From: Lachnospiraceae bacterium
Lineage (GTDB): Bacteria > Bacillota > Clostridia > Lachnospirales > Lachnospiraceae
Reading direction: 5' to 3'
Length of the DNA stretch: 50,667 nt
Assembly (NCBI GenBank): GCA_024697065.1
Contig: JAILGE010000002.1
Span: forward strand, 1-50,667
The translations under genes were made by a program, and so were the position numbers. Of the stretch, positions 1 through 50,667 are shown piece by piece. The notes beneath the pieces are model-generated. The model searched no databases, was not told where the DNA came from, and was given only the letters and a program-made list of their open reading frames with translations. Each line of letters begins with the position of its first letter. The first letter of the stretch is position 1.

Positions 1-79
1 CGGCAAAAGCCTCTCTATATAGTTCTGCCATCTGTGGCAGATAAGAATCATTTAACTCGATCAATGCTATGTTTTCCAT
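1..79 (-). CDS. GNAT-like N-acetyltransferase, N-terminal fragment (cut by window edge)
   Basis: Only the first 26 codons lie in the window. They begin MENIALIELNDSYL and continue with PQMAELYREAF, the usual beta1-alpha1 opening of GNAT acetyltransferases (a hydrophobic strand, then a helix ending in a Tyr-x-x-Ala-Phe-like pattern). The ATG is at 79-77, with an AAAGGA ribosome site just upstream (82-88). It follows rlmD on the same strand after a 52-base gap without a terminator, so it is probably the last visible gene of the operon read from 5300. The family call rests on the N-terminus alone; the acetyl-CoA binding motif is outside the window. Confidence 0.5.
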   Translation of the reverse strand, partial: MENIALIELNDSYLPQMAELYREAFA

Positions 80-131
80 TTTCCTTTACCATTCTTTCTT
101 TGTATATCCAGCTGAATATCCATGTATCCAT

Positions 132-1532
132 CTACTTTTTCCTAATTAAAAGAACTACCGTCTCAACATGCACCGTTTGCGGAAACATATCACATGCCCT
201 TACTCGTTTTAATACATATCCGTTCTCCGCAAAGATCCTGATATCCCTTGCAAGTGTTGCAGGGTCGCAGCTTACGTATACTACCCGTTCCGGAGTCATC
301 TTTACTATCGTTTCAATACACTTTTCGTCAAGTCCCTTACGTGGCGGATCGACAACCACGACATCGGGATGAGTCATATCATCCGAATTATTTTCGTAGT
401 ACGCCGGTAGTATTTCTTCCGCTGCACCCACATAGAATTCAGCATTTGAAATCCCATTTTCTTTTGCGTTATTTTTTGCATCATCAATTGCCTGCGGGAC
501 TATTTCCACACCACATACTTTTTTTGCATGTTTGGCAAGGAAAAGGGAGATAGTTCCTATTCCGCAATACAGATCCCATACGACTTCATCCCCTTTAAGA
601 TCAGCAAATTCCAATGCTGTTGAATAGAGCTTTTCAGTCTGAACGGGATTTACCTGATAAAATGAAAGAGGTGAGATATTAAACTCCAGCCCGCCGATAC
701 GATCCTTTATAGTATCCTTACCATAAACAGTATGATACTCTCTGCCCATTATCACATTTGTGTTATCCATGTTGACAGAATACGATATGGATGCGATCTC
801 ATCGCAGTGTGTAAGTTTATCAACCAGCTCTTTTTCCCATGGAAGATCCTTCGCATTTATCACCAAACATACCATGAGCTCATTATATGCCCTGCTCTTT
901 CTGATGAGCACATGTCTCAATAATCCTGTCCCATTTGATTCATCATAGGGATCCAGATCATGCTCATTCATCCATGCCACAATGTTTTCAAGCACTTTGC
1001 CGTTTTCCGGTGCAGAGATCAGACAATCATCACAGGTGATAATGTCATGTGTTCTTCCTGCATAGAATCCGTATACTAGCTTTCCTTCTTTGTCACGTCC
1101 GAAGGGATACTGGGCCTTGTTGCGATAACGCCACGGACCTTCAGCATTTTCTCCCATGCCGATTATCGGCTCCATGACTTTATCCAACAGCGCTTCCGGA
1201 ACACCCCCTATCCTCATCAGAATGTTTTTTACCTTATCTGTTTTGTATCTAAGCTGTGCATCGTAAGACAGGCTCTGCAGCCTGCATCCGCCACACCTCC
1301 TGTCAGCCTCACACTTTGGAGACACACGATCGGCTGAAGGTTCCAGAATCTTTATCACTCTTGCAAATGCATAGTTTTTCTTAACCTTGGTTACTCCCGC
1401 CAGGATCCTGTCTCCCGGCAATGCTCCCTTTACAAAAAAAGGAAAGCCATCGATCTTGCCGATGCCTTCCCCTTCCGATCCGAGATCCGTTATCACTATT
1501 TCTGTTTCCTGATTCTTAACATATGAAATCAT
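132..1532 (-). CDS. rlmD: 23S rRNA (uracil-C5)-methyltransferase, RlmD/RumA family
   Basis: This SAM-dependent enzyme would methylate C5 of a uridine in 23S rRNA (U1939 in the E. coli enzyme). The 466 residues show an N-terminal TRAM RNA-binding domain (about 5-60), then an iron-sulfur cysteine set (C74, C80, C83 in CEADRRCGGC, with CDDC near 170 supplying the fourth), a SAM motif VWDLYCGIGT, the DPPRKG motif and the catalytic Cys422 in YVSCDPATLARD. Length is normal for the family. The start is an ATG preceded by GGAGA. Its A overlaps the yhaM stop codon (TAATG), so the two genes are translationally coupled. Firmicutes carry several TrmA/RlmC/RlmD paralogues with differing targets, so the exact uridine is inferred. 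Confidence 0.9.
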   Translation of the reverse strand: MISYVKNQETEIVITDLGSEGEGIGKIDGFPFFVKGALPGDRILAGVTKVKKNYAFARVIKILEPSADRVSPKCEADRRCGGCRLQSLSYDAQLRYKTDKVKNILMRIGGVPEALLDKVMEPIIGMGENAEGPWRYRNKAQYPFGRDKEGKLVYGFYAGRTHDIITCDDCLISAPENGKVLENIVAWMNEHDLDPYDESNGTGLLRHVLIRKSRAYNELMVCLVINAKDLPWEKELVDKLTHCDEIASISYSVNMDNTNVIMGREYHTVYGKDTIKDRIGGLEFNISPLSFYQVNPVQTEKLYSTALEFADLKGDEVVWDLYCGIGTISLFLAKHAKKVCGVEIVPQAIDDAKNNAKENGISNAEFYVGAAEEILPAYYENNSDDMTHPDVVVVDPPRKGLDEKCIETIVKMTPERVVYVSCDPATLARDIRIFAENGYVLKRVRACDMFPQTVHVETVVLLIRKK

Positions 1533-2473
1533 TATACATCTCCGGTTTTTCGAATATTGCTGTCAAGGAACTTATTAAAGCCCAGCCAGTCTGTCTGCGG
1601 ACTCGCCATGAGATATTCCGAGAAAGTCTCTATCTTGGCATCCATATTATCTGCAAGCGAAAGCGCCATTGCCTCAAGCAATGCAGGCTTCTTCGGCGAT
1701 CCGAATTCAAGTTCTCCATGATGCGCAAGTATGCAATGCTGCACCTCTCTGTCCAGTCCCGCCGGGAATCCTTCTATCGTTCTGATCTTATCTTCCACCA
1801 TCTGGGTACCTATGATTATATGCCCCACAAGCTGTCCCGCATCAGTATAATCATTCTCCGGGAAAGGTGATATCTCTTTCGTCTTTCCTATATCATGAAG
1901 CAGGGCACATGTTACAAGCAGATCCCTCTTAATGAGAGGATAGCATCCGCTCATATAATCGCAGAGCTTTGCAACACTTAACGTATGTTCAAGTAATCCG
2001 CCAATAAAAGCATGATGAACGGTCTTAGCGGCAGATGACTTTCTGAATGTTGACGCAAATTTATCATCCTTAAAAAAGTTTTCAAGAAGTTTCTTTAAAT
2101 ATATATTTTTAACAGAGTCAACAAGCTTAATAAGTTCCGCAAACATTTCATCTATGTTCTTGGAAGATACCGGCATATAATCACCGGGATCGTACTCATC
2201 CTCGCCACACTTACGGATACTTGAAACACGGAGCTGCTTTGCGCCGTTAAATACGATCACGTCTCCCGTGATCTCAATATAATCACCGGCTTCATATTCC
2301 TTGATCCCCGGGCTGTTAGGTTCCCACACTTTGGTATCTATGACACCTGTACGGTCCTGCAGGTTCAGGCTGTCATAGGGTTTCCCCGCCTTGGTCTCGG
2401 TAGAGAGCTTCGTCTTACAGTAGTAGATTCCTCTTATCTTGTTTCCTTCTTCAAAGTCCTTAATATACTTCAT
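1532..2473 (-). CDS. yhaM: 3'-5' exoribonuclease YhaM family (OB-fold plus HD domain)
   Basis: The protein resembles YhaM/CBF1, a metal-dependent 3'-5' exonuclease active on RNA and single-stranded DNA. The chosen start MKYIKDFEEG matches the family N-terminus, gives 313 residues (B. subtilis YhaM is 314) and has AAAGGGAAG upstream; an in-frame ATG 20 codons earlier would run into the preceding gene. An OB-fold region occupies about 10-95. The HD domain follows with HHAF (153-156), LEH (161-163) and the metal-binding LLHDIGKT motif (His193-Asp194). The gene sits 28 bases after the pseudoprotease gene and shares a TAATG overlap with rlmD, placing two RNA-acting enzymes in one operon. Confidence 0.92.
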   Translation of the reverse strand: MKYIKDFEEGNKIRGIYYCKTKLSTETKAGKPYDSLNLQDRTGVIDTKVWEPNSPGIKEYEAGDYIEITGDVIVFNGAKQLRVSSIRKCGEDEYDPGDYMPVSSKNIDEMFAELIKLVDSVKNIYLKKLLENFFKDDKFASTFRKSSAAKTVHHAFIGGLLEHTLSVAKLCDYMSGCYPLIKRDLLVTCALLHDIGKTKEISPFPENDYTDAGQLVGHIIIGTQMVEDKIRTIEGFPAGLDREVQHCILAHHGELEFGSPKKPALLEAMALSLADNMDAKIETFSEYLMASPQTDWLGFNKFLDSNIRKTGDV

Positions 2474-2501
2474 AAGTCTTCCCTTTCTTTTTATCTCTTT
2501 A

Positions 2502-3986
2502 TCAATTATCCGGTCTGAATCCCAGCTCCACATCCGCTGTCATATTCACATATGTGCTTCCATTGGATCTGGCATAAACGATCCTTACAGTGTCCTCCGG
2601 CTTATGTCCTCTGAGTAAAGTCATGTATTCTCCCACGGTCAGCATTCCGGTTCCGTCTATACTGATCAGTATATCTCCACGTAAAAGTCCTGCCTGCATT
2701 GCCGGAGAATCTATCTCAACATCTGTTATATACACTCCGTCCGGAATATCATATTCCTTTTTCGCTTCGCTCTTTACTTCCGCAGGATATATCCCCAGAT
2801 ACGCACGGTCAACATTATTTGACAGATCCTCGATCAATGATCTTATACCGCTTATACCATAAGCACATATCATATTCTCCAATCCGTCTTCGTTTTTACC
2901 GTTACATATCACGCCCACAAGCTGCCCCTTCATATTAGTGAGCACGCCGCTGGCACAGGTACTACCGTAAATATCCGTAGTTAAAAGCTGATACGAACAG
3001 TCTATCCCCGTGCCGGTCCTTCCTGTACTTGTCACAGCGCCATAACATACAGACTCCGATCCAAGGGGCATTCCTGCTGCTATTACAGCATTTCCAAGCA
3101 CCGTGGACGTTGAAGAAGCTCCTATAACAGCCATTTTCAGGCCTTCCCTTGCAGCAGTCGGAATATCGCTTAACTGGATAGCATATACCGCCAGTCCGGT
3201 ATCCCTGTCATATCTTAACAGCGATACACCATCTGAAGTATCTCCATTGCTGAACTTTACGCGCATATTATCAACAGGTTTGTTTCCGCCAATCCTGGAA
3301 CTGTCCGCCAGTATAAGTAACTGATAGCCGTTCTCACCCACCAGCACTCCGGTGGTCATATGCTCACGAAGCGCATTTTCATCCGTCCAATTCGTGTCAT
3401 CTTCATTTGCCGTTATCGTCACAAGACTCTTGGATACTTCTACACTTAATGAATACTTTTTCCTGTAGAGCTGACGATAGTCCTCAAGTTCGATCTCATT
3501 CTCGCTGTTGCTTCCCTGCACCTGACCTGATGCCTGCATTCCCGAAGCCGCATTTCCGCTCACATGACCATCTCCATGGGCCGCATTCCCGCTGAGCACT
3601 ATATCGTCGTCATTAAGACTCATCTCATCCAAAGGCTTCTCGACCGCGATCTGAAAACCTTCTTCCCTTTCCTCATCGATTATCTGCACAGTCTCTGTTG
3701 GATACTGTTCATTCTCTGTGCTTTCATTTAATTCAACCGGACGCAGATCCATACTCTGATCCGAATTCAGGAGCTTGCCGAATACCGGCTCCAGCAAAAG
3801 AAATGTGATACATGCGATAAGTCCGAAAATAACCGCCATACCGGCTGTAAGCAGTGTCCTGCGCAGAAGTTTCTTACGATTTATCGGTCTGTCCTTTATC
3901 TTTTCTCTGATAAAGTCGTAATCATTGCTTTCCGCCTCTACTGTTTCCGGTATTTTTTTCTCTTCTGTTTTTTCTTCTTTTTTCAT
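2502..3986 (-). CDS. Membrane-anchored HtrA-like pseudoprotease with PDZ domain
   Basis: The 494 residues have an acidic/basic cytoplasmic N-terminus, one membrane segment (44-66), a Gly/Ser/Asn-rich linker (about 75-170), a chymotrypsin-fold domain (about 180-385) and a PDZ domain (about 395-485, YLGIYP and GDILISIDG). The layout is that of bacterial HtrA/DegP proteases. Aligned by eye, however, the catalytic His of LTNNHVV falls in LLILADSS (Ala), the Asp of TDLAV is Gly264 in TGLAV, and the Ser of GNSGGPL is Ala345 in STCASGVL. All three positions are lost, so a scaffold or sensor role is more likely than proteolysis. The ATG start has AAAGG upstream; a GTG seven codons earlier (4007) has no ribosome site. 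It follows the glycosyltransferase gene directly. Confidence 0.8.
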   Translation of the reverse strand: MKKEEKTEEKKIPETVEAESNDYDFIREKIKDRPINRKKLLRRTLLTAGMAVIFGLIACITFLLLEPVFGKLLNSDQSMDLRPVELNESTENEQYPTETVQIIDEEREEGFQIAVEKPLDEMSLNDDDIVLSGNAAHGDGHVSGNAASGMQASGQVQGSNSENEIELEDYRQLYRKKYSLSVEVSKSLVTITANEDDTNWTDENALREHMTTGVLVGENGYQLLILADSSRIGGNKPVDNMRVKFSNGDTSDGVSLLRYDRDTGLAVYAIQLSDIPTAAREGLKMAVIGASSTSTVLGNAVIAAGMPLGSESVCYGAVTSTGRTGTGIDCSYQLLTTDIYGSTCASGVLTNMKGQLVGVICNGKNEDGLENMICAYGISGIRSLIEDLSNNVDRAYLGIYPAEVKSEAKKEYDIPDGVYITDVEIDSPAMQAGLLRGDILISIDGTGMLTVGEYMTLLRGHKPEDTVRIVYARSNGSTYVNMTADVELGFRPDN

Positions 3987-4007
3987 AGTTTTGAAACCTT
4001 TAAACAC

Positions 4008-5255
4008 TTAAAGTGTTTTGCTGATCATAGCTATCATCTCGCGGATCCTCAGATCCCATCTGTGGGCACTGACAGTCTTTTCATAACCGCGTCTTGCTAT
4101 ACGCTGTCTCTCACTGTCATGCTCTAAGTAATACATCACCTTATCATGCAATTCCTCCGGAGATGAATACATCTCTACTTCCACGCCGGGTTCATACATC
4201 TCCGGCAGTTCCTCCTGATAATTGGTCAAAAGCATCCCTCCGCAGGCACAAATATCAAATACTCTAAGTGACAGCCCCGACGATATCGGTCTCATAGTTA
4301 TATTGAGATTGATCTTACTCTTATTAAAGACAAGCGGCATCTCATCAAGTGTTCTGACACCATCATGGATATGTACGCCGTTAAGTCCCTTTGTTGCTTT
4401 ATCAGCTCTGTAAACCGGCGTTCCCGCTTCTTTGCACTTTTTCTCGAGATCAGTCGTGTAGCTTCTGGTATAAAGATCCACCGCACAGTTCTTTCCCAGT
4501 ACCGCAAAGGTCCTCTCTCTCTCTTCCTGTGCCACCTCGGTCCCTATAAAACAGTTAGCCATCAGATATTTCTCAGCTTCCTTATCGTCTTTAACAAGCG
4601 GCTGCTGCATATCAGGGATAATGGATTTCATTTCCTCCACAATCTTTTCATCCAGCATCTCACTGATGAAATTATAACCATATATCTGAAGCTGGGCTTC
4701 CACTATTCCCCTGATATATCCTTTTGCATATTCGGATATCTTATCTATACTCCTGTACGGATTCTTCTCACTGTAAAGAGATCCTACAAAAGAAACATCA
4801 CCTGCAAATCTGTCTGCCTCTGTTGAGGAAGCCCCCGCCAGAACCCTGTCCCATCTGTCAGGATTCGATCCCAACGGCAGATAAAAGATCTTACCCGGAT
4901 TGCGGTCTTTAAAATACAGGTATTGATTCCGGTCGAAAAGAAATACTCTGTTACAGGGATTGGACAGGGATGGTGAAAACAATTCAAGCACCGGACAGTC
5001 GACAGTCCAGCACACATACGGAACCCCGGCTATCTGACAGATTTCCGATACCGGCGGGAAAAAATTAATACTGAACACAAACATAAAGCTTCTCTTACGA
5101 AGTTTGTCGGCAACATCCTGCACAATATCGGAGGGCTTCTTGCCCTTATCCGTTATCATGCCTTTTTCTTCCACAACAGTGATACCGAACTTCTCAAAAG
5201 CTTCTATCATGTCGGGTTCGCATATGCTTCCGTATCTGTAAAAAAGTATATTCAC
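4008..5255 (-). CDS. CgeB-like glycosyltransferase (DUF3880 plus glycosyl transferase-like C-terminal domain)
   Basis: The 415-residue protein looks like the CgeB/YkvP family of soluble glycosyltransferases, two Rossmann-like halves with a GT4-type C-terminus. The C-terminal half has SLRVFDICACGGMLLT, then EELPEMYEPG and the helical ending RIARRGYEKT typical of Glyco_trans_1_2 domains. The N-terminal half (NILFYRYGSICE) resembles DUF3880. Start is a GTG at 5255 with AGGAG five to six bases upstream; a longer in-frame reading to 5456 overlaps the glgP terminator and is not credible. A strong promoter lies just upstream, so this is the first gene of the operon running to the window edge. Acceptor and donor are unknown; B. 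subtilis CgeB acts on the spore crust. Confidence 0.75.
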   Translation of the reverse strand: MNILFYRYGSICEPDMIEAFEKFGITVVEEKGMITDKGKKPSDIVQDVADKLRKRSFMFVFSINFFPPVSEICQIAGVPYVCWTVDCPVLELFSPSLSNPCNRVFLFDRNQYLYFKDRNPGKIFYLPLGSNPDRWDRVLAGASSTEADRFAGDVSFVGSLYSEKNPYRSIDKISEYAKGYIRGIVEAQLQIYGYNFISEMLDEKIVEEMKSIIPDMQQPLVKDDKEAEKYLMANCFIGTEVAQEERERTFAVLGKNCAVDLYTRSYTTDLEKKCKEAGTPVYRADKATKGLNGVHIHDGVRTLDEMPLVFNKSKINLNITMRPISSGLSLRVFDICACGGMLLTNYQEELPEMYEPGVEVEMYSSPEELHDKVMYYLEHDSERQRIARRGYEKTVSAHRWDLRIREMIAMISKTL

Positions 5256-5286
5256 CTGATCTCCTAAGCTAAACAAACACTGATTA

Positions 5287-5315
5287 ATTATAAGCAATTT
5301 AACCGTTGCGGACAA
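5287..5315 (-). promoter_or_regulatory. Sigma-A-type promoter for the glycosyltransferase-rlmD operon
   Basis: On the minus strand TTGTCC (5315-5310) and a perfect TATAAT (5292-5287) are separated by 17 bases. Transcription would start near 5281, about 26 bases before the GTG start. It lies just downstream of the glgP terminator, giving the operon its own promoter. Confidence 0.65.
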
Positions 5316-5350
5316 CCTGAACTGTACTGTCAGCGACGGCATGAGAGACC

Positions 5351-5384
5351 AAAAAAGATCCGGCAGTTTTAAACCGCCGGATCT
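5351..5384 (-). terminator. Intrinsic terminator of glgP
   Basis: The 9-bp perfect stem AGATCCGGC / GCCGGATCT (5356-5364 with 5376-5384) is followed on the minus strand by six T residues. It begins about 25 bases after the glgP stop codon. Confidence 0.9.
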
Positions 5385-5409
5385 CCCTGATGCATTTTTA
5401 TCTGTATGA

Positions 5410-7911
5410 TCACTTCCTAACCTTAACTTTATCAAGGTGCCAGATATCATCGACATATTCCTTGATGGTACGGTCTGATGAGAACTTGCCTGAACAGGCC
5501 GTATTCAGAATAGCCGAACGTGCCCAGCGTGCTTCATCCTGGTAAGCTTCCACTGCCTTTGCACGAGCCTCGGCATAAGACTCAAAATCCTTGAGGATAA
5601 AGTAAGTATCAGCTCTTGATGTGCACTCAGTATTAAGCAGAGAATTGTAAAGCGGCTTGAAAAGCTCCGTATCCTTGGAATATGTTCCGTTGATCAGCTG
5701 CATGAGCACACGTCTTACATTCTGGTCATTGTTGAAGATATCCATAGGATTATAACCGCCATGTTGCTCATAGTTGATAACTTCATCGGATGAAAGACCG
5801 AAGATAAATGCATTCTCCGCTCCAACCTCTTCAACGATCTCAACATTGGCACCATCCATTGTTCCGAGTGTAAGAGCACCGTTCAGCATGAACTTCATGT
5901 TACCTGTTCCGGACGCTTCCTTGGAAGCTGTTGATATCTGTTCCGAGATATCTGATGCAGCAAATATCATTTCCGCATTGGATACCCTGTAATCCTCAAT
6001 AAATACTACCTTGATCTTACCGCCGATGGAAGGATCGTTGTTGATCACATCTGCCACAGCATTTATAAGCTTGATCGTAAGCTTGGCATTACGATAACCT
6101 GCTGCCGCCTTGGCACCGAAGATGAACGTCCTGGGATAGAAAAATACATCCGGATGATCCTTCAGCTCATTATACAGGTGCATAACATTAAGGATGTTCA
6201 ACAGCTGTCTCTTATATTCGTGGAGACGCTTTACCTGTACGTCAAATATGGATCTGGGATCTATATCAACTCCGTTATGTTCCTTGATATATTTAGCGAG
6301 GCGTACCTTGTTCTGATACTTGATGTTCATGAACTCGTGCTGCGCCTTCTCATCATCGGCATATACTTTGAGCTTCTTGATCTTGGAAAGATCCGTGATC
6401 CAGTCATCTCCGATATGCGCCGTTACCCAGTCTGCAAGAAGAGGATTTGCATGAAGCAGGAATCTTCTCTGTGTGATACCGTTGGTCTTGTTATTGAACT
6501 TCTCGGGGAACATCTCATAGAAGTCCTTAAGTTCCTGCGTCTTAAGGATCTCTGTATGGAGTCTTGCAACACCGTTTACCGAATAGCCGGCACAGATAGC
6601 AAGATGTGCCATCTTAACCTGTCCGTCGTAGATGATGGCCATCTTGCGGACTTTCTCCTGATCTCCCGGATATTTTGCCTGTATCTCCAGTACAAATCGA
6701 CGGTTGATCTCTTCCACGATCTGATAAATCCTCGGAAGCAGTCTGGAGAAGAGCTCAATAGGCCACTTTTCAAGTGCCTCAGCCATTATCGTATGGTTGG
6801 TATATGCACAGGTCTTTGTGGTAACTTCCCATGCCTCATCCCATGTGAGATAGTATTCATCCATAAGGATCCTCATAAGCTCAGGGATCGCTACCGTAGG
6901 ATGTGTATCATTCAGCTGGAATGTAACCTTCTCATAGAATTTCCTGATATCCTTATGAGAACGCATGTATTTTGCTACAGCTTCCTGGACGGATGCCGAT
7001 ATGAAGAAGTACTGCTGCTTGAGTCTGAGCTCCTTACCTGCATAATGATTATCATTGGGGTAAAGGACCTCTACGATATTTCTTGCAAGATTCTCCTGCT
7101 CTACCGCTTTCTGATAATCACCCTTATCAAATGAATCCAGGCGGAAAACATCAATAGGTGTTGCATCCCATATCCTAAGCGTATTCACGATGCCGTTGCC
7201 ATATCCGACAATTGGCATATCGTAAGGTATGGCCTTTACCGACTGATATCCTTCCTGGAAATAATTATTTCTTCCGTTCTCATCAATACGGACATTTACA
7301 TATCCGCCGAACTTTATCTCCTTGGCATACTCGCTGCGGCGAAGTTCAAAAGGATTGCCGTTTTCAAGCCAGTTATCAGGTACCTCGACCTGATATCCGT
7401 CCCTTATCTGCTGCTTGAACATACCGTAACGATAACGGATACCGCATCCGTATGCAGGATATCCAAGGCTTGCCAGTGAATCAAGGAAGCAGGCAGCAAG
7501 TCTTCCCAGACCGCCGTTTCCAAGTGCTGCATCCGGCTCCTGATCCTCGATAACATTTATATCGAGTCCCAGCTCATCCAGAGCCTCTTTCACGCCCTGA
7601 TAAGCCTTCATATTTATCATCATGTTTCCGAGAGCACGTCCCATAAGGAATTCCATGGACAGATAATACACTGTCTTGGGATCCTTTTTCTCATACTGCT
7701 CCTGAGTGACCATCCACATATCAACGACCTGGTCTTTGATCGCGTAGGAAACGGCCTGAAATACCTGCTGGGGTGTTGCCTCATCGATCGTCTTGCGATA
7801 AAGCGTCTTGATATTGTAGAGGACGCTTCTCTTGAAAAGTTCCTTGTCAAACTTGTCGCGGATGGTTGCTCCGGATGACGAAGTCTCACCTGATGTTTTC
7901 TTTGATGCCAT
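5410..7911 (-). CDS. glgP: Glycogen/maltodextrin phosphorylase
   Basis: This enzyme would release glucose-1-phosphate from alpha-1,4-glucans by phosphorolysis, using pyridoxal phosphate. The 833-residue length is normal for bacterial glycogen phosphorylases. Visible family signatures are VYYLSMEFLMGRALGNM near the N-terminus, LGNGGLGRLAACFLDSLA, FQLNDTHPT, and the PLP-lysine segment EASGTGNMKFMLNGALTLGT with the lysine near residue 671. The ATG has GGGAGG eight bases upstream. It appears to be a single-gene unit with its own terminator; no glgA, glgB or glgC is in the window. Regulation would be through the promoter around 7961-7989 and substrate supply. Confidence 0.96.
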   Translation of the reverse strand: MASKKTSGETSSSGATIRDKFDKELFKRSVLYNIKTLYRKTIDEATPQQVFQAVSYAIKDQVVDMWMVTQEQYEKKDPKTVYYLSMEFLMGRALGNMMINMKAYQGVKEALDELGLDINVIEDQEPDAALGNGGLGRLAACFLDSLASLGYPAYGCGIRYRYGMFKQQIRDGYQVEVPDNWLENGNPFELRRSEYAKEIKFGGYVNVRIDENGRNNYFQEGYQSVKAIPYDMPIVGYGNGIVNTLRIWDATPIDVFRLDSFDKGDYQKAVEQENLARNIVEVLYPNDNHYAGKELRLKQQYFFISASVQEAVAKYMRSHKDIRKFYEKVTFQLNDTHPTVAIPELMRILMDEYYLTWDEAWEVTTKTCAYTNHTIMAEALEKWPIELFSRLLPRIYQIVEEINRRFVLEIQAKYPGDQEKVRKMAIIYDGQVKMAHLAICAGYSVNGVARLHTEILKTQELKDFYEMFPEKFNNKTNGITQRRFLLHANPLLADWVTAHIGDDWITDLSKIKKLKVYADDEKAQHEFMNIKYQNKVRLAKYIKEHNGVDIDPRSIFDVQVKRLHEYKRQLLNILNVMHLYNELKDHPDVFFYPRTFIFGAKAAAGYRNAKLTIKLINAVADVINNDPSIGGKIKVVFIEDYRVSNAEMIFAASDISEQISTASKEASGTGNMKFMLNGALTLGTMDGANVEIVEEVGAENAFIFGLSSDEVINYEQHGGYNPMDIFNNDQNVRRVLMQLINGTYSKDTELFKPLYNSLLNTECTSRADTYFILKDFESYAEARAKAVEAYQDEARWARSAILNTACSGKFSSDRTIKEYVDDIWHLDKVKVRK

Positions 7912-7960
7912 TTTTTAACCTCCCAATAAAAATACAATTTACCCTCAAAACCTAAGGCTA

Positions 7961-7989
7961 ATTATATCTGATTTGGGTATTTTATTAAA
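7961..7989 (-). promoter_or_regulatory. Candidate promoter of glgP
   Basis: A perfect TATAAT -10 (7966-7961, minus strand) lies 17 bases from a weak -35 TTTAAT (7989-7984). It would leave a leader of about 45 bases before the GGGAGG site. No terminator was seen between this point and the membrane-protein gene ending at 8011, so read-through is possible. Confidence 0.45.
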
Positions 7990-8010
7990 GTCTGCGGGGG
8001 AATATAACGG

Positions 8011-8874
8011 TCAATCCGTGAAATAGTAATAGGATATGCCGGACATGTATTCAAGTTCTTCAGGATCCCTGTAAATGACATGATCTTTAGTCTCTCCGGC
8101 CTTTTCAAGGCCGCAGCTCTCAGGATCTTTTACAAAACCCGAAGTCTTGGGAAATACATAGTAACTGACCTGTCTGGGGATGGCTGCCTCGCGCATCTTC
8201 TCAACATCTATGGGATCTTCGCAAAGCATGGAATAGAGCTCATCATAAGCATCGGGACGCATGATCAGCTCTCTTCCGTATGCCAGATACAGATCTGTAT
8301 CATACTGTCTGATATAGGAAGTAAAATCCAGGGGCATCACGGCTTTCACCCTGTGACCCTGCTCATTTGCCATTATTATATCTGCAGTTTCGATCACTTC
8401 CTGCGGAATATGATACTCATTCTGAGCCTTTGATGCTATGACAAGAGGACCTGCAACGGAATGATAGACATCTCCGCCGCAAAGTGCTATGAGTGCCACC
8501 GCAACAGGAAGACCTATAAGCTTAAATCCTTCACAGATCCTGGTAAATCCGTGAGCGATGGTCATCGCAACCGGGATCAGCCACAGCACACGATAGTATG
8601 TGGCACTCCCGTCTATGTATTTCATATACATCCATCTGACAGGCGGCAGGAAGAAAAAAAGCAAAGTCAGTCCCGGGATCCATACGAAGATCACACGCTT
8701 CGCCTTATCCTTCTCTGAGATCAGGAGATATGCAAACGCAGCCGCGTAAATAAGCAGCAGAAATCCTGTCCCTGCATAATTCTTAACGGTTTCTATATTC
8801 AATTCAAGATAAGCCCACAATCTTGATATCATTCTTTTCCTCTGATGATCCGAGTCATTTTCTTTCCGGCTCAT
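8011..8874 (-). CDS. Membrane protein with extracytoplasmic C-terminal domain; possible 3' part of a split DUF6077-like gene
   Basis: The 287-residue reading has a hydrophilic start, about four membrane segments in the first half (starting at TGFLLLIYAAAFAYLL) and a soluble C-terminal domain of about 130 residues with no motif I recognise. The ATG at 8874 has no ribosome site; an internal ATG at 8832 (MISRLWAYLE) has AGAGGA upstream and may be the true start. The gene follows the DUF6077-like gene in another frame after a short gap. The two together resemble one polytopic GT-C-like protein with a soluble tail, so a frameshifted single gene is a real alternative to two genes. No function can be assigned. 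Confidence 0.6.
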   Translation of the reverse strand: MSRKENDSDHQRKRMISRLWAYLELNIETVKNYAGTGFLLLIYAAAFAYLLISEKDKAKRVIFVWIPGLTLLFFFLPPVRWMYMKYIDGSATYYRVLWLIPVAMTIAHGFTRICEGFKLIGLPVAVALIALCGGDVYHSVAGPLVIASKAQNEYHIPQEVIETADIIMANEQGHRVKAVMPLDFTSYIRQYDTDLYLAYGRELIMRPDAYDELYSMLCEDPIDVEKMREAAIPRQVSYYVFPKTSGFVKDPESCGLEKAGETKDHVIYRDPEELEYMSGISYYYFTD

Positions 8875-8903
8875 TCATAAATAATCTCAATAATGACCAA
8901 CGG

Positions 8904-10016
8904 TCACTTCAGTATTACATACAGCACCATATATACCGCCTGCGGTATGCATGCGAGCATGCTCATTGCAAAAAGCTTTGGTTTACGATCACGGATGGCG
9001 ATTACAAGACATCCTCCCAACGTAAGTAAAGCCGAAAAGGCTACCCCGAGAGACGTACAGATCCCGGAAAATATTCCGGCACTGACTATCAGGTACCATG
9101 CGGTTTTTATATTCGCATTGCTCTTATCCCTGATATCTGCCGCTATCATCAAAAGAGCAAGTATTATAACCGGTATTACCACACTTCCAAGCATAGCTTT
9201 TCCCTGCCATGTCCTTGTCAGGAAAAACCTCTCTGAGGTATATATGGATACACTTCCGAACATCTCGAATACCGCTACGAGACACAGGAAAAACGGGATA
9301 TTGTTCTTTTCTTCCGGATAGAGACGCTTTGCGATCTCAAAAAAGACAAGATATGTAAAAGGTATTAGGAAAAGCGGCATCACCGTCTTGCAAAGCACCG
9401 TAGCATGTATCCCGCTTACTTTCGCAAGATATGCAAACCAAAGCGGGAGCACGGCAAGCGCATGCCTCATATCAAGAGACGTGGGGCCTCCCGTATAAGG
9501 AAGGTTTGTGAACATTACACCCTGCTGCTGTGCAATGAGAGACTGTGTTACATAGAAAGTGTTATCGCCGTCTATAAAAGCCGTTGTCACAGCCTTATAC
9601 AGCTGGTAGGCAAGAATGATAAAGAATGCCGCCCACAGTATGGTCTTCTCTGCATCCCTGAATTTTCCGTTCTTCTCTTCACCCGTATTCTTATAAACTT
9701 CCGCCTTCCGTTCCGGTCCGGCCGCAGGCTTTTTTTCTTTTAATTTCCTTATCCTGCAAACTGCTCCGGCTATGGCAGGTATACAGCTGAGTATCAGATA
9801 TATCCTTGTGCACCACACAAAATTATCCTGTCTGATAAAGAACATGGTTCCCAGTGCAACAGGGAAAAACAGCACTAACTGTAACAGAAACCCCGACAGA
9901 AAAACCATTCCCGTATCATTTTGGTGTCCCTTGTCAAAGCGCTCCAAAAAGCGCCCCGTTTCCAGAGGCAGTATAACGATCATGATTATAAGTATGATTG
10001 CAGATATCAACATCAT
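8904..10016 (-). CDS. Polytopic membrane protein, DUF6077-like
   Basis: The 370 residues contain about ten hydrophobic segments, starting at the extreme N-terminus. A central basic/hydrophilic loop (about 105-130) is followed by the motif AFIDGDNTFYV and by TSLDMRHALAVLPLWFAYLAK. Such an acidic-residue loop after an early membrane segment is reminiscent of GT-C glycosyltransferases and fits my memory of DUF6077 proteins from Lachnospiraceae, but I cannot show catalysis. The start overlaps the stop of the EamA gene by four bases (ATGA), so it is coupled to it. The reading ends at VLYVILK and stops without the soluble tail expected of GT-C proteins; see the neighbouring gene. Confidence 0.6.
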   Translation of the reverse strand: MMLISAIILIIMIVILPLETGRFLERFDKGHQNDTGMVFLSGFLLQLVLFFPVALGTMFFIRQDNFVWCTRIYLILSCIPAIAGAVCRIRKLKEKKPAAGPERKAEVYKNTGEEKNGKFRDAEKTILWAAFFIILAYQLYKAVTTAFIDGDNTFYVTQSLIAQQQGVMFTNLPYTGGPTSLDMRHALAVLPLWFAYLAKVSGIHATVLCKTVMPLFLIPFTYLVFFEIAKRLYPEEKNNIPFFLCLVAVFEMFGSVSIYTSERFFLTRTWQGKAMLGSVVIPVIILALLMIAADIRDKSNANIKTAWYLIVSAGIFSGICTSLGVAFSALLTLGGCLVIAIRDRKPKLFAMSMLACIPQAVYMVLYVILK

Positions 10017-10882
10017 AATACACCAATGAATATACCCGTTATTATTATTGCGGCGCAGACAAGTTTTTTAACAATATTTTTTTCTTTAAAAACAAGTCTG
10101 CCTCCCAGTATGGTCACAAGACATCCCGACTGCTTTATCAGTGTCATGACAGTAACTTTGGATGCAGGATCCTGATTAGCCATAAACAAAGCCCTGTCCG
10201 CAAGAACAAACAGAAGGCTTAATATCCATATCCACCAATTCTTCAGATTCTTCCTGATGTCAAGCTCAGTCTTCGAAAAGAAAAAATACATTCCGTAAAA
10301 CATAGTCAGAAAGAGCATATACCAGAACTGAAGCTGCCCCGGTTTCATACCGATATCAAGCGTTTCATTTGTAAGGATCTTGTCCATCATACCCGACACC
10401 GCATTCAGCACACATGAAAGCAATGCCAGCACGACATAGAACGCGCCGCTCTTTTCCGGTTCCTTCCCGGATCCGAACTTAAGGAACAGAAGACCCAGTG
10501 CCACAAGTATGAGTCCGAGTATCTGTGTCTTCCCAACTGACTCTCCCAATACGAGAACTGCTAAAAGCGTGGCAAATATAACTCTCGACAGATCCAGCAG
10601 ACCATAAACACTGATGGGGATCTTTTCAATAGCTTTAAAACTGCATATCCACGCGATAAAGATCACAAAAGACTTTATTGCTATAAAGCCAAGCTGTACA
10701 TATGACAGCCCTCTGATATTATCTTCGGGAAACATCAGTGCCCCGGGTATCAGAAACAAAAACGCAAATAATGTATAAAAAAAGAGTACTTCAAAAACAG
10801 TACTCTTTTCAATTGCTTTTTTCTTTACTATTTCACGGCCTCCCTTGATGAGGCCGTAAAATAATGTAAGTAACATCCACAT
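10013..10882 (-). CDS. EamA/DMT-superfamily transporter
   Basis: The 289 residues form about ten membrane segments arranged as two five-helix repeats, the standard size and topology of drug/metabolite transporters of the EamA family. A repeat boundary is visible near the FGSGKEPEKSG loop (about 145-155), and the characteristic ending of the first repeat ILGLILVALGLLFLKFG precedes it. Substrate cannot be told. It starts five bases after the upstream gene's stop codon without a clear ribosome site, which suggests coupling, and overlaps the next gene by four bases. All genes from 12132 to 8011 look co-transcribed. Confidence 0.85.
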   Translation of the reverse strand: MWMLLTLFYGLIKGGREIVKKKAIEKSTVFEVLFFYTLFAFLFLIPGALMFPEDNIRGLSYVQLGFIAIKSFVIFIAWICSFKAIEKIPISVYGLLDLSRVIFATLLAVLVLGESVGKTQILGLILVALGLLFLKFGSGKEPEKSGAFYVVLALLSCVLNAVSGMMDKILTNETLDIGMKPGQLQFWYMLFLTMFYGMYFFFSKTELDIRKNLKNWWIWILSLLFVLADRALFMANQDPASKVTVMTLIKQSGCLVTILGGRLVFKEKNIVKKLVCAAIIITGIFIGVL

Positions 10883-10887
10883 AATGA

Positions 10888-12132
10888 TTACTGATTCTGA
10901 TTTCCGTTATTTCCTGAATTCATAGAACTGTCAAATCCGTTGCCGACAGGAGATACCGGTACCGTACCAAGCATCGGATCAACAAAACCTGTATCGGGTA
11001 TTGACGAAGACTGTAATCCGTTACCCGTAACCTTGTTGATATTTACAGACTGAAGCTCAGGTGCGACTGTCTGTGTTCCATAGATGGAGCTGAGTCCCGA
11101 AACATTGGACTGGGCACCTGCAGGAGATACCATACCGTTAGCCTGTATCCCGCCAAGAGACGGATCCATATTCATGGAAGGTGCTGCTCCAAAGGGAGTG
11201 GCAGGCTTTATATCAGGCGTGACAACCTGTGTTCCGAACATGGGATTGACATTCTTTAATGCATCAGGTGTGCCTGCAGGAGCTGTCTGCGGTGTGAACT
11301 GCTCTGTCTTGTTGCCGTAAGCAGACTGTACCTGTCCTGCCTGACTCTGTGAAGCAAATCCCGATACCGAATCGGAGCTTGCTCTTGCCATCGGCGCAAA
11401 TGCCGACTTAACGGCAGTCCTGTTGAAATCTCCCTCGTCTCCGTTACTCTGAGGTCCATAGTACTGATTGTTTGAAGTCTTGGGCATGCTGCTCATTAAA
11501 TACTTCTCATCCTTGTACTTCTTTATCAATACTATCAATATGATAAGACCGATAACGAACATGATGGGACCGGCTATCAATCCGACAGTATATCCGTCCT
11601 CATTTACGACCTGTATATAACAATTTACCAGGGCGTCTTCTTCTCCCGGATAAATGAAATATTCACGATCACCTTTCTTAAAATTCATGATCTTGCCCTT
11701 TAAGGTCATGCATTTTGCAGGCTGATCCGAAAGGCCGAGATTTTCATTTGCCCACCATGCCTCACTGAGTTCACACTGCTTCTCCAATACATCAAAGTAC
11801 TGTGTCCCCGCCTTCATGATGATATATTTATCGTAATAGATCCCTTCCTTTGACTCAACAAAATAAGGAATCTCATAATATCTTGCTGCTTCTCTCGAGC
11901 TTGTTGTAACACCGTAACGCTTTGTTTCCTCGATCATGTTCACGCCTGTATCAAAAACAGTACGGACATCAATCGAAACAAAGTCTCCTGCCTTCAAACT
12001 GTTGGGATCCACTTCCGCGACATTGATAAGATCCCCTTTTAGCTTTGTGGAGTTATATAGGGCGCCGAAGCCTACGATAAGACCTCCAACTACCAAAACG
12101 ATTGAAATGACTGTGATCCTTAATCTCGACAT
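10888..12132 (-). CDS. Two-TM membrane protein with low-complexity Gln/Ser/Pro/Asn tail, function unknown
   Basis: The 414-residue protein has a TM helix at about 6-28, an extracytoplasmic domain of about 160 residues (30-190), a second TM helix (about 192-213) and a long cytoplasmic tail rich in Gln, Ser, Pro, Gly and Asn. The extracytoplasmic domain contains two cysteines, and its segments KAGDFVSIDVRTVFDTG and YFDVLEKQCELSEAWW recall unnamed Lachnospiraceae families; I assign no function. The tail repeats a short pattern of the type GTQ(T/V)V-(A/T)P-(E/D)-(L/I) at least twice. The start has GGAGGG upstream. It is the first gene of the transporter operon, read from the promoter at 12199-12227. 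Confidence 0.7.
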   Translation of the reverse strand: MSRLRITVISIVLVVGGLIVGFGALYNSTKLKGDLINVAEVDPNSLKAGDFVSIDVRTVFDTGVNMIEETKRYGVTTSSREAARYYEIPYFVESKEGIYYDKYIIMKAGTQYFDVLEKQCELSEAWWANENLGLSDQPAKCMTLKGKIMNFKKGDREYFIYPGEEDALVNCYIQVVNEDGYTVGLIAGPIMFVIGLIILIVLIKKYKDEKYLMSSMPKTSNNQYYGPQSNGDEGDFNRTAVKSAFAPMARASSDSVSGFASQSQAGQVQSAYGNKTEQFTPQTAPAGTPDALKNVNPMFGTQVVTPDIKPATPFGAAPSMNMDPSLGGIQANGMVSPAGAQSNVSGLSSIYGTQTVAPELQSVNINKVTGNGLQSSSIPDTGFVDPMLGTVPVSPVGNGFDSSMNSGNNGNQNQ

Positions 12133-12198
12133 TATGTATTCCCTCCAGGCTGTTTAAGTCGGCTCCATCCCCCTCAAAGCCTTTGCATAGACTAAAAT

Positions 12199-12227
12199 AT
12201 TATATAAAAAACCGCGGTCTTAATCAA
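12199..12227 (-). promoter_or_regulatory. Promoter of the 12132-8011 operon, nested in a terminator
   Basis: On the minus strand TTGATT (12227-12222) and a perfect TATAAT (12204-12199) are spaced by 17 bases. The -35 box is the loop of the upstream PTS-gene terminator and the spacer is its descending stem and T-run, so terminator and promoter share the same DNA. Confidence 0.65.
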
Positions 12228-12235
12228 CCGCGGTT
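12206..12235 (-). terminator. Intrinsic terminator of the PTS IIC gene
   Basis: A perfect 8-bp GC-rich stem AACCGCGG / CCGCGGTT (12210-12217 with 12228-12235) with a 10-base loop is followed on the minus strand by a run of T residues. It lies about 45 bases after the stop of the IIC gene. Confidence 0.88.
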
Positions 12236-12280
12236 ATATCAGCATATCTGTGATTTATTTCCTGTCGTCGGAACAAAGCT

Positions 12281-13435
12281 TTATGAAAGCTTCATATCCC
12301 CATCCTTGACCCAGCCAAGCTTCTTAACGATAAGATGGAATACAAGTGAAAGCACCGCAGGAAGCACTACGCTTATGAGCACAAGCCCTGTCCAATCCAT
12401 AGCAGTGATAGCAGTTCTGCTGCCCTCAGCCATCTCGTTTATCCATCCTGTGTAAACACCTATCTGTCCAACCAGACCACAGGTTCCCATACCTGACGAT
12501 ACAGGTGCACCGTTCATCTCAAGCTTGAATAAGCATGTTGCAATGGGTCCTGTTACCGCACTTGCAAGAGTGGGAGCGATCCAGATCCTGGGATTCTTTA
12601 CGATATTGCCCATCTGAAGCATTGATGTACCGATACCCTGTGAGATCAGTCCACCCCATTTATTCTCCTTAAAAGAGATAACGGCAAATCCGATCATCTG
12701 GGCACTGCAGCCTGCAACAGCTGCTCCGCCTGCAAGTCCCGTAAGTCCAAGTGCAGCACATATAGCAGCGGACGAGATCGGAAGTGTGAGTGCCATACCA
12801 ACCAGAACAGATACTATGATACCCATTATGAACGGCTGCTGAACAGTTGCCCACTTGATGGCATCTCCGAGCTTTAATGCAAGTGCTCCAAGAGGAGGCG
12901 CGATCGCCCATGATAAAAAGATACCTACGCCGATGGTTACAAGAGGAGTAACAAGAATATCTACCTTGGTCTCCTTTGATACGGCCTTACCTATCTCTGC
13001 TGCGAGTATCGCAATAAAGAGAACAGCCAAAGGGCCGCCTGCTCCGCCTAATGCATTTGATGCAAAACCAACGGATATCAGTGAAAACAGTACAAGCGGC
13101 GGGCACTTAAGTGCATATCCTATGGCAACAGCCATAGCAGGGCCGCTCATTGCAGAAGCAAGTCCGCCTACCGTATAGTCGATCCCGCTGATCGTAGCCA
13201 CGGGTGTCGTCAGAAAACCGATATGAAACTGAGTACCGATGGTGTTTATGATGGTTCCGATGAGCAGTGAACAGAAAAGACCCTGTGCCATTGCTCCGAG
13301 AGCATCGATACCGTAACGCTTCAGCGAGATCTCGATGTTCTTTCTTTTTAAGAAGCCTGAGATACCGCCCTTTGTCTCGGGCTTTTTAGCTTCTTCCTTT
13401 TTTTCTTCCGTTGTTACTTCTTTTTTCTCTTCCAT
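12281..13435 (-). CDS. PTS transporter subunit IIC, PfoR-like (PTS_EIIC_2 family)
   Basis: The 384-residue protein has a charged, Lys/Glu-rich N-terminus (about 1-35) and about nine to ten hydrophobic, Gly/Ala-rich segments. Phrases such as GGLASAMSGPAMAVAIGYAL, LPISSAAICAALGLTGLAGG and MNGAPVSSGMGTCGLVGQIG are those of the family first called perfringolysin regulator PfoR and now assigned to PTS EIIC type 2. No IIA or IIB partner is next to it, so it is an orphan permease or works with general components; the sugar is unknown. The ATG has AGGAGG upstream. It is a single-gene unit between the promoter at 13520-13547 and the terminator at 12206. Confidence 0.85.
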   Translation of the reverse strand: MEEKKEVTTEEKKEEAKKPETKGGISGFLKRKNIEISLKRYGIDALGAMAQGLFCSLLIGTIINTIGTQFHIGFLTTPVATISGIDYTVGGLASAMSGPAMAVAIGYALKCPPLVLFSLISVGFASNALGGAGGPLAVLFIAILAAEIGKAVSKETKVDILVTPLVTIGVGIFLSWAIAPPLGALALKLGDAIKWATVQQPFIMGIIVSVLVGMALTLPISSAAICAALGLTGLAGGAAVAGCSAQMIGFAVISFKENKWGGLISQGIGTSMLQMGNIVKNPRIWIAPTLASAVTGPIATCLFKLEMNGAPVSSGMGTCGLVGQIGVYTGWINEMAEGSRTAITAMDWTGLVLISVVLPAVLSLVFHLIVKKLGWVKDGDMKLS

Positions 13436-13519
13436 ATTTTCCTCCTGCGACAGTACAATCCTCAGATCTTCCTTTGATCCTGCCGGGGCCTTCCCGGACG
13501 GTGTCGTCTGTCTCCTTGC

Positions 13520-13547
13520 ATTTTATAGAAAAAAGCACCCTTGTCAA
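13520..13547 (-). promoter_or_regulatory. Promoter of the PTS IIC gene
   Basis: A perfect TTGACA (13547-13542) is followed after 16 bases by TAAAAT (13525-13520) on the minus strand. The leader would be about 78 bases and contains a GC-rich hairpin CCGGG-aaggc-CCCGG. Confidence 0.65.
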
Positions 13548-13632
13548 TCATCATAAATACCAAGCGCAACCGCAGATACATTGTGATCTTATGGAAAATG
13601 TTTACAAAACAGAACATAACGAAAAATACCTT

Positions 13633-13662
13633 TTGACCCTGATATCATAAATATGATATTAT
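13633..13662 (+). promoter_or_regulatory. thrH promoter with inverted-repeat operator
   Basis: TTGACC (13633-13638) and TATTAT (13657-13662) are separated by 18 bases. The spacer and the start of the -10 form a perfect inverted repeat ATATCATA-AA-TATGATAT (13642-13659), a likely repressor site. The leader also has a small hairpin GCGG-AAAA-CCGC (13679-13690). Confidence 0.5.
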
Positions 13663-13719
13663 GTCGCATGTATTTTTGCGGAAAACCGCATGATCATTAT
13701 TTTTCCGGAGGTAACAATT

Positions 13720-14322
13720 ATGTATATAACCTGTCTTGACCTTGAAGGCGTACTCGTACCCGAGATCTGGATCGCATTTGCCGAAGCCAGCGGAATACCC
13801 GAGCTTAAGCGCACCACAAGGGATGAGCCTGATTACGATAAGCTTATGAAGTGGAGGATCGGTATCTTAAAGGAACACGGTCTCGGATTAAAAGAGATAC
13901 AGAAGACCATCGAAACCATAGATCCGCTTCCCGGAGCAAAGAAATTCCTGGACGATCTGCGTGATAATATGCAGGTCATCATAATCAGCGATACTTTCAC
14001 ACAGTTTGCAGCACCGCTTATGAAGAAACTCGGTAATCCCACTATCTTCTGTAACTCACTTGAAGTCGCAGAAAACGGTGAGATCACAGGATTTAAGATG
14101 AGGATCCAGAACTCAAAGCTTACTACTGTTAAAGCTCTGCAGTCCATCGGATACGATACCATCGCCAGCGGCGACAGCTACAATGATCTGGCCATGATAG
14201 AGGCCAGCAAGGCAGGCTTCCTTTTCAGAAGCACGGATAAGATCAAGGCTGACCATCCGCAGCTTCCCGCTTTCGAGACTTACGATGAGCTCTTTGATGC
14301 CATCATGAAAGCTGCGGTCTGA
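13720..14322 (+). CDS. thrH: ThrH: phosphoserine phosphatase / homoserine phosphotransferase
   Basis: This is a HAD-superfamily enzyme of the ThrH type, which dephosphorylates phosphoserine and can pass the phosphate to homoserine. The chosen ATG gives MYITCLDLEGVLVPEIW, the diagnostic N-terminus: nucleophile Asp7 and general-acid position Glu9 in DLEG, where most HADs have DxD. HAD motif II is IISDTF, the lysine motif follows, and motif III/IV is GDSYNDLAM. The 200 residues match the family (about 205). GGAGG lies eight bases before the ATG; the ten codons upstream are leader. It ends four bases from the convergent trmB stop with no terminator between, so the two transcripts probably overlap. 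Confidence 0.92.
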   Translation: MYITCLDLEGVLVPEIWIAFAEASGIPELKRTTRDEPDYDKLMKWRIGILKEHGLGLKEIQKTIETIDPLPGAKKFLDDLRDNMQVIIISDTFTQFAAPLMKKLGNPTIFCNSLEVAENGEITGFKMRIQNSKLTTVKALQSIGYDTIASGDSYNDLAMIEASKAGFLFRSTDKIKADHPQLPAFETYDELFDAIMKAAV

Positions 14323-14326
14323 TCCG

Positions 14327-14968
14327 TCATTTTCTTTCAAGTATATATTTGCATATCGGATTACCCTGTGATGAGAATCTTTCCTCATACTCGGTCATCA
14401 CATTTCCGACCATCATCTTTTCATCGGAATGAAGATCATAGCTAAGCGCCTTTATCTCAAAGGCGCTTTCTTTAACTTCTTCGACAGCGAAATCAAACAG
14501 TGCCCTGTTATCCGTCTTGAATTCGATCCTTCCGCCCTTTGCAAGTATGTGATCGTATCTTTCCAGGAACTGTCTGCTCTCAAGCCTGCGCTTGGCATGC
14601 CTGTCCTTGGGCCACGGATCAGAGAAATTGAGATAGATACCTTCTATCTCGCCCTCTTCGAAACAGTCACATATGTATTCAGCATCCATGCGGATAAATC
14701 TGACATTGGGAAGCTGTCGTTCTTCCAGCTTCTGGATGGCACGAAGGAGCACCGTGGAGTACTTTTCTATCCCAAGATAATTGATATCGGGATTAAGCTC
14801 TGCGAGATCCATGATAAATCTTCCCTTTCCCATTCCTATCTCCAGCTTTATGGGATTATCATTTCCGAATATCTCTTTCCATTTTCCTTTGTGTTCATTT
14901 TCATCATGTATAACAAAATCATTGGCCGCTATCATCTCGCGCGAACCTGTTACATTTCTGAGCCTCAT
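14327..14968 (-). CDS. trmB: tRNA (guanine-N7-)-methyltransferase
   Basis: TrmB would methylate G46 of tRNAs to m7G using SAM. The 213 residues begin MRLRNVTGSREMI as in the Firmicute enzyme. They contain the SAM motif LEIGMGKGRF, NYLGIEKY, the family signature LNFSDPWPKDRHAKRRL and the C-terminal TEYEERF. ATG is preceded by AGGAG at six bases. The gene is a single unit, convergent with thrH and divergent from the carboxypeptidase gene. The long leader (about 95 bases if the promoter at 15069-15098 is right) contains a GC-rich hairpin near 15005-15020. Confidence 0.95.
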   Translation of the reverse strand: MRLRNVTGSREMIAANDFVIHDENEHKGKWKEIFGNDNPIKLEIGMGKGRFIMDLAELNPDINYLGIEKYSTVLLRAIQKLEERQLPNVRFIRMDAEYICDCFEEGEIEGIYLNFSDPWPKDRHAKRRLESRQFLERYDHILAKGGRIEFKTDNRALFDFAVEEVKESAFEIKALSYDLHSDEKMMVGNVMTEYEERFSSQGNPICKYILERK

Positions 14969-15068
14969 ATCAATCTCCTGTTTTCAATTTCTTTGCTCAC
15001 ATCCGATCCCGCTCCCGGGAATCACAAAGCATTTCGTATGATACTTATCCAGCCGCATTTACTCACGT

Positions 15069-15098
15069 ATTCTATACCTGTCACTCTCTGTTAATCAA
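15069..15098 (-). promoter_or_regulatory. Candidate trmB promoter
   Basis: On the minus strand TTGATT (15098-15093), an 18-base spacer and TAGAAT (15074-15069). It lies about 95 bases upstream of the trmB ATG. Confidence 0.4.
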
Positions 15099-15127
15099 GT
15101 CCTCCGATCCTTATCCTTCAAGGGTTT

Positions 15128-15146
15128 AATGCTGATGATCAGCATT
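15128..15146. promoter_or_regulatory. Inverted repeat in the trmB-dacA divergent region
   Basis: The perfect dyad AATGCTGA-TGA-TCAGCATT (8-bp arms, 3-base centre) sits between the two divergent promoters. It is not followed by a T-run, so an operator is more likely than a terminator. Confidence 0.4.
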
Positions 15147-15175
15147 ACCGCCGCTATTGATATTTGTGAATTATA

Positions 15176-15204
15176 TACATTTCCACTCTGTTTTAATGTA
15201 TAAT
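15176..15204 (+). promoter_or_regulatory. Candidate dacA promoter, possibly leaderless
   Basis: A perfect TATAAT at 15199-15204 has a poor -35 (TACATT, 15176-15181) 17 bases upstream. It ends only six bases before the ATG at 15211, so the transcript would begin at or next to the start codon. No ribosome site is visible before that ATG. Confidence 0.4.
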
Positions 15205-15210
15205 TTCCCT

Positions 15211-16905
15211 ATGCGCGATTTTAGAAAGAAAACAGAAAAAAAGAATAAGATCATACTGCGTGCCATTAACACGCTTCTAACTTTTATTGTATGTTTTGTG
15301 TCTTTTTTTGCTTTTTCCGAATCGGTTCATGCTACGCAGGACGAATTCAATGCGGAAGCGGAAGCCCGCAAATCGGAGGAAGTACAGACCAATAACATAG
15401 AGAACTGGCCCCAGGGCCCCCGTATCGGTGCCAAGGCAGCGATCCTTATGGAAGCCAATACCGGAACTATCCTCTACGCCAAGGATATAGACGAGCATCT
15501 CTACCCCGCATCCATCACAAAGCTTATGTGCTGTCTGGTCGCTGTAGAGAACTGCGATACCGACAAGCTCATGACCGTCAGCCAGTTGGCGGTGGATTCC
15601 AATGATCCCGACGGTTCCTGCATGGGACTCAGGGCAGGCGAGTCCATCACTCTCGAAGAGCTTCTCTACGGTATCATCATCAATTCAGCAAATGAAGCCT
15701 GCAACGTAGTAGCCGAGAATATAGGCGGATCCATAGAAGGATATGTCGATATGATGAACGAGCGTGCAAAGGAGCTTGGATGCACCGGCACGCATTTTGT
15801 CACACCCAACGGTCTGCACAATGAGGATCACTATACTACGGCACATGATATGGCGCTTATCGGCCGTGCTTTCTTCCAGTATGATCTGCTCTGCAAGATT
15901 GCTACAACTTCCTCATATACAATTAAGGAAACAGATACACATCAGGAATTTCCTTTACATTCAAAAAACAAGCTCTATCCGGGGCAGGAGCTGGCCTATG
16001 CAGATCTCGTAGGATCCAAGACCGGATTTACCAGCCATTCGAGACAGACTCTCGTATCCTGTGCGGAGCGTGGTGGCATGAGACTAGTGGCGGTTATCCT
16101 GATGGAAGAGACTCCCGCCCAGTTCACAGATACCGCCGAATTATTCGATTACGGTTTCTCTAACTTTACCATGATAGATCCTGCCGATTTTGAAACAGGC
16201 TACAATATAGACAACTCAGGTTTCTTCAATTCTTCCTCGGGGCTCTTCGGCAGTACGGCGCCCCTTTTATCCATAGGCAATTCCACCAGGATAGTACTGC
16301 CCAATACACTTACCTTCGATGATCTCACTTCTCATGTCAGCTATGATGATCTTAATGAAGGCGCTGTAGCCAAGATAGAATATACCTATCACACAGATAC
16401 CGTGGATATTCCCATGGGAAGCACGGATATATTATTAAATGAATCCGTTATCCCCAATTTCGATTTCCAGCCGCTCAATCAAAGCAGCATATCTTCCGCA
16501 GAAGCCGTATCATCAGATTCGGGGCTCCCCGCAGCATCTTCCGATGCCGCCCTTCCGGAGACTGACAAATCAAGCGATAATGGAACAGAAGGTAAGATGA
16601 TAAAGATCCAGCATATTTTCATGTTCCTTGCAGCTGTAGTCGCAGCGATAATCATCATATCCGCTCTCGTCCGTCGTGCCAAGAAAAGAAAAAGACGGAT
16701 CTACAGGAGAAAGAAAAATCAAAAGAGATCATCGCTCCCTTCAAATCACAGGCGACCCGCTCCCGGTAGAAGAGATGGTTCATCTGCTAACAGAAAACTT
16801 TCCGGACAGAGCAGGGCGGGTTTAAACCGAGGCAGGAACAACTCAGGAAGCAAAAGGACTCCTTCCTCCGGATCGCGAAGAAGAAGAGATATTCATTTCA
16901 AATAA
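15211..16905 (+). CDS. D-alanyl-D-alanine carboxypeptidase (DacA/DacF type) with C-terminal TM and polybasic tail
   Basis: This low-molecular-weight penicillin-binding protein would trim the terminal D-Ala of peptidoglycan stem peptides outside the membrane. After an N-terminal hydrophobic segment (17-38, export signal) the peptidase S11 domain shows all three motifs: S101-I-T-K104 in YPASITKLM, S159-A-N161, and K270-T-G in SKTGFT. A second domain follows (about 330-425), then a Ser-rich stretch, a C-terminal TM helix (about 467-488) and a 76-residue tail very rich in Arg, Lys and Ser. Family members usually end in an amphipathic helix, so the true TM plus basic tail is unusual. Start ATG 15211 was chosen over upstream TTG/ATG codons because the TATAAT box overlaps those; none has a ribosome site. 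Confidence 0.88.
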   Translation: MRDFRKKTEKKNKIILRAINTLLTFIVCFVSFFAFSESVHATQDEFNAEAEARKSEEVQTNNIENWPQGPRIGAKAAILMEANTGTILYAKDIDEHLYPASITKLMCCLVAVENCDTDKLMTVSQLAVDSNDPDGSCMGLRAGESITLEELLYGIIINSANEACNVVAENIGGSIEGYVDMMNERAKELGCTGTHFVTPNGLHNEDHYTTAHDMALIGRAFFQYDLLCKIATTSSYTIKETDTHQEFPLHSKNKLYPGQELAYADLVGSKTGFTSHSRQTLVSCAERGGMRLVAVILMEETPAQFTDTAELFDYGFSNFTMIDPADFETGYNIDNSGFFNSSSGLFGSTAPLLSIGNSTRIVLPNTLTFDDLTSHVSYDDLNEGAVAKIEYTYHTDTVDIPMGSTDILLNESVIPNFDFQPLNQSSISSAEAVSSDSGLPAASSDAALPETDKSSDNGTEGKMIKIQHIFMFLAAVVAAIIIISALVRRAKKRKRRIYRRKKNQKRSSLPSNHRRPAPGRRDGSSANRKLSGQSRAGLNRGRNNSGSKRTPSSGSRRRRDIHFK

Positions 16906-16911
16906 GATATT

Positions 16912-16946
16912 AAAAAGCGTATCTTCGGTTGGAAGATACGCTTTTT
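16912..16946. terminator. Bidirectional intrinsic terminator
   Basis: A perfect 15-bp stem, AAAAAGCGTATCTTC with its complement (16912-16926 / 16932-16946) and a 5-base loop, has T-runs on both strands. It ends dacA on the plus strand and the HD-GYP operon on the minus strand. Confidence 0.93.
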
Positions 16947-16968
16947 GGATCAGCAGTCAAAATCGTTA

Positions 16969-18036
16969 TCAGTATTTTTTGCAGAAGTTCTCGATCATGG
17001 TCCTGCTTTGTGCAAAGCAATCCAGCATTTTATCGGAGAATGATCCTGCAGCTCCGCTCATTATCATTCCATACGCCTTGCTCATATCGAAAGCATCACG
17101 GTAGGTTCTGTCACTTATGAGAGAATCATAAGCATCCGCAAGCGCGACTATCTGTGCCTCTACAGGGATCGCTTCACCTTCCAGATGATCGGGATAACCC
17201 TTACCGTCATATCTTTCATGATGATGTCGGCAGATATTATAACTGGTGGAAATGTATTCCTTATCCTGCAGCTCCTCTATCTGTTTGAGTATCTCACATC
17301 CGAGAGTGGTATGTGACTTGATCACTTCGAACTCATCCGGAGTAAGCTTACCCGGCTTAAGGAGTATATTGTCCGGTATAGCTATCATTCCTATATCGTG
17401 AAGTGCCGCCGTACTTTCTATCGCCTCCACTTTCTCGGGCGTCAGATCATAATCATCCGGATATCTTCTCATTATGGTCTCAGCAACGATACGGCTTATA
17501 CCTTTGATCTTCTTGATATGGGAATTACTCTCAAGATTTCTGAACTCAACTATTGAACTCATTATCTCGATAAGCTTACTGTTGAATGCTTTCAGTTCTT
17601 TATTCTTTTCCTGGATCTGAATGGTCTGCTGCCTGATCATATCCTCCAGCTGGATACGGCTGCGGTTGAGAGCTATATGGTTATTAACACGCGCAACTAC
17701 TACCCTCGGAACAAAGGGCTTATAAAGCATATCCGTTGCTCCGTTTTCAAAGCTCTCGGCGATCAGTGCTTCATCCTTGTCAGTGGTCATCATTATAACA
17801 GGAATACGCTTTATTACGCCCTTCAGTTTCAGAACTTTAAGCAATGCCCTGCCGTCGATTATCGGCATATGCATATCAAGAAGGATTATCGCGATCTCCT
17901 TGTGATGTGCCACAAGGTAAGACATAGCCTCGCGCCCGTTCCCGACTGTAGCAATATCAAATTTATCCTTAAACAGCCGGCTCAGCTGATCCCGGTATCC
18001 GATATCATCATCCGCAATGAGCATTGTATTACGCAT
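16969..18036 (-). CDS. Response regulator: CheY receiver plus HD-GYP phosphodiesterase
   Basis: The 355-residue protein should hydrolyse cyclic di-GMP under control of phosphorylation. The receiver (about 1-125) has the acidic pocket DDD near 9-11, phosphoacceptor Asp54 in LLDMHMP, the Thr of MMTT and Lys of YKPF. A coiled-coil linker (about 130-170) leads to the HD-GYP domain, with HDIGMIAIPD near 212 (usual consensus HDIGKIGIPD), LKPGKLTPDEF, and HHERYDGKGYP near 275. The metal and GYP residues are intact, so activity is expected. No sensor kinase is nearby. It follows the FapA-like gene by 12 bases and is the last gene before the terminator at 16912; ribosome site GGGGAAGAG. Confidence 0.92.
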   Translation of the reverse strand: MRNTMLIADDDIGYRDQLSRLFKDKFDIATVGNGREAMSYLVAHHKEIAIILLDMHMPIIDGRALLKVLKLKGVIKRIPVIMMTTDKDEALIAESFENGATDMLYKPFVPRVVVARVNNHIALNRSRIQLEDMIRQQTIQIQEKNKELKAFNSKLIEIMSSIVEFRNLESNSHIKKIKGISRIVAETIMRRYPDDYDLTPEKVEAIESTAALHDIGMIAIPDNILLKPGKLTPDEFEVIKSHTTLGCEILKQIEELQDKEYISTSYNICRHHHERYDGKGYPDHLEGEAIPVEAQIVALADAYDSLISDRTYRDAFDMSKAYGMIMSGAAGSFSDKMLDCFAQSRTMIENFCKKY

Positions 18037-18048
18037 AACTCTTCCCCC

Positions 18049-20052
18049 TTACTCCTCTTCCACTTGTCTGCCTTTGGAGTAAAACTTTACATTTGTCTTG
18101 TCTTCCTGAAGCATCAGCCTGTTGCCGTTGATATTCAGGAAAGTATTTGCATATGCATTTCCTGTTACTCTTACAAAAATATTCATATTGTATTCTATTT
18201 CTTTATCAAGCTTTTCCTGTTCGCTGTTGATCAAAGCAAGTTCTTCCTTCTGCTTTTCCAGAACATCATTAAGCTTCAGATACATCTCATGTGTTCTGCC
18301 CGTAAGAGCTCCGAACTTCTTGAGAACGGTATCCATTCCATCACGGACTCTCTCCATTTCGTGTTCAAGCTTACGTCTGCGTTTTGTAAGCTCTATAATC
18401 TTCTCACCGTATTCATTGCTCTTTCCGACTTCCACTTCGGTTTTAACATGGGAATGACTTCCGATGGTTAGGGTTTCAATGCTGATGCCGGCCTTAACCT
18501 TTCCACCGCAGATAAGGGATTTTCTTCCGTTAGTCTTAATGCTCTGGTTGCATTCAACTACACTGTTTAAAATATAACCCGCTTCAACATTACCGCCCGC
18601 AATCACAGTGATGTTTTCAAGGAATGCAGCAACCACATTTTGTTTTGACTCTATTGTACCCTTATCATTGCCGTTAACACCGCGACGAATGATTATATCC
18701 TTGCCGGCTCTTAAAAATGCACCTTCCACAAAGCCGTCAACTTCGATCCCTCCGGTAGCTTCGACACTGCAATTCTCCATTACCGATCCGTGAACATGTA
18801 TATTACCGTCAAATCTGATATTGCCCTTACCGTATACAACATCGCCATCAATTTCCAGCTGGTCGATAATAGCTATGTTGTTTCCGTGTCTGGATACCAG
18901 TCCGTCTTTGTTTGCCGTGTAGATCTTTCCGGTCTCATCAATATTCAGACTTCTGGATTCAAGCTTGGGAAGATTCTTGCCTGTATATCCCGGTATTTCA
19001 ATACCTGATACGGTTATGCCCTCAGCCCCGGGAGTCGCTTCGTGATATACAGCTACCTTATCCCCCGCCTTTACCGTGGCATAATTCTTGACCGCACGAT
19101 AATCAATACTTCCGTCTTCCTGTATCTTGGGCTTTGCATCCATCGCTTCATGGAAGTATTCAAAATATCCGTCATGTCCGATTAGAGGCTGATTTCCCTC
19201 GGCTACAAGGTATTCCTTTTCAAGCTTCAGATTATGTATATCCGTCTCAAAGAGATCCTGCTTAAGCCCGCTGTTGACTCCGTACAATGCAAGGATGGTC
19301 TTCATATTGGTCCATGTGAAATCTTCGGGAAGATCCTTTGTAAGAGAGAAAAATGCACGCATTACGGCATTTTCCGTACGGATCTTTATGCCATATTGCA
19401 GATCCATATATTCCTTATCAAGTACCTCTCTTCCCTCCTTATACTTGTTAAGGAACATCTCGCGTCTGCATTTGTGCATATCGGGAAGCGAATAGATCAA
19501 ACGTGCATAGGATGCGACATCAAGATTTTCCATCAATCCAAGCCGTATCTCGCTCATTTGCTTATCGCGATAATATTTATTTGCATAGAAGGTTACATCG
19601 AGATCATGCTCGAGACCCACACGGATCTCGCGCATCTGTCTGAATGACATCTCTTCGGAATCGTAAAATGAAACATCAAGACCATGATCGAGTCCAAGCT
19701 TTATCTGTTCAAGCTGAGGTCTTGAATATATCTCCGGATCGTAGTCTTCGATCTTGCGAGCCTTAAGATTCACATTGCCGATGATACTCATCTCGGCTTC
19801 TGACAATGCTCCAAGAAGATCTTCATAAGCTTCCGAACCGGATTTTGAAGAAGTCGACATTGCAGCCTTATTCTCAGATACTACGCTGGCAATGTCCGCA
19901 CCTGATGAACGGCCAAGGTTGGAACCACCCTCAGCCTGACTCTGTTCTTTCTTATTCTGCGCCTCCTGAATATCATCAAGCAGGCCGATCAGATCCTCCG
20001 ATTCAAAGACCAGATCCAGTTCATCATTGTCCGTCAACGCTATCCCCCGCAC
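18049..20052 (-). CDS. FapA/DUF342-family protein with N-terminal GLxxxLDV repeats
   Basis: The C-terminal two-thirds (about 240-640) match DUF342/FapA proteins: a beta-helix-like stretch (GNIRFDGNIHVHGSVMENC, VEVDGFVEGA-like turns, IRRGVNGNDKGTI, AGISIETLTIGSHS) followed by a coiled coil. Residues about 104-194 hold three copies of a roughly 30-residue repeat of the pattern QM-x-EIR-x-GL-x-x-x-LDV-x-x-YA, a repeat I have seen in other Lachnospiraceae proteins. FapA-type proteins are linked to polar localisation in Vibrio, but the role in Firmicutes is unclear. The GTG at 20052 overlaps the YcxB-like gene by 29 bases; a TTG at 20037 with GGGGG upstream is an alternative start. No membrane segment is visible. 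Confidence 0.82.
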   Translation of the reverse strand: MRGIALTDNDELDLVFESEDLIGLLDDIQEAQNKKEQSQAEGGSNLGRSSGADIASVVSENKAAMSTSSKSGSEAYEDLLGALSEAEMSIIGNVNLKARKIEDYDPEIYSRPQLEQIKLGLDHGLDVSFYDSEEMSFRQMREIRVGLEHDLDVTFYANKYYRDKQMSEIRLGLMENLDVASYARLIYSLPDMHKCRREMFLNKYKEGREVLDKEYMDLQYGIKIRTENAVMRAFFSLTKDLPEDFTWTNMKTILALYGVNSGLKQDLFETDIHNLKLEKEYLVAEGNQPLIGHDGYFEYFHEAMDAKPKIQEDGSIDYRAVKNYATVKAGDKVAVYHEATPGAEGITVSGIEIPGYTGKNLPKLESRSLNIDETGKIYTANKDGLVSRHGNNIAIIDQLEIDGDVVYGKGNIRFDGNIHVHGSVMENCSVEATGGIEVDGFVEGAFLRAGKDIIIRRGVNGNDKGTIESKQNVVAAFLENITVIAGGNVEAGYILNSVVECNQSIKTNGRKSLICGGKVKAGISIETLTIGSHSHVKTEVEVGKSNEYGEKIIELTKRRRKLEHEMERVRDGMDTVLKKFGALTGRTHEMYLKLNDVLEKQKEELALINSEQEKLDKEIEYNMNIFVRVTGNAYANTFLNINGNRLMLQEDKTNVKFYSKGRQVEEE

Positions 20053-20599
20053 ATTCTTCCGGAATATCGAATATCATCTTTCCGGAGCGCCTGTTAATGT
20101 ATTGTTTAAACCCTATCAGTTCGGATTCGGGTTTGAATCCTTTCTTAAAAAGTACCTGTCCATGCTCGATCATACCGGCAGTCTTAAGTATGAGAATAAT
20201 CTCATCATCGGTTTCATACGCCTTTTCTATGGTCGAGTATTTGAAAGAAAAAACAGTCTTATTGACCTTTACATTTACATTATCGGACAGGAATTTTACG
20301 ATCATGACAATGACCTGCCCATGCTCATCCTGCATCCTTCTGTAGTCTACCCAGCATCTGAAGGAGTAGCCGAAGAAGATCATGAATACGAAATAAAGTC
20401 CAAGCGTGGCAAACACCGAAGTGATAAGTACATTCCGAAACAACATCATCACCGCCGCAGCTACTGCCAGTGTGACTATTGCCAGCACTGCCGATATCAC
20501 CTGCGTCTTCTTCTGTGTCTTCCTGTAGCAGAGCTTATAGTATTCGGAATGCAGCTTCTTTGTCAGGATAAATTTGTTTTCGTAAATGAGCTTCGACAT
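20024..20599 (-). CDS. YcxB-like membrane protein
   Basis: The 191 residues have a short cytoplasmic N-terminus, two TM helices (about 36-55 and 60-78) and a soluble domain (about 85-180) of mostly beta character ending in VLFKKGFKPESELIGFKQYI, the pattern of YcxB-like C-terminal domains. These are small membrane proteins of unknown function. It sits 10 bases after the exonuclease gene and overlaps the start of the FapA-like gene, so it belongs to that operon. Confidence 0.75.
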   Translation of the reverse strand: MSKLIYENKFILTKKLHSEYYKLCYRKTQKKTQVISAVLAIVTLAVAAAVMMLFRNVLITSVFATLGLYFVFMIFFGYSFRCWVDYRRMQDEHGQVIVMIVKFLSDNVNVKVNKTVFSFKYSTIEKAYETDDEIILILKTAGMIEHGQVLFKKGFKPESELIGFKQYINRRSGKMIFDIPEECAGDSVDGQ

Positions 20600-20609
20600 T
20601 TTTCAAATA

Positions 20610-21587
20610 TTATTTTGCATCCGACTTCTGCTTCTGCTCTGCCAGTTTATCGTACTCTTCCCTGCTCACACAGTTCGTTGTCTTCTCGGCAAAGTATTTC
20701 CCGTTCCCCGCCGTCCTGATCTTAAGAGAGGCTATGACCGGTCCGTGTTCCGGGCAGATACCCGCAGCATGCATGGTCCTGCCCATATGACCGAACCATT
20801 TTATCCTGCGCTTTAACGACCTGCCGCCGGTCACAAATGAACTGTTATCGCGGAAGCGCCCTTTTGTTGAAGGGCCTCCGCACTTGGGACACCATATGGT
20901 GTTTATCCTGGCATCGCTTATGATGTCATTCCTTTCGTCATAGCCCTGTGAGTAAAAGGTATAGGAATCTTCACTCCTTAAATATATCTCTTCTTCACGG
21001 CTTCTTGGAAGTCTGTAGAGATCGTAAGCCGCCGAAGTCCTTCTAACACTTTCCGGAAGAGCCTTCAGTATCATTCCCGTATAATAGGCATCGCTGAACG
21101 CTCTGTGAAAAGCAACGTCCTTTTCGATACCCATCTCATCCACAGCGCTTTCGAGAGAGAACTGTCTCTTCTCTCCCACCTTGCGGGCATAAAGCTTCTG
21201 AACATCCACATACTCAAAAGGCTTCTCTGAAAGCGGAGGCATATCATAATATGTCAGATTACGCTGAAGCTCCGTCAGGTCCTGACCTCCCCATGTGCAA
21301 AACACAGGATCGCTTCCGCACCATTCCATGAACTCTTTTGCAGCATCAGGAAACAGCCTGCCCTTTTCCAGCTCTCCGGGCTGAAGATTGAGCATCTTTC
21401 GGATACGCCAGTTGATCTCTTTATAAACCTGTGGTCTGATCATCTGATTGAACTTACCGATCAGGTTTAAATCCTTGTCCAGCTTGACCGCACCTATCTC
21501 TATTATCTCAAATGGAATGGTGTGCCTTATCTCTTCATCTGCACCTTCCGGCTGGTTCCATTCCAAGTCAAAAACGATAAATTCCAT
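20610..21587 (-). CDS. DEDDh 3'-5' exonuclease-like protein (KapD-like)
   Basis: The N-terminal 190 residues are a DEDD exonuclease domain. MEFIVFDLEWNQ supplies the first Asp/Glu (Exo I), TWGGQDLTEL the second Asp region (Exo II), and AFHRAFSDAYYTG the His and Asp of the DEDDh type (Exo III). The C-terminal 130 residues contain a CxxC (WCPKCGG) and a basic segment before CPEHGP, probably a zinc-ribbon-like nucleic-acid domain. The family includes B. subtilis KapD, but the extra domain differs. The reading is open four codons further to an ATG at 21599; neither start has a clear ribosome site. First gene of the operon ending at the terminator at 16912. Confidence 0.82.
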   Translation of the reverse strand: MEFIVFDLEWNQPEGADEEIRHTIPFEIIEIGAVKLDKDLNLIGKFNQMIRPQVYKEINWRIRKMLNLQPGELEKGRLFPDAAKEFMEWCGSDPVFCTWGGQDLTELQRNLTYYDMPPLSEKPFEYVDVQKLYARKVGEKRQFSLESAVDEMGIEKDVAFHRAFSDAYYTGMILKALPESVRRTSAAYDLYRLPRSREEEIYLRSEDSYTFYSQGYDERNDIISDARINTIWCPKCGGPSTKGRFRDNSSFVTGGRSLKRRIKWFGHMGRTMHAAGICPEHGPVIASLKIRTAGNGKYFAEKTTNCVSREEYDKLAEQKQKSDAK

Positions 21588-21716
21588 AATATGAAACATT
21601 TTATCATAAATTTACATAAAATCATATTTCGTCTATCAAGTTTTATTATCACTTTTGTCAGCGGATAAGAGCGTCTGCGGATAAGGCATAGAGCGTATCG
21701 GATCTACGTCCGACAT

Positions 21717-21747
21717 AAAAAGAGCCCCGGGTATAACCCCGAGGCTC
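21717..21747 (-). terminator. Intrinsic terminator of the SPFH gene
   Basis: A stem GAGCCcCGGG / CCCGaGGCTC (21722-21747, with one wobble pair) is followed by T residues on the minus strand (complement of 21717-21721). It lies about 20 bases after the SPFH gene. Confidence 0.88.
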
Positions 21748-21768
21748 CAAGGATCATTTATGCGTATA

Positions 21769-23127
21769 TCAGATCTTGTCGTTATCGTTAAAAGGATCTC
21801 CGCACTGAGGACAGAACTTGGGCGGATTGTGAGGATCTTCGGGTTCCCATCCGCACTTGTCACACTTGTAGAGAGGTGCATCCTCGGGCTTCTTCTCACC
21901 GCACTCCTCACAGAACTTACCCTTGTTGACCTTACCGCACTTAGGGCATGTCCATCCTGCATCAGCTGCGGGTGCAGGTGCACCACAGTCTGCACAGAAC
22001 TTACCTGTGTTGCCTTCCTTGCCACACTTAGGGCACTTCCAGCCGGCTGCTGCGGGAGCAGGTGCTGCTGCAGGTGCAGGTGCCCCCTGAGGTGCTGCCT
22101 GATTCTGCTGAGCAGACTGAACGAAACCGTTCATGCCTGCGCCGCCACCCATAGCGTTCTGGGCGAATCCCATTCCCATGAATCCTGTCATAGCGCCTGC
22201 GGAATTGTTAGCAGCTCCAACCATAGCATCTGCCGAAGCCTTTCCAAGCATACCATTCATCATAGCAGCGTTTGAACCGAGAGTTGCGCTGTTCTGCATC
22301 TGCTGAAGTGTCTTCATATCCTCTTCGTCGAGGGTAGGAGGATTCATTGCGATATTTGCAACTTCTATACCTCTTGTCTCAGCCCAGTCAACTGCGAGCG
22401 CCTGGTTCATTGCTTCCTTGAGATACTTCTGATTCTCGGGAAGAGCGATGGCACTGGGGCGAAGCTCCTTCTCAGCCAGTACTGCAAGTCCGCCGCCAAG
22501 AGCCTGAACGAACTCTGTCTTTAACTGCTGATCGATCTTATCTCTTGTAAATTCGCCAACGATATTGCTGCATACGTTGGTATAGAAAAGAAGAGGATCT
22601 ACGATCTTGTAAGAATACACACCGTTACATCTTAACTTAACCTCGAAATCGATGCCTCTCTTGGAGTCAACGGTACGGAACTGAATAGGATTGGGGGTTC
22701 CGAATTTGTTGTTCATGATCTCCTTCAGGTTGAAGTAGTAGATCTTCTGAACACGTCCGGTGTCACCGCCGAAAGTGATACGCTCACCCCACTTCTTGAA
22801 TGAATCAACGATTCCCTTACCGAGTCCGCCGTAGAAGATAGTAGGCTCTTTTGATGTGTCGTAAATATATTCATCAGGCTGGGCGCAGACTTCAACTATC
22901 TTGCCGTTGTCAACGATGATGGCACACTGTCCGTCAGCGACCGCAACCCTCGAACCATTGGTTATGATATTCTCATCCCCACGATTATTTGTACTTCTGT
23001 TGCTCTGGTGTTTCTGTCCCTCTTTAACAAGGACATCCATTCCCATAGAATCGCAGTAAAAGAACTCTCTGTACTGGTTAGCCAGTACTCCACTTCCTGA
23101 AGCAAGTGCTGCTGCTATTAATCCCAT
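21769..23127 (-). CDS. SPFH-domain protein with three C-terminal zinc ribbons (YdjI-like)
   Basis: The 452-residue protein has an SPFH (band-7-like) domain over about 30-300, including NQYREFF near the start and the helical WAETRGIEVANIAMNPP. A Met/Ala/Gly-rich stretch and a Pro/Ala linker (about 300-365) follow, then three successive four-cysteine ribbons: WKCPKCG...FCADCG, WTCPKCG...FCEECG and YKCDKCG...FCPQCG. This matches the YdjI/virion-core-like SPFH family. B. subtilis YdjI acts with membrane-stress proteins (PspA, YdjGH); no psp gene is in this window. GGGAGAG precedes the ATG. It is a single-gene unit with its own promoter and terminator. Confidence 0.88.
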   Translation of the reverse strand: MGLIAAALASGSGVLANQYREFFYCDSMGMDVLVKEGQKHQSNRSTNNRGDENIITNGSRVAVADGQCAIIVDNGKIVEVCAQPDEYIYDTSKEPTIFYGGLGKGIVDSFKKWGERITFGGDTGRVQKIYYFNLKEIMNNKFGTPNPIQFRTVDSKRGIDFEVKLRCNGVYSYKIVDPLLFYTNVCSNIVGEFTRDKIDQQLKTEFVQALGGGLAVLAEKELRPSAIALPENQKYLKEAMNQALAVDWAETRGIEVANIAMNPPTLDEEDMKTLQQMQNSATLGSNAAMMNGMLGKASADAMVGAANNSAGAMTGFMGMGFAQNAMGGGAGMNGFVQSAQQNQAAPQGAPAPAAAPAPAAAGWKCPKCGKEGNTGKFCADCGAPAPAADAGWTCPKCGKVNKGKFCEECGEKKPEDAPLYKCDKCGWEPEDPHNPPKFCPQCGDPFNDNDKI

Positions 23128-23184
23128 GTTTCTCTCCCTTCATAATCTTTGCTTATGAAATTAACGTTCTTTGTTGCTTTGACT

Positions 23185-23193
23185 ATTGTATCA
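23185..23193 (-). promoter_or_regulatory. Extended -10 promoter of the SPFH gene
   Basis: On the minus strand TGA followed directly by TACAAT (23193-23185) forms an extended -10 element with no good -35. Transcription would start near 23179, about 52 bases before the ATG. Confidence 0.4.
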
Positions 23194-23218
23194 TATACAC
23201 GGATTTTTTGCTGAAAAA

Positions 23219-24562
23219 TCAATCCGTGACTTTAGCGGGTCTGACACCTATCTGATAGTAATCGAAGCCGTATTTGTTAGCCGTTTTTGCACCGTACTGG
23301 TTTCTTCCGTCGAAGATGACCGGAGCCTTGAGGGACGCTTTGATCTCATCGAAATCAGGACTTCTGAACTCCTTCCACTCTGTTATGAGGATCAGCGCAT
23401 CCGCATCCTTAAGCGCTTCATATTTGCGTTCCACATACTCAACATTTTTATTGTCCTTAAGGTAGCAGGTCTTCGCCTCCTCCATCGCCTTCGGATCGTA
23501 GGTTTTGATCTTCGCACCTGCTGCAGTGAGATCATTGATTATTGTGATGGCGGATGCTTCACGCATATCATCGGTATCGGGCTTAAATGAAAGTCCCCAT
23601 ACTGCAAAAGTCCTTCCTGTGAGATCCTCTCCGAAATGTTCTTTTACTTTATCGGCAAGGACATGCTTCTGTGCATGATTCACATCTTCAACCGCACGAA
23701 GAAGCTTTGCGTCGAAATCATATTCTCCCGCAGATCTGATAAGCGCTTTTACATCCTTTGGAAAGCAGCTTCCGCCGTATCCGCATCCGGGATATATAAA
23801 GCTATATCCGATACGTCTGTCGGAACCGATACCCTTACGAACTTTATTTACATCAGCCCCAACCTTTTCACAGATGCGTGAGATCTCATTCATGAAAGAG
23901 ATCTTGGTGGCGAGGAGTGAATTTGCAGCGTACTTGGTCATCTCCGCACTTGCGATATCCATCAGGATGAAGTTATCCGTATTGAGCACATAATGTCTGT
24001 AAAGCTCTCTCATGACTTCTGCCGCATTGTCGTTATCAACACCTATAACGATCCTGTCCGGACGCATGCAGTCGGAAACCGCTGTACCTTCCTTTAAGAA
24101 CTCGGGATTTGAGATCACATCGAAAGTAAGATCCGACCCTCTCTTATCAAGCTCTTCCTGGATCTTTGCACGAACCTTGCCGGCAGTTCCGACAGGTACG
24201 GTGGACTTGTCTATAACATACATATGATGCTTCATGAATTTACCGATGCTTTCCGCAACACCAAGTACATAATGAAGATCCGCAGATCCGTCTTCTCCCA
24301 TAGGTGTACCTACTGCTATAAAGCAAATATCAGCCTTATCAAGAGCTTCTTCTATCTTTGTAGTAAAGCGAAGTGAACCGGCCTTGTAATTCTTTAATAC
24401 CATGTCGGAAAGTCCCGGCTCGTAGATGGGGATGATCCCCTGCTTCAGTCTCTCGATCTTGGCCTCGTCCACATCGACACACCATACGTCATTTCCCATA
24501 TCCGAAAAGCAGGTTCCCGTAACGAGTCCAACATATCCGGTTCCTATAACAGCTACTCTCAC
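23219..24562 (-). CDS. ugd: UDP-glucose 6-dehydrogenase
   Basis: This enzyme oxidises UDP-glucose to UDP-glucuronate with two NAD+, feeding capsule or exopolysaccharide synthesis. The 447 residues start with the dinucleotide motif VAVIGTGYVGLVTG. They contain FIAVGTPMGEDGSADL, the central helix KYAANSLLATKISFMNEIS, the catalytic cysteine (about 265) in GYGGSCFPKD, and the C-terminal WGLSFKPDTDDMREA. Start is a GTG with GGAGG seven bases upstream. It follows the BatA-like gene by 44 bases on the same strand with no terminator seen between, so the genes may be co-transcribed. No other sugar-nucleotide or polysaccharide gene is adjacent. Confidence 0.95.
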   Translation of the reverse strand: MRVAVIGTGYVGLVTGTCFSDMGNDVWCVDVDEAKIERLKQGIIPIYEPGLSDMVLKNYKAGSLRFTTKIEEALDKADICFIAVGTPMGEDGSADLHYVLGVAESIGKFMKHHMYVIDKSTVPVGTAGKVRAKIQEELDKRGSDLTFDVISNPEFLKEGTAVSDCMRPDRIVIGVDNDNAAEVMRELYRHYVLNTDNFILMDIASAEMTKYAANSLLATKISFMNEISRICEKVGADVNKVRKGIGSDRRIGYSFIYPGCGYGGSCFPKDVKALIRSAGEYDFDAKLLRAVEDVNHAQKHVLADKVKEHFGEDLTGRTFAVWGLSFKPDTDDMREASAITIINDLTAAGAKIKTYDPKAMEEAKTCYLKDNKNVEYVERKYEALKDADALILITEWKEFRSPDFDEIKASLKAPVIFDGRNQYGAKTANKYGFDYYQIGVRPAKVTD

Positions 24563-24606
24563 TTTTATTCCTCCCGGGATTTTTTCCCATTATTTTAACT
24601 TAAGTA

Positions 24607-27600
24607 TTATACACCGTTATCACGGCGGTTTTTCTTATTAAGCAATGCTGATGTATCCAGTCCCTGTGATACAGGTGCCGCGCCGCCCTTTGGAGCCTTC
24701 GAGGGCTTGCGGACATTCTTTGCCGGTCTCTGCGGCATCGCTCCGGGCTGCATCTGCGGTGCTCCTCCCCGGGGCATTCCCTGAGGCATTCCGGGCTGTC
24801 TTTGTGACATCGGTCCCGGCTGCATCTGCGGTGCTGCTCCCTGTGGCATTCCCTGTGGCATTCCGGGCATTCCTGCCGGTCTCTGCGGCATCGCTCCGGG
24901 CTGCATCTGTGGTGCTCCTCCCTGAGGCATTCCCGGCATTCCTGCCGGTCTCTGCGGCATCGCTCCCGGCTGCATCTGCGGTGCTGCCCCCTGAGGCATT
25001 CCCTGAGGCATTCCCGGCATTCCTGCCGGTCTCTGCGGCATCGCTCCGGGCTGCATCTGCGGCGCAGGCACCTGAGGCATTGCCCCCTGAGGCATTCCCT
25101 GCTCTGCGAATTCCGCAGCTGCCTTCAGCGCTTTCCTCTCTTCTCTTTCCTGTCTCCTCTTTTCTCTGCGCTCCTTTGCGGCAGCTCCGTAGAGAGGCTC
25201 CCACGCGAAACGCCTTCCTGCTATATCCGAGAGGAAGAGCAGGATCGAAAGGATCAGGAAGATATCCGTCAGGTCAAAGCTTCCGACTGCCGTCACATTC
25301 AGCTTCTTCCAGATATTGTCGCCGGAAGCAAGCCATATACCGTACTGATCGATGAATGAAGAAAACTTTCTGTCATCCATATCAAATCTGAATTCGTCAC
25401 TGTACTGAACAACGGACGCTGTAGTAAACACACCCTGAACAGTGCCGTCGTCGCTCCTGCGAACATTGATATTGTACAGACCGCTTTCAATACTGTCAAA
25501 AACTGCTCTGTAGACTCCGGGCTCGGAAGCCGTGAAGTCTACCTCTCCGGTATCACCGTCCGGTGTGGTATATATCGCATTTATCTCCGTCCTGTCATCA
25601 TAATCATCCGTATGATACTCGAGGATGGTCTGCTCACCTTCGTTATTTACTCTTACGTAATCTTCTCCTATGGAAGAGCTTCCGCAGGTGTAGTCTATCA
25701 TTCTGCGCCACATTTCGGCATAGTCTCCGTCACCGGAATAACCTGCCGTCCAGCCGCCGTCCACATCAGTATTCCATGCGAGACTTCGTCCCAGACCATA
25801 CTGCCAAACCGTAAGTATGGGATCTCCTTCATTGCTCAGTATGAGCTGCTGGGCTCCGTCTTTGGGTGATGCGGCCACATATCCCAGTATATCCGTCCAT
25901 CCATCGGCAAAGAGCCCCTGCGTGATCTCATGCCCCGCTACCGAAAGCTGATACTGCCCATTCTTCAGATATGTATTTCCTCCGAGGAATACTTCCTGCG
26001 CAAAGATCCTGGGAAGATCCGTGGTTCCGTCCGCGTAGTAATATCTTCCGTTGCAGTCCTTTGCCAGCTGGCTCATGAGCTGTGTATCGGAATACTGACC
26101 TACAGCAACGGTGGAAAGCGTTATACCGTCTGAGTTGATCTTATTTGTTACCGAGCTGAAATTGGTGGTCTCACCCATTCCGTCTGTCAAAAGGATTATG
26201 TGCTTGATCTCAGCATTACTTGTCATCAATGATTTGCGCGCTTCCTCAAGTGCCGGCATGATGACCGTTCCGCCACCGCTTCCGATACTGTCTATATCAT
26301 ATTTAACAGAATCCTTGTCACCCACAACCGACAGAGGATGATACCAGTACCAGGTATCGTCAAACCCGAGTACACCGACCTGATCCTCTTCGCGCATATT
26401 GTCCACAGCACGCTTTGCAGACTCTATGGCAAGATCCAGTATCGTAAACCCGTTACCTGCATAATCATCCATGGAACCCGAATGGTCTATTACCATTACG
26501 ATGGCCGTGGTAGGAATCTCAGTCATACTTCGAAGCTCCATATTAACCGGAAGGATCTTCTCAATCGGTGTATCGTTATATCCTCCCAGCATGAAGCTGT
26601 CTTCGCCGCCGGTCATTATAAGACCGCGTCCATAGTCTTTTACAAAAGTGTCCAGAAGCTCAACGAATTCTTCCGGAAGCTCCGAATAATATGCATTCTC
26701 AAGGATCACAACTCTGTACTCCAGAAGTTCGTTCAAAGTCGACGGAGCGGAGGAAGCTTTCATTATATCCGCATTTGCATTGATGGAACCGAGAAGATTT
26801 TCAAACGGAAGCCCGTTCTCACCCGCGCCCTTTATAACCAGTATCTTCGGCGCATCCGCAACCTCCGAGTAAGCATTGAACACGTTATTTTCAGCGCAGG
26901 TATCACCCTCTGCCGTCACTTCCACATGGAAGCTTTCAAGTGAATTGCCCTGAACCACTTCTTCGAAAACAAACTCATTATGTCCCTTCTGAAGATGAAC
27001 TTTCTCTTCGTTAAGGACCACATCTCCGGACATGATGGAAACTACTGCATCTGTCTCGTAATTGCTCTCCAATGCAACCGTCATATAGAAACTGTCACCC
27101 GGATGAAGCACATTGGGAACATCAACATTCTCTACGTAACAGTCATCTCCCGTCTCGGAAGGGATCATGTAAGCTTCAAGACTTATCCTGCCGGAGCTTA
27201 TCATGGAAGCGGTGTTGGTAATGTCGCCAGCAGTCTCTCTTCCGTCGGTAAGCACCACTATCCTTCCCACCGAATCAGCGGGTATCATTGACACGGCGCG
27301 CTGCATTGCTTTTTCAAAGTTGGTGGCAGCAGGATCCGCATCGGAATCTATGCCCATAAACATATCCCTGTCTGTGACGAACTGGTCAACAACAGCATCA
27401 CGTCCGAAGCCCACGATACCGTATCGGTTATTCTTAGGCATATCTTTCAGCGCATCGTCGATATAATCTTCGAAGAGTTCAAGATTCTTTTCATCGCTGA
27501 CGGACATATCAACCAGGAAGATAGTCGTTGTATCCTTGGCTTTCTTTGGAATGCGGATACCGAGCAATGCCAGTACCACGAGTGCAAGAAGCACTGCTCT

Positions 27601-29436
27601 TACAACGAGATAGAACTTCTTCCTGTAGTTCATTTTCCTTACGTAGAGAAGCCACTCAAGCACAAGGAGTATGACAGCTGCGATAAGAAGGATATTGCGG
27701 AGATTCTTCTTTACTCTCGCACCTTCCTGTGCATTGGAATATTTAAGATCCTCCGAAACGACTCTTCCGTCACGTCCGTAAGCCGGTGCCGTCACGGTAT
27801 AGTATTCCGTCCTTGCTCCCGCAGAGATGTAAAACAGTCCCGCTTTGTTCAGTCTGCCTTCCGGAAGACCTGTTATGGGAATGTATTCGGGGAGCGGGTT
27901 CATGATAATGCTGTTGCCTGTCTCATATGAATTCTGCGCCAGCATTCCAAGGTCTGATAAGAAGGAAACGGACTCCGCCATAAATACGGGGAACTCTGCC
28001 TGAAGTGCAAAGTCACTTTCCCTGATATCGAATCCGATTACTATCTGCTTATGGCCGCCGTTGATGCCGTAGTAACCGACGCACTTTCCGTCCGTTTCCA
28101 TGAAAGACTGTGCCCACTCAGGTACGTCATAGTAATTGACCGTGTTTGCACCTATGGTGAACTCATCCAGTCCCTCCGTAAGGTCGCACTTCTTAACGGT
28201 TATATTTCTGTTGGAAAGAGTCCCCTTCTCACCTCCCGCCAGGAACTCCATGGAGTTTACATCGGACTGGTCTCTTCCAAAGCCCGCATCGTAAATGACC
28301 ATTGTACAGTCCTGGGCAGCAAGAGCATTATCGGAAACGGCACGTACAAGATCGCTTCCCGTAGCTGCATAGAAGGCTCTCTCTACAAAAGTATTACCGT
28401 TACTGATGAGCATTCCTGTAGTATCGCCCGCTTCCGATGTAAGAGCATAGGCTATGTTATCAGCTGAAAGGCTGTCAAAATCATGGCTGATCTTTACATT
28501 GCTTTTTTTCTTTTCTTCCTCACCTTCGGCAGGTGTCTCTTTGGCGGGTTCTCCGTCAAAGCGGATCGAAGTGAGCTCTGCGCGGTAATATCTGGATTCT
28601 GAAGTGATTCCCGTGAAAAGAACGGATGCGCTCTTTCCCGCCTCCGCACTTGCGGATCTCACATCTATGATATTTCCCTGATCGTCATATAATGATATAT
28701 CCATGGATGCGCCCAGGTCGCTGTAATCGGTATAGCGGACAGACACTTCCGTTGCTCCGTCCTTGTCGGCCGCATAGATATAATCAATGGAAACATCGGA
28801 AACAGCTTCGCCCACATCTATGATGTCAGCCTTCAGATTATCGGCATATGCAGAAAGCTCCGCACATCCAAAGCCATCCGTAAGGATGATGATGTGATCG
28901 TATTCAAGAGAAGAGAGTATACTGTAGAGATCTCCGGCATTGCCCTCCGTATCCTCAGCTTCGATAGAGGATATGGCACTGCGGAGCATCTTTCTGTCCG
29001 AAGAAGATGTGACAAGTATCTTTGCGGTATCAGATGCCGAAATAACCGTCATCTCGCCAAACTCGGATGAGATGTATTCAAGAGCCTCATCCTTGGCTTC
29101 ATCCAGCCTGGTCTTCCCCTGCTTGATCTGGTGCTGCATGCTGAAAGAATTATCGATGACGATAACGGTACTTCCACCCGTAAATGATTTTGTCATGATA
29201 AAAGGAGCCATCAGCGCAAGTATGAGCAGCAGCATGATGACCATCTGCAGATACATGAGAAGCTCATGGATAAATTTTTCGAAGAAGGTTTTGGACTGTA
29301 CGTTCTTGAATATATGCTTCCAGAGCAGATTGGATGAGATCTCAAGATCCGTTCCCCTGGGCTTGAGCAGATACAGTATGATGATGACCGGTATGGCGAG
29401 CGCAAACGCAAGCGGCCAGAGACTGGCGAATGACAT
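24607..29436 (-). CDS. Giant fused BatA / VWA / GATase1-like / VWA membrane protein
   Basis: The 1609-residue protein reads like two normally separate genes joined in frame. Part 1 (1-600): BatA N-terminus with two TM helices (7-24, 59-80), a VWA-like domain from about 90 with MIDAS-type DNSFS, a beta-rich stretch, and a TM helix at about 575-595. Part 2: another TM helix (about 605-628), a second VWA (about 636-800) with DMSVS, a GATase1-like domain (about 858-965, no nucleophile Cys seen), a third VWA (from about 975) with a perfect DHSGS MIDAS, and a last TM helix (about 1387-1410). The basic cytoplasmic tail ends in 130 residues of Met/Pro/Gln/Gly repeats. DUF58 lies upstream, as in MoxR/Bat loci, but no MoxR ATPase is in the window. 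Ribosome site AGGAG. Biochemical role unknown. Confidence 0.88.
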   Translation of the reverse strand: MSFASLWPLAFALAIPVIIILYLLKPRGTDLEISSNLLWKHIFKNVQSKTFFEKFIHELLMYLQMVIMLLLILALMAPFIMTKSFTGGSTVIVIDNSFSMQHQIKQGKTRLDEAKDEALEYISSEFGEMTVISASDTAKILVTSSSDRKMLRSAISSIEAEDTEGNAGDLYSILSSLEYDHIIILTDGFGCAELSAYADNLKADIIDVGEAVSDVSIDYIYAADKDGATEVSVRYTDYSDLGASMDISLYDDQGNIIDVRSASAEAGKSASVLFTGITSESRYYRAELTSIRFDGEPAKETPAEGEEEKKKSNVKISHDFDSLSADNIAYALTSEAGDTTGMLISNGNTFVERAFYAATGSDLVRAVSDNALAAQDCTMVIYDAGFGRDQSDVNSMEFLAGGEKGTLSNRNITVKKCDLTEGLDEFTIGANTVNYYDVPEWAQSFMETDGKCVGYYGINGGHKQIVIGFDIRESDFALQAEFPVFMAESVSFLSDLGMLAQNSYETGNSIIMNPLPEYIPITGLPEGRLNKAGLFYISAGARTEYYTVTAPAYGRDGRVVSEDLKYSNAQEGARVKKNLRNILLIAAVILLVLEWLLYVRKMNYRKKFYLVVRAVLLALVVLALLGIRIPKKAKDTTTIFLVDMSVSDEKNLELFEDYIDDALKDMPKNNRYGIVGFGRDAVVDQFVTDRDMFMGIDSDADPAATNFEKAMQRAVSMIPADSVGRIVVLTDGRETAGDITNTASMISSGRISLEAYMIPSETGDDCYVENVDVPNVLHPGDSFYMTVALESNYETDAVVSIMSGDVVLNEEKVHLQKGHNEFVFEEVVQGNSLESFHVEVTAEGDTCAENNVFNAYSEVADAPKILVIKGAGENGLPFENLLGSINANADIMKASSAPSTLNELLEYRVVILENAYYSELPEEFVELLDTFVKDYGRGLIMTGGEDSFMLGGYNDTPIEKILPVNMELRSMTEIPTTAIVMVIDHSGSMDDYAGNGFTILDLAIESAKRAVDNMREEDQVGVLGFDDTWYWYHPLSVVGDKDSVKYDIDSIGSGGGTVIMPALEEARKSLMTSNAEIKHIILLTDGMGETTNFSSVTNKINSDGITLSTVAVGQYSDTQLMSQLAKDCNGRYYYADGTTDLPRIFAQEVFLGGNTYLKNGQYQLSVAGHEITQGLFADGWTDILGYVAASPKDGAQQLILSNEGDPILTVWQYGLGRSLAWNTDVDGGWTAGYSGDGDYAEMWRRMIDYTCGSSSIGEDYVRVNNEGEQTILEYHTDDYDDRTEINAIYTTPDGDTGEVDFTASEPGVYRAVFDSIESGLYNINVRRSDDGTVQGVFTTASVVQYSDEFRFDMDDRKFSSFIDQYGIWLASGDNIWKKLNVTAVGSFDLTDIFLILSILLFLSDIAGRRFAWEPLYGAAAKERREKRRQEREERKALKAAAEFAEQGMPQGAMPQVPAPQMQPGAMPQRPAGMPGMPQGMPQGAAPQMQPGAMPQRPAGMPGMPQGGAPQMQPGAMPQRPAGMPGMPQGMPQGAAPQMQPGPMSQRQPGMPQGMPRGGAPQMQPGAMPQRPAKNVRKPSKAPKGGAAPVSQGLDTSALLNKKNRRDNGV
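24713..25075. repeat. Imperfect tandem repeat tract coding the M/P/Q/G tail
   Basis: At least five copies of a roughly 45-base block (plus-strand core CCGGTCTCTGCGGCATCGCT) start near 24713, 24797, 24868, 24937 and 25018, at intervals of 84, 71, 69 and 81 bases. The copies at 24868, 24937 and 25018 are nearly identical. The tract lies inside the BatA-like gene and encodes units such as QMQPGAMPQRPAGMPGMPQ. Slippage or recombination here would change tail length in frame. Confidence 0.85.
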
Positions 29437-29448
29437 TACTTAATTCTC

Positions 29449-30342
29449 CTATCTTTCGTAAATATCCCTCAATTCATTGAAGATGATACGGTCAAAAGAA
29501 ACTGCGGTATTGCAGAGATGGTATGAAGCGCCGTTTCTTTCACAGGAAGTCCTTATGCCTCCCGTAAAATCCTTCAAACCTTTATTGTATCTTGCAACAG
29601 TCTCCGCATCCATTGTGACCCTTATCTTCGAGTCGGGATTCTCGGAATCTATCAGATTGCAGGTACCCGTAAGTGTGATATCCGTTTCTTCCTTCGCAAG
29701 CACCTGAAGGATTATCACCTTCTGCTTCATATAGCGAAGATACTTGATCATCTCAGAGAATCCTGCATTCCCTTTCTCCCCATCCCCATTAATGAAATCC
29801 TCACTGAAAAAATCCGAGACAAGGATCGAAAGGCCCGCATGAAGTTTGCCGGAATTCTTCACGGCTCTGAAGAAATCCGCAGGAACAGAAGGGCCCGTTC
29901 TCTCCAGAAAGCTCTCAAGATTCCTGTAGCCGGCTTTTCCGCCGCTGACCGAGAAACGTCTTTCCGGAGCCGAACCGTCAATTATGATGACGTGATCCTG
30001 ATTCAGAAGTGATATATATGAAAGAGCTGCAGTAAGCTCTCTCGCAAGATCTGATTTTTTCTTTTCTCCATACTCCATAGACCTGCTCAGATCAAGGAAA
30101 AAATGGATGGTGCTTTCCTTCTCCTCCATATATTCCTTGACATACAGGCGGTCTAACCGTGCGTAGGCATTCCAGTCTATGGACCTGATATCATCCCCGG
30201 GCATATATTCTCTGAAATCCGAGAATTCCGCAGAGTTACCCTTCCTGCTACTCTTTCTGCCGCCCTGCATGGATGCGGTACTTTTCTTATCCAGTGCTAA
30301 TTTCAGGCGCGCAAGCCTGTCATAGTATCCCTGATCAAACAT
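29449..30342 (-). CDS. DUF58-domain protein
   Basis: The 297-residue protein carries the DUF58 signature FSDFREYMPGDDIRSIDWNAYAR followed by LDRLYVKEY, and a degenerate VWA-like fold with DLSRSM. DUF58 proteins accompany MoxR ATPases and VWA proteins in bacteria and are thought to act in complex maturation or envelope functions. The ATG chosen (30342) overlaps the end of the TSCPD gene by eight bases; a TTG eleven codons earlier is possible but overlaps further. It ends 12 bases before the giant BatA-like gene, so the two are co-translated neighbours. Confidence 0.88.
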   Translation of the reverse strand: MFDQGYYDRLARLKLALDKKSTASMQGGRKSSRKGNSAEFSDFREYMPGDDIRSIDWNAYARLDRLYVKEYMEEKESTIHFFLDLSRSMEYGEKKKSDLARELTAALSYISLLNQDHVIIIDGSAPERRFSVSGGKAGYRNLESFLERTGPSVPADFFRAVKNSGKLHAGLSILVSDFFSEDFINGDGEKGNAGFSEMIKYLRYMKQKVIILQVLAKEETDITLTGTCNLIDSENPDSKIRVTMDAETVARYNKGLKDFTGGIRTSCERNGASYHLCNTAVSFDRIIFNELRDIYER

Positions 30343-30604
30343 TTTCCGCTGCCTGTTTTTCCAGTGCTTTATCAATCGCTATCGAAAGCTGGTCTGCGCA
30401 GGATGTCCCCCTGCCACCGCAGTCGTTGCCCCTTAAGATATCGGATATTTCCTTTGCATCCTTACCCTCAACAAGCTTGCCTATCGCACGGAGATTGCCG
30501 TTGCATCCTCCGAGGAATTTTACATCTCTGAGCTTTCCGTCTTCCATGCTGAAAGTTATCTGCTTTGAACAAACGCCATGAGGGCTGTACTGATATGTAT
30601 TCAT
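30335..30604 (-). CDS. TSCPD-domain protein (TIGR03905-like)
   Basis: This 89-residue protein has the pattern of the small TSCPD family: TYQYSPHGVCSKQI at the start, FLGGCNGNLRAIGKLVEG in the middle and LRGNDCGGRGTSCADQL near the end. Four cysteines (12, 34, 62 and 69 by position) are arranged as possible metal ligands. TSCPD domains also occur at the end of some ribonucleotide reductases, but the free-standing form is uncharacterised. AAAGGA lies ten bases before the ATG. It overlaps the DUF58 gene by eight bases. Confidence 0.85.
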   Translation of the reverse strand: MNTYQYSPHGVCSKQITFSMEDGKLRDVKFLGGCNGNLRAIGKLVEGKDAKEISDILRGNDCGGRGTSCADQLSIAIDKALEKQAAENV

Positions 30605-30713
30605 GTTTTGTTGATCCTTTGTTTTTCTCTTAAAGCAAATCTTTCACAGATCTTTTGCCGATCTGTCTGCGATCTGCTTCTGTTTAGTCCTGCTTAATCC
30701 TGTTTAACTCTTT

Positions 30714-31358
30714 TTAACTCTTTTTTACATCAATGTCATATTTCATCCTGATGTAGTCTTCGATCACTTTGGCGCTCTGTGCCACCGTGAGCTCACCGGT
30801 ATTGATGCACAGATCGTAATTGTAGGGGCTCTCCCACTCTTTGCCTGTGTGATATTTGTAATATGACCTTCTGTACTTATCCATCTCAAGGATGTGCTTC
30901 TCAGCGGTTTTCCTGTCCATGGAAAGACGTTTCATCTCTGTCTGGATACACTGTTCCATGGGAGCATATACGAATACGCTCACCACATGCGGGAATTCTT
31001 TAAGTATATAATCCGCGCCTCTTCCTATGCAGATAAAAGACTCCTGTTCTGCAAGCTCCTTTAATACCTTGGCCTGAAATGCGAACAGATTATCATTCTT
31101 GGTATAATCCGGGCTCTCCGGCGGGATAGTCTCACCGTTATAGATCTTCTTTGTTACTCTGTACAGGATGCTCTGCTTCATGGTCTCATCGGCTCTTGCA
31201 AAGATAGCCTCACTTATACCGCTGTCTTCGCTGGCAAGCCTGAGTATCTTCTTGTCATAGAAGTCGATACCGTAATCATTTGCAAGCTGCTGTCCTATCC
31301 AGGTTGCACCGCTTCCGCAGGTTCTTGTCAGAGCCACTACGAATTTTTTGTCATCCAT
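30714..31358 (-). CDS. Cytidylate kinase-like family protein
   Basis: The 214 residues begin with a modified P-loop, VALTRTCGSGATWIGQQLA, then DFYDKKILRLAS, and contain CIGRGADYIL and a basic lid region MKRLSMDRKTAEKHI. This is the cytidylate-kinase-like family (PF13189) common in Clostridia, distinct from the true CMP kinase of rpsA/cmk loci; its substrate is not known. It follows pyrD by 15 bases with a strong AAGGAGG site. This suggests a nucleotide-related role, but that is inference from position only. Confidence 0.82.
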   Translation of the reverse strand: MDDKKFVVALTRTCGSGATWIGQQLANDYGIDFYDKKILRLASEDSGISEAIFARADETMKQSILYRVTKKIYNGETIPPESPDYTKNDNLFAFQAKVLKELAEQESFICIGRGADYILKEFPHVVSVFVYAPMEQCIQTEMKRLSMDRKTAEKHILEMDKYRRSYYKYHTGKEWESPYNYDLCINTGELTVAQSAKVIEDYIRMKYDIDVKKS

Positions 31359-31373
31359 AACTGCGTCCTCCTT

Positions 31374-32276
31374 TTACGATACTGCACCGACCAGTTCTTT
31401 TATATCCTCTACGTGATATTTCTTCATATATTCTTCGATACCGTCGATAACCTTTATTGTGGTCTCGGGATCCGAGAAATTCATGGTACCCACGGAAACC
31501 GCAGTGGCACCTGCAAGGATGAATTCGATAGCATCTTCGGCATTGGCGATACCGCCCATTCCTATCACCGGTATCTTCACCGCATGGGATGCCTCGTATA
31601 CCATGCGTACCGCAACGGGCTTTACCGCAGGGCCGGAGAAACCGCCTGTCTTATTGGCAAGTACAAACTTTCTCCTGTTTATATCTATCTTCATTCCGAT
31701 CAGAGTATTGATGAGTGAGATAACATCCGCACCGCCGGCTTCCGCAGCAACCGCCATATCCCTTATGCTTGTGACATTGGGTGAGAGCTTTATGATCACA
31801 GGCTTCTTCGATGCAGCCTTCACGGCTTTTACAGTCTGCTCAAGTACATGGGGATCCTGACCGAAAGCGAGCGCTCCCTGCTTTACATTGGGACAGGAAA
31901 CATTGATCTCATACATATCCACAGGCTGATCGTTTAATCTCTCAACGGTTTCAATGTATTCCTCCACAGTATGTCCGCATACATTAACGATGATCTTCGT
32001 ATCGAACTGCTGCAAAAAGGGGATGTCTCTTTCTATGAAAACATCCACTCCCGGATTCTGCAATCCGATGGCGTTGAGCATTCCTCCGTATACCTCCGTT
32101 ACACGGGGTGAGGGATTGCCTTCCCATGGTACATTTGCAACGCCCTTGGTCACAACGGCACCGAGCCTGCCAATATCAATCATCTCCGAATACTCAGCAC
32201 CGGATCCGAAGGTTCCCGACGCGGTCATTACCGGATTCTTTAATTCAATTCCTGCAAGTTCAACTTTTGTGTTCAT
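31374..32276 (-). CDS. pyrD: Dihydroorotate dehydrogenase B, catalytic subunit
   Basis: The class 1B subunit oxidises dihydroorotate to orotate with FMN, passing electrons to PyrK. In 300 residues it shows LKNPVMTASGTFGSG, the substrate loop GGMLNAIGLQNPG, the catalytic cysteine (about 128) in YEINVSCPN and FMN-binding GGADVISLINT and IPVIGMGGI. Cys rather than Ser at the catalytic position marks class 1. Its ATG directly follows the pyrK stop codon (TAAATG), so the subunits are co-translated. The remaining pyr genes are not in this window. Confidence 0.96.
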   Translation of the reverse strand: MNTKVELAGIELKNPVMTASGTFGSGAEYSEMIDIGRLGAVVTKGVANVPWEGNPSPRVTEVYGGMLNAIGLQNPGVDVFIERDIPFLQQFDTKIIVNVCGHTVEEYIETVERLNDQPVDMYEINVSCPNVKQGALAFGQDPHVLEQTVKAVKAASKKPVIIKLSPNVTSIRDMAVAAEAGGADVISLINTLIGMKIDINRRKFVLANKTGGFSGPAVKPVAVRMVYEASHAVKIPVIGMGGIANAEDAIEFILAGATAVSVGTMNFSDPETTIKVIDGIEEYMKKYHVEDIKELVGAVS

Positions 32277-33056
32277 TTAAATATCCACATCCTCCGCATT
32301 AAAAACGGGGCCTTCCACACATATTCTCGTATTCTTAACATGGGTATGATGGTCAACTTCCTTAGTCTTCACAACGCAGCCAAGACAGGCTCCCACACCG
32401 CATGCCATCCTCTCTTCCAGAGAGATGAATGCCTGCATGCCATGATCCGCAGCATAAGCCTTCACCGCTTTTAACATAGGCATGGGACCACAGGCAAAGA
32501 TCACGTCACCTGCAGTACCGTTTTCATTCATCGCATCGATAACGGTTCCCTTTGTTCCCACGGATCCGTCCATTGAAGCGATCTGCACGCTGCAGTATTT
32601 CTCAAAATCTTCCCTGAGGAAAGTATTGGAATCCGCATATCCAAGTACCGCAACAGCTTCAGTCCCCTGCTCTTTAAGCTTCTTTGCGGCATAAAGCATG
32701 GGAGGGATACCGATACCTCCGCCCAAAAGTATCACGCGCCTGTCCCTGACAACATCAAGGTCATAGCCGTTCCCCAGCATACCGAGGATATCAAGGGATT
32801 CACCCGCCATGAACCCGGATATTTCCGTCGTACCTTTACCCGCAGCTCTGTATACCATGCGGAGTTCACTCTTATCCGCATCTGCATCACATATACTGAT
32901 GGGGCGCATCAGTATACGTGCTCCATCCTTTGGATAGATCCCGATAAACTGCCCCGGCACAGCTTCTTTCGCCATTTCGGTCTTTATCTTAAGCGAAAAA
33001 ATATGGGGCGCCAGTTCTTTGTGTTCCGTAATAACGGATTTTGCTCTTCTTTTCAT
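32277..33056 (-). CDS. pyrK: Dihydroorotate dehydrogenase B, electron-transfer subunit
   Basis: PyrK carries FAD and a [2Fe-2S] cluster and links PyrD to NAD+. The 259-residue form starting MKRRAKSVITEH fits the family length. It contains the FAD motif RPISICDAD, the NAD-domain VILLGGGIGIPPMLYAA (about 112) and four cluster cysteines in ERMACGVGACLGCVVKT (about 213-227) and RICVEGP. Longer in-frame starts at 33101 and 33182 exist, but they overlap or precede the extended -10 TGGTATAAT at 33108-33100, so they would not be transcribed from it. First gene of the pyrK-pyrD-kinase run. Confidence 0.93.
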   Translation of the reverse strand: MKRRAKSVITEHKELAPHIFSLKIKTEMAKEAVPGQFIGIYPKDGARILMRPISICDADADKSELRMVYRAAGKGTTEISGFMAGESLDILGMLGNGYDLDVVRDRRVILLGGGIGIPPMLYAAKKLKEQGTEAVAVLGYADSNTFLREDFEKYCSVQIASMDGSVGTKGTVIDAMNENGTAGDVIFACGPMPMLKAVKAYAADHGMQAFISLEERMACGVGACLGCVVKTKEVDHHTHVKNTRICVEGPVFNAEDVDI

Positions 33057-33099
33057 ATACGTTTTTCTGCCTGCTTTTTTATGGTTTATTTTGAATTCC

Positions 33100-33108
33100 A
33101 TTATACCA
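33100..33108 (-). promoter_or_regulatory. Extended -10 promoter of pyrKD
   Basis: TGG followed by a perfect TATAAT (33108-33100, minus strand). The -35 region is poor (T-rich), as is common with extended -10 promoters. Transcription would start near 33093, leaving about 37 bases before the pyrK ATG. Confidence 0.5.
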
Positions 33109-33137
33109 AAATTAACGCGTCTTAAAAAGCACTCGGA

Positions 33138-33155
33138 GGGTGCACTTACGCACCC
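33138..33155. promoter_or_regulatory. Inverted repeat between divergent pyrK and DHH-TIR promoters
   Basis: A perfect dyad GGGTGC-ACTTAC-GCACCC lies between the two divergent promoters, upstream of both -35 regions. With no T-run on either side it looks like a protein-binding site, not a terminator. Confidence 0.4.
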
Positions 33156-33163
33156 CCGCATTG

Positions 33164-33192
33164 TTGAAAAAGGTCTCTCCAAATGCTACAAT
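33164..33192 (+). promoter_or_regulatory. Promoter of the DHH-TIR operon
   Basis: TTGAAA (33164-33169), exactly 17 bases, then TACAAT (33187-33192) preceded by TGC, an extended -10. Transcription would start near 33199, 44 bases before the DHH ATG. Confidence 0.7.
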
Positions 33193-33242
33193 TTCAAGGA
33201 TTGAAGCCATTTTCAACAGACACATCAGAAAGGATATCATTT

Positions 33243-34772
33243 ATGAAACTATCCGATCTTCTAAGTTATGACTCCATCGTTATCCAGGGCCATGATAACC
33301 CTGACGCAGACGCTATAGCAGCGGGCTTTGGCATATACAGCTACCTGCGATCCAAGGGTAAGGAGCCACGCTTCATCTATTCCGGAGATTTTAAGATCAC
33401 CAAATCCAATCTCCGCTATCTGATATCAACACTGGATATCCCCATAGAATATGTCGAAGGGCTGGATACTGTTCCGGATCTGCTCATCACCGAGGACTGC
33501 ATGTACGGAGAAGGCAATGTAAGGAAGTTCGAAGCAAAGACCGTTGCCGTGATAGATCACCACAGACTCTCGGGAGCACTGCCGGAGCTTTCGGATGTCA
33601 GGCAGGGAATGGGAAGCTGTTCCACCATCGTATGGGATCTGCTGAGAGCAGAAGGCTTTGTCCCCGACGAAGCACTCTCCACTGCACTGTACTACGGACT
33701 TTATACGGATACGGGAGAATTGGCCGAAGTATCCCACCCTCTGGACAGGGATATGTTAGACGCTCTTGAATTCGACGCATCGCTCATCAGACGGCTGCGT
33801 CATATGAATATATCTCTCGGAGAGGCTAAGATCGCAGGCATAGCAATGCTCGGAGTGGAATATCATGAAGCACACAGATATGCGCTGCTTGAGAGTGAGC
33901 CCTGTGACCCCAATATCCTGGGACTTATAAGCGACTTTTACCTTGCAGTGGATTCTGTAGATGTATGTGTTGTTTTCTCTGTCCTTAAGGACGGAATAAA
34001 ATTCTCGGTCCGCAGCTGCGTCCCGGAGGTTTGCGCCAACGAGCTTGCCGCAGAGATCTCCAAAGGCATAGGAACCGGCGGAGGACATGTCGACAAAGCC
34101 GGCGGATTTCTTTCGGCGAAGCTGATCTCCTCTTTTTCGGAAAGATATGCGCAGGCCGATTCTTCATCAAAAAAATATGTTGTGACAACTCTTATCCGGG
34201 AAAGACTCCATCACTCTCTGTGTGATACGGAGATCATCCGTTCCGGCAGCTATACGGCAGACCCTACAAAGATGAAAAAATACGTGAAGCTCCCGGTAAA
34301 ACAGGGATGTGCATTCCCTGCGGAATTCCTTCCCTGCGGTACCCCGATCTTAGTCAGATCATTAGAGGGTGATACAAATATCGAAGTAGCTGAAGATACG
34401 GTCATCATGATCGGTGTCAGAGGCGAAGTGTATGCATCAAGACAGTCGGTATTCGATAAGAACTACTGTCTGCTGGATGAGCCCTACGATATGAACCTGG
34501 AATACTTCCCCACCATAAAGAACAGCGTCACGGGAGAGACCATCCCTCTCGCCCCCTATGCAAAAACATGCAGATCAAACGGTGGAAATATAATACTGAG
34601 CGCTCCCCTTGAGCGTCCCACCAAAGTTTTTACCAAATGGAACAAGGACGAATATTTCAAGGGTGAACCGGGAGATTTTCTCTCATGCAAGGAAGCTGAT
34701 CCCGCAGATGTATATATAATCGCAAAAGATATATTTGCAGAGACGTATAAAGAAATCCAGGAGGTTACGTAA
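33243..34772 (+). CDS. DHH-family phosphoesterase with C-terminal PGDYG-like domain
   Basis: The 509-residue protein starts MKLSDLLSYD (ATG with AAGGA eight bases upstream; an earlier in-frame ATG at 33183 overlaps the promoter). The DHH domain shows GHDNPDADAIA (16-26, metal site), VIDHHRLSG (D105-H106-H107) and YTDTGEL; the DHHA1 domain ends in GTGGGHVDKAGGF (about 283-296). DHH-DHHA1 proteins of this size hydrolyse nanoRNA, pAp or linear/cyclic dinucleotides. Residues about 335-509 are extra: two units, each ending in a pattern of the type (Y/I)-x-I-x-x-x-F-x-x-x-Y, the second containing GEPGDFL as in PGDYG proteins. Its stop codon overlaps the ATG of the TIR gene (TAATG), so the pair is co-translated. 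Confidence 0.85.
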   Translation: MKLSDLLSYDSIVIQGHDNPDADAIAAGFGIYSYLRSKGKEPRFIYSGDFKITKSNLRYLISTLDIPIEYVEGLDTVPDLLITEDCMYGEGNVRKFEAKTVAVIDHHRLSGALPELSDVRQGMGSCSTIVWDLLRAEGFVPDEALSTALYYGLYTDTGELAEVSHPLDRDMLDALEFDASLIRRLRHMNISLGEAKIAGIAMLGVEYHEAHRYALLESEPCDPNILGLISDFYLAVDSVDVCVVFSVLKDGIKFSVRSCVPEVCANELAAEISKGIGTGGGHVDKAGGFLSAKLISSFSERYAQADSSSKKYVVTTLIRERLHHSLCDTEIIRSGSYTADPTKMKKYVKLPVKQGCAFPAEFLPCGTPILVRSLEGDTNIEVAEDTVIMIGVRGEVYASRQSVFDKNYCLLDEPYDMNLEYFPTIKNSVTGETIPLAPYAKTCRSNGGNIILSAPLERPTKVFTKWNKDEYFKGEPGDFLSCKEADPADVYIIAKDIFAETYKEIQEVT

Positions 34773-37700
34773 TGCCTATAGCAGACAGATATAATGCCTT
34801 CATTTCCTACAGGCATTCCAAGAAAGATAATGTGATCGCAAAGGAGATACAGTCAGGCCTTGAACATTTCAGGATTCCCTCGAAGATTGCGAAGAAGACC
34901 GGTTTCAAGCGATTCGACAGAATCTTCCGTGACAAAGAAGAGCTTCCCATCACCAGCGATCTGGATAATGAGATCGAAGCCGCACTTAAAGTGTCTGACT
35001 ATCTCATCGTCATCTGTTCCACTCACACCGGTGAGTCGGTATGGGTACAGCGGGAGATAGAGACATTCCTAAAATATCACAGCAAAAAAAATATATTCAC
35101 CGTACTCGTCGACGGAGAACCCGACGAAGTCATACCGGATATACTTTTGCATGATACCGTTACCAGAAAACTGGCAGACGGTACTACCATCACTCAGGAA
35201 GAGATCATAGAACCTCTCTCCTGCGACTACCGTATGCCCCTCAGAGCCGCCAGGAATGAAGAGCTTCCGAGACTTGCAGCATCAATGTTAGGCTGCGCTT
35301 ATGACGAGCTCATGAGAAGACGCAGGCAGTACAGGATACACAGGGCTATCGCTGCCATCTCGGCAACAGCATGCATCCTCGGAGTCTTCATCGCATATCT
35401 CTTATGGAGCATGGCAAATATCAGGAAGAATTACGATCAGGCTCTCTTAAACCAGTCACGCTATTACGCAACGGAATCCGGATACTATCTGGAAAAAGGT
35501 GACCGCGTTACCGCAGTCTGGCTTGCTCTCGCGGGACTTCCCACCAAAGGAAACGAGAGACCCTTAAGCACCGAGACCGTCAATGCCTTGACGGATGCTC
35601 TCGGCACTTACATCGCACCGGGTTCCGCCTCCTTTACACCCGTATGGTCATATGATTCTCATTCACCTTCGGTAAAATTCAGCGCTGACAATGAAAATAA
35701 GATCCTGGCATCACTGGATAAAAGAAATATCTTATCAGTCTGGGATCTGAAAACACATGAACTCAGGACGACTCTTGTGTCTTCCGGAGGTGTTCTCGAT
35801 TTTGCTTTCGACAGCGATAACAGGCTGGTGCTCATCTGCGAGGATGCTCTTAAAGCATACGACGTTGACAGTCTCGATCTTCTCTGGGAAACGAAATACG
35901 ATAACCGGTATATCTCACATTCCTCAACGAAATTATCCGTTTCAAAAACAAAGCCTTTGGCCGCCTACAACGGAGGCGAAAAAATCGTGCTGTTAAATAC
36001 CGAGACCGGAAAACTGCAGCGCGAGTTGACCATGGATGATTTCTCAGGGACGGTATCTTCCGGCAACATCATTTCAACGCTGATCGTTAACGGTCTGAGG
36101 ATCAGTCCCGACGGTACACTTTTGGAGATCTCAGCCGAAAACTACAGCCCCAACGCATCAGACGAGTACAACGGACTATATCTGTATAACGTAGAAAAAG
36201 ATGATCTTTCCCGGATATACGAAGGAGATTTTTACTATCTGACAGGTAATTTTACTGCGGATAACAAAGTGATAATCGCTACCAATGACGATGTGGCCAA
36301 TTCCAGCTTGGATTTCGCCGGCAGAGGAATACTGAACACCACCGGGATCCATGTATATCTTTTCTCATCTTCGGGAGAAGAACTCTGGGAATGCCCGCTC
36401 ACCTATGTAAGCACATCTTATCAAACCAGAGTCTTTGAATTTAATTTTACGGACGAAAACGGAAGAACCGTTCCCGGAATAGTAGCTTTTTATTCAGACC
36501 AGTGCGCCATGATCGATGCAACAGACGGAAGTGTGATTAAAATATTCGATCTTACTTCTTCTTTTATCTCGGCATACAGCACGGGAACCTATCTCCGTCC
36601 GATCACACGCAACGGCAGTTATCTTACAATACCGACAGCATTAGACGATTCATCCGTGTTGCTCGATCAGTATTTCACTGATGAGGTGGAATCATCGTGT
36701 CTCGTGATAAACGATAACGAAAGTCTCTCCTACATCATACAGTCAGACGACTCAACATCACTTATCGAATACAACAATGACTTCTGCGGAAACTCTTTTG
36801 TAAAATATGATGATATGCCGGATGACGCACTGTTAAATGATAGTCTGATCTCGGGAAGCACATTCTTCGGATTATATGATGATATGACCCTGCGTGCCTT
36901 TGACCTCGACTCAGAAAAAGAATTATGGAGCAAAGACATCCCGGCAGATTACTATACCGATATCCACTTATTAGGGTTGTCTTCAGACGGCCAGAGCCTT
37001 TTCTATTCCAACTGCCCTCTCAACAGAGAGGACGACAAAGGTGTATTTCAGGTTGCTATGTCTGACGGTGATACCAAGAAGCTTGATATCGAATGGGGCC
37101 GTTACACCGAACCGGAATTCAGGTTATCCAATGACATCCTGTACTACAACATGGTAGACAACTCAGACTATCCGAATGTACGTTATTATTCCGTTGCCTA
37201 TGATATCGCCGGCAAAAAGACCACAAAAACCCGTGTGTTCAAAGACGGATCCGGGACACTTACCGAAGACGACACTCTCTACCCTTCTCCCGACGGAAAA
37301 TACATGATAAATATAAGCACGGATCGAAATAATACCGGTATACGTATTCTGATAGATCTCGAAAGCAAAGAAACCTATGGTAATAAAATGTCATCCGGTG
37401 ATGATGTGATCGCATGGAAAGAAGATTCCTCAGGCTTTGCCCAGGAATACGACAACACCATCAGGCTCTTCGATACTCTCGGCGAAGAAACAGCAACATT
37501 CAATACCGAAGGCAAAAATGCTCTCCACATGGAATGGCACAACGGTATCCTGGATGTCCTCTTCGACGGCGGCGATCTCGTTCGTTACAACGCTGATGGC
37601 ACCATCATCGAAAAGATCAACCTGAACTCGGTCGGAAACTATTATGATCACGACTGGGTATTCGATTATTCAGACAAATACCTTATCATAACAAACAGTT

Positions 37701-37978
37701 TCCATTTCTTCCTGATATCGCAGGAGGACTTCCGACTCATCGGATCGGGCACCGGGCTCCTTGGCTTCTATAACGAAAAAGAAAGACTGATCTGCCGCTC
37801 CTTCAACAACACCGGGGGCAGCGGTATCGGATACTTCCCCATCAGGACCCTGGATGAACTGATACAGGATGCCAGAGATTATCTCAAAGATGCCAAAATG
37901 AGCGATGAATTCAAGGCCCAGTACGGTATCACCATGTCAGACGAGATCGGAGACGTGGCGGTGGATACGGGAGAGTAA
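34772..37978 (+). CDS. TIR-domain transmembrane protein with extracytoplasmic beta-propeller
   Basis: The 1068 residues start with a TIR domain (about 5-165): YNAFISYRHSKKD is the first strand, RDKEELPITSDL the BB-loop region, and W91-V-Q-R-E95 the WxxxE segment that carries the catalytic glutamate in NAD-cleaving TIRs. A strongly basic stretch (MRRRRQYRIHR, 181-191) precedes a single TM helix (191-213), so the positive-inside rule puts TIR in the cytoplasm and the rest outside. Next come a helical spacer with GDRVTAVWLALAGLP (about 243-257) and about 790 residues of WD40/PQQ-like beta repeats (NILSVWDLKTHEL and similar blades). Ribosome site AGGAGG; coupled to the DHH gene. NADase activity is inferred from the TIR motif. 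Confidence 0.88.
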   Translation: MPIADRYNAFISYRHSKKDNVIAKEIQSGLEHFRIPSKIAKKTGFKRFDRIFRDKEELPITSDLDNEIEAALKVSDYLIVICSTHTGESVWVQREIETFLKYHSKKNIFTVLVDGEPDEVIPDILLHDTVTRKLADGTTITQEEIIEPLSCDYRMPLRAARNEELPRLAASMLGCAYDELMRRRRQYRIHRAIAAISATACILGVFIAYLLWSMANIRKNYDQALLNQSRYYATESGYYLEKGDRVTAVWLALAGLPTKGNERPLSTETVNALTDALGTYIAPGSASFTPVWSYDSHSPSVKFSADNENKILASLDKRNILSVWDLKTHELRTTLVSSGGVLDFAFDSDNRLVLICEDALKAYDVDSLDLLWETKYDNRYISHSSTKLSVSKTKPLAAYNGGEKIVLLNTETGKLQRELTMDDFSGTVSSGNIISTLIVNGLRISPDGTLLEISAENYSPNASDEYNGLYLYNVEKDDLSRIYEGDFYYLTGNFTADNKVIIATNDDVANSSLDFAGRGILNTTGIHVYLFSSSGEELWECPLTYVSTSYQTRVFEFNFTDENGRTVPGIVAFYSDQCAMIDATDGSVIKIFDLTSSFISAYSTGTYLRPITRNGSYLTIPTALDDSSVLLDQYFTDEVESSCLVINDNESLSYIIQSDDSTSLIEYNNDFCGNSFVKYDDMPDDALLNDSLISGSTFFGLYDDMTLRAFDLDSEKELWSKDIPADYYTDIHLLGLSSDGQSLFYSNCPLNREDDKGVFQVAMSDGDTKKLDIEWGRYTEPEFRLSNDILYYNMVDNSDYPNVRYYSVAYDIAGKKTTKTRVFKDGSGTLTEDDTLYPSPDGKYMINISTDRNNTGIRILIDLESKETYGNKMSSGDDVIAWKEDSSGFAQEYDNTIRLFDTLGEETATFNTEGKNALHMEWHNGILDVLFDGGDLVRYNADGTIIEKINLNSVGNYYDHDWVFDYSDKYLIITNSFHFFLISQEDFRLIGSGTGLLGFYNEKERLICRSFNNTGGSGIGYFPIRTLDELIQDARDYLKDAKMSDEFKAQYGITMSDEIGDVAVDTGE

Positions 37979-38006
37979 GGTGCCCGGTATCATGGACATG
38001 CAACAT

Positions 38007-38043
38007 AAAAAACGCGACCCCCGAGAAGGGATCGCGTTTTTTT
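38007..38043. terminator. Bidirectional intrinsic terminator
   Basis: The stem AAAAAACGCGA... / ...TCGCGTTTTTTT (38007-38043), reinforced by CCC/GGG, has T-runs on both strands. It closes the DHH-TIR operon and also the convergent hydratase gene. Confidence 0.92.
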
Positions 38044-38072
38044 GTAATCTTTATATTCAAATATTATTCAGA

Positions 38073-40400
38073 TCACTGTCTGTTGTAGTTGATGAGACAA
38101 CCGTCGAGTATGATCTCGCGCTCGTTATCTGTGAGACCGCCGAGCTTTAATGTGAATTCCTTTGTGCCGTCAGCGGTTACAGCTACTGCCTTGATCTCGT
38201 CTGCTTTATTCTTCACTTCATCGCGAATGCCGGGCAGATAGATGTAATCAAGGTTACTGAAGGGAAGTTCGCCCTCATCGATGATGAAAGGAAGCATACC
38301 CCAGTTGATAAGATTTGAACGATAACGCTTTGTTGCATATTCATTTGCAACGTTAGCCCATCCGCCAAGTACTTTCTGGCAGGAAGCTGCCTGCTCGCGG
38401 GCGGAACCGTCTCCGGGCTTAACAGCGAAGATCGTGGATCCCACTCCAAGCTTTCTTACTGTAGATGTTGCCTCACCGGATTCCACTGCATCAAGCACAT
38501 CACCTGTTGCAACCGCATTCTTCTTGAGTGTCTCTATAACGCCTGCGATCTCAGGATATCCGCATTCGCTGTCAGATGCTGTCTTTCCGGCCTCCAGAGC
38601 CTTCTGTGCCTTCTGAACTTCCTTGGCACGTCCCACGTAAGCAGGATCCTTTCTGGAAAGAGTAAACTCCGCAAGTCCGAGAGGATTACTTCTGTAGGAA
38701 GATGTCTCACCTGAGGGGATGAGCTCATCCGTGGTGGTAACGGGATCATGGATCTCGGATACAACCTTAAGAAGAAGGTTCTCGGGAAGAGGACTCATTG
38801 CAGGCCAGTCCTTGATATTGGGGCCGAACTTGATCTCTACCGAATCATCGGCTACGCCGTGAGAATCGAATACTCTTCTGTCATAGATCGATTTATCAAA
38901 GAAGTACTTATACTGACCGATCTTATCGGGTACTTCCGTTGCAGGTGTAAGTATGCCCTTGTTTGCTGCGGTAGCTGCAATGGATCTTGCATCCATAAGA
39001 GCAACCGATGCGATCTGTCCGCTCTGGATCTTGGAACCTTCTCTGTTGGGGAAGTTTCTTGTAGAGTGACGGATGGAAAGCTCTCCGTTAGCGGGTGTAT
39101 CGCCTGCACCGAAGCAGGGACCGCAGAAAGCAGTCTTAAGGATAGCACCTGTCTCGAGAATCTTGGCAGCACAGCCGTTCTTTATGAGTTCCATATAAAC
39201 GGGAACGGATGCAGGATATACGCTGAGTGTGAATTCATTCGATCCGATGCTTGCTCCGTCAAGGATATCGGCAGCAGCACAGATATTTTCAAATCCGCCG
39301 CCGGCACAGCCTGCGATGATACCCTGATCAACAAGAAGCTTGCCGTCACGGATCTTATTTCTAAGATTGAATTCAACCTTATCACCGAAGCTTACCTTTG
39401 CACGTGCTTCGCAATCAGCAAGGATATCGTCCAGGTTAGCATTGAGCTCTTCGATGGTATATGTATTTGAAGGATGGAAAGGAAGTGCGATCATGGGCTT
39501 GATCTTGGAAAGATCGACTTCAACAACGCCGTCATAATAAGCTACAGCGCCGGGATTCAGTTCCTTATAATCCTCAGGTCTCTGATGGATCTCATAGAAT
39601 TCCTTTATCTTCTCATCTGTCTGCCAGATAGATGAAAGACATGTGGTCTCGGTGGTCATTACATCAACACCGATTCGGAAATCGGCGGAAAGGTTCTTCA
39701 CGCCGGGTCCCACGAATTCCATTACTTTATTCTTAACATATCCGTTCTTAAATACAGCACCGATGATGGCAAGGGCAACGTCCTGAGGACCTACGCCCTT
39801 TGCAGGCTCACCTGTCATATAGATAGCGATCACGCCGGGCATGTCGATATCGTAAGTCTGCTCAAGGAGCTGTTTAACAAGCTCAGGGCCACCCTCACCT
39901 ACAGCCATGGTACCAAGGGCACCGTATCTGGTGTGTGAGTCCGATCCGAGGATCATGCCACCGCCTGTTGCCAGCATCTCTCTTGCAAACTGATGGATAA
40001 CAGCCATGTGAGGCGGAACATATACGCCGCCGTACTTCTTTGCACAGGAAAGACCGAATACGTGGTCATCCTCATTTATGGTACCGCCTACAGCACACAG
40101 AGAGTTGTGGCAGTTGGTCAGAACATAAGGAATGGGGAATTTGGTAAGTCCCGATGCTCTTGCAGTCTGAATGATACCTACAAAAGTAATATCGTGACTG
40201 GTGAGCTTATCGAATTTGATATTTAACTTCTTATCATTACCCGACTTATTGTGAGAAGTAAGTATACCGTATGCTATGGTATTCTTAGCTGCATCTTCCT
40301 TCGAAACAGCCTGTCCGCACTTAGCACTCAATTCTTTTTCATCAGTTACCAGTTCGGTGCCGTTTACAAGATAAGCACCGCCTTCATGTAATTTAACCAT
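38073..40400 (-). CDS. Aconitase-family hydratase
   Basis: The 775-residue protein belongs to the aconitase/isopropylmalate dehydratase superfamily. [21 protein letters not shown] carries substrate/acid-base residues, and cluster cysteines occur in [11 protein letters not shown] and [13 protein letters not shown] (the CxxC pair), with the first cysteine probably in TTETTCLSS. The C-terminal swivel domain has [19 protein letters not shown], where typical aconitases have GSSREHAA. Clostridial genomes often label this group simply hydratase, and it is longer in its N-terminal part than AcnA-type enzymes are in motif spacing. No citrate synthase or isocitrate dehydrogenase is adjacent, so citrate as substrate is likely but not shown. 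ATG preceded by CAGGAT; terminator shared with the TIR gene. Confidence 0.85.
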
Positions 40401-40447
40401 CTTTATCCTGATTCCTTTCTCCCAGAAAAATAAAAATAATAGAGTTT

Positions 40448-40476
40448 ATTATATCATAATCCGTCTGTGTTCGGCA
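40448..40476 (-). promoter_or_regulatory. Extended -10 promoter of the hydratase gene
   Basis: TGA then a perfect TATAAT (40456-40448, minus strand) with a weak -35 TGCCGA (40476-40471) 17 bases upstream. It lies between the GGDEF gene and the hydratase and leaves a leader of about 40 bases. Confidence 0.55.
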
Positions 40477-40490
40477 TCCCTGTTATATCA

Positions 40491-42413
40491 TCATCTTATT
40501 TTTCCAAGGGAGTATTTTTCTTTGATCTGTCTCTTGTTCTCATACATATTCGCATCAGCCTCTCTGCAGATATCATCGTATTTCACATGCCCCGCAGGAT
40601 CATAGACTCCTATCCCGCCTGCTATGGACACGCGGCGCATGGGTGACTGCTCCGTGATCCTGATACGCTCCAGCTCGGAAGCAAATTCCTTCATGAGATC
40701 ATCTCTGTTGTTATAGTCGGCATCTTCGAGGATCGCCACGAATTCATCTCCGCCTATGCGGTATACGGGACTGTGCTTGAAAACATTACATATAACGCGG
40801 CATGAATTATACAGATATTCGTCTCCCGCTTCATGTCCCAGCTCGTCATTGATCAATTTAAGATTATTTACATCGAACATGGCAACGGCAAAGCGGTATT
40901 CGGGATGTTCCTTTATCCTCTCAACGATCTCGCCTACTTTGCTCTCATAGGCGATCCTGTTCTTGACATGTGTAAGCGGATCAACATGTGACAGCTCTAT
41001 AACACGCTTATTCAGATATTGAAGTCTGAGATTCTGGATGAACTTTTCAAAAGCAACATCGATCCTCTGCTGATAGGCACGTATCACTCTGTTCTTAATA
41101 GACTCGTAACAGTCGCAGAATACCAGATATCCGGTGGAATATTCATCATCATGGAGCGGAGTGAAAACATACAGATGATTCTCATCGTCCCCGGTTTCAG
41201 GAAAGAGGGATGCTGTTTCAAAGGTCTGTATGTCCGACACTTCACCGTTATCGATGGAGAAAACCACATCCATCTTTTTATTGTAACCGGACTTTATCAG
41301 ATTTTTCTTTTCATCGGATTCGTAAAGAAAAGGCTTGGGATCCGCAAAGAAATGGAATACGTCTCCCACAAAAGGATGCTCGACTTTAAGGATATCATGA
41401 ATCTTTTCCTTCATCTCACCATAGGAGCCACTGGCGAGTATAGACTTCTCGAGCTTAAAGGTATAAATATTGAGCTTGGTCTCCTTATTATGCATAACAT
41501 AGGATTCGGTACAATAGTCACGGCGCAATGCCACAGTACTCTCATCCATGGTGCTTCCGCAGCAGCTTTCTCCACGCATGAAACGACAAGGAAGCTCTAC
41601 CAGCTTATCACGCTTACCACCTTCGCACAGATCATGCATCATAACGGCAGCATATTCTCCGTGCTCTTCGAACTGTTGGTCTATGGTTGCGATCGACGGA
41701 TAGAAAGTCTCGGATTCGGGTATATGATCGAAGCCCGAAACGATAACATCTTCCGGAACCTTCAGTCCGTTTTCTTTTAAAGTGATGCAGGCAGTGATGG
41801 CTATGTCATCATTTGCACAGATAATTGCATCAGGCACCCTGCCCGCAGTAACCAGTTCATTGATAAAACCGGCGGCTTCGATACTGCTCCAGCCGGTAAA
41901 AAAAATATCCTCATCCGGGACAGAGATGCCTCTTTTCTCCATTATCTCTATCACGGCATCTCGTCTTGTTATGGCATCAAAACTATCCTTTGTTCCGGAC
42001 AGTATGCATACCTTTTGAACATCATGCTCATCAACCAGATGCTCCATAAGCTCATACATACCGGACTTGTTATCGGATACGATATTGTAGGCATTATCAA
42101 GGATCTTGCCGTGAGATATGACGGGAATGCCGGCATCCATACACCGCTTTACCAACGAGTCCGCAACTCCGGGCTGATCTATGGTATTGGCAAAAAGAAT
42201 GGCTCCGTCATAGTTGCTCAGATCCGGCAGATTAAAGATATTCAGCTCGCCCCTTGCAAATTCCGGAGTATCCGAATATGCGGGAAAACATAAGAAAAGA
42301 TGTGTTTCAACTCTGTACGGTGCAAAACCTTTCCTTAATCCGCACATGAACTGCGCCAGGATATTGGCAGCATAACCTGTAGCAAATACCGCGATCTTCT
42401 TTCTGACACCCAT
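40491..42413 (-). CDS. Soluble diguanylate cyclase with LacI-type ligand-binding domain
   Basis: Residues about 1-290 are a type I periplasmic-binding fold as in LacI/PurR regulators (YDGAILFANTIDQPGVAD, DNKSGMYELMEHLVDEH, PDAIICANDDIAITACITLKENGLKVPEDVIVSGFDHI), but without the DNA-binding helix-turn-helix and without signal peptide or TM. A middle region of unknown fold (about 310-470) and a GGDEF domain follow: LTHVKNRIAYESK, MFDVNNLKLINDELGHEAGDEYL and RIGGDEFVAIL (GGDEF at 554-558). The cyclase signature is intact. The inhibitory RxxD site expected five residues before GGDEF is absent (FKHS there). It should make c-di-GMP in response to a cytosolic small molecule, probably a sugar. GGGAGA precedes the ATG. 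Confidence 0.9.
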   Translation of the reverse strand: MGVRKKIAVFATGYAANILAQFMCGLRKGFAPYRVETHLFLCFPAYSDTPEFARGELNIFNLPDLSNYDGAILFANTIDQPGVADSLVKRCMDAGIPVISHGKILDNAYNIVSDNKSGMYELMEHLVDEHDVQKVCILSGTKDSFDAITRRDAVIEIMEKRGISVPDEDIFFTGWSSIEAAGFINELVTAGRVPDAIICANDDIAITACITLKENGLKVPEDVIVSGFDHIPESETFYPSIATIDQQFEEHGEYAAVMMHDLCEGGKRDKLVELPCRFMRGESCCGSTMDESTVALRRDYCTESYVMHNKETKLNIYTFKLEKSILASGSYGEMKEKIHDILKVEHPFVGDVFHFFADPKPFLYESDEKKNLIKSGYNKKMDVVFSIDNGEVSDIQTFETASLFPETGDDENHLYVFTPLHDDEYSTGYLVFCDCYESIKNRVIRAYQQRIDVAFEKFIQNLRLQYLNKRVIELSHVDPLTHVKNRIAYESKVGEIVERIKEHPEYRFAVAMFDVNNLKLINDELGHEAGDEYLYNSCRVICNVFKHSPVYRIGGDEFVAILEDADYNNRDDLMKEFASELERIRITEQSPMRRVSIAGGIGVYDPAGHVKYDDICREADANMYENKRQIKEKYSLGKIR

Positions 42414-42439
42414 AAGCTATTCTCCCGCCATATCAAACT

Positions 42440-43630
42440 TTACTTTGAAGGTTTTCTGAACATGAACTTTCTGGCCACACCTATAGCAAGCTTATAATGG
42501 AACGGGCGAAGAGCCTTATCGGCTTCTTTTAATTTCTCGCGGATAGGGATATTCTGAGGGCAGTGCTTCTCGCACTTTCCGCATTCTATGCACTGTGTTG
42601 CAAACGCCGGTTCCCTGGTGAGTCCCACGGTCTGAATGAACTGCTTACGTCCGTCAGCCTTTGACTCCGAATACATTGTATTATAACACCTGAATGTCCC
42701 CGGTATATCAACTCCCTGCGGACACGGCATACAATATCTGCATCCGGTACATCCCACTTTTTCCTTAGACTGTATCTCTTTCTTTATCTCTTCCAGGAAA
42801 GCAAAGTCCTTATCCTGCAATTCTCCGGCATCAGCTTCGGAAGCTATCCTGCAATTTTCCTCAACCATTTCCTCTGAATTCATACCGGATAACACGACTG
42901 TAACTTCCGGCTGGTTATAAAGCCATCTGAGCCCCCATTCGGCAGGACTCCACTTGCGGGCATTGGCCGATATCAGCTCGTATGCCCGCTTGGGCAGCAT
43001 ATTTACAAGCTTGCCCCCACGGAGGGGTTCCATGATGATAACAGGGATTCCCTTCTTTGCAGCGGCTTTCAGTCCATCTCTTCCTGCCTGAGACACTTCA
43101 TCGAGATAGTTGTACTGGATCTGACAGAAGTCCCAGTCGAAATCATCCAGGATCTTAATAAAATTATCTGTATTTCCATGATACGAGAAGCCCACATTCC
43201 TGACCTGACCGGAAGCTTTCTTCTCCTTTATCCAGTCCTCTATCCCTATAGCCTTGAGTTTCTCCCACATGGCGATATCCGTAAGCATATGCATCAGATA
43301 ATAGTCCACATAGTCTGTTCTTAAACGTGACAGCTCCTCTTCGAAATATTTATCAATGGCACTTCTGCTCGTTATCAGATACTGGGGAAGCTTTGTTGCG
43401 ATATTTATCTTATCCCTTATGCCATTCTTCTCTACTATCCTGCCTAATGCATCCTCGCTTCCGGAATAGATATATGCGGTATCATAATAATTTACACCTG
43501 CCTCAAAGGCTTTCATTATCTCCTTCTCAGCCTTTGGGATGTCGATGGAGCCACCCTTTCTGGTGAATCTCATACATCCGAATCCAAGTATTGACAGGTC
43601 GTTACCCTTCTTATCTTTCCTGTAATGCAT
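42440..43630 (-). CDS. Aldo/keto reductase with C-terminal ferredoxin domain
   Basis: The 396-residue protein has an AKR barrel (about 1-275): LSILGFGCMRF, the catalytic Tyr region AGVNYYDTAYIYSGSEDALG, the Lys in INIATKLP and the His in YYLMHML. Two 4Fe-4S motifs follow: CTGCRYCMPCPQGVDIP (about 297) and CIECGKCEKHCPQNIP (about 345). This is the fused AKR-ferredoxin type common in Clostridia. The substrate is unknown; electrons probably come through the clusters rather than from NADPH alone. AAAGGAG lies seven bases before the ATG, 18 bases after the DUF4349 gene, so the two are likely co-transcribed. Confidence 0.92.
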   Translation of the reverse strand: MHYRKDKKGNDLSILGFGCMRFTRKGGSIDIPKAEKEIMKAFEAGVNYYDTAYIYSGSEDALGRIVEKNGIRDKINIATKLPQYLITSRSAIDKYFEEELSRLRTDYVDYYLMHMLTDIAMWEKLKAIGIEDWIKEKKASGQVRNVGFSYHGNTDNFIKILDDFDWDFCQIQYNYLDEVSQAGRDGLKAAAKKGIPVIIMEPLRGGKLVNMLPKRAYELISANARKWSPAEWGLRWLYNQPEVTVVLSGMNSEEMVEENCRIASEADAGELQDKDFAFLEEIKKEIQSKEKVGCTGCRYCMPCPQGVDIPGTFRCYNTMYSESKADGRKQFIQTVGLTREPAFATQCIECGKCEKHCPQNIPIREKLKEADKALRPFHYKLAIGVARKFMFRKPSK

Positions 43631-43648
43631 AGACAGTCTCCTTTCGGT

Positions 43649-44695
43649 TTAATTCTTGTCTTCTGCCGTTTTCTCATCTGTTCCGGCATCAGGCTCTACC
43701 GTATATTTCTTTGCGCGCTTTTTCTGATTTTTCTTAATTATGCTCTTAACTATGAGGACGATGGTAAGTACTATAACCGCCCAGAGCATAAGGTAAGGTG
43801 AAATAACTATGAGGCCTATAAAGAAGTCCGCAAGACCGTTGCCTACGTTCTTTAAGCTCTTCATGAAGCCTTCGCTGATACGCTCCCATGCGGTAGGCTC
43901 TTTAACAGGTTCTTCCGGAACTTCCGTAAATACCTTTACTTCCGAAAGTGTGATGGTGATCGTCGTATAGTCAACCTGGTTGTCGAAGGTCCTGATCTGT
44001 GACTCGATACTTTCCTTCTCGTAACGGATGGATGAGAGCCTGTCCTCGATATAAATCATATCTTCCACCGTGTCGGCACTTTCAAGCATTTCAAGAAGTC
44101 TGACTTCCTCTGCATCCAGAGCCTTCTCTCTGCTTTCCATATCAACGTATTGAAGTGTCACATCACGGCTGGACTCGCTCTTAGTAACTACATTGGCGCT
44201 CGATCCCACCAGATCAAGGAATTCATCCGCTCTTGCAGCAGGTATGCGTGCAGTGATCACTGCATGGCGAAGCTGGTCATTGTTTCTGCCGTATATGGAT
44301 CCATTGTTGATATCGGAGCTTTCAACATATCCGCCAAGTTCTTTGACCTTAGCTTCAACAGAAGCTCTGAGCTGATCGAATTCCTGTGTCTCGGCAGTTA
44401 CGTTTACGGTACGGATAAGCTTTCTGGCAGTAGCCTGCGCCGATTCGGTTACGTTGGTGGAAGAATTACCGTCCCCTGCCTCTGCCTCAAAACCGACATC
44501 CGCAGATTCAGCAGCATCGTAGTCTTCCACTGCGGGGCTTTCTTCCATATCGATATATCCGGCGGCCTGAGCGGCAGCCATATCCATTCCCGCTGCCTTA
44601 TTCGACGTCGCCCCTGACCTTCCGCCGCATCCGCCAAGGATCAGCATACCGGTGAGCGTTAATCCCGCAAGACTGAAACGATTCCTCTTCTTCAT
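43649..44695 (-). CDS. DUF4349-domain lipoprotein
   Basis: The 348-residue protein (start MKKRNRFSLAG, ribosome site GGAGGAGG; a longer in-frame reading exists) has a lipoprotein signal with LILGGC, lipid-modified Cys23. An acidic linker leads to the DUF4349 domain: KLIRTVNVTAETQEFDQL, a central coiled coil (EARLLEMLESADTVEDMIYIEDRL) and NQVDYTTITITLSEV. A C-terminal TM helix (about 285-310) and a basic tail follow. DUF4349 proteins are probably envelope sensors or scaffolds; function is not established. It would be lipid-anchored outside and span the membrane again at its end. A TATAAT box lies about 95 bases upstream. Confidence 0.9.
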   Translation of the reverse strand: MKKRNRFSLAGLTLTGMLILGGCGGRSGATSNKAAGMDMAAAQAAGYIDMEESPAVEDYDAAESADVGFEAEAGDGNSSTNVTESAQATARKLIRTVNVTAETQEFDQLRASVEAKVKELGGYVESSDINNGSIYGRNNDQLRHAVITARIPAARADEFLDLVGSSANVVTKSESSRDVTLQYVDMESREKALDAEEVRLLEMLESADTVEDMIYIEDRLSSIRYEKESIESQIRTFDNQVDYTTITITLSEVKVFTEVPEEPVKEPTAWERISEGFMKSLKNVGNGLADFFIGLIVISPYLMLWAVIVLTIVLIVKSIIKKNQKKRAKKYTVEPDAGTDEKTAEDKN

Positions 44696-44790
44696 AACTT
44701 TTCCTCCTCCAAGAAAAGAGAGCACTCTCATGCCTCTCTGCGCCGGAGAACGGTGTTTGGTGAAATCCCCCCACCGATCTCACTATGATC

Positions 44791-44796
44791 ATTATA
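44791..44796 (-). promoter_or_regulatory. Candidate -10 box for the DUF4349 gene
   Basis: A perfect TATAAT on the minus strand (44796-44791) without a good -35. The leader of about 90 bases would contain a G-rich stretch and complementary GGTG / CACC segments around 44750-44775. Confidence 0.35.
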
Positions 44797-44856
44797 ATAA
44801 ATATACGCAGTTACTTGGAGAAATTTATGGGAAAATTCATGAATCGTTCACGAAAA

Positions 44857-44914
44857 TAAAAAATGTCCGGAGCGAACACCGATCCATCAAAACATCAGTG
44901 TCAGCCCCGGACAT
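44857..44914 (-). terminator. Very strong intrinsic terminator
   Basis: A 21-bp stem with one mismatch and a few wobble pairs (outer arms ATGTCCGG / CCGGACAT, 44863-44870 with 44907-44914) has a 10-base loop and is followed on the minus strand by TTTTTATTTT. It stands 330 bases past the last intact gene but only about 20 bases past the stop of the gene remnant at 44935. Confidence 0.9.
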
Positions 44915-44934
44915 ATAAACGTGCTATTCGCACA

Positions 44935-45187
44935 TTATTTTTCGATAAAATTCATTCCGAACACGGGAATGTCATATTCATTAAGACGGCTTAAGAGCTC
45001 TGCTGCCCGGAAAGGATGTGTCTTGCCACTATAAGCTCTCCCTCACCGAAATAATATAAACGATTTACATTAATGAATTGTATAAAAAAATCAAAATATA
45101 TCCTTTGTCTGCCAATGATCCCAATGCACGCTGTACAGTTGCGTGAAATTGTTCAAGCGTGACAGCGAACGATTCCAATAAGAATAA
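44935..45187 (-). pseudogene. Decayed minus-strand gene at the 3' end of the lic-like operon
   Basis: No intact gene lies in 44696-45244. On the minus strand protein-like fragments appear in different frames, in order: LEQFHATVQRALGSLADKGY (45187-45065 frame, stopped by TAA), then LYYFGEGELIVARH (another frame, about 45060-45010), then FRAAELLSRLNEYDIPVFGM running to a TAA at 44937-44935. The second and third join if a small indel is assumed near 45010. The strong terminator follows the last stop. I read this as a frameshifted remnant of one gene; the family is not recognised. A chance string of short readings cannot be excluded. Confidence 0.4.
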
Positions 45188-45244
45188 TCAGGATATAAAA
45201 GAGACCATAATAAAGCTTATAGAAGGATCAGACTTTTAATCGGG

Positions 45245-45979
45245 TCAGACTTTGGATCCTTTTCCGCGGATATAATTTTCAAAGAATTCCAGATCTTCCC
45301 TGGTAGTGATCTTGATATTGGTCTGGCTTCCTTTTGAAAAATAGATCCTCTTGCCCAGAGCATACATCAAAGTGGTGGTGTGAGGCTCCACTTTATCCGT
45401 CATACCCGTTTCCATGCCTTCTCTGTACAGGTCATCCACAAAACCGTATCTGAAGGCATGGGGCGTATTCATCACAGCTATGGTATCCCTGTTGATATAT
45501 TCATCCGAATGATTCTCCGGATCTGTTACGGATGAAGTGCTGTGCTTTACTCCCGCCAGCAGGTAATAGTCCGTAGTCGATATTGCATTGGTACCGTTTA
45601 TGCCGCAGACTCTTATGGCATCACTTATTATTTCTCCTGTTACAAAAGGTGAGGCACCGAAGTGAATGAGCACGGTATCGTCCCTTGATATCTTATCTCT
45701 TAAAAAATCTATCCCCTTTATGACCGAGGTCTGAAAAGTATCTCCACCTTCGGTAACCCATTTGAGCTTGGTAAATGCATATTTTTCTTTCATGTCCCAA
45801 ACATGATCGATATGAGTACCCAGGCTTACCACCAGGATAGCATCTATGTCCGGATGCTTATCAAAAGCTTCCACCGTATAAGCAAGCACCGGCCTGCCGC
45901 AGACTTCGATAAACTGCTTAGGGATATCGCCTCCCAGTCTGCTGCCCACGCCGCCCGCAAGTATCATTGCTATATTCAT
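45245..45979 (-). CDS. IspD/TarI-like cytidylyltransferase
   Basis: The 244-residue protein has the nucleotidyltransferase loop ILAGGVGSRLGGDIPKQF, as in IspD (CDP-methylerythritol) and TarI/Bcs1 (CDP-ribitol) enzymes. The family's usual HDAARP/HDAVRP segment is here IHFGASPF, so the conserved Asp and Arg are replaced. Together with the operon this argues for a polyol- or sugar-phosphate activation variant rather than isoprenoid IspD. It overlaps the LicC-like gene by four bases (ATGA). Product is probably a CDP-activated building block for a surface polymer, inferred from context. Confidence 0.78.
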   Translation of the reverse strand: MNIAMILAGGVGSRLGGDIPKQFIEVCGRPVLAYTVEAFDKHPDIDAILVVSLGTHIDHVWDMKEKYAFTKLKWVTEGGDTFQTSVIKGIDFLRDKISRDDTVLIHFGASPFVTGEIISDAIRVCGINGTNAISTTDYYLLAGVKHSTSSVTDPENHSDEYINRDTIAVMNTPHAFRYGFVDDLYREGMETGMTDKVEPHTTTLMYALGKRIYFSKGSQTNIKITTREDLEFFENYIRGKGSKV

Positions 45980-46701
45980 GAAGCCGAACTCCTGTGTATC
46001 TCCTGTGCCGCAAGAAGGTCATCCACACTGTCTACTTCCGACCACTTCTTCCCTGCTATATCCTCACAGAATAATTGAAAGTCATGGAACATTATCATCT
46101 GGACAAGGCTGTCTTCAAAAAACTGATCATACATATTTTCATTTATCATGCCATCCATCTCTTCCTTGAGAAGCCTGGATGATACGGGATCAAGCTTGGT
46201 GAGGCAGCAGTATTTTGCCGTAAAATTCTCAAGCTTCTTGCTCATAACAAGTACTCTTCCATCCTTTGAAACAACATTATAAGCGCCGGGACTCCTGTAG
46301 GAACTGTCAGTAAGGACATAGGGCCTGTCTGTGGGAACAGTCAGGATGCCGGTGATGATATCATCCTCAAAAACCACATCGCCATGTACGATGGCCACAT
46401 TCTCCCTCTCCAGATATTCTCTTGCGAACCATAAAGAAGAAATGGAATTGGTCACCTCATAGAAGGGATTCATTACAAATATGACATTCTCCCCCTCCAG
46501 CTCCTTCTTTACTTCAGCGGCTTTGTATCCCACGACCACCACGATCTCTGCATCTTTGTCTGCCTTACGTATAGTCCTTACCATGCGCTGCAGGACAGTA
46601 GTCTCCGCATCAAGCCTGTAGCTTGTCTTGGCATACTTAAGTGTTAAGGGCTGCAGATTGTTGCCCTTGCCTGCCGCAAGTATGATATATGTCATCATCA
46701 C
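45976..46701 (-). CDS. LicC-like nucleotidyltransferase (choline-phosphate cytidylyltransferase family)
   Basis: The 241 residues start with MTYIILAAGKGNNLQPLT, the NTP-binding loop of small sugar/choline-phosphate nucleotidyltransferases. YEVTNSISSLWFAREYL (the LicC-type NxxSLxxA segment) and VHGDVVFEDDII, with the metal-binding Asp, follow. It lies one gene after a LicA-like kinase, matching the LicA-LicC pair that activates choline as CDP-choline. Start codons GTG-ATG-ATG (46701-46695) follow a GGGGG site; the second or third codon may be used. The first GTG reading is given here. Confidence 0.8.
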   Translation of the reverse strand: MMMTYIILAAGKGNNLQPLTLKYAKTSYRLDAETTVLQRMVRTIRKADKDAEIVVVVGYKAAEVKKELEGENVIFVMNPFYEVTNSISSLWFAREYLERENVAIVHGDVVFEDDIITGILTVPTDRPYVLTDSSYRSPGAYNVVSKDGRVLVMSKKLENFTAKYCCLTKLDPVSSRLLKEEMDGMINENMYDQFFEDSLVQMIMFHDFQLFCEDIAGKKWSEVDSVDDLLAAQEIHRSSAS

Positions 46702-46737
46702 TTTACCCCCGATCTATATACTCCGTCTATTCTTTCT

Positions 46738-46782
46738 ATTGCTATTATTGCTATTATTGCTATTATTGCAATTATTCCAATT
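46738..46782. repeat. 9-bp tandem repeat in the licA-licC-like spacer
   Basis: ATTGCTATT occurs three times perfectly (46738-46764), followed by ATTGCAATT and ATTCCAATT. The block lies in the 137-base gap between the kinase and nucleotidyltransferase genes, about 40 bases upstream of the LicC-like start on the minus strand. It is AT-rich and non-coding as far as I can see. Confidence 0.9.
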
Positions 46783-46838
46783 ATTCTATCTATGTAGAAC
46801 TATTTATAACTGTTCCATCAGAACCTAAGCGCTTAGTG

Positions 46839-47864
46839 TCAGTCTATCGTCTCATATATCCCTATCTCATGATTGAGTAAGCTTAAATCCTCAAGTCTGC
46901 ATTCCTTCAAAGCCTCCATGGCTTTATCAAGATCCACGTCCTGAACTGCCACTCCGTACATTTGGAGAGCCACTATACTCATGTTCTTCGCAAAGTGATA
47001 CCACTGTTCCTTCACTATCCCCACACTCTGTCCTTTGCTTAGCTTAAGCATGGTCCAGTGCATATAGAACCACCCGGTTATAGCTATATATGCATAGAAA
47101 TGTCTCTTCTGCACATCAGAGGGCTTGTGTCTGTAATATGTAAATAAGATCCTGTCTATATCTTCCAGCTTGTGTCTGCCGCCACATACGTATGACCCTA
47201 TATCAAATCCGGGATCACCGTATCCGCCGTATTCCCAGTCAATGAGATGGATCTCTTCCTTGTTGATCAGAAAGTTAACGTCCCTTGCGTCACCGTGGAT
47301 ATTGCATTTCTTTATCCCGTCATGTTCCGCCAGTTCTGCCAGTTTATAAATACGATCTTTGATCTCTTCGAACTCCGGAAAATGTCCGTATTTTTCGGGA
47401 TCGATCTTATCCTTGATCGCCTCAGCCTTAGCTATGACATCGAAGTTCCAGCGGATATGACAGGCCGCATCATGAAGACGTCTTAAAAGCATGATGGCGC
47501 GCACCATGTCATTTAGATCAGAATAGTCAAAATCCCAATGCTCGATATATCTGCCTATGCGCCACCCTTCATCCACATCCATGGCTACAAGAGTAGTATC
47601 GATGCCTGCATCTTCAACGATCTTCTGCATGATGGTCTCACGACCGCGTTCCACTAAGATCTCGGATCCGATACCCGGATGACGGTAAACATATTTTCCG
47701 CCATTTAATCTAAAGGACAGCACCACATTGGTGATGCCCGCCTGAACCGGCGCAATATCCTCTATATCGCTTTCTTTGCAGTCGAAAACTTTACAGATAT
47801 TGAGAACAACTCTGCGTCTGATCTCTTCCGTAAATATTCCGCCTGTGGTCAGTATATCCTGCAT
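46839..47864 (-). CDS. LicA-like choline kinase / phosphotransferase
   Basis: This APH/choline-kinase-fold protein (341 residues from MQDILTTGGIF, GGAG six bases upstream; a longer in-frame reading overlaps the previous gene) would phosphorylate choline or a similar amino alcohol. Motifs: AGITNVVLSFRLNGGKYVYRHPG (nucleotide loop and lysine/arginine strand), the Brenner motif NIHGDARDVNFLI (about 190; Asp and Asn retained, the His-Asn-Asp form of other LicA proteins changed to His-Gly-Asp) and LIDWEYGGYGDPGFDIG (metal-binding Asp). The stop codon of the HipA-like gene is one base from its ATG, so translation is coupled to that gene. Confidence 0.85.
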   Translation of the reverse strand: MQDILTTGGIFTEEIRRRVVLNICKVFDCKESDIEDIAPVQAGITNVVLSFRLNGGKYVYRHPGIGSEILVERGRETIMQKIVEDAGIDTTLVAMDVDEGWRIGRYIEHWDFDYSDLNDMVRAIMLLRRLHDAACHIRWNFDVIAKAEAIKDKIDPEKYGHFPEFEEIKDRIYKLAELAEHDGIKKCNIHGDARDVNFLINKEEIHLIDWEYGGYGDPGFDIGSYVCGGRHKLEDIDRILFTYYRHKPSDVQKRHFYAYIAITGWFYMHWTMLKLSKGQSVGIVKEQWYHFAKNMSIVALQMYGVAVQDVDLDKAMEALKECRLEDLSLLNHEIGIYETID

Positions 47865-47865
47865 A

Positions 47866-48708
47866 TCACACTCCACCCGGTACTCTGAGATTTTTGCCGA
47901 AAAGATACTCCATCTGCCTAATCCTTTCATAGCAGATCGTCCTGACTCTTTCTATTATCTCTTGGGAATACATATCGTCAGGTACAGCATACAATAAAAC
48001 ATCTACATCTTTTTTACTAAAATCAAATCTGATACTGTATCCATACAGGTCTTCTGCTATTTCCAACTGTTCAAAGAAATCTTCACAGAATGTTTTGGGT
48101 TTAACAGAATCTATCAGCCTGTAAATATCTCCGCCAAGCGGATAGTCCATTGTGGTATCGGACAGAAGTCCCGCTCCCTGATCAAAGTAAGGGCACGTCT
48201 TGTATTGTCCCGCACCATTAACCAGTACGGCGATATTGTGTGTGTGCCTGTCTTCATTCAAAAAGAAGGAATCAATGGTGATCATTTTCGCCATATATAT
48301 TCCGAAATTCCGAATTCCCGTAACCCGTTCGGTCTCGTCCACCAAGAGCTTTAGTCTGCTCCTCTTGTCCGCGGTTTTATAAATCATTGAATTCAGACTG
48401 CGTCCGTAAACACTTTTGAACAACCGTTCCAATGTTATCAGCTGCCAGTCATCGCTTAGAAAATTCCTGCTCCTCACACCATTATAAACAGTGCTCTTAT
48501 ATGAGATCTTTTCAAGATCGTAGAGAAGATATTCTCCTTCATTCATTGAAGACTTTGCGATCAAATGTGATATAACATACTCGGCCAAGCCCTCATACCC
48601 CGTATAATCAGCCTTGTACCACGTATCACCGTTTCTCCACTTAAGCTGATTGCCCTTCGAAGATCTTGTCGCTGTCTCTATGATATTTTTCTCAAACAGT
48701 TCAACCAT
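47866..48708 (-). CDS. HipA/HipT-like serine kinase (short form)
   Basis: The 280-residue protein resembles the catalytic part of HipA-family kinases. SSKGNQLKWRNG is a glycine loop and K32 in WYKADY the beta-strand lysine; GYEGLAEYVISHLI is the following helix, DRHTHN (153-158) the catalytic loop and FDQGAGLL (Asp176) the metal-binding loop. The N-terminal subdomain of full HipA (about 100 residues, 435 total) is missing, as in HipT of HipBST systems. It starts seven bases after the HTH gene, the layout of toxin-antitoxin pairs. Toxicity and substrate are inferences; it might instead regulate the choline genes behind it. Confidence 0.72.
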   Translation of the reverse strand: MVELFEKNIIETATRSSKGNQLKWRNGDTWYKADYTGYEGLAEYVISHLIAKSSMNEGEYLLYDLEKISYKSTVYNGVRSRNFLSDDWQLITLERLFKSVYGRSLNSMIYKTADKRSRLKLLVDETERVTGIRNFGIYMAKMITIDSFFLNEDRHTHNIAVLVNGAGQYKTCPYFDQGAGLLSDTTMDYPLGGDIYRLIDSVKPKTFCEDFFEQLEIAEDLYGYSIRFDFSKKDVDVLLYAVPDDMYSQEIIERVRTICYERIRQMEYLFGKNLRVPGGV

Positions 48709-48715
48709 ACACTGT

Positions 48716-49261
48716 CTATCTCTCTATTTTGATCCAGAATTCATCTTCTTCCAAACGGCCTTCTGTCTTCTCGATTATGAGAAAAGGATCGTAAAACGGT
48801 ATATCGAATTCCTTAATCATTAATTTCATCTTATCCCTGGATCTCGGAAAACATCTGGACTCCAGAAATTCTTCGTATTCTTCAAAAGACGGCTTCTCGT
48901 TGCGCCCGAAAGCTCTGTAGAGCAGATTATCTGTGTAATTGATCGCATACACCTTTTGTCTGACTTCATCCACATCGATCACTGTGCACAGCATATCTCT
49001 GTAGTAGTATTTTAATCGTATCGGAGTCTTTTTCTCCGGAATCGTATATTCAAGTTCTATCTGCGGATCTCTTTTAAGTATCTCCATCAACAAAACTATC
49101 GGCCCGGTGATCTTATCATCTCCCGATTCCCATCTCTCAACCGTTGCCTTGGATACACCCACAAAAGCCGCAAAATCCTTCTGCGTCAATCCCAGTTTAT
49201 CGCGAAGTCTTTTTATCTCTTCTGAATCTGTATATTTCGGAGTAATGTATTCCTTTTTCAT
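48716..49261 (-). CDS. HipB-like XRE regulator with C-terminal HipS-like region
   Basis: Residues about 14-68 form a helix-turn-helix (IKRLRDKLGLTQKDFAAFVGVSKATVERWESG) of the MqsA/HigA flavour, where ITGPIVLLMEILKRDP follows. The remaining 110 residues contain the strand IRLKYYYRDMLCTVIDV and the segment RCFPRSRDKMKLMIKEFDI. The latter recalls sequences that lie next to HipA-type kinases in Firmicutes and could stand for the HipS/N-subdomain-1 part missing from the kinase. Start ATG has GGAGGG. The inverted repeat in its promoter suggests it binds there and represses its own operon. Confidence 0.75.
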   Translation of the reverse strand: MKKEYITPKYTDSEEIKRLRDKLGLTQKDFAAFVGVSKATVERWESGDDKITGPIVLLMEILKRDPQIELEYTIPEKKTPIRLKYYYRDMLCTVIDVDEVRQKVYAINYTDNLLYRAFGRNEKPSFEEYEEFLESRCFPRSRDKMKLMIKEFDIPFYDPFLIIEKTEGRLEEDEFWIKIER

Positions 49262-49279
49262 TATCAGCCCTCCGAATAT

Positions 49280-49308
49280 ATTAAACCATCATTTTGATGG
49301 TAAATCAA
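49280..49308 (-). promoter_or_regulatory. Promoter of the HTH-kinase-lic operon with operator in the spacer
   Basis: TTGATT (49308-49303), a 17-base spacer and TTTAAT (49285-49280) on the minus strand. The spacer plus one base is the perfect inverted repeat ACCATCA-AAA-TGATGGT (49301-49285). A bound repressor would block RNA polymerase directly. The start site would be about 12 bases upstream of the ATG, so the leader is very short. Confidence 0.7.
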
Positions 49309-49356
49309 GGCGTTTTTACCCTTAAAATGAGGGTCCTTCGACATATGTCTCCAAAA

Positions 49357-49809
49357 TCACCAGAAGGATACCAAATCTCCCAGATAATCTATATGGAAAG
49401 CTACCAGCAGTACATCACGTACTACACCGTAGGCGATGACCACCGCGAATATCATCCATATCTCGGGGACCGATAAGGGCACGATCATCTTTCCGCGTTT
49501 AAATCCCGCAGTACAATTGTATAAAAGCACTGCCCATATCTTTATAAATATCAGGATCCCACACACAGGCATCGGATTCGCACGGATCGAATCCAGAAGC
49601 CGCCCCTCTATCAGGAATCGTACAGATCTGGTGCCGCCGCAGCCCGGACAGTACAGATGACAAAAGCGGTATAAGAAACACGGGTTATCGAAAATGCTAA
49701 GCCGCAGATCCTCCGCATGTCCCCTGTAAAATAAAAAAAGCGGTATTGTCAAAACACCAATGAGAGTAACGATCACAAACCATATCCTCTGCCATCTGAT
49801 GTCGTACAT
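49357..49809 (-). CDS. DUF2752 membrane protein
   Basis: This 150-residue protein has three hydrophobic segments (about 10-28, 78-97, 115-140) and the DUF2752 signature CPGCGGTRSVRFLIEGR (54-70, C54 and C57), followed by SIRANP. The CPxCG-type motif before a helix suggests metal or lipid-face binding; function is unknown. It follows the zinc-ribbon membrane gene by 17 bases, and such pairs (DUF2752 with a zinc-ribbon/DUF4190-like protein) recur in Firmicutes, suggesting that the two act together. Stops 48 bases from the HTH promoter with no terminator seen. Confidence 0.88.
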   Translation of the reverse strand: MYDIRWQRIWFVIVTLIGVLTIPLFLFYRGHAEDLRLSIFDNPCFLYRFCHLYCPGCGGTRSVRFLIEGRLLDSIRANPMPVCGILIFIKIWAVLLYNCTAGFKRGKMIVPLSVPEIWMIFAVVIAYGVVRDVLLVAFHIDYLGDLVSFW

Positions 49810-49826
49810 TACCGCTTACCTTCTGA

Positions 49827-50516
49827 TCAGAAAAAGACACCAATACCCAGTGTGCAGATATCGATAATAACCTGTAAACAGCAAGCGCAAATTGAACATA
49901 TAAGTCCTGCAAGAGCAAATCCCTTTTTGGAGCCGTTATTAACCAATCCGATTATACCGAGGATAAAAGCAGCCGTTGTTATGATATACAAGGGATCGCA
50001 GAAGAAACCTATGATACCGAATACCAGAGCAAGGGTACATACCGTGGTAAGATCCTTCTTGGGAGCCGGACCATAGCCCTGCTGATAATAGCCTTGTCCA
50101 CCATAGTTCTGTCCGCCGTATTCCTGACCGGAATAATTCTGAGGTGCATAACTCTGCTGCGTATAGCTCTGTCCACCGGAATAGTTCCGTCCGGAAAATC
50201 CCTGCCCCATAGATCCCTGGGGGCCGTATCCGGTTGTCTGAGAACCCTGTCCCGAATTACCGAACTGTGCAGATCCGTTATCCTGTGAAGTTCCGAAACC
50301 GGAAGCATTATTATCGCCGTCACCTGATCCACTGTAAGCGTCTGCGTTGCCGGTATCAGTGCCACTGTATGCGTCTCCGGCGCCGGTATTCCCTTCGGAT
50401 ACTACTTCAGCCTCAACCTGAGGCACCGCTTCCTTCTCTTCGAGAGCGGTTCCGCAGCCTTCACAGAATCTGGCATCATCAGCATTCATACTTCCGCAGT
50501 TAGGACATGTCTTCAT
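49827..50516 (-). CDS. Zinc-ribbon, Gly/Tyr/Gln-rich, two-TM membrane protein (DUF4190-like)
   Basis: The 229 residues start with a zinc ribbon (C4, C7, C18, C21 in TCPNCG and FCEGCG). A long low-complexity region (about 40-150) follows, rich in Gly, Ser, Asn, Gln and Tyr with repeated YGGQ/YSGQ-like units. Two TM helices (about 165-190 and 200-228) close the protein, with LALVFGIIGFFCDPLYI between. The TM part resembles DUF4190 proteins. The Tyr/Gly/Gln tract is of the kind that can phase-separate or form flexible linkers (inference). GGGAGAAAG precedes the ATG; a TATAAT sits just before that site (50530-50540 region). Confidence 0.82.
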   Translation of the reverse strand: MKTCPNCGSMNADDARFCEGCGTALEEKEAVPQVEAEVVSEGNTGAGDAYSGTDTGNADAYSGSGDGDNNASGFGTSQDNGSAQFGNSGQGSQTTGYGPQGSMGQGFSGRNYSGGQSYTQQSYAPQNYSGQEYGGQNYGGQGYYQQGYGPAPKKDLTTVCTLALVFGIIGFFCDPLYIITTAAFILGIIGLVNNGSKKGFALAGLICSICACCLQVIIDICTLGIGVFF

Positions 50517-50667
50517 CTTTCTTCTCCCTACTATTATATAAAGTCATAGTCTTTCTTTACCTTTTCTTTAGGTTTGACTATGCTATTTTAAGATACTGTG
50601 GATTGGTGTTTTTCTCCTACCACTTGATGGTTTAATTAAGGCTCCAACCACAGTCTCTTTGTTTATT
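50517..50667. other. Gene-free window end; shares a 12-mer with the HTH operator
   Basis: No gene is visible. The minus strand has a TATAAT close to the zinc-ribbon gene but no clear -35. At 50625-50636 (plus) the sequence TGATGGTTTAAT repeats exactly the operator half-site plus -10 box of the HTH promoter, with a partial dyad ACCA-CTTGA-TGGT (50619-50631). Confidence 0.4.

Follow-up and report, generated by a model that had tools for sequence, protein, structure and literature searches.

The locus

Two overlapping genes lie between a promoter-like site and an intrinsic terminator in the window, i.e. the whole stretch of 50,667 nucleotides that was analysed. The first gene encodes a DHH phosphoesterase and the second a TIR protein with a membrane helix and a double beta-propeller. 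The features are as follows, with positions counted from the first letter of the window.

33164..33192, + strand: promoter-like site TTGAAA-17-TACAAT, with TG before the -10 hexamer; hexamers and TG conserved in relative L077
33243..34772, + strand: DHH-DHHA1 phosphoesterase gene with an extra C-terminal module, 509 aa
33276..33698, + strand: DHH catalytic domain, residues 12-152 (Pfam, family alignment)
33903..34136, + strand: DHHA1 domain, residues 221-298 (Pfam, family alignment)
34197..34769, + strand: C-terminal module (about 190 aa), residues 319-509, with a repeated GD/GE-Y...F..TY motif
34770..34774, + strand: TAATG stop/start overlap of the DHH gene and the TIR gene
34772..37978, + strand: TIR - transmembrane - double beta-propeller gene, 1068 aa
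34787..35296, + strand: TIR domain, about residues 6-175 (Pfam, alignment, profile)
35054-35056, + strand: codon of E95 in the TIR domain
35348..35404, + strand: single transmembrane helix, residues 193-211 (hydrophobicity)
35639..37840, + strand: beta-propeller region, residues 290-1023, fast evolving, predicted extracytoplasmic
38003..38045, no single strand: bidirectional intrinsic terminator (folding; scan match on the minus strand)

An earlier note, made from the letters of this DNA, had described a good promoter, two genes sharing a TAATG and a bidirectional terminator straight after them. Both reading frames are present with the overlap as described, preceded by an AGGAGG site, and the terminator folds strongly (-20.2 kcal/mol, z -6.8, equalled by none of 200 shuffles). 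The promoter fared less evenly. A scan finds 9 promoter-like sites against 8.8 expected, so that the match is uninformative by itself; what speaks for the site is the conservation of both hexamers and the TG in L077, whose DHH gene has a dS of 1.21. A DHH start at 33183 was rejected, as it falls within the promoter site. The ATG at 33243 is likelier, and this start and its AGAAAGGATAT ribosome site are kept in L077, the closest relative at 87% identity.

The DHH protein

Pfam identifies a DHH domain (8e-14) and, weakly, a DHHA1 domain (1e-4, 23.2 bits against a cut-off of 25.9). Both domains are found in all 58 members of the long-DHH family, with no further Pfam family at E 0.001. According to the family alignment H17, D21, D23, D85, D105, H106, H107 and D156 are invariant in 58/58 members, as are G279-G281 in the DHHA1 domain, where H282 is kept in at least 90%. 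In structure comparison the fold is nearest to TmPDE, Rv2837c, nanoRNase and GdpP, and several of these closest structures were solved with pApA, AMP or GMP. The protein thus has the DHH motifs, the DHHA1 domain and the fold of DHH-DHHA1 phosphodiesterases, enzymes that cleave phosphodiesters of small nucleotides. Pfam detects no SLOG or SIR2 in it, nor the other known nucleotide-sensing domains SAVED and STING, the C-terminal module being itself uncharacterised. Some long-DHH proteins are fused to a HAD phosphatase (L217, L280, L327) or a protein kinase (L074).

The NCBIfam NrnA profile gives the protein 18.9 bits against a cut-off of 350, a cut-off that does not discriminate, as it is reached in none of the 35 genus genomes and none of 14 controls. 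We found a separate NrnA-like frame, 319-357 aa long, in 34 of the 35 genus genomes, including the window's own, and therefore judged it unlikely that the long DHH protein is the housekeeping NrnA. The sole genus genome without the separate short frame is G416, which is 81% complete.

The TIR domain

The TIR protein matches TIR_2 (3e-10) and ThsB_TIR (7e-9, above the cut-off) in Pfam, together with weak propeller models. The earlier note had pointed to a WxxxE glutamate, E95, and this residue is indeed invariant, with W91, in all 62 aligned TIR domains (the window's included), S89 being kept in at least 90%. The domain therefore carries the catalytic-type glutamate (SxWxxxE) of TIR NADases. 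In a profile alignment, among 5 of 31 alignments, E95 aligns with the W..E glutamate of 7uxr. The profile matches plant, bacterial and animal TIR structures, one of them deposited as the NAD(+) hydrolase AbTIR. Since the best 50 Foldseek matches listed for the model of the whole protein contain propeller-type proteins, the TIR fold was judged by the sequence profile. Cleavage of NAD+ is established for TIR domains elsewhere, some of which produce variants of cADPR; the TIR of the window may act likewise. A TIR from Roseburia intestinalis makes v-cADPR-x according to the part of PMC9092222 at hand, membership in the window's TIR family not being implied.

Predicted membrane topology and a fast-changing propeller

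The TIR protein contains a single hydrophobic segment, residues 193-211, with RRRRQYRIHR just before it. In the AlphaFold model (mean pLDDT 86.1) a long helix spans residues 177-241, and residues 289 to about 1023 are mostly strands in a blade-like order. A single strongly hydrophobic segment is present in 95 of 105 relatives, while nine lack such a segment and one has two; in 91 the segment is at the expected place. In 88 of these 91 there are more lysines and arginines before the segment than after it (mean 6.2 versus 3.0). This excess on the TIR side points to a TIR domain inside and a propeller outside, so the charge bias agrees with the topology that the earlier note had read from the polybasic stretch. 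Judged from these sequences, the TIR domain is probably cytoplasmic and the propeller outside the membrane. Cysteine content does not differ between the two membrane sides in the relatives.

The propeller is less conserved than the TIR domain and the DHH protein in 19 of 19 chosen pairs, and the conservation changes from around residue 240-320 of the TIR protein. Between L226 and L230 the identity is 97.1% for the DHH protein and 98.3% for the TIR domain, but 54.1% for the propeller. For three pairs within one clade (among L226, L230 and L231) the propeller also exceeds the rest about 2-4 fold in synonymous divergence, which points to exchange of the ectodomain in this clade; for most other pairs the two are similar. 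The pairwise dN/dS of the propeller is 0.42 or lower wherever computable, i.e. the change is relaxed or diversifying and positive selection is not demonstrated. Such fast divergence would be expected of a recognition domain.

Conservation of the DHH/TIR pair

We searched 397 genomes of the family with both proteins. The full TIR protein is matched in 58 genomes at E 1e-5, three of which were left out of the TIR count because the match lies outside the TIR domain (G016, G114, G369). Some DHH match is found in 267 genomes and the long form in 61 by hand count; this count leaves out short DHH proteins without the module (G108, G128, G206, G232) and includes G377, where a fragment ends at the contig end. 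Both genes are present in 35 genomes, the DHH gene alone in 26, the TIR gene alone in 20 and neither in 316 (p 7e-20, ignoring kinship), the TIR-negative counts being upper bounds as at most two candidates were scored per genome. Within the genus the corresponding numbers are 25, 2, 2 and 6 (p 4e-4, ignoring kinship). The carriers of the pair are gut and rumen bacteria.

Where a genome has both genes, they are adjacent or separated by one ORF in 30 cases out of 35 (hand count). These 30 include two with an intervening ORF (G049, G274), one interrupted TIR gene (G022), one DHH gene that runs off its contig (G363), the fragment in G377 and one short locus (G089). Among 80 named DHH loci, 48 have a TIR of the family alongside, in three arrangements: 22 with the DHH gene before the TIR gene on the same strand, 11 with the TIR gene first and 15 convergent. 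The remaining 32 have none alongside, nine of them with less than 1.5 kb on one side. The earlier note had named loss of this neighbourhood elsewhere, or a TIR domain lacking the NADase pocket together with a cytoplasmic propeller, as refuting its reading; the genes do stay neighbours across Lachnospiraceae, and the TIR domain retains the catalytic-type glutamate.

A phylogeny of 137 DHH proteins was built with FastTree only; 39 of its inner branches are weak and one long-branch join drew a warning. On it the arrangement changed at least nine times among the TIR-linked DHH proteins, the two genes remaining together, and the linkage changed 28 times. A generally conserved neighbourhood was rejected as the cause of the adjacency: the upstream neighbour gene, pyrK by reading, is present in 34 genus genomes, and it carries the DHH gene in just two of the 30 genus loci fetched, one being the window's. 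As 26 of the 61 long-DHH genomes have no member of the TIR family and 20 TIR genomes have no DHH gene, neither gene is obligate; from these genome comparisons the pairing itself is well supported.

Other TIR partners of the DHH protein

Eight further DHH loci have a different TIR-transmembrane protein, seven beside the DHH gene and one near it. A TIR-TM-DUF6273 gene is directly upstream in five (L328, L273, L387, L388, L389), a TIR with three hydrophobic segments overlaps the DHH gene in L386, and a TIR-TM-NPCBM gene is convergent with it in L297. In L326 a TIR-TM-Sel1 gene is located two genes upstream, with a kinase and an FGE-sulfatase-type protein. Four of these loci, L386-L389, belong to genomes of the family sample that have the DHH gene only (26 in all). 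All 11 aligned TIRs, the window's and ten others, retain the glutamate. A TIR of any kind is found in 12 of the 26 DHH-only genomes versus 13 of 26 hand-picked genomes with neither gene, so it is the position of the TIR genes in the DHH-only genomes that stands out, not their presence.

The C-terminal module and a second TIR operon

Three findings go beyond the first reading of the sequence: the module, the rapid evolution of the ectodomain and the second operon with a TIR gene. Relatives of the module give a weak PGDYG match, and the module has no match among solved structures by sequence. The matches listed in the family genome searches with the DHH protein include 11 loci with the module only (L299-L309); a further match, G363:C80, is the end of a gene at a contig edge and was left out. 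The module is preceded, in all 11 loci fetched, by a TIR gene and by a homologue of a cyclase of about 500 aa, which is 44-88% identical to the L304 cyclase over about 500 residues. The L308 TIR, missed by the first profile, is 84% identical to the L304 TIR. Three of these cyclase homologues were tested with Pfam and show a class III cyclase domain together with a weak receiver domain; the L304 cyclase matches PADLOC PycC (4e-22). Cyclase and module are fused in one frame in L299. Upstream in L304 are GAF-GGDEF and TIM-barrel genes, and several other second operons appear alike by reading.

The module proteins of the second operon have no DHH domain. Ahead of the module they contain a degenerate DHHA1 domain without GGGH, detected in 9 of the 11 at E 0.0015 or better (11-sequence search). 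Another TIR system thus uses a relative of the DHH protein that lacks the catalytic domain. This suggests that DHHA1 and the module bind a nucleotide or the TIR, and that the link to TIR proteins may be the module rather than hydrolysis. The module is a new marker for finding TIR systems. In the phylum it is found in 11 of 398 genomes at E 1e-4, eight of them outside the family: four with full-length DHH-type proteins (G762, G634, G492, G724) and four with weak short matches. Of the four full-length loci only that of G724 (L326) has a TIR near.

Phages and plasmids

A scan of viral_contigs found no relative, and the TIR query had no match among phage records. The DHH query had four matches there, two full-length and two short. 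An origin as a phage or anti-TIR gene was rejected. The full-length matches, MT836060 and MT836910, are fecal contigs that carry no annotation, and the rest of their ORFs, judged by reading, resemble bacterial genes; Pfam was applied to two ORFs in one contig and, in the other, to the DHH frame. Partial TIR matches occur in 13 plasmid records and short DHH matches in 22, none covering more than 80% of the query.

Proposed function

The pair looks like an undescribed signalling or defence system. We put at about even the chance that it is a conserved two-gene signalling module, in which a membrane TIR receptor makes a nucleotide product that its DHH partner processes. The receptor would have a variable propeller outside, one membrane helix and a TIR enzyme inside. 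In response to a ligand or to damage at the surface, the TIR domains would assemble and turn NAD+ into a nucleotide of the ADP-ribose type. This nucleotide would be the substrate of the DHH protein, its DHH site cutting a phosphoester or pyrophosphate while DHHA1 and the module would bind the nucleotide or the TIR. Most likely the DHH protein would end or reset the signal and so protect the cell. We prefer signal termination for two reasons: hydrolases encoded next to a signal-making enzyme commonly have this role, and the DHH site is intact. It is plausible that the DHH enzyme limits the TIR product in this way. The sequences themselves show the anatomy of the two proteins, the conservation of their active-site residues, the recurrent pairing with several types of TIR and the fast evolution of the ectodomain; topology, TIR catalysis, the nucleotide, the direction of control and the trigger are inferred from them.

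A broader proposal is possible, and we make it tentatively. The window's genes may belong to a wider class of TIR receptors in bacteria, whose outer sensors (propeller, NPCBM, DUF6273, Sel1) are exchangeable or hypervariable and which have one dedicated DHH phosphoesterase in common. This phosphoesterase would be the host enzyme, missing so far, by which nucleotide signals made by TIRs are terminated, and its derivative without the catalytic domain would have become the sensor subunit of a TIR-cyclase operon.

The direction of control could also be the opposite, with the DHH protein as the effector. DHHA1 and the module would then sense the TIR signal and switch hydrolysis of a nucleotide (e.g. 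c-di-AMP, pAp or short RNA) on or off as the output. This gains from the occurrence of the module without a DHH domain beside a nucleotide cyclase, or fused to one: it is the module, not the DHH site, that the second TIR operon has in common. A regulated enzyme is also suggested by those long-DHH proteins that are fused to a protein kinase or a HAD phosphatase. However, Pfam shows no SLOG, SAVED or STING domain, though the module is uncharacterised, and we regard an effector role as rather unlikely.

An improbable alternative is a non-enzymatic TIR that serves as a scaffold, as in mammalian TLRs, and recruits the DHH protein to the membrane. Polymer-forming, non-catalytic roles are possible for TIR domains, and the module could bind the TIR directly, but the invariance of E95 in 62/62 domains and of its counterpart in the ten other aligned TIRs argues against a scaffold. 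Slightly more doubtful still is a toxin-antitoxin-like set where the TIR would use up NAD+ and the DHH protein would counteract it through binding instead of catalysis. The genes do overlap with the DHH gene first, and a degenerate DHHA1 with the module adjoins another TIR without any catalytic domain; however, the metal ligands of the DHH site are invariant in 58/58 proteins and TIR genes without the DHH gene are common. We find it very improbable that the DHH protein is a metabolic nanoRNase or pAp phosphatase with a functionally meaningless position beside TIR genes: such enzymes are among the best fold matches, the 32 loci with no family TIR alongside (nine with little flanking DNA on one side) would fit, as would G416 with no separate short NrnA-like frame, but this frame is present in the 34 other genus genomes, and the adjacency survives at least nine rearrangements and recurs with other TIR classes.

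One point against the preferred reading is that, to our knowledge, no DHH enzyme hydrolyses 2'/3'cADPR. The part of a 2026 preprint (PMC13232231) at hand states that no proteins hydrolysing 2'/3'cADPR were known before its phage enzyme, a glycosidase; a switch-off of TIR-made nucleotides by the host itself would stand beside this phage enzyme, reported there as the first 2'/3'cADPR degrader. With a dedicated partner hydrolase, the switch-off of a TIR signal becomes testable with two genes.

Comparison with known systems

The earlier note had seen no known type of TIR defence here, which fits the PADLOC scan of the two proteins. The DHH protein matches no PADLOC family at E 1 and the TIR protein has no ThsB match at E 1. 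As to CBASS with a TIR effector, PADLOC SAVED_TIR matches the TIR protein over its TIR part only, residues 8-113. Thoeris (a ThsB TIR with ThsA) is similar in the ThsB-type Pfam match, the conserved glutamate and the pairing with a second gene. It differs in that the partner in the window is a DHH phosphoesterase without SLOG or SIR2 in Pfam, and in that the TIR is membrane-anchored with a propeller. A ThsA-type effector (SLOG, SIR2 or another sensor-effector) is not matched by the conserved partner in Pfam or PADLOC. The second TIR operon resembles Pycsar and other cyclase-based systems through its PycC match, whereas there is no cyclase among the window's two genes. With the DHH-DHHA1 phosphodiesterases (TmPDE, Rv2837c, NrnA, GdpP, DhhP) the DHH protein shares the fold and the metal-site residues, but it has the extra module of about 190 aa and a weak NrnA score.

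The open-licence literature searched contains no description of the DHH and TIR pair, no paper on PGDYG and none for the combination of TIR, WD40, transmembrane, Butyrivibrio and toll; among the matches listed in the wider literature on bacterial TIR and DHH proteins there is likewise no description of the pair. A single listed paper, on jumbo phages, matched TIR domains together with DHH phosphoesterases in bacteria. DHH is absent from the main text, as far as at hand, of PMC7159879, PMC8195603, PMC9092222 and PMC9503650. According to the part of PMC9153377 at hand, there are bacterial proteins of the TIR-NBD-WD40 type and others that combine a TIR with a transmembrane part. As described there, they resemble the window's protein in joining a TIR to WD40 repeats or to a transmembrane part, but in the window the membrane helix lies between TIR and propeller, no NTPase domain was found and there is a dedicated DHH protein.

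Taken as a layout, the protein resembles animal Toll-like receptors: it is predicted to pass the membrane once, with the recognition domain outside and the TIR inside. Toll-like receptors have an LRR ectodomain and the opposite order, whereas the window's TIR is at the N terminus and its outer part is a propeller, so the resemblance is one of layout only. Pfam, AlphaFold and Foldseek (among the matches listed) indicate propeller-type models and no LRR ectodomain. In bacteria, the well-known TIR systems consist of soluble proteins that detect infection from within the cell. A conserved membrane-anchored TIR protein with a fast-changing outer domain would, if true, be a TLR-like layout in bacteria.

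Fusions and gene settings of the long DHH protein

The long DHH protein, a DHH-DHHA1 phosphoesterase with an additional C-terminal module, forms a single protein with a HAD phosphatase at three loci; this arrangement suggests that nucleotides are broken down stepwise. In another fusion a protein kinase is located N-terminal to DHH, and the adjoining gene looks similar to the kinase part.

L217:4449-6794, HAD phosphatase-long DHH fusion
L280:6983-9220, HAD phosphatase-long DHH fusion
L327:4201-6423, HAD phosphatase-long DHH fusion
L074:5370-7886, protein kinase-DHH fusion

The long DHH genes of L327 (MT836060) and L328 (MT836910) are found in records labelled as bacteriophage, and despite this label both look like bacterial chromosome contigs.

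At L326, from a different family of the same phylum than the window, the long DHH gene shares a gene row with a TIR-transmembrane-Sel1 gene, a kinase, an FGE-sulfatase-type gene and a PP2C-like fragment, the last assigned by reading only. At L216 a TIR-MORN gene is divergent to the long DHH gene, two genes apart, and was left out of the partner count.

L216:872-3175, TIR-MORN protein

Additional TIR genes and a repeat protein

Two further frames were noted in the window and its own genome (G000).

Window 24607-29436, 1609-aa frame with proline-/methionine-rich repeats (PQGMPQG...MQPGAMPQRPAG) close to the C terminus
G000:C26:18749-19078, second TIR gene, within a 492-aa frame, located outside the window

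Another conserved TIR operon is present at L299-L309, the loci with the module but no DHH catalytic domain, in genomes from the window's family. In the example, the TIR and the cyclase were each matched individually by PADLOC.

L304:836-6337, (TIM barrel, GAF-GGDEF,) TIR, receiver-cyclase, degenerate DHHA1 + module
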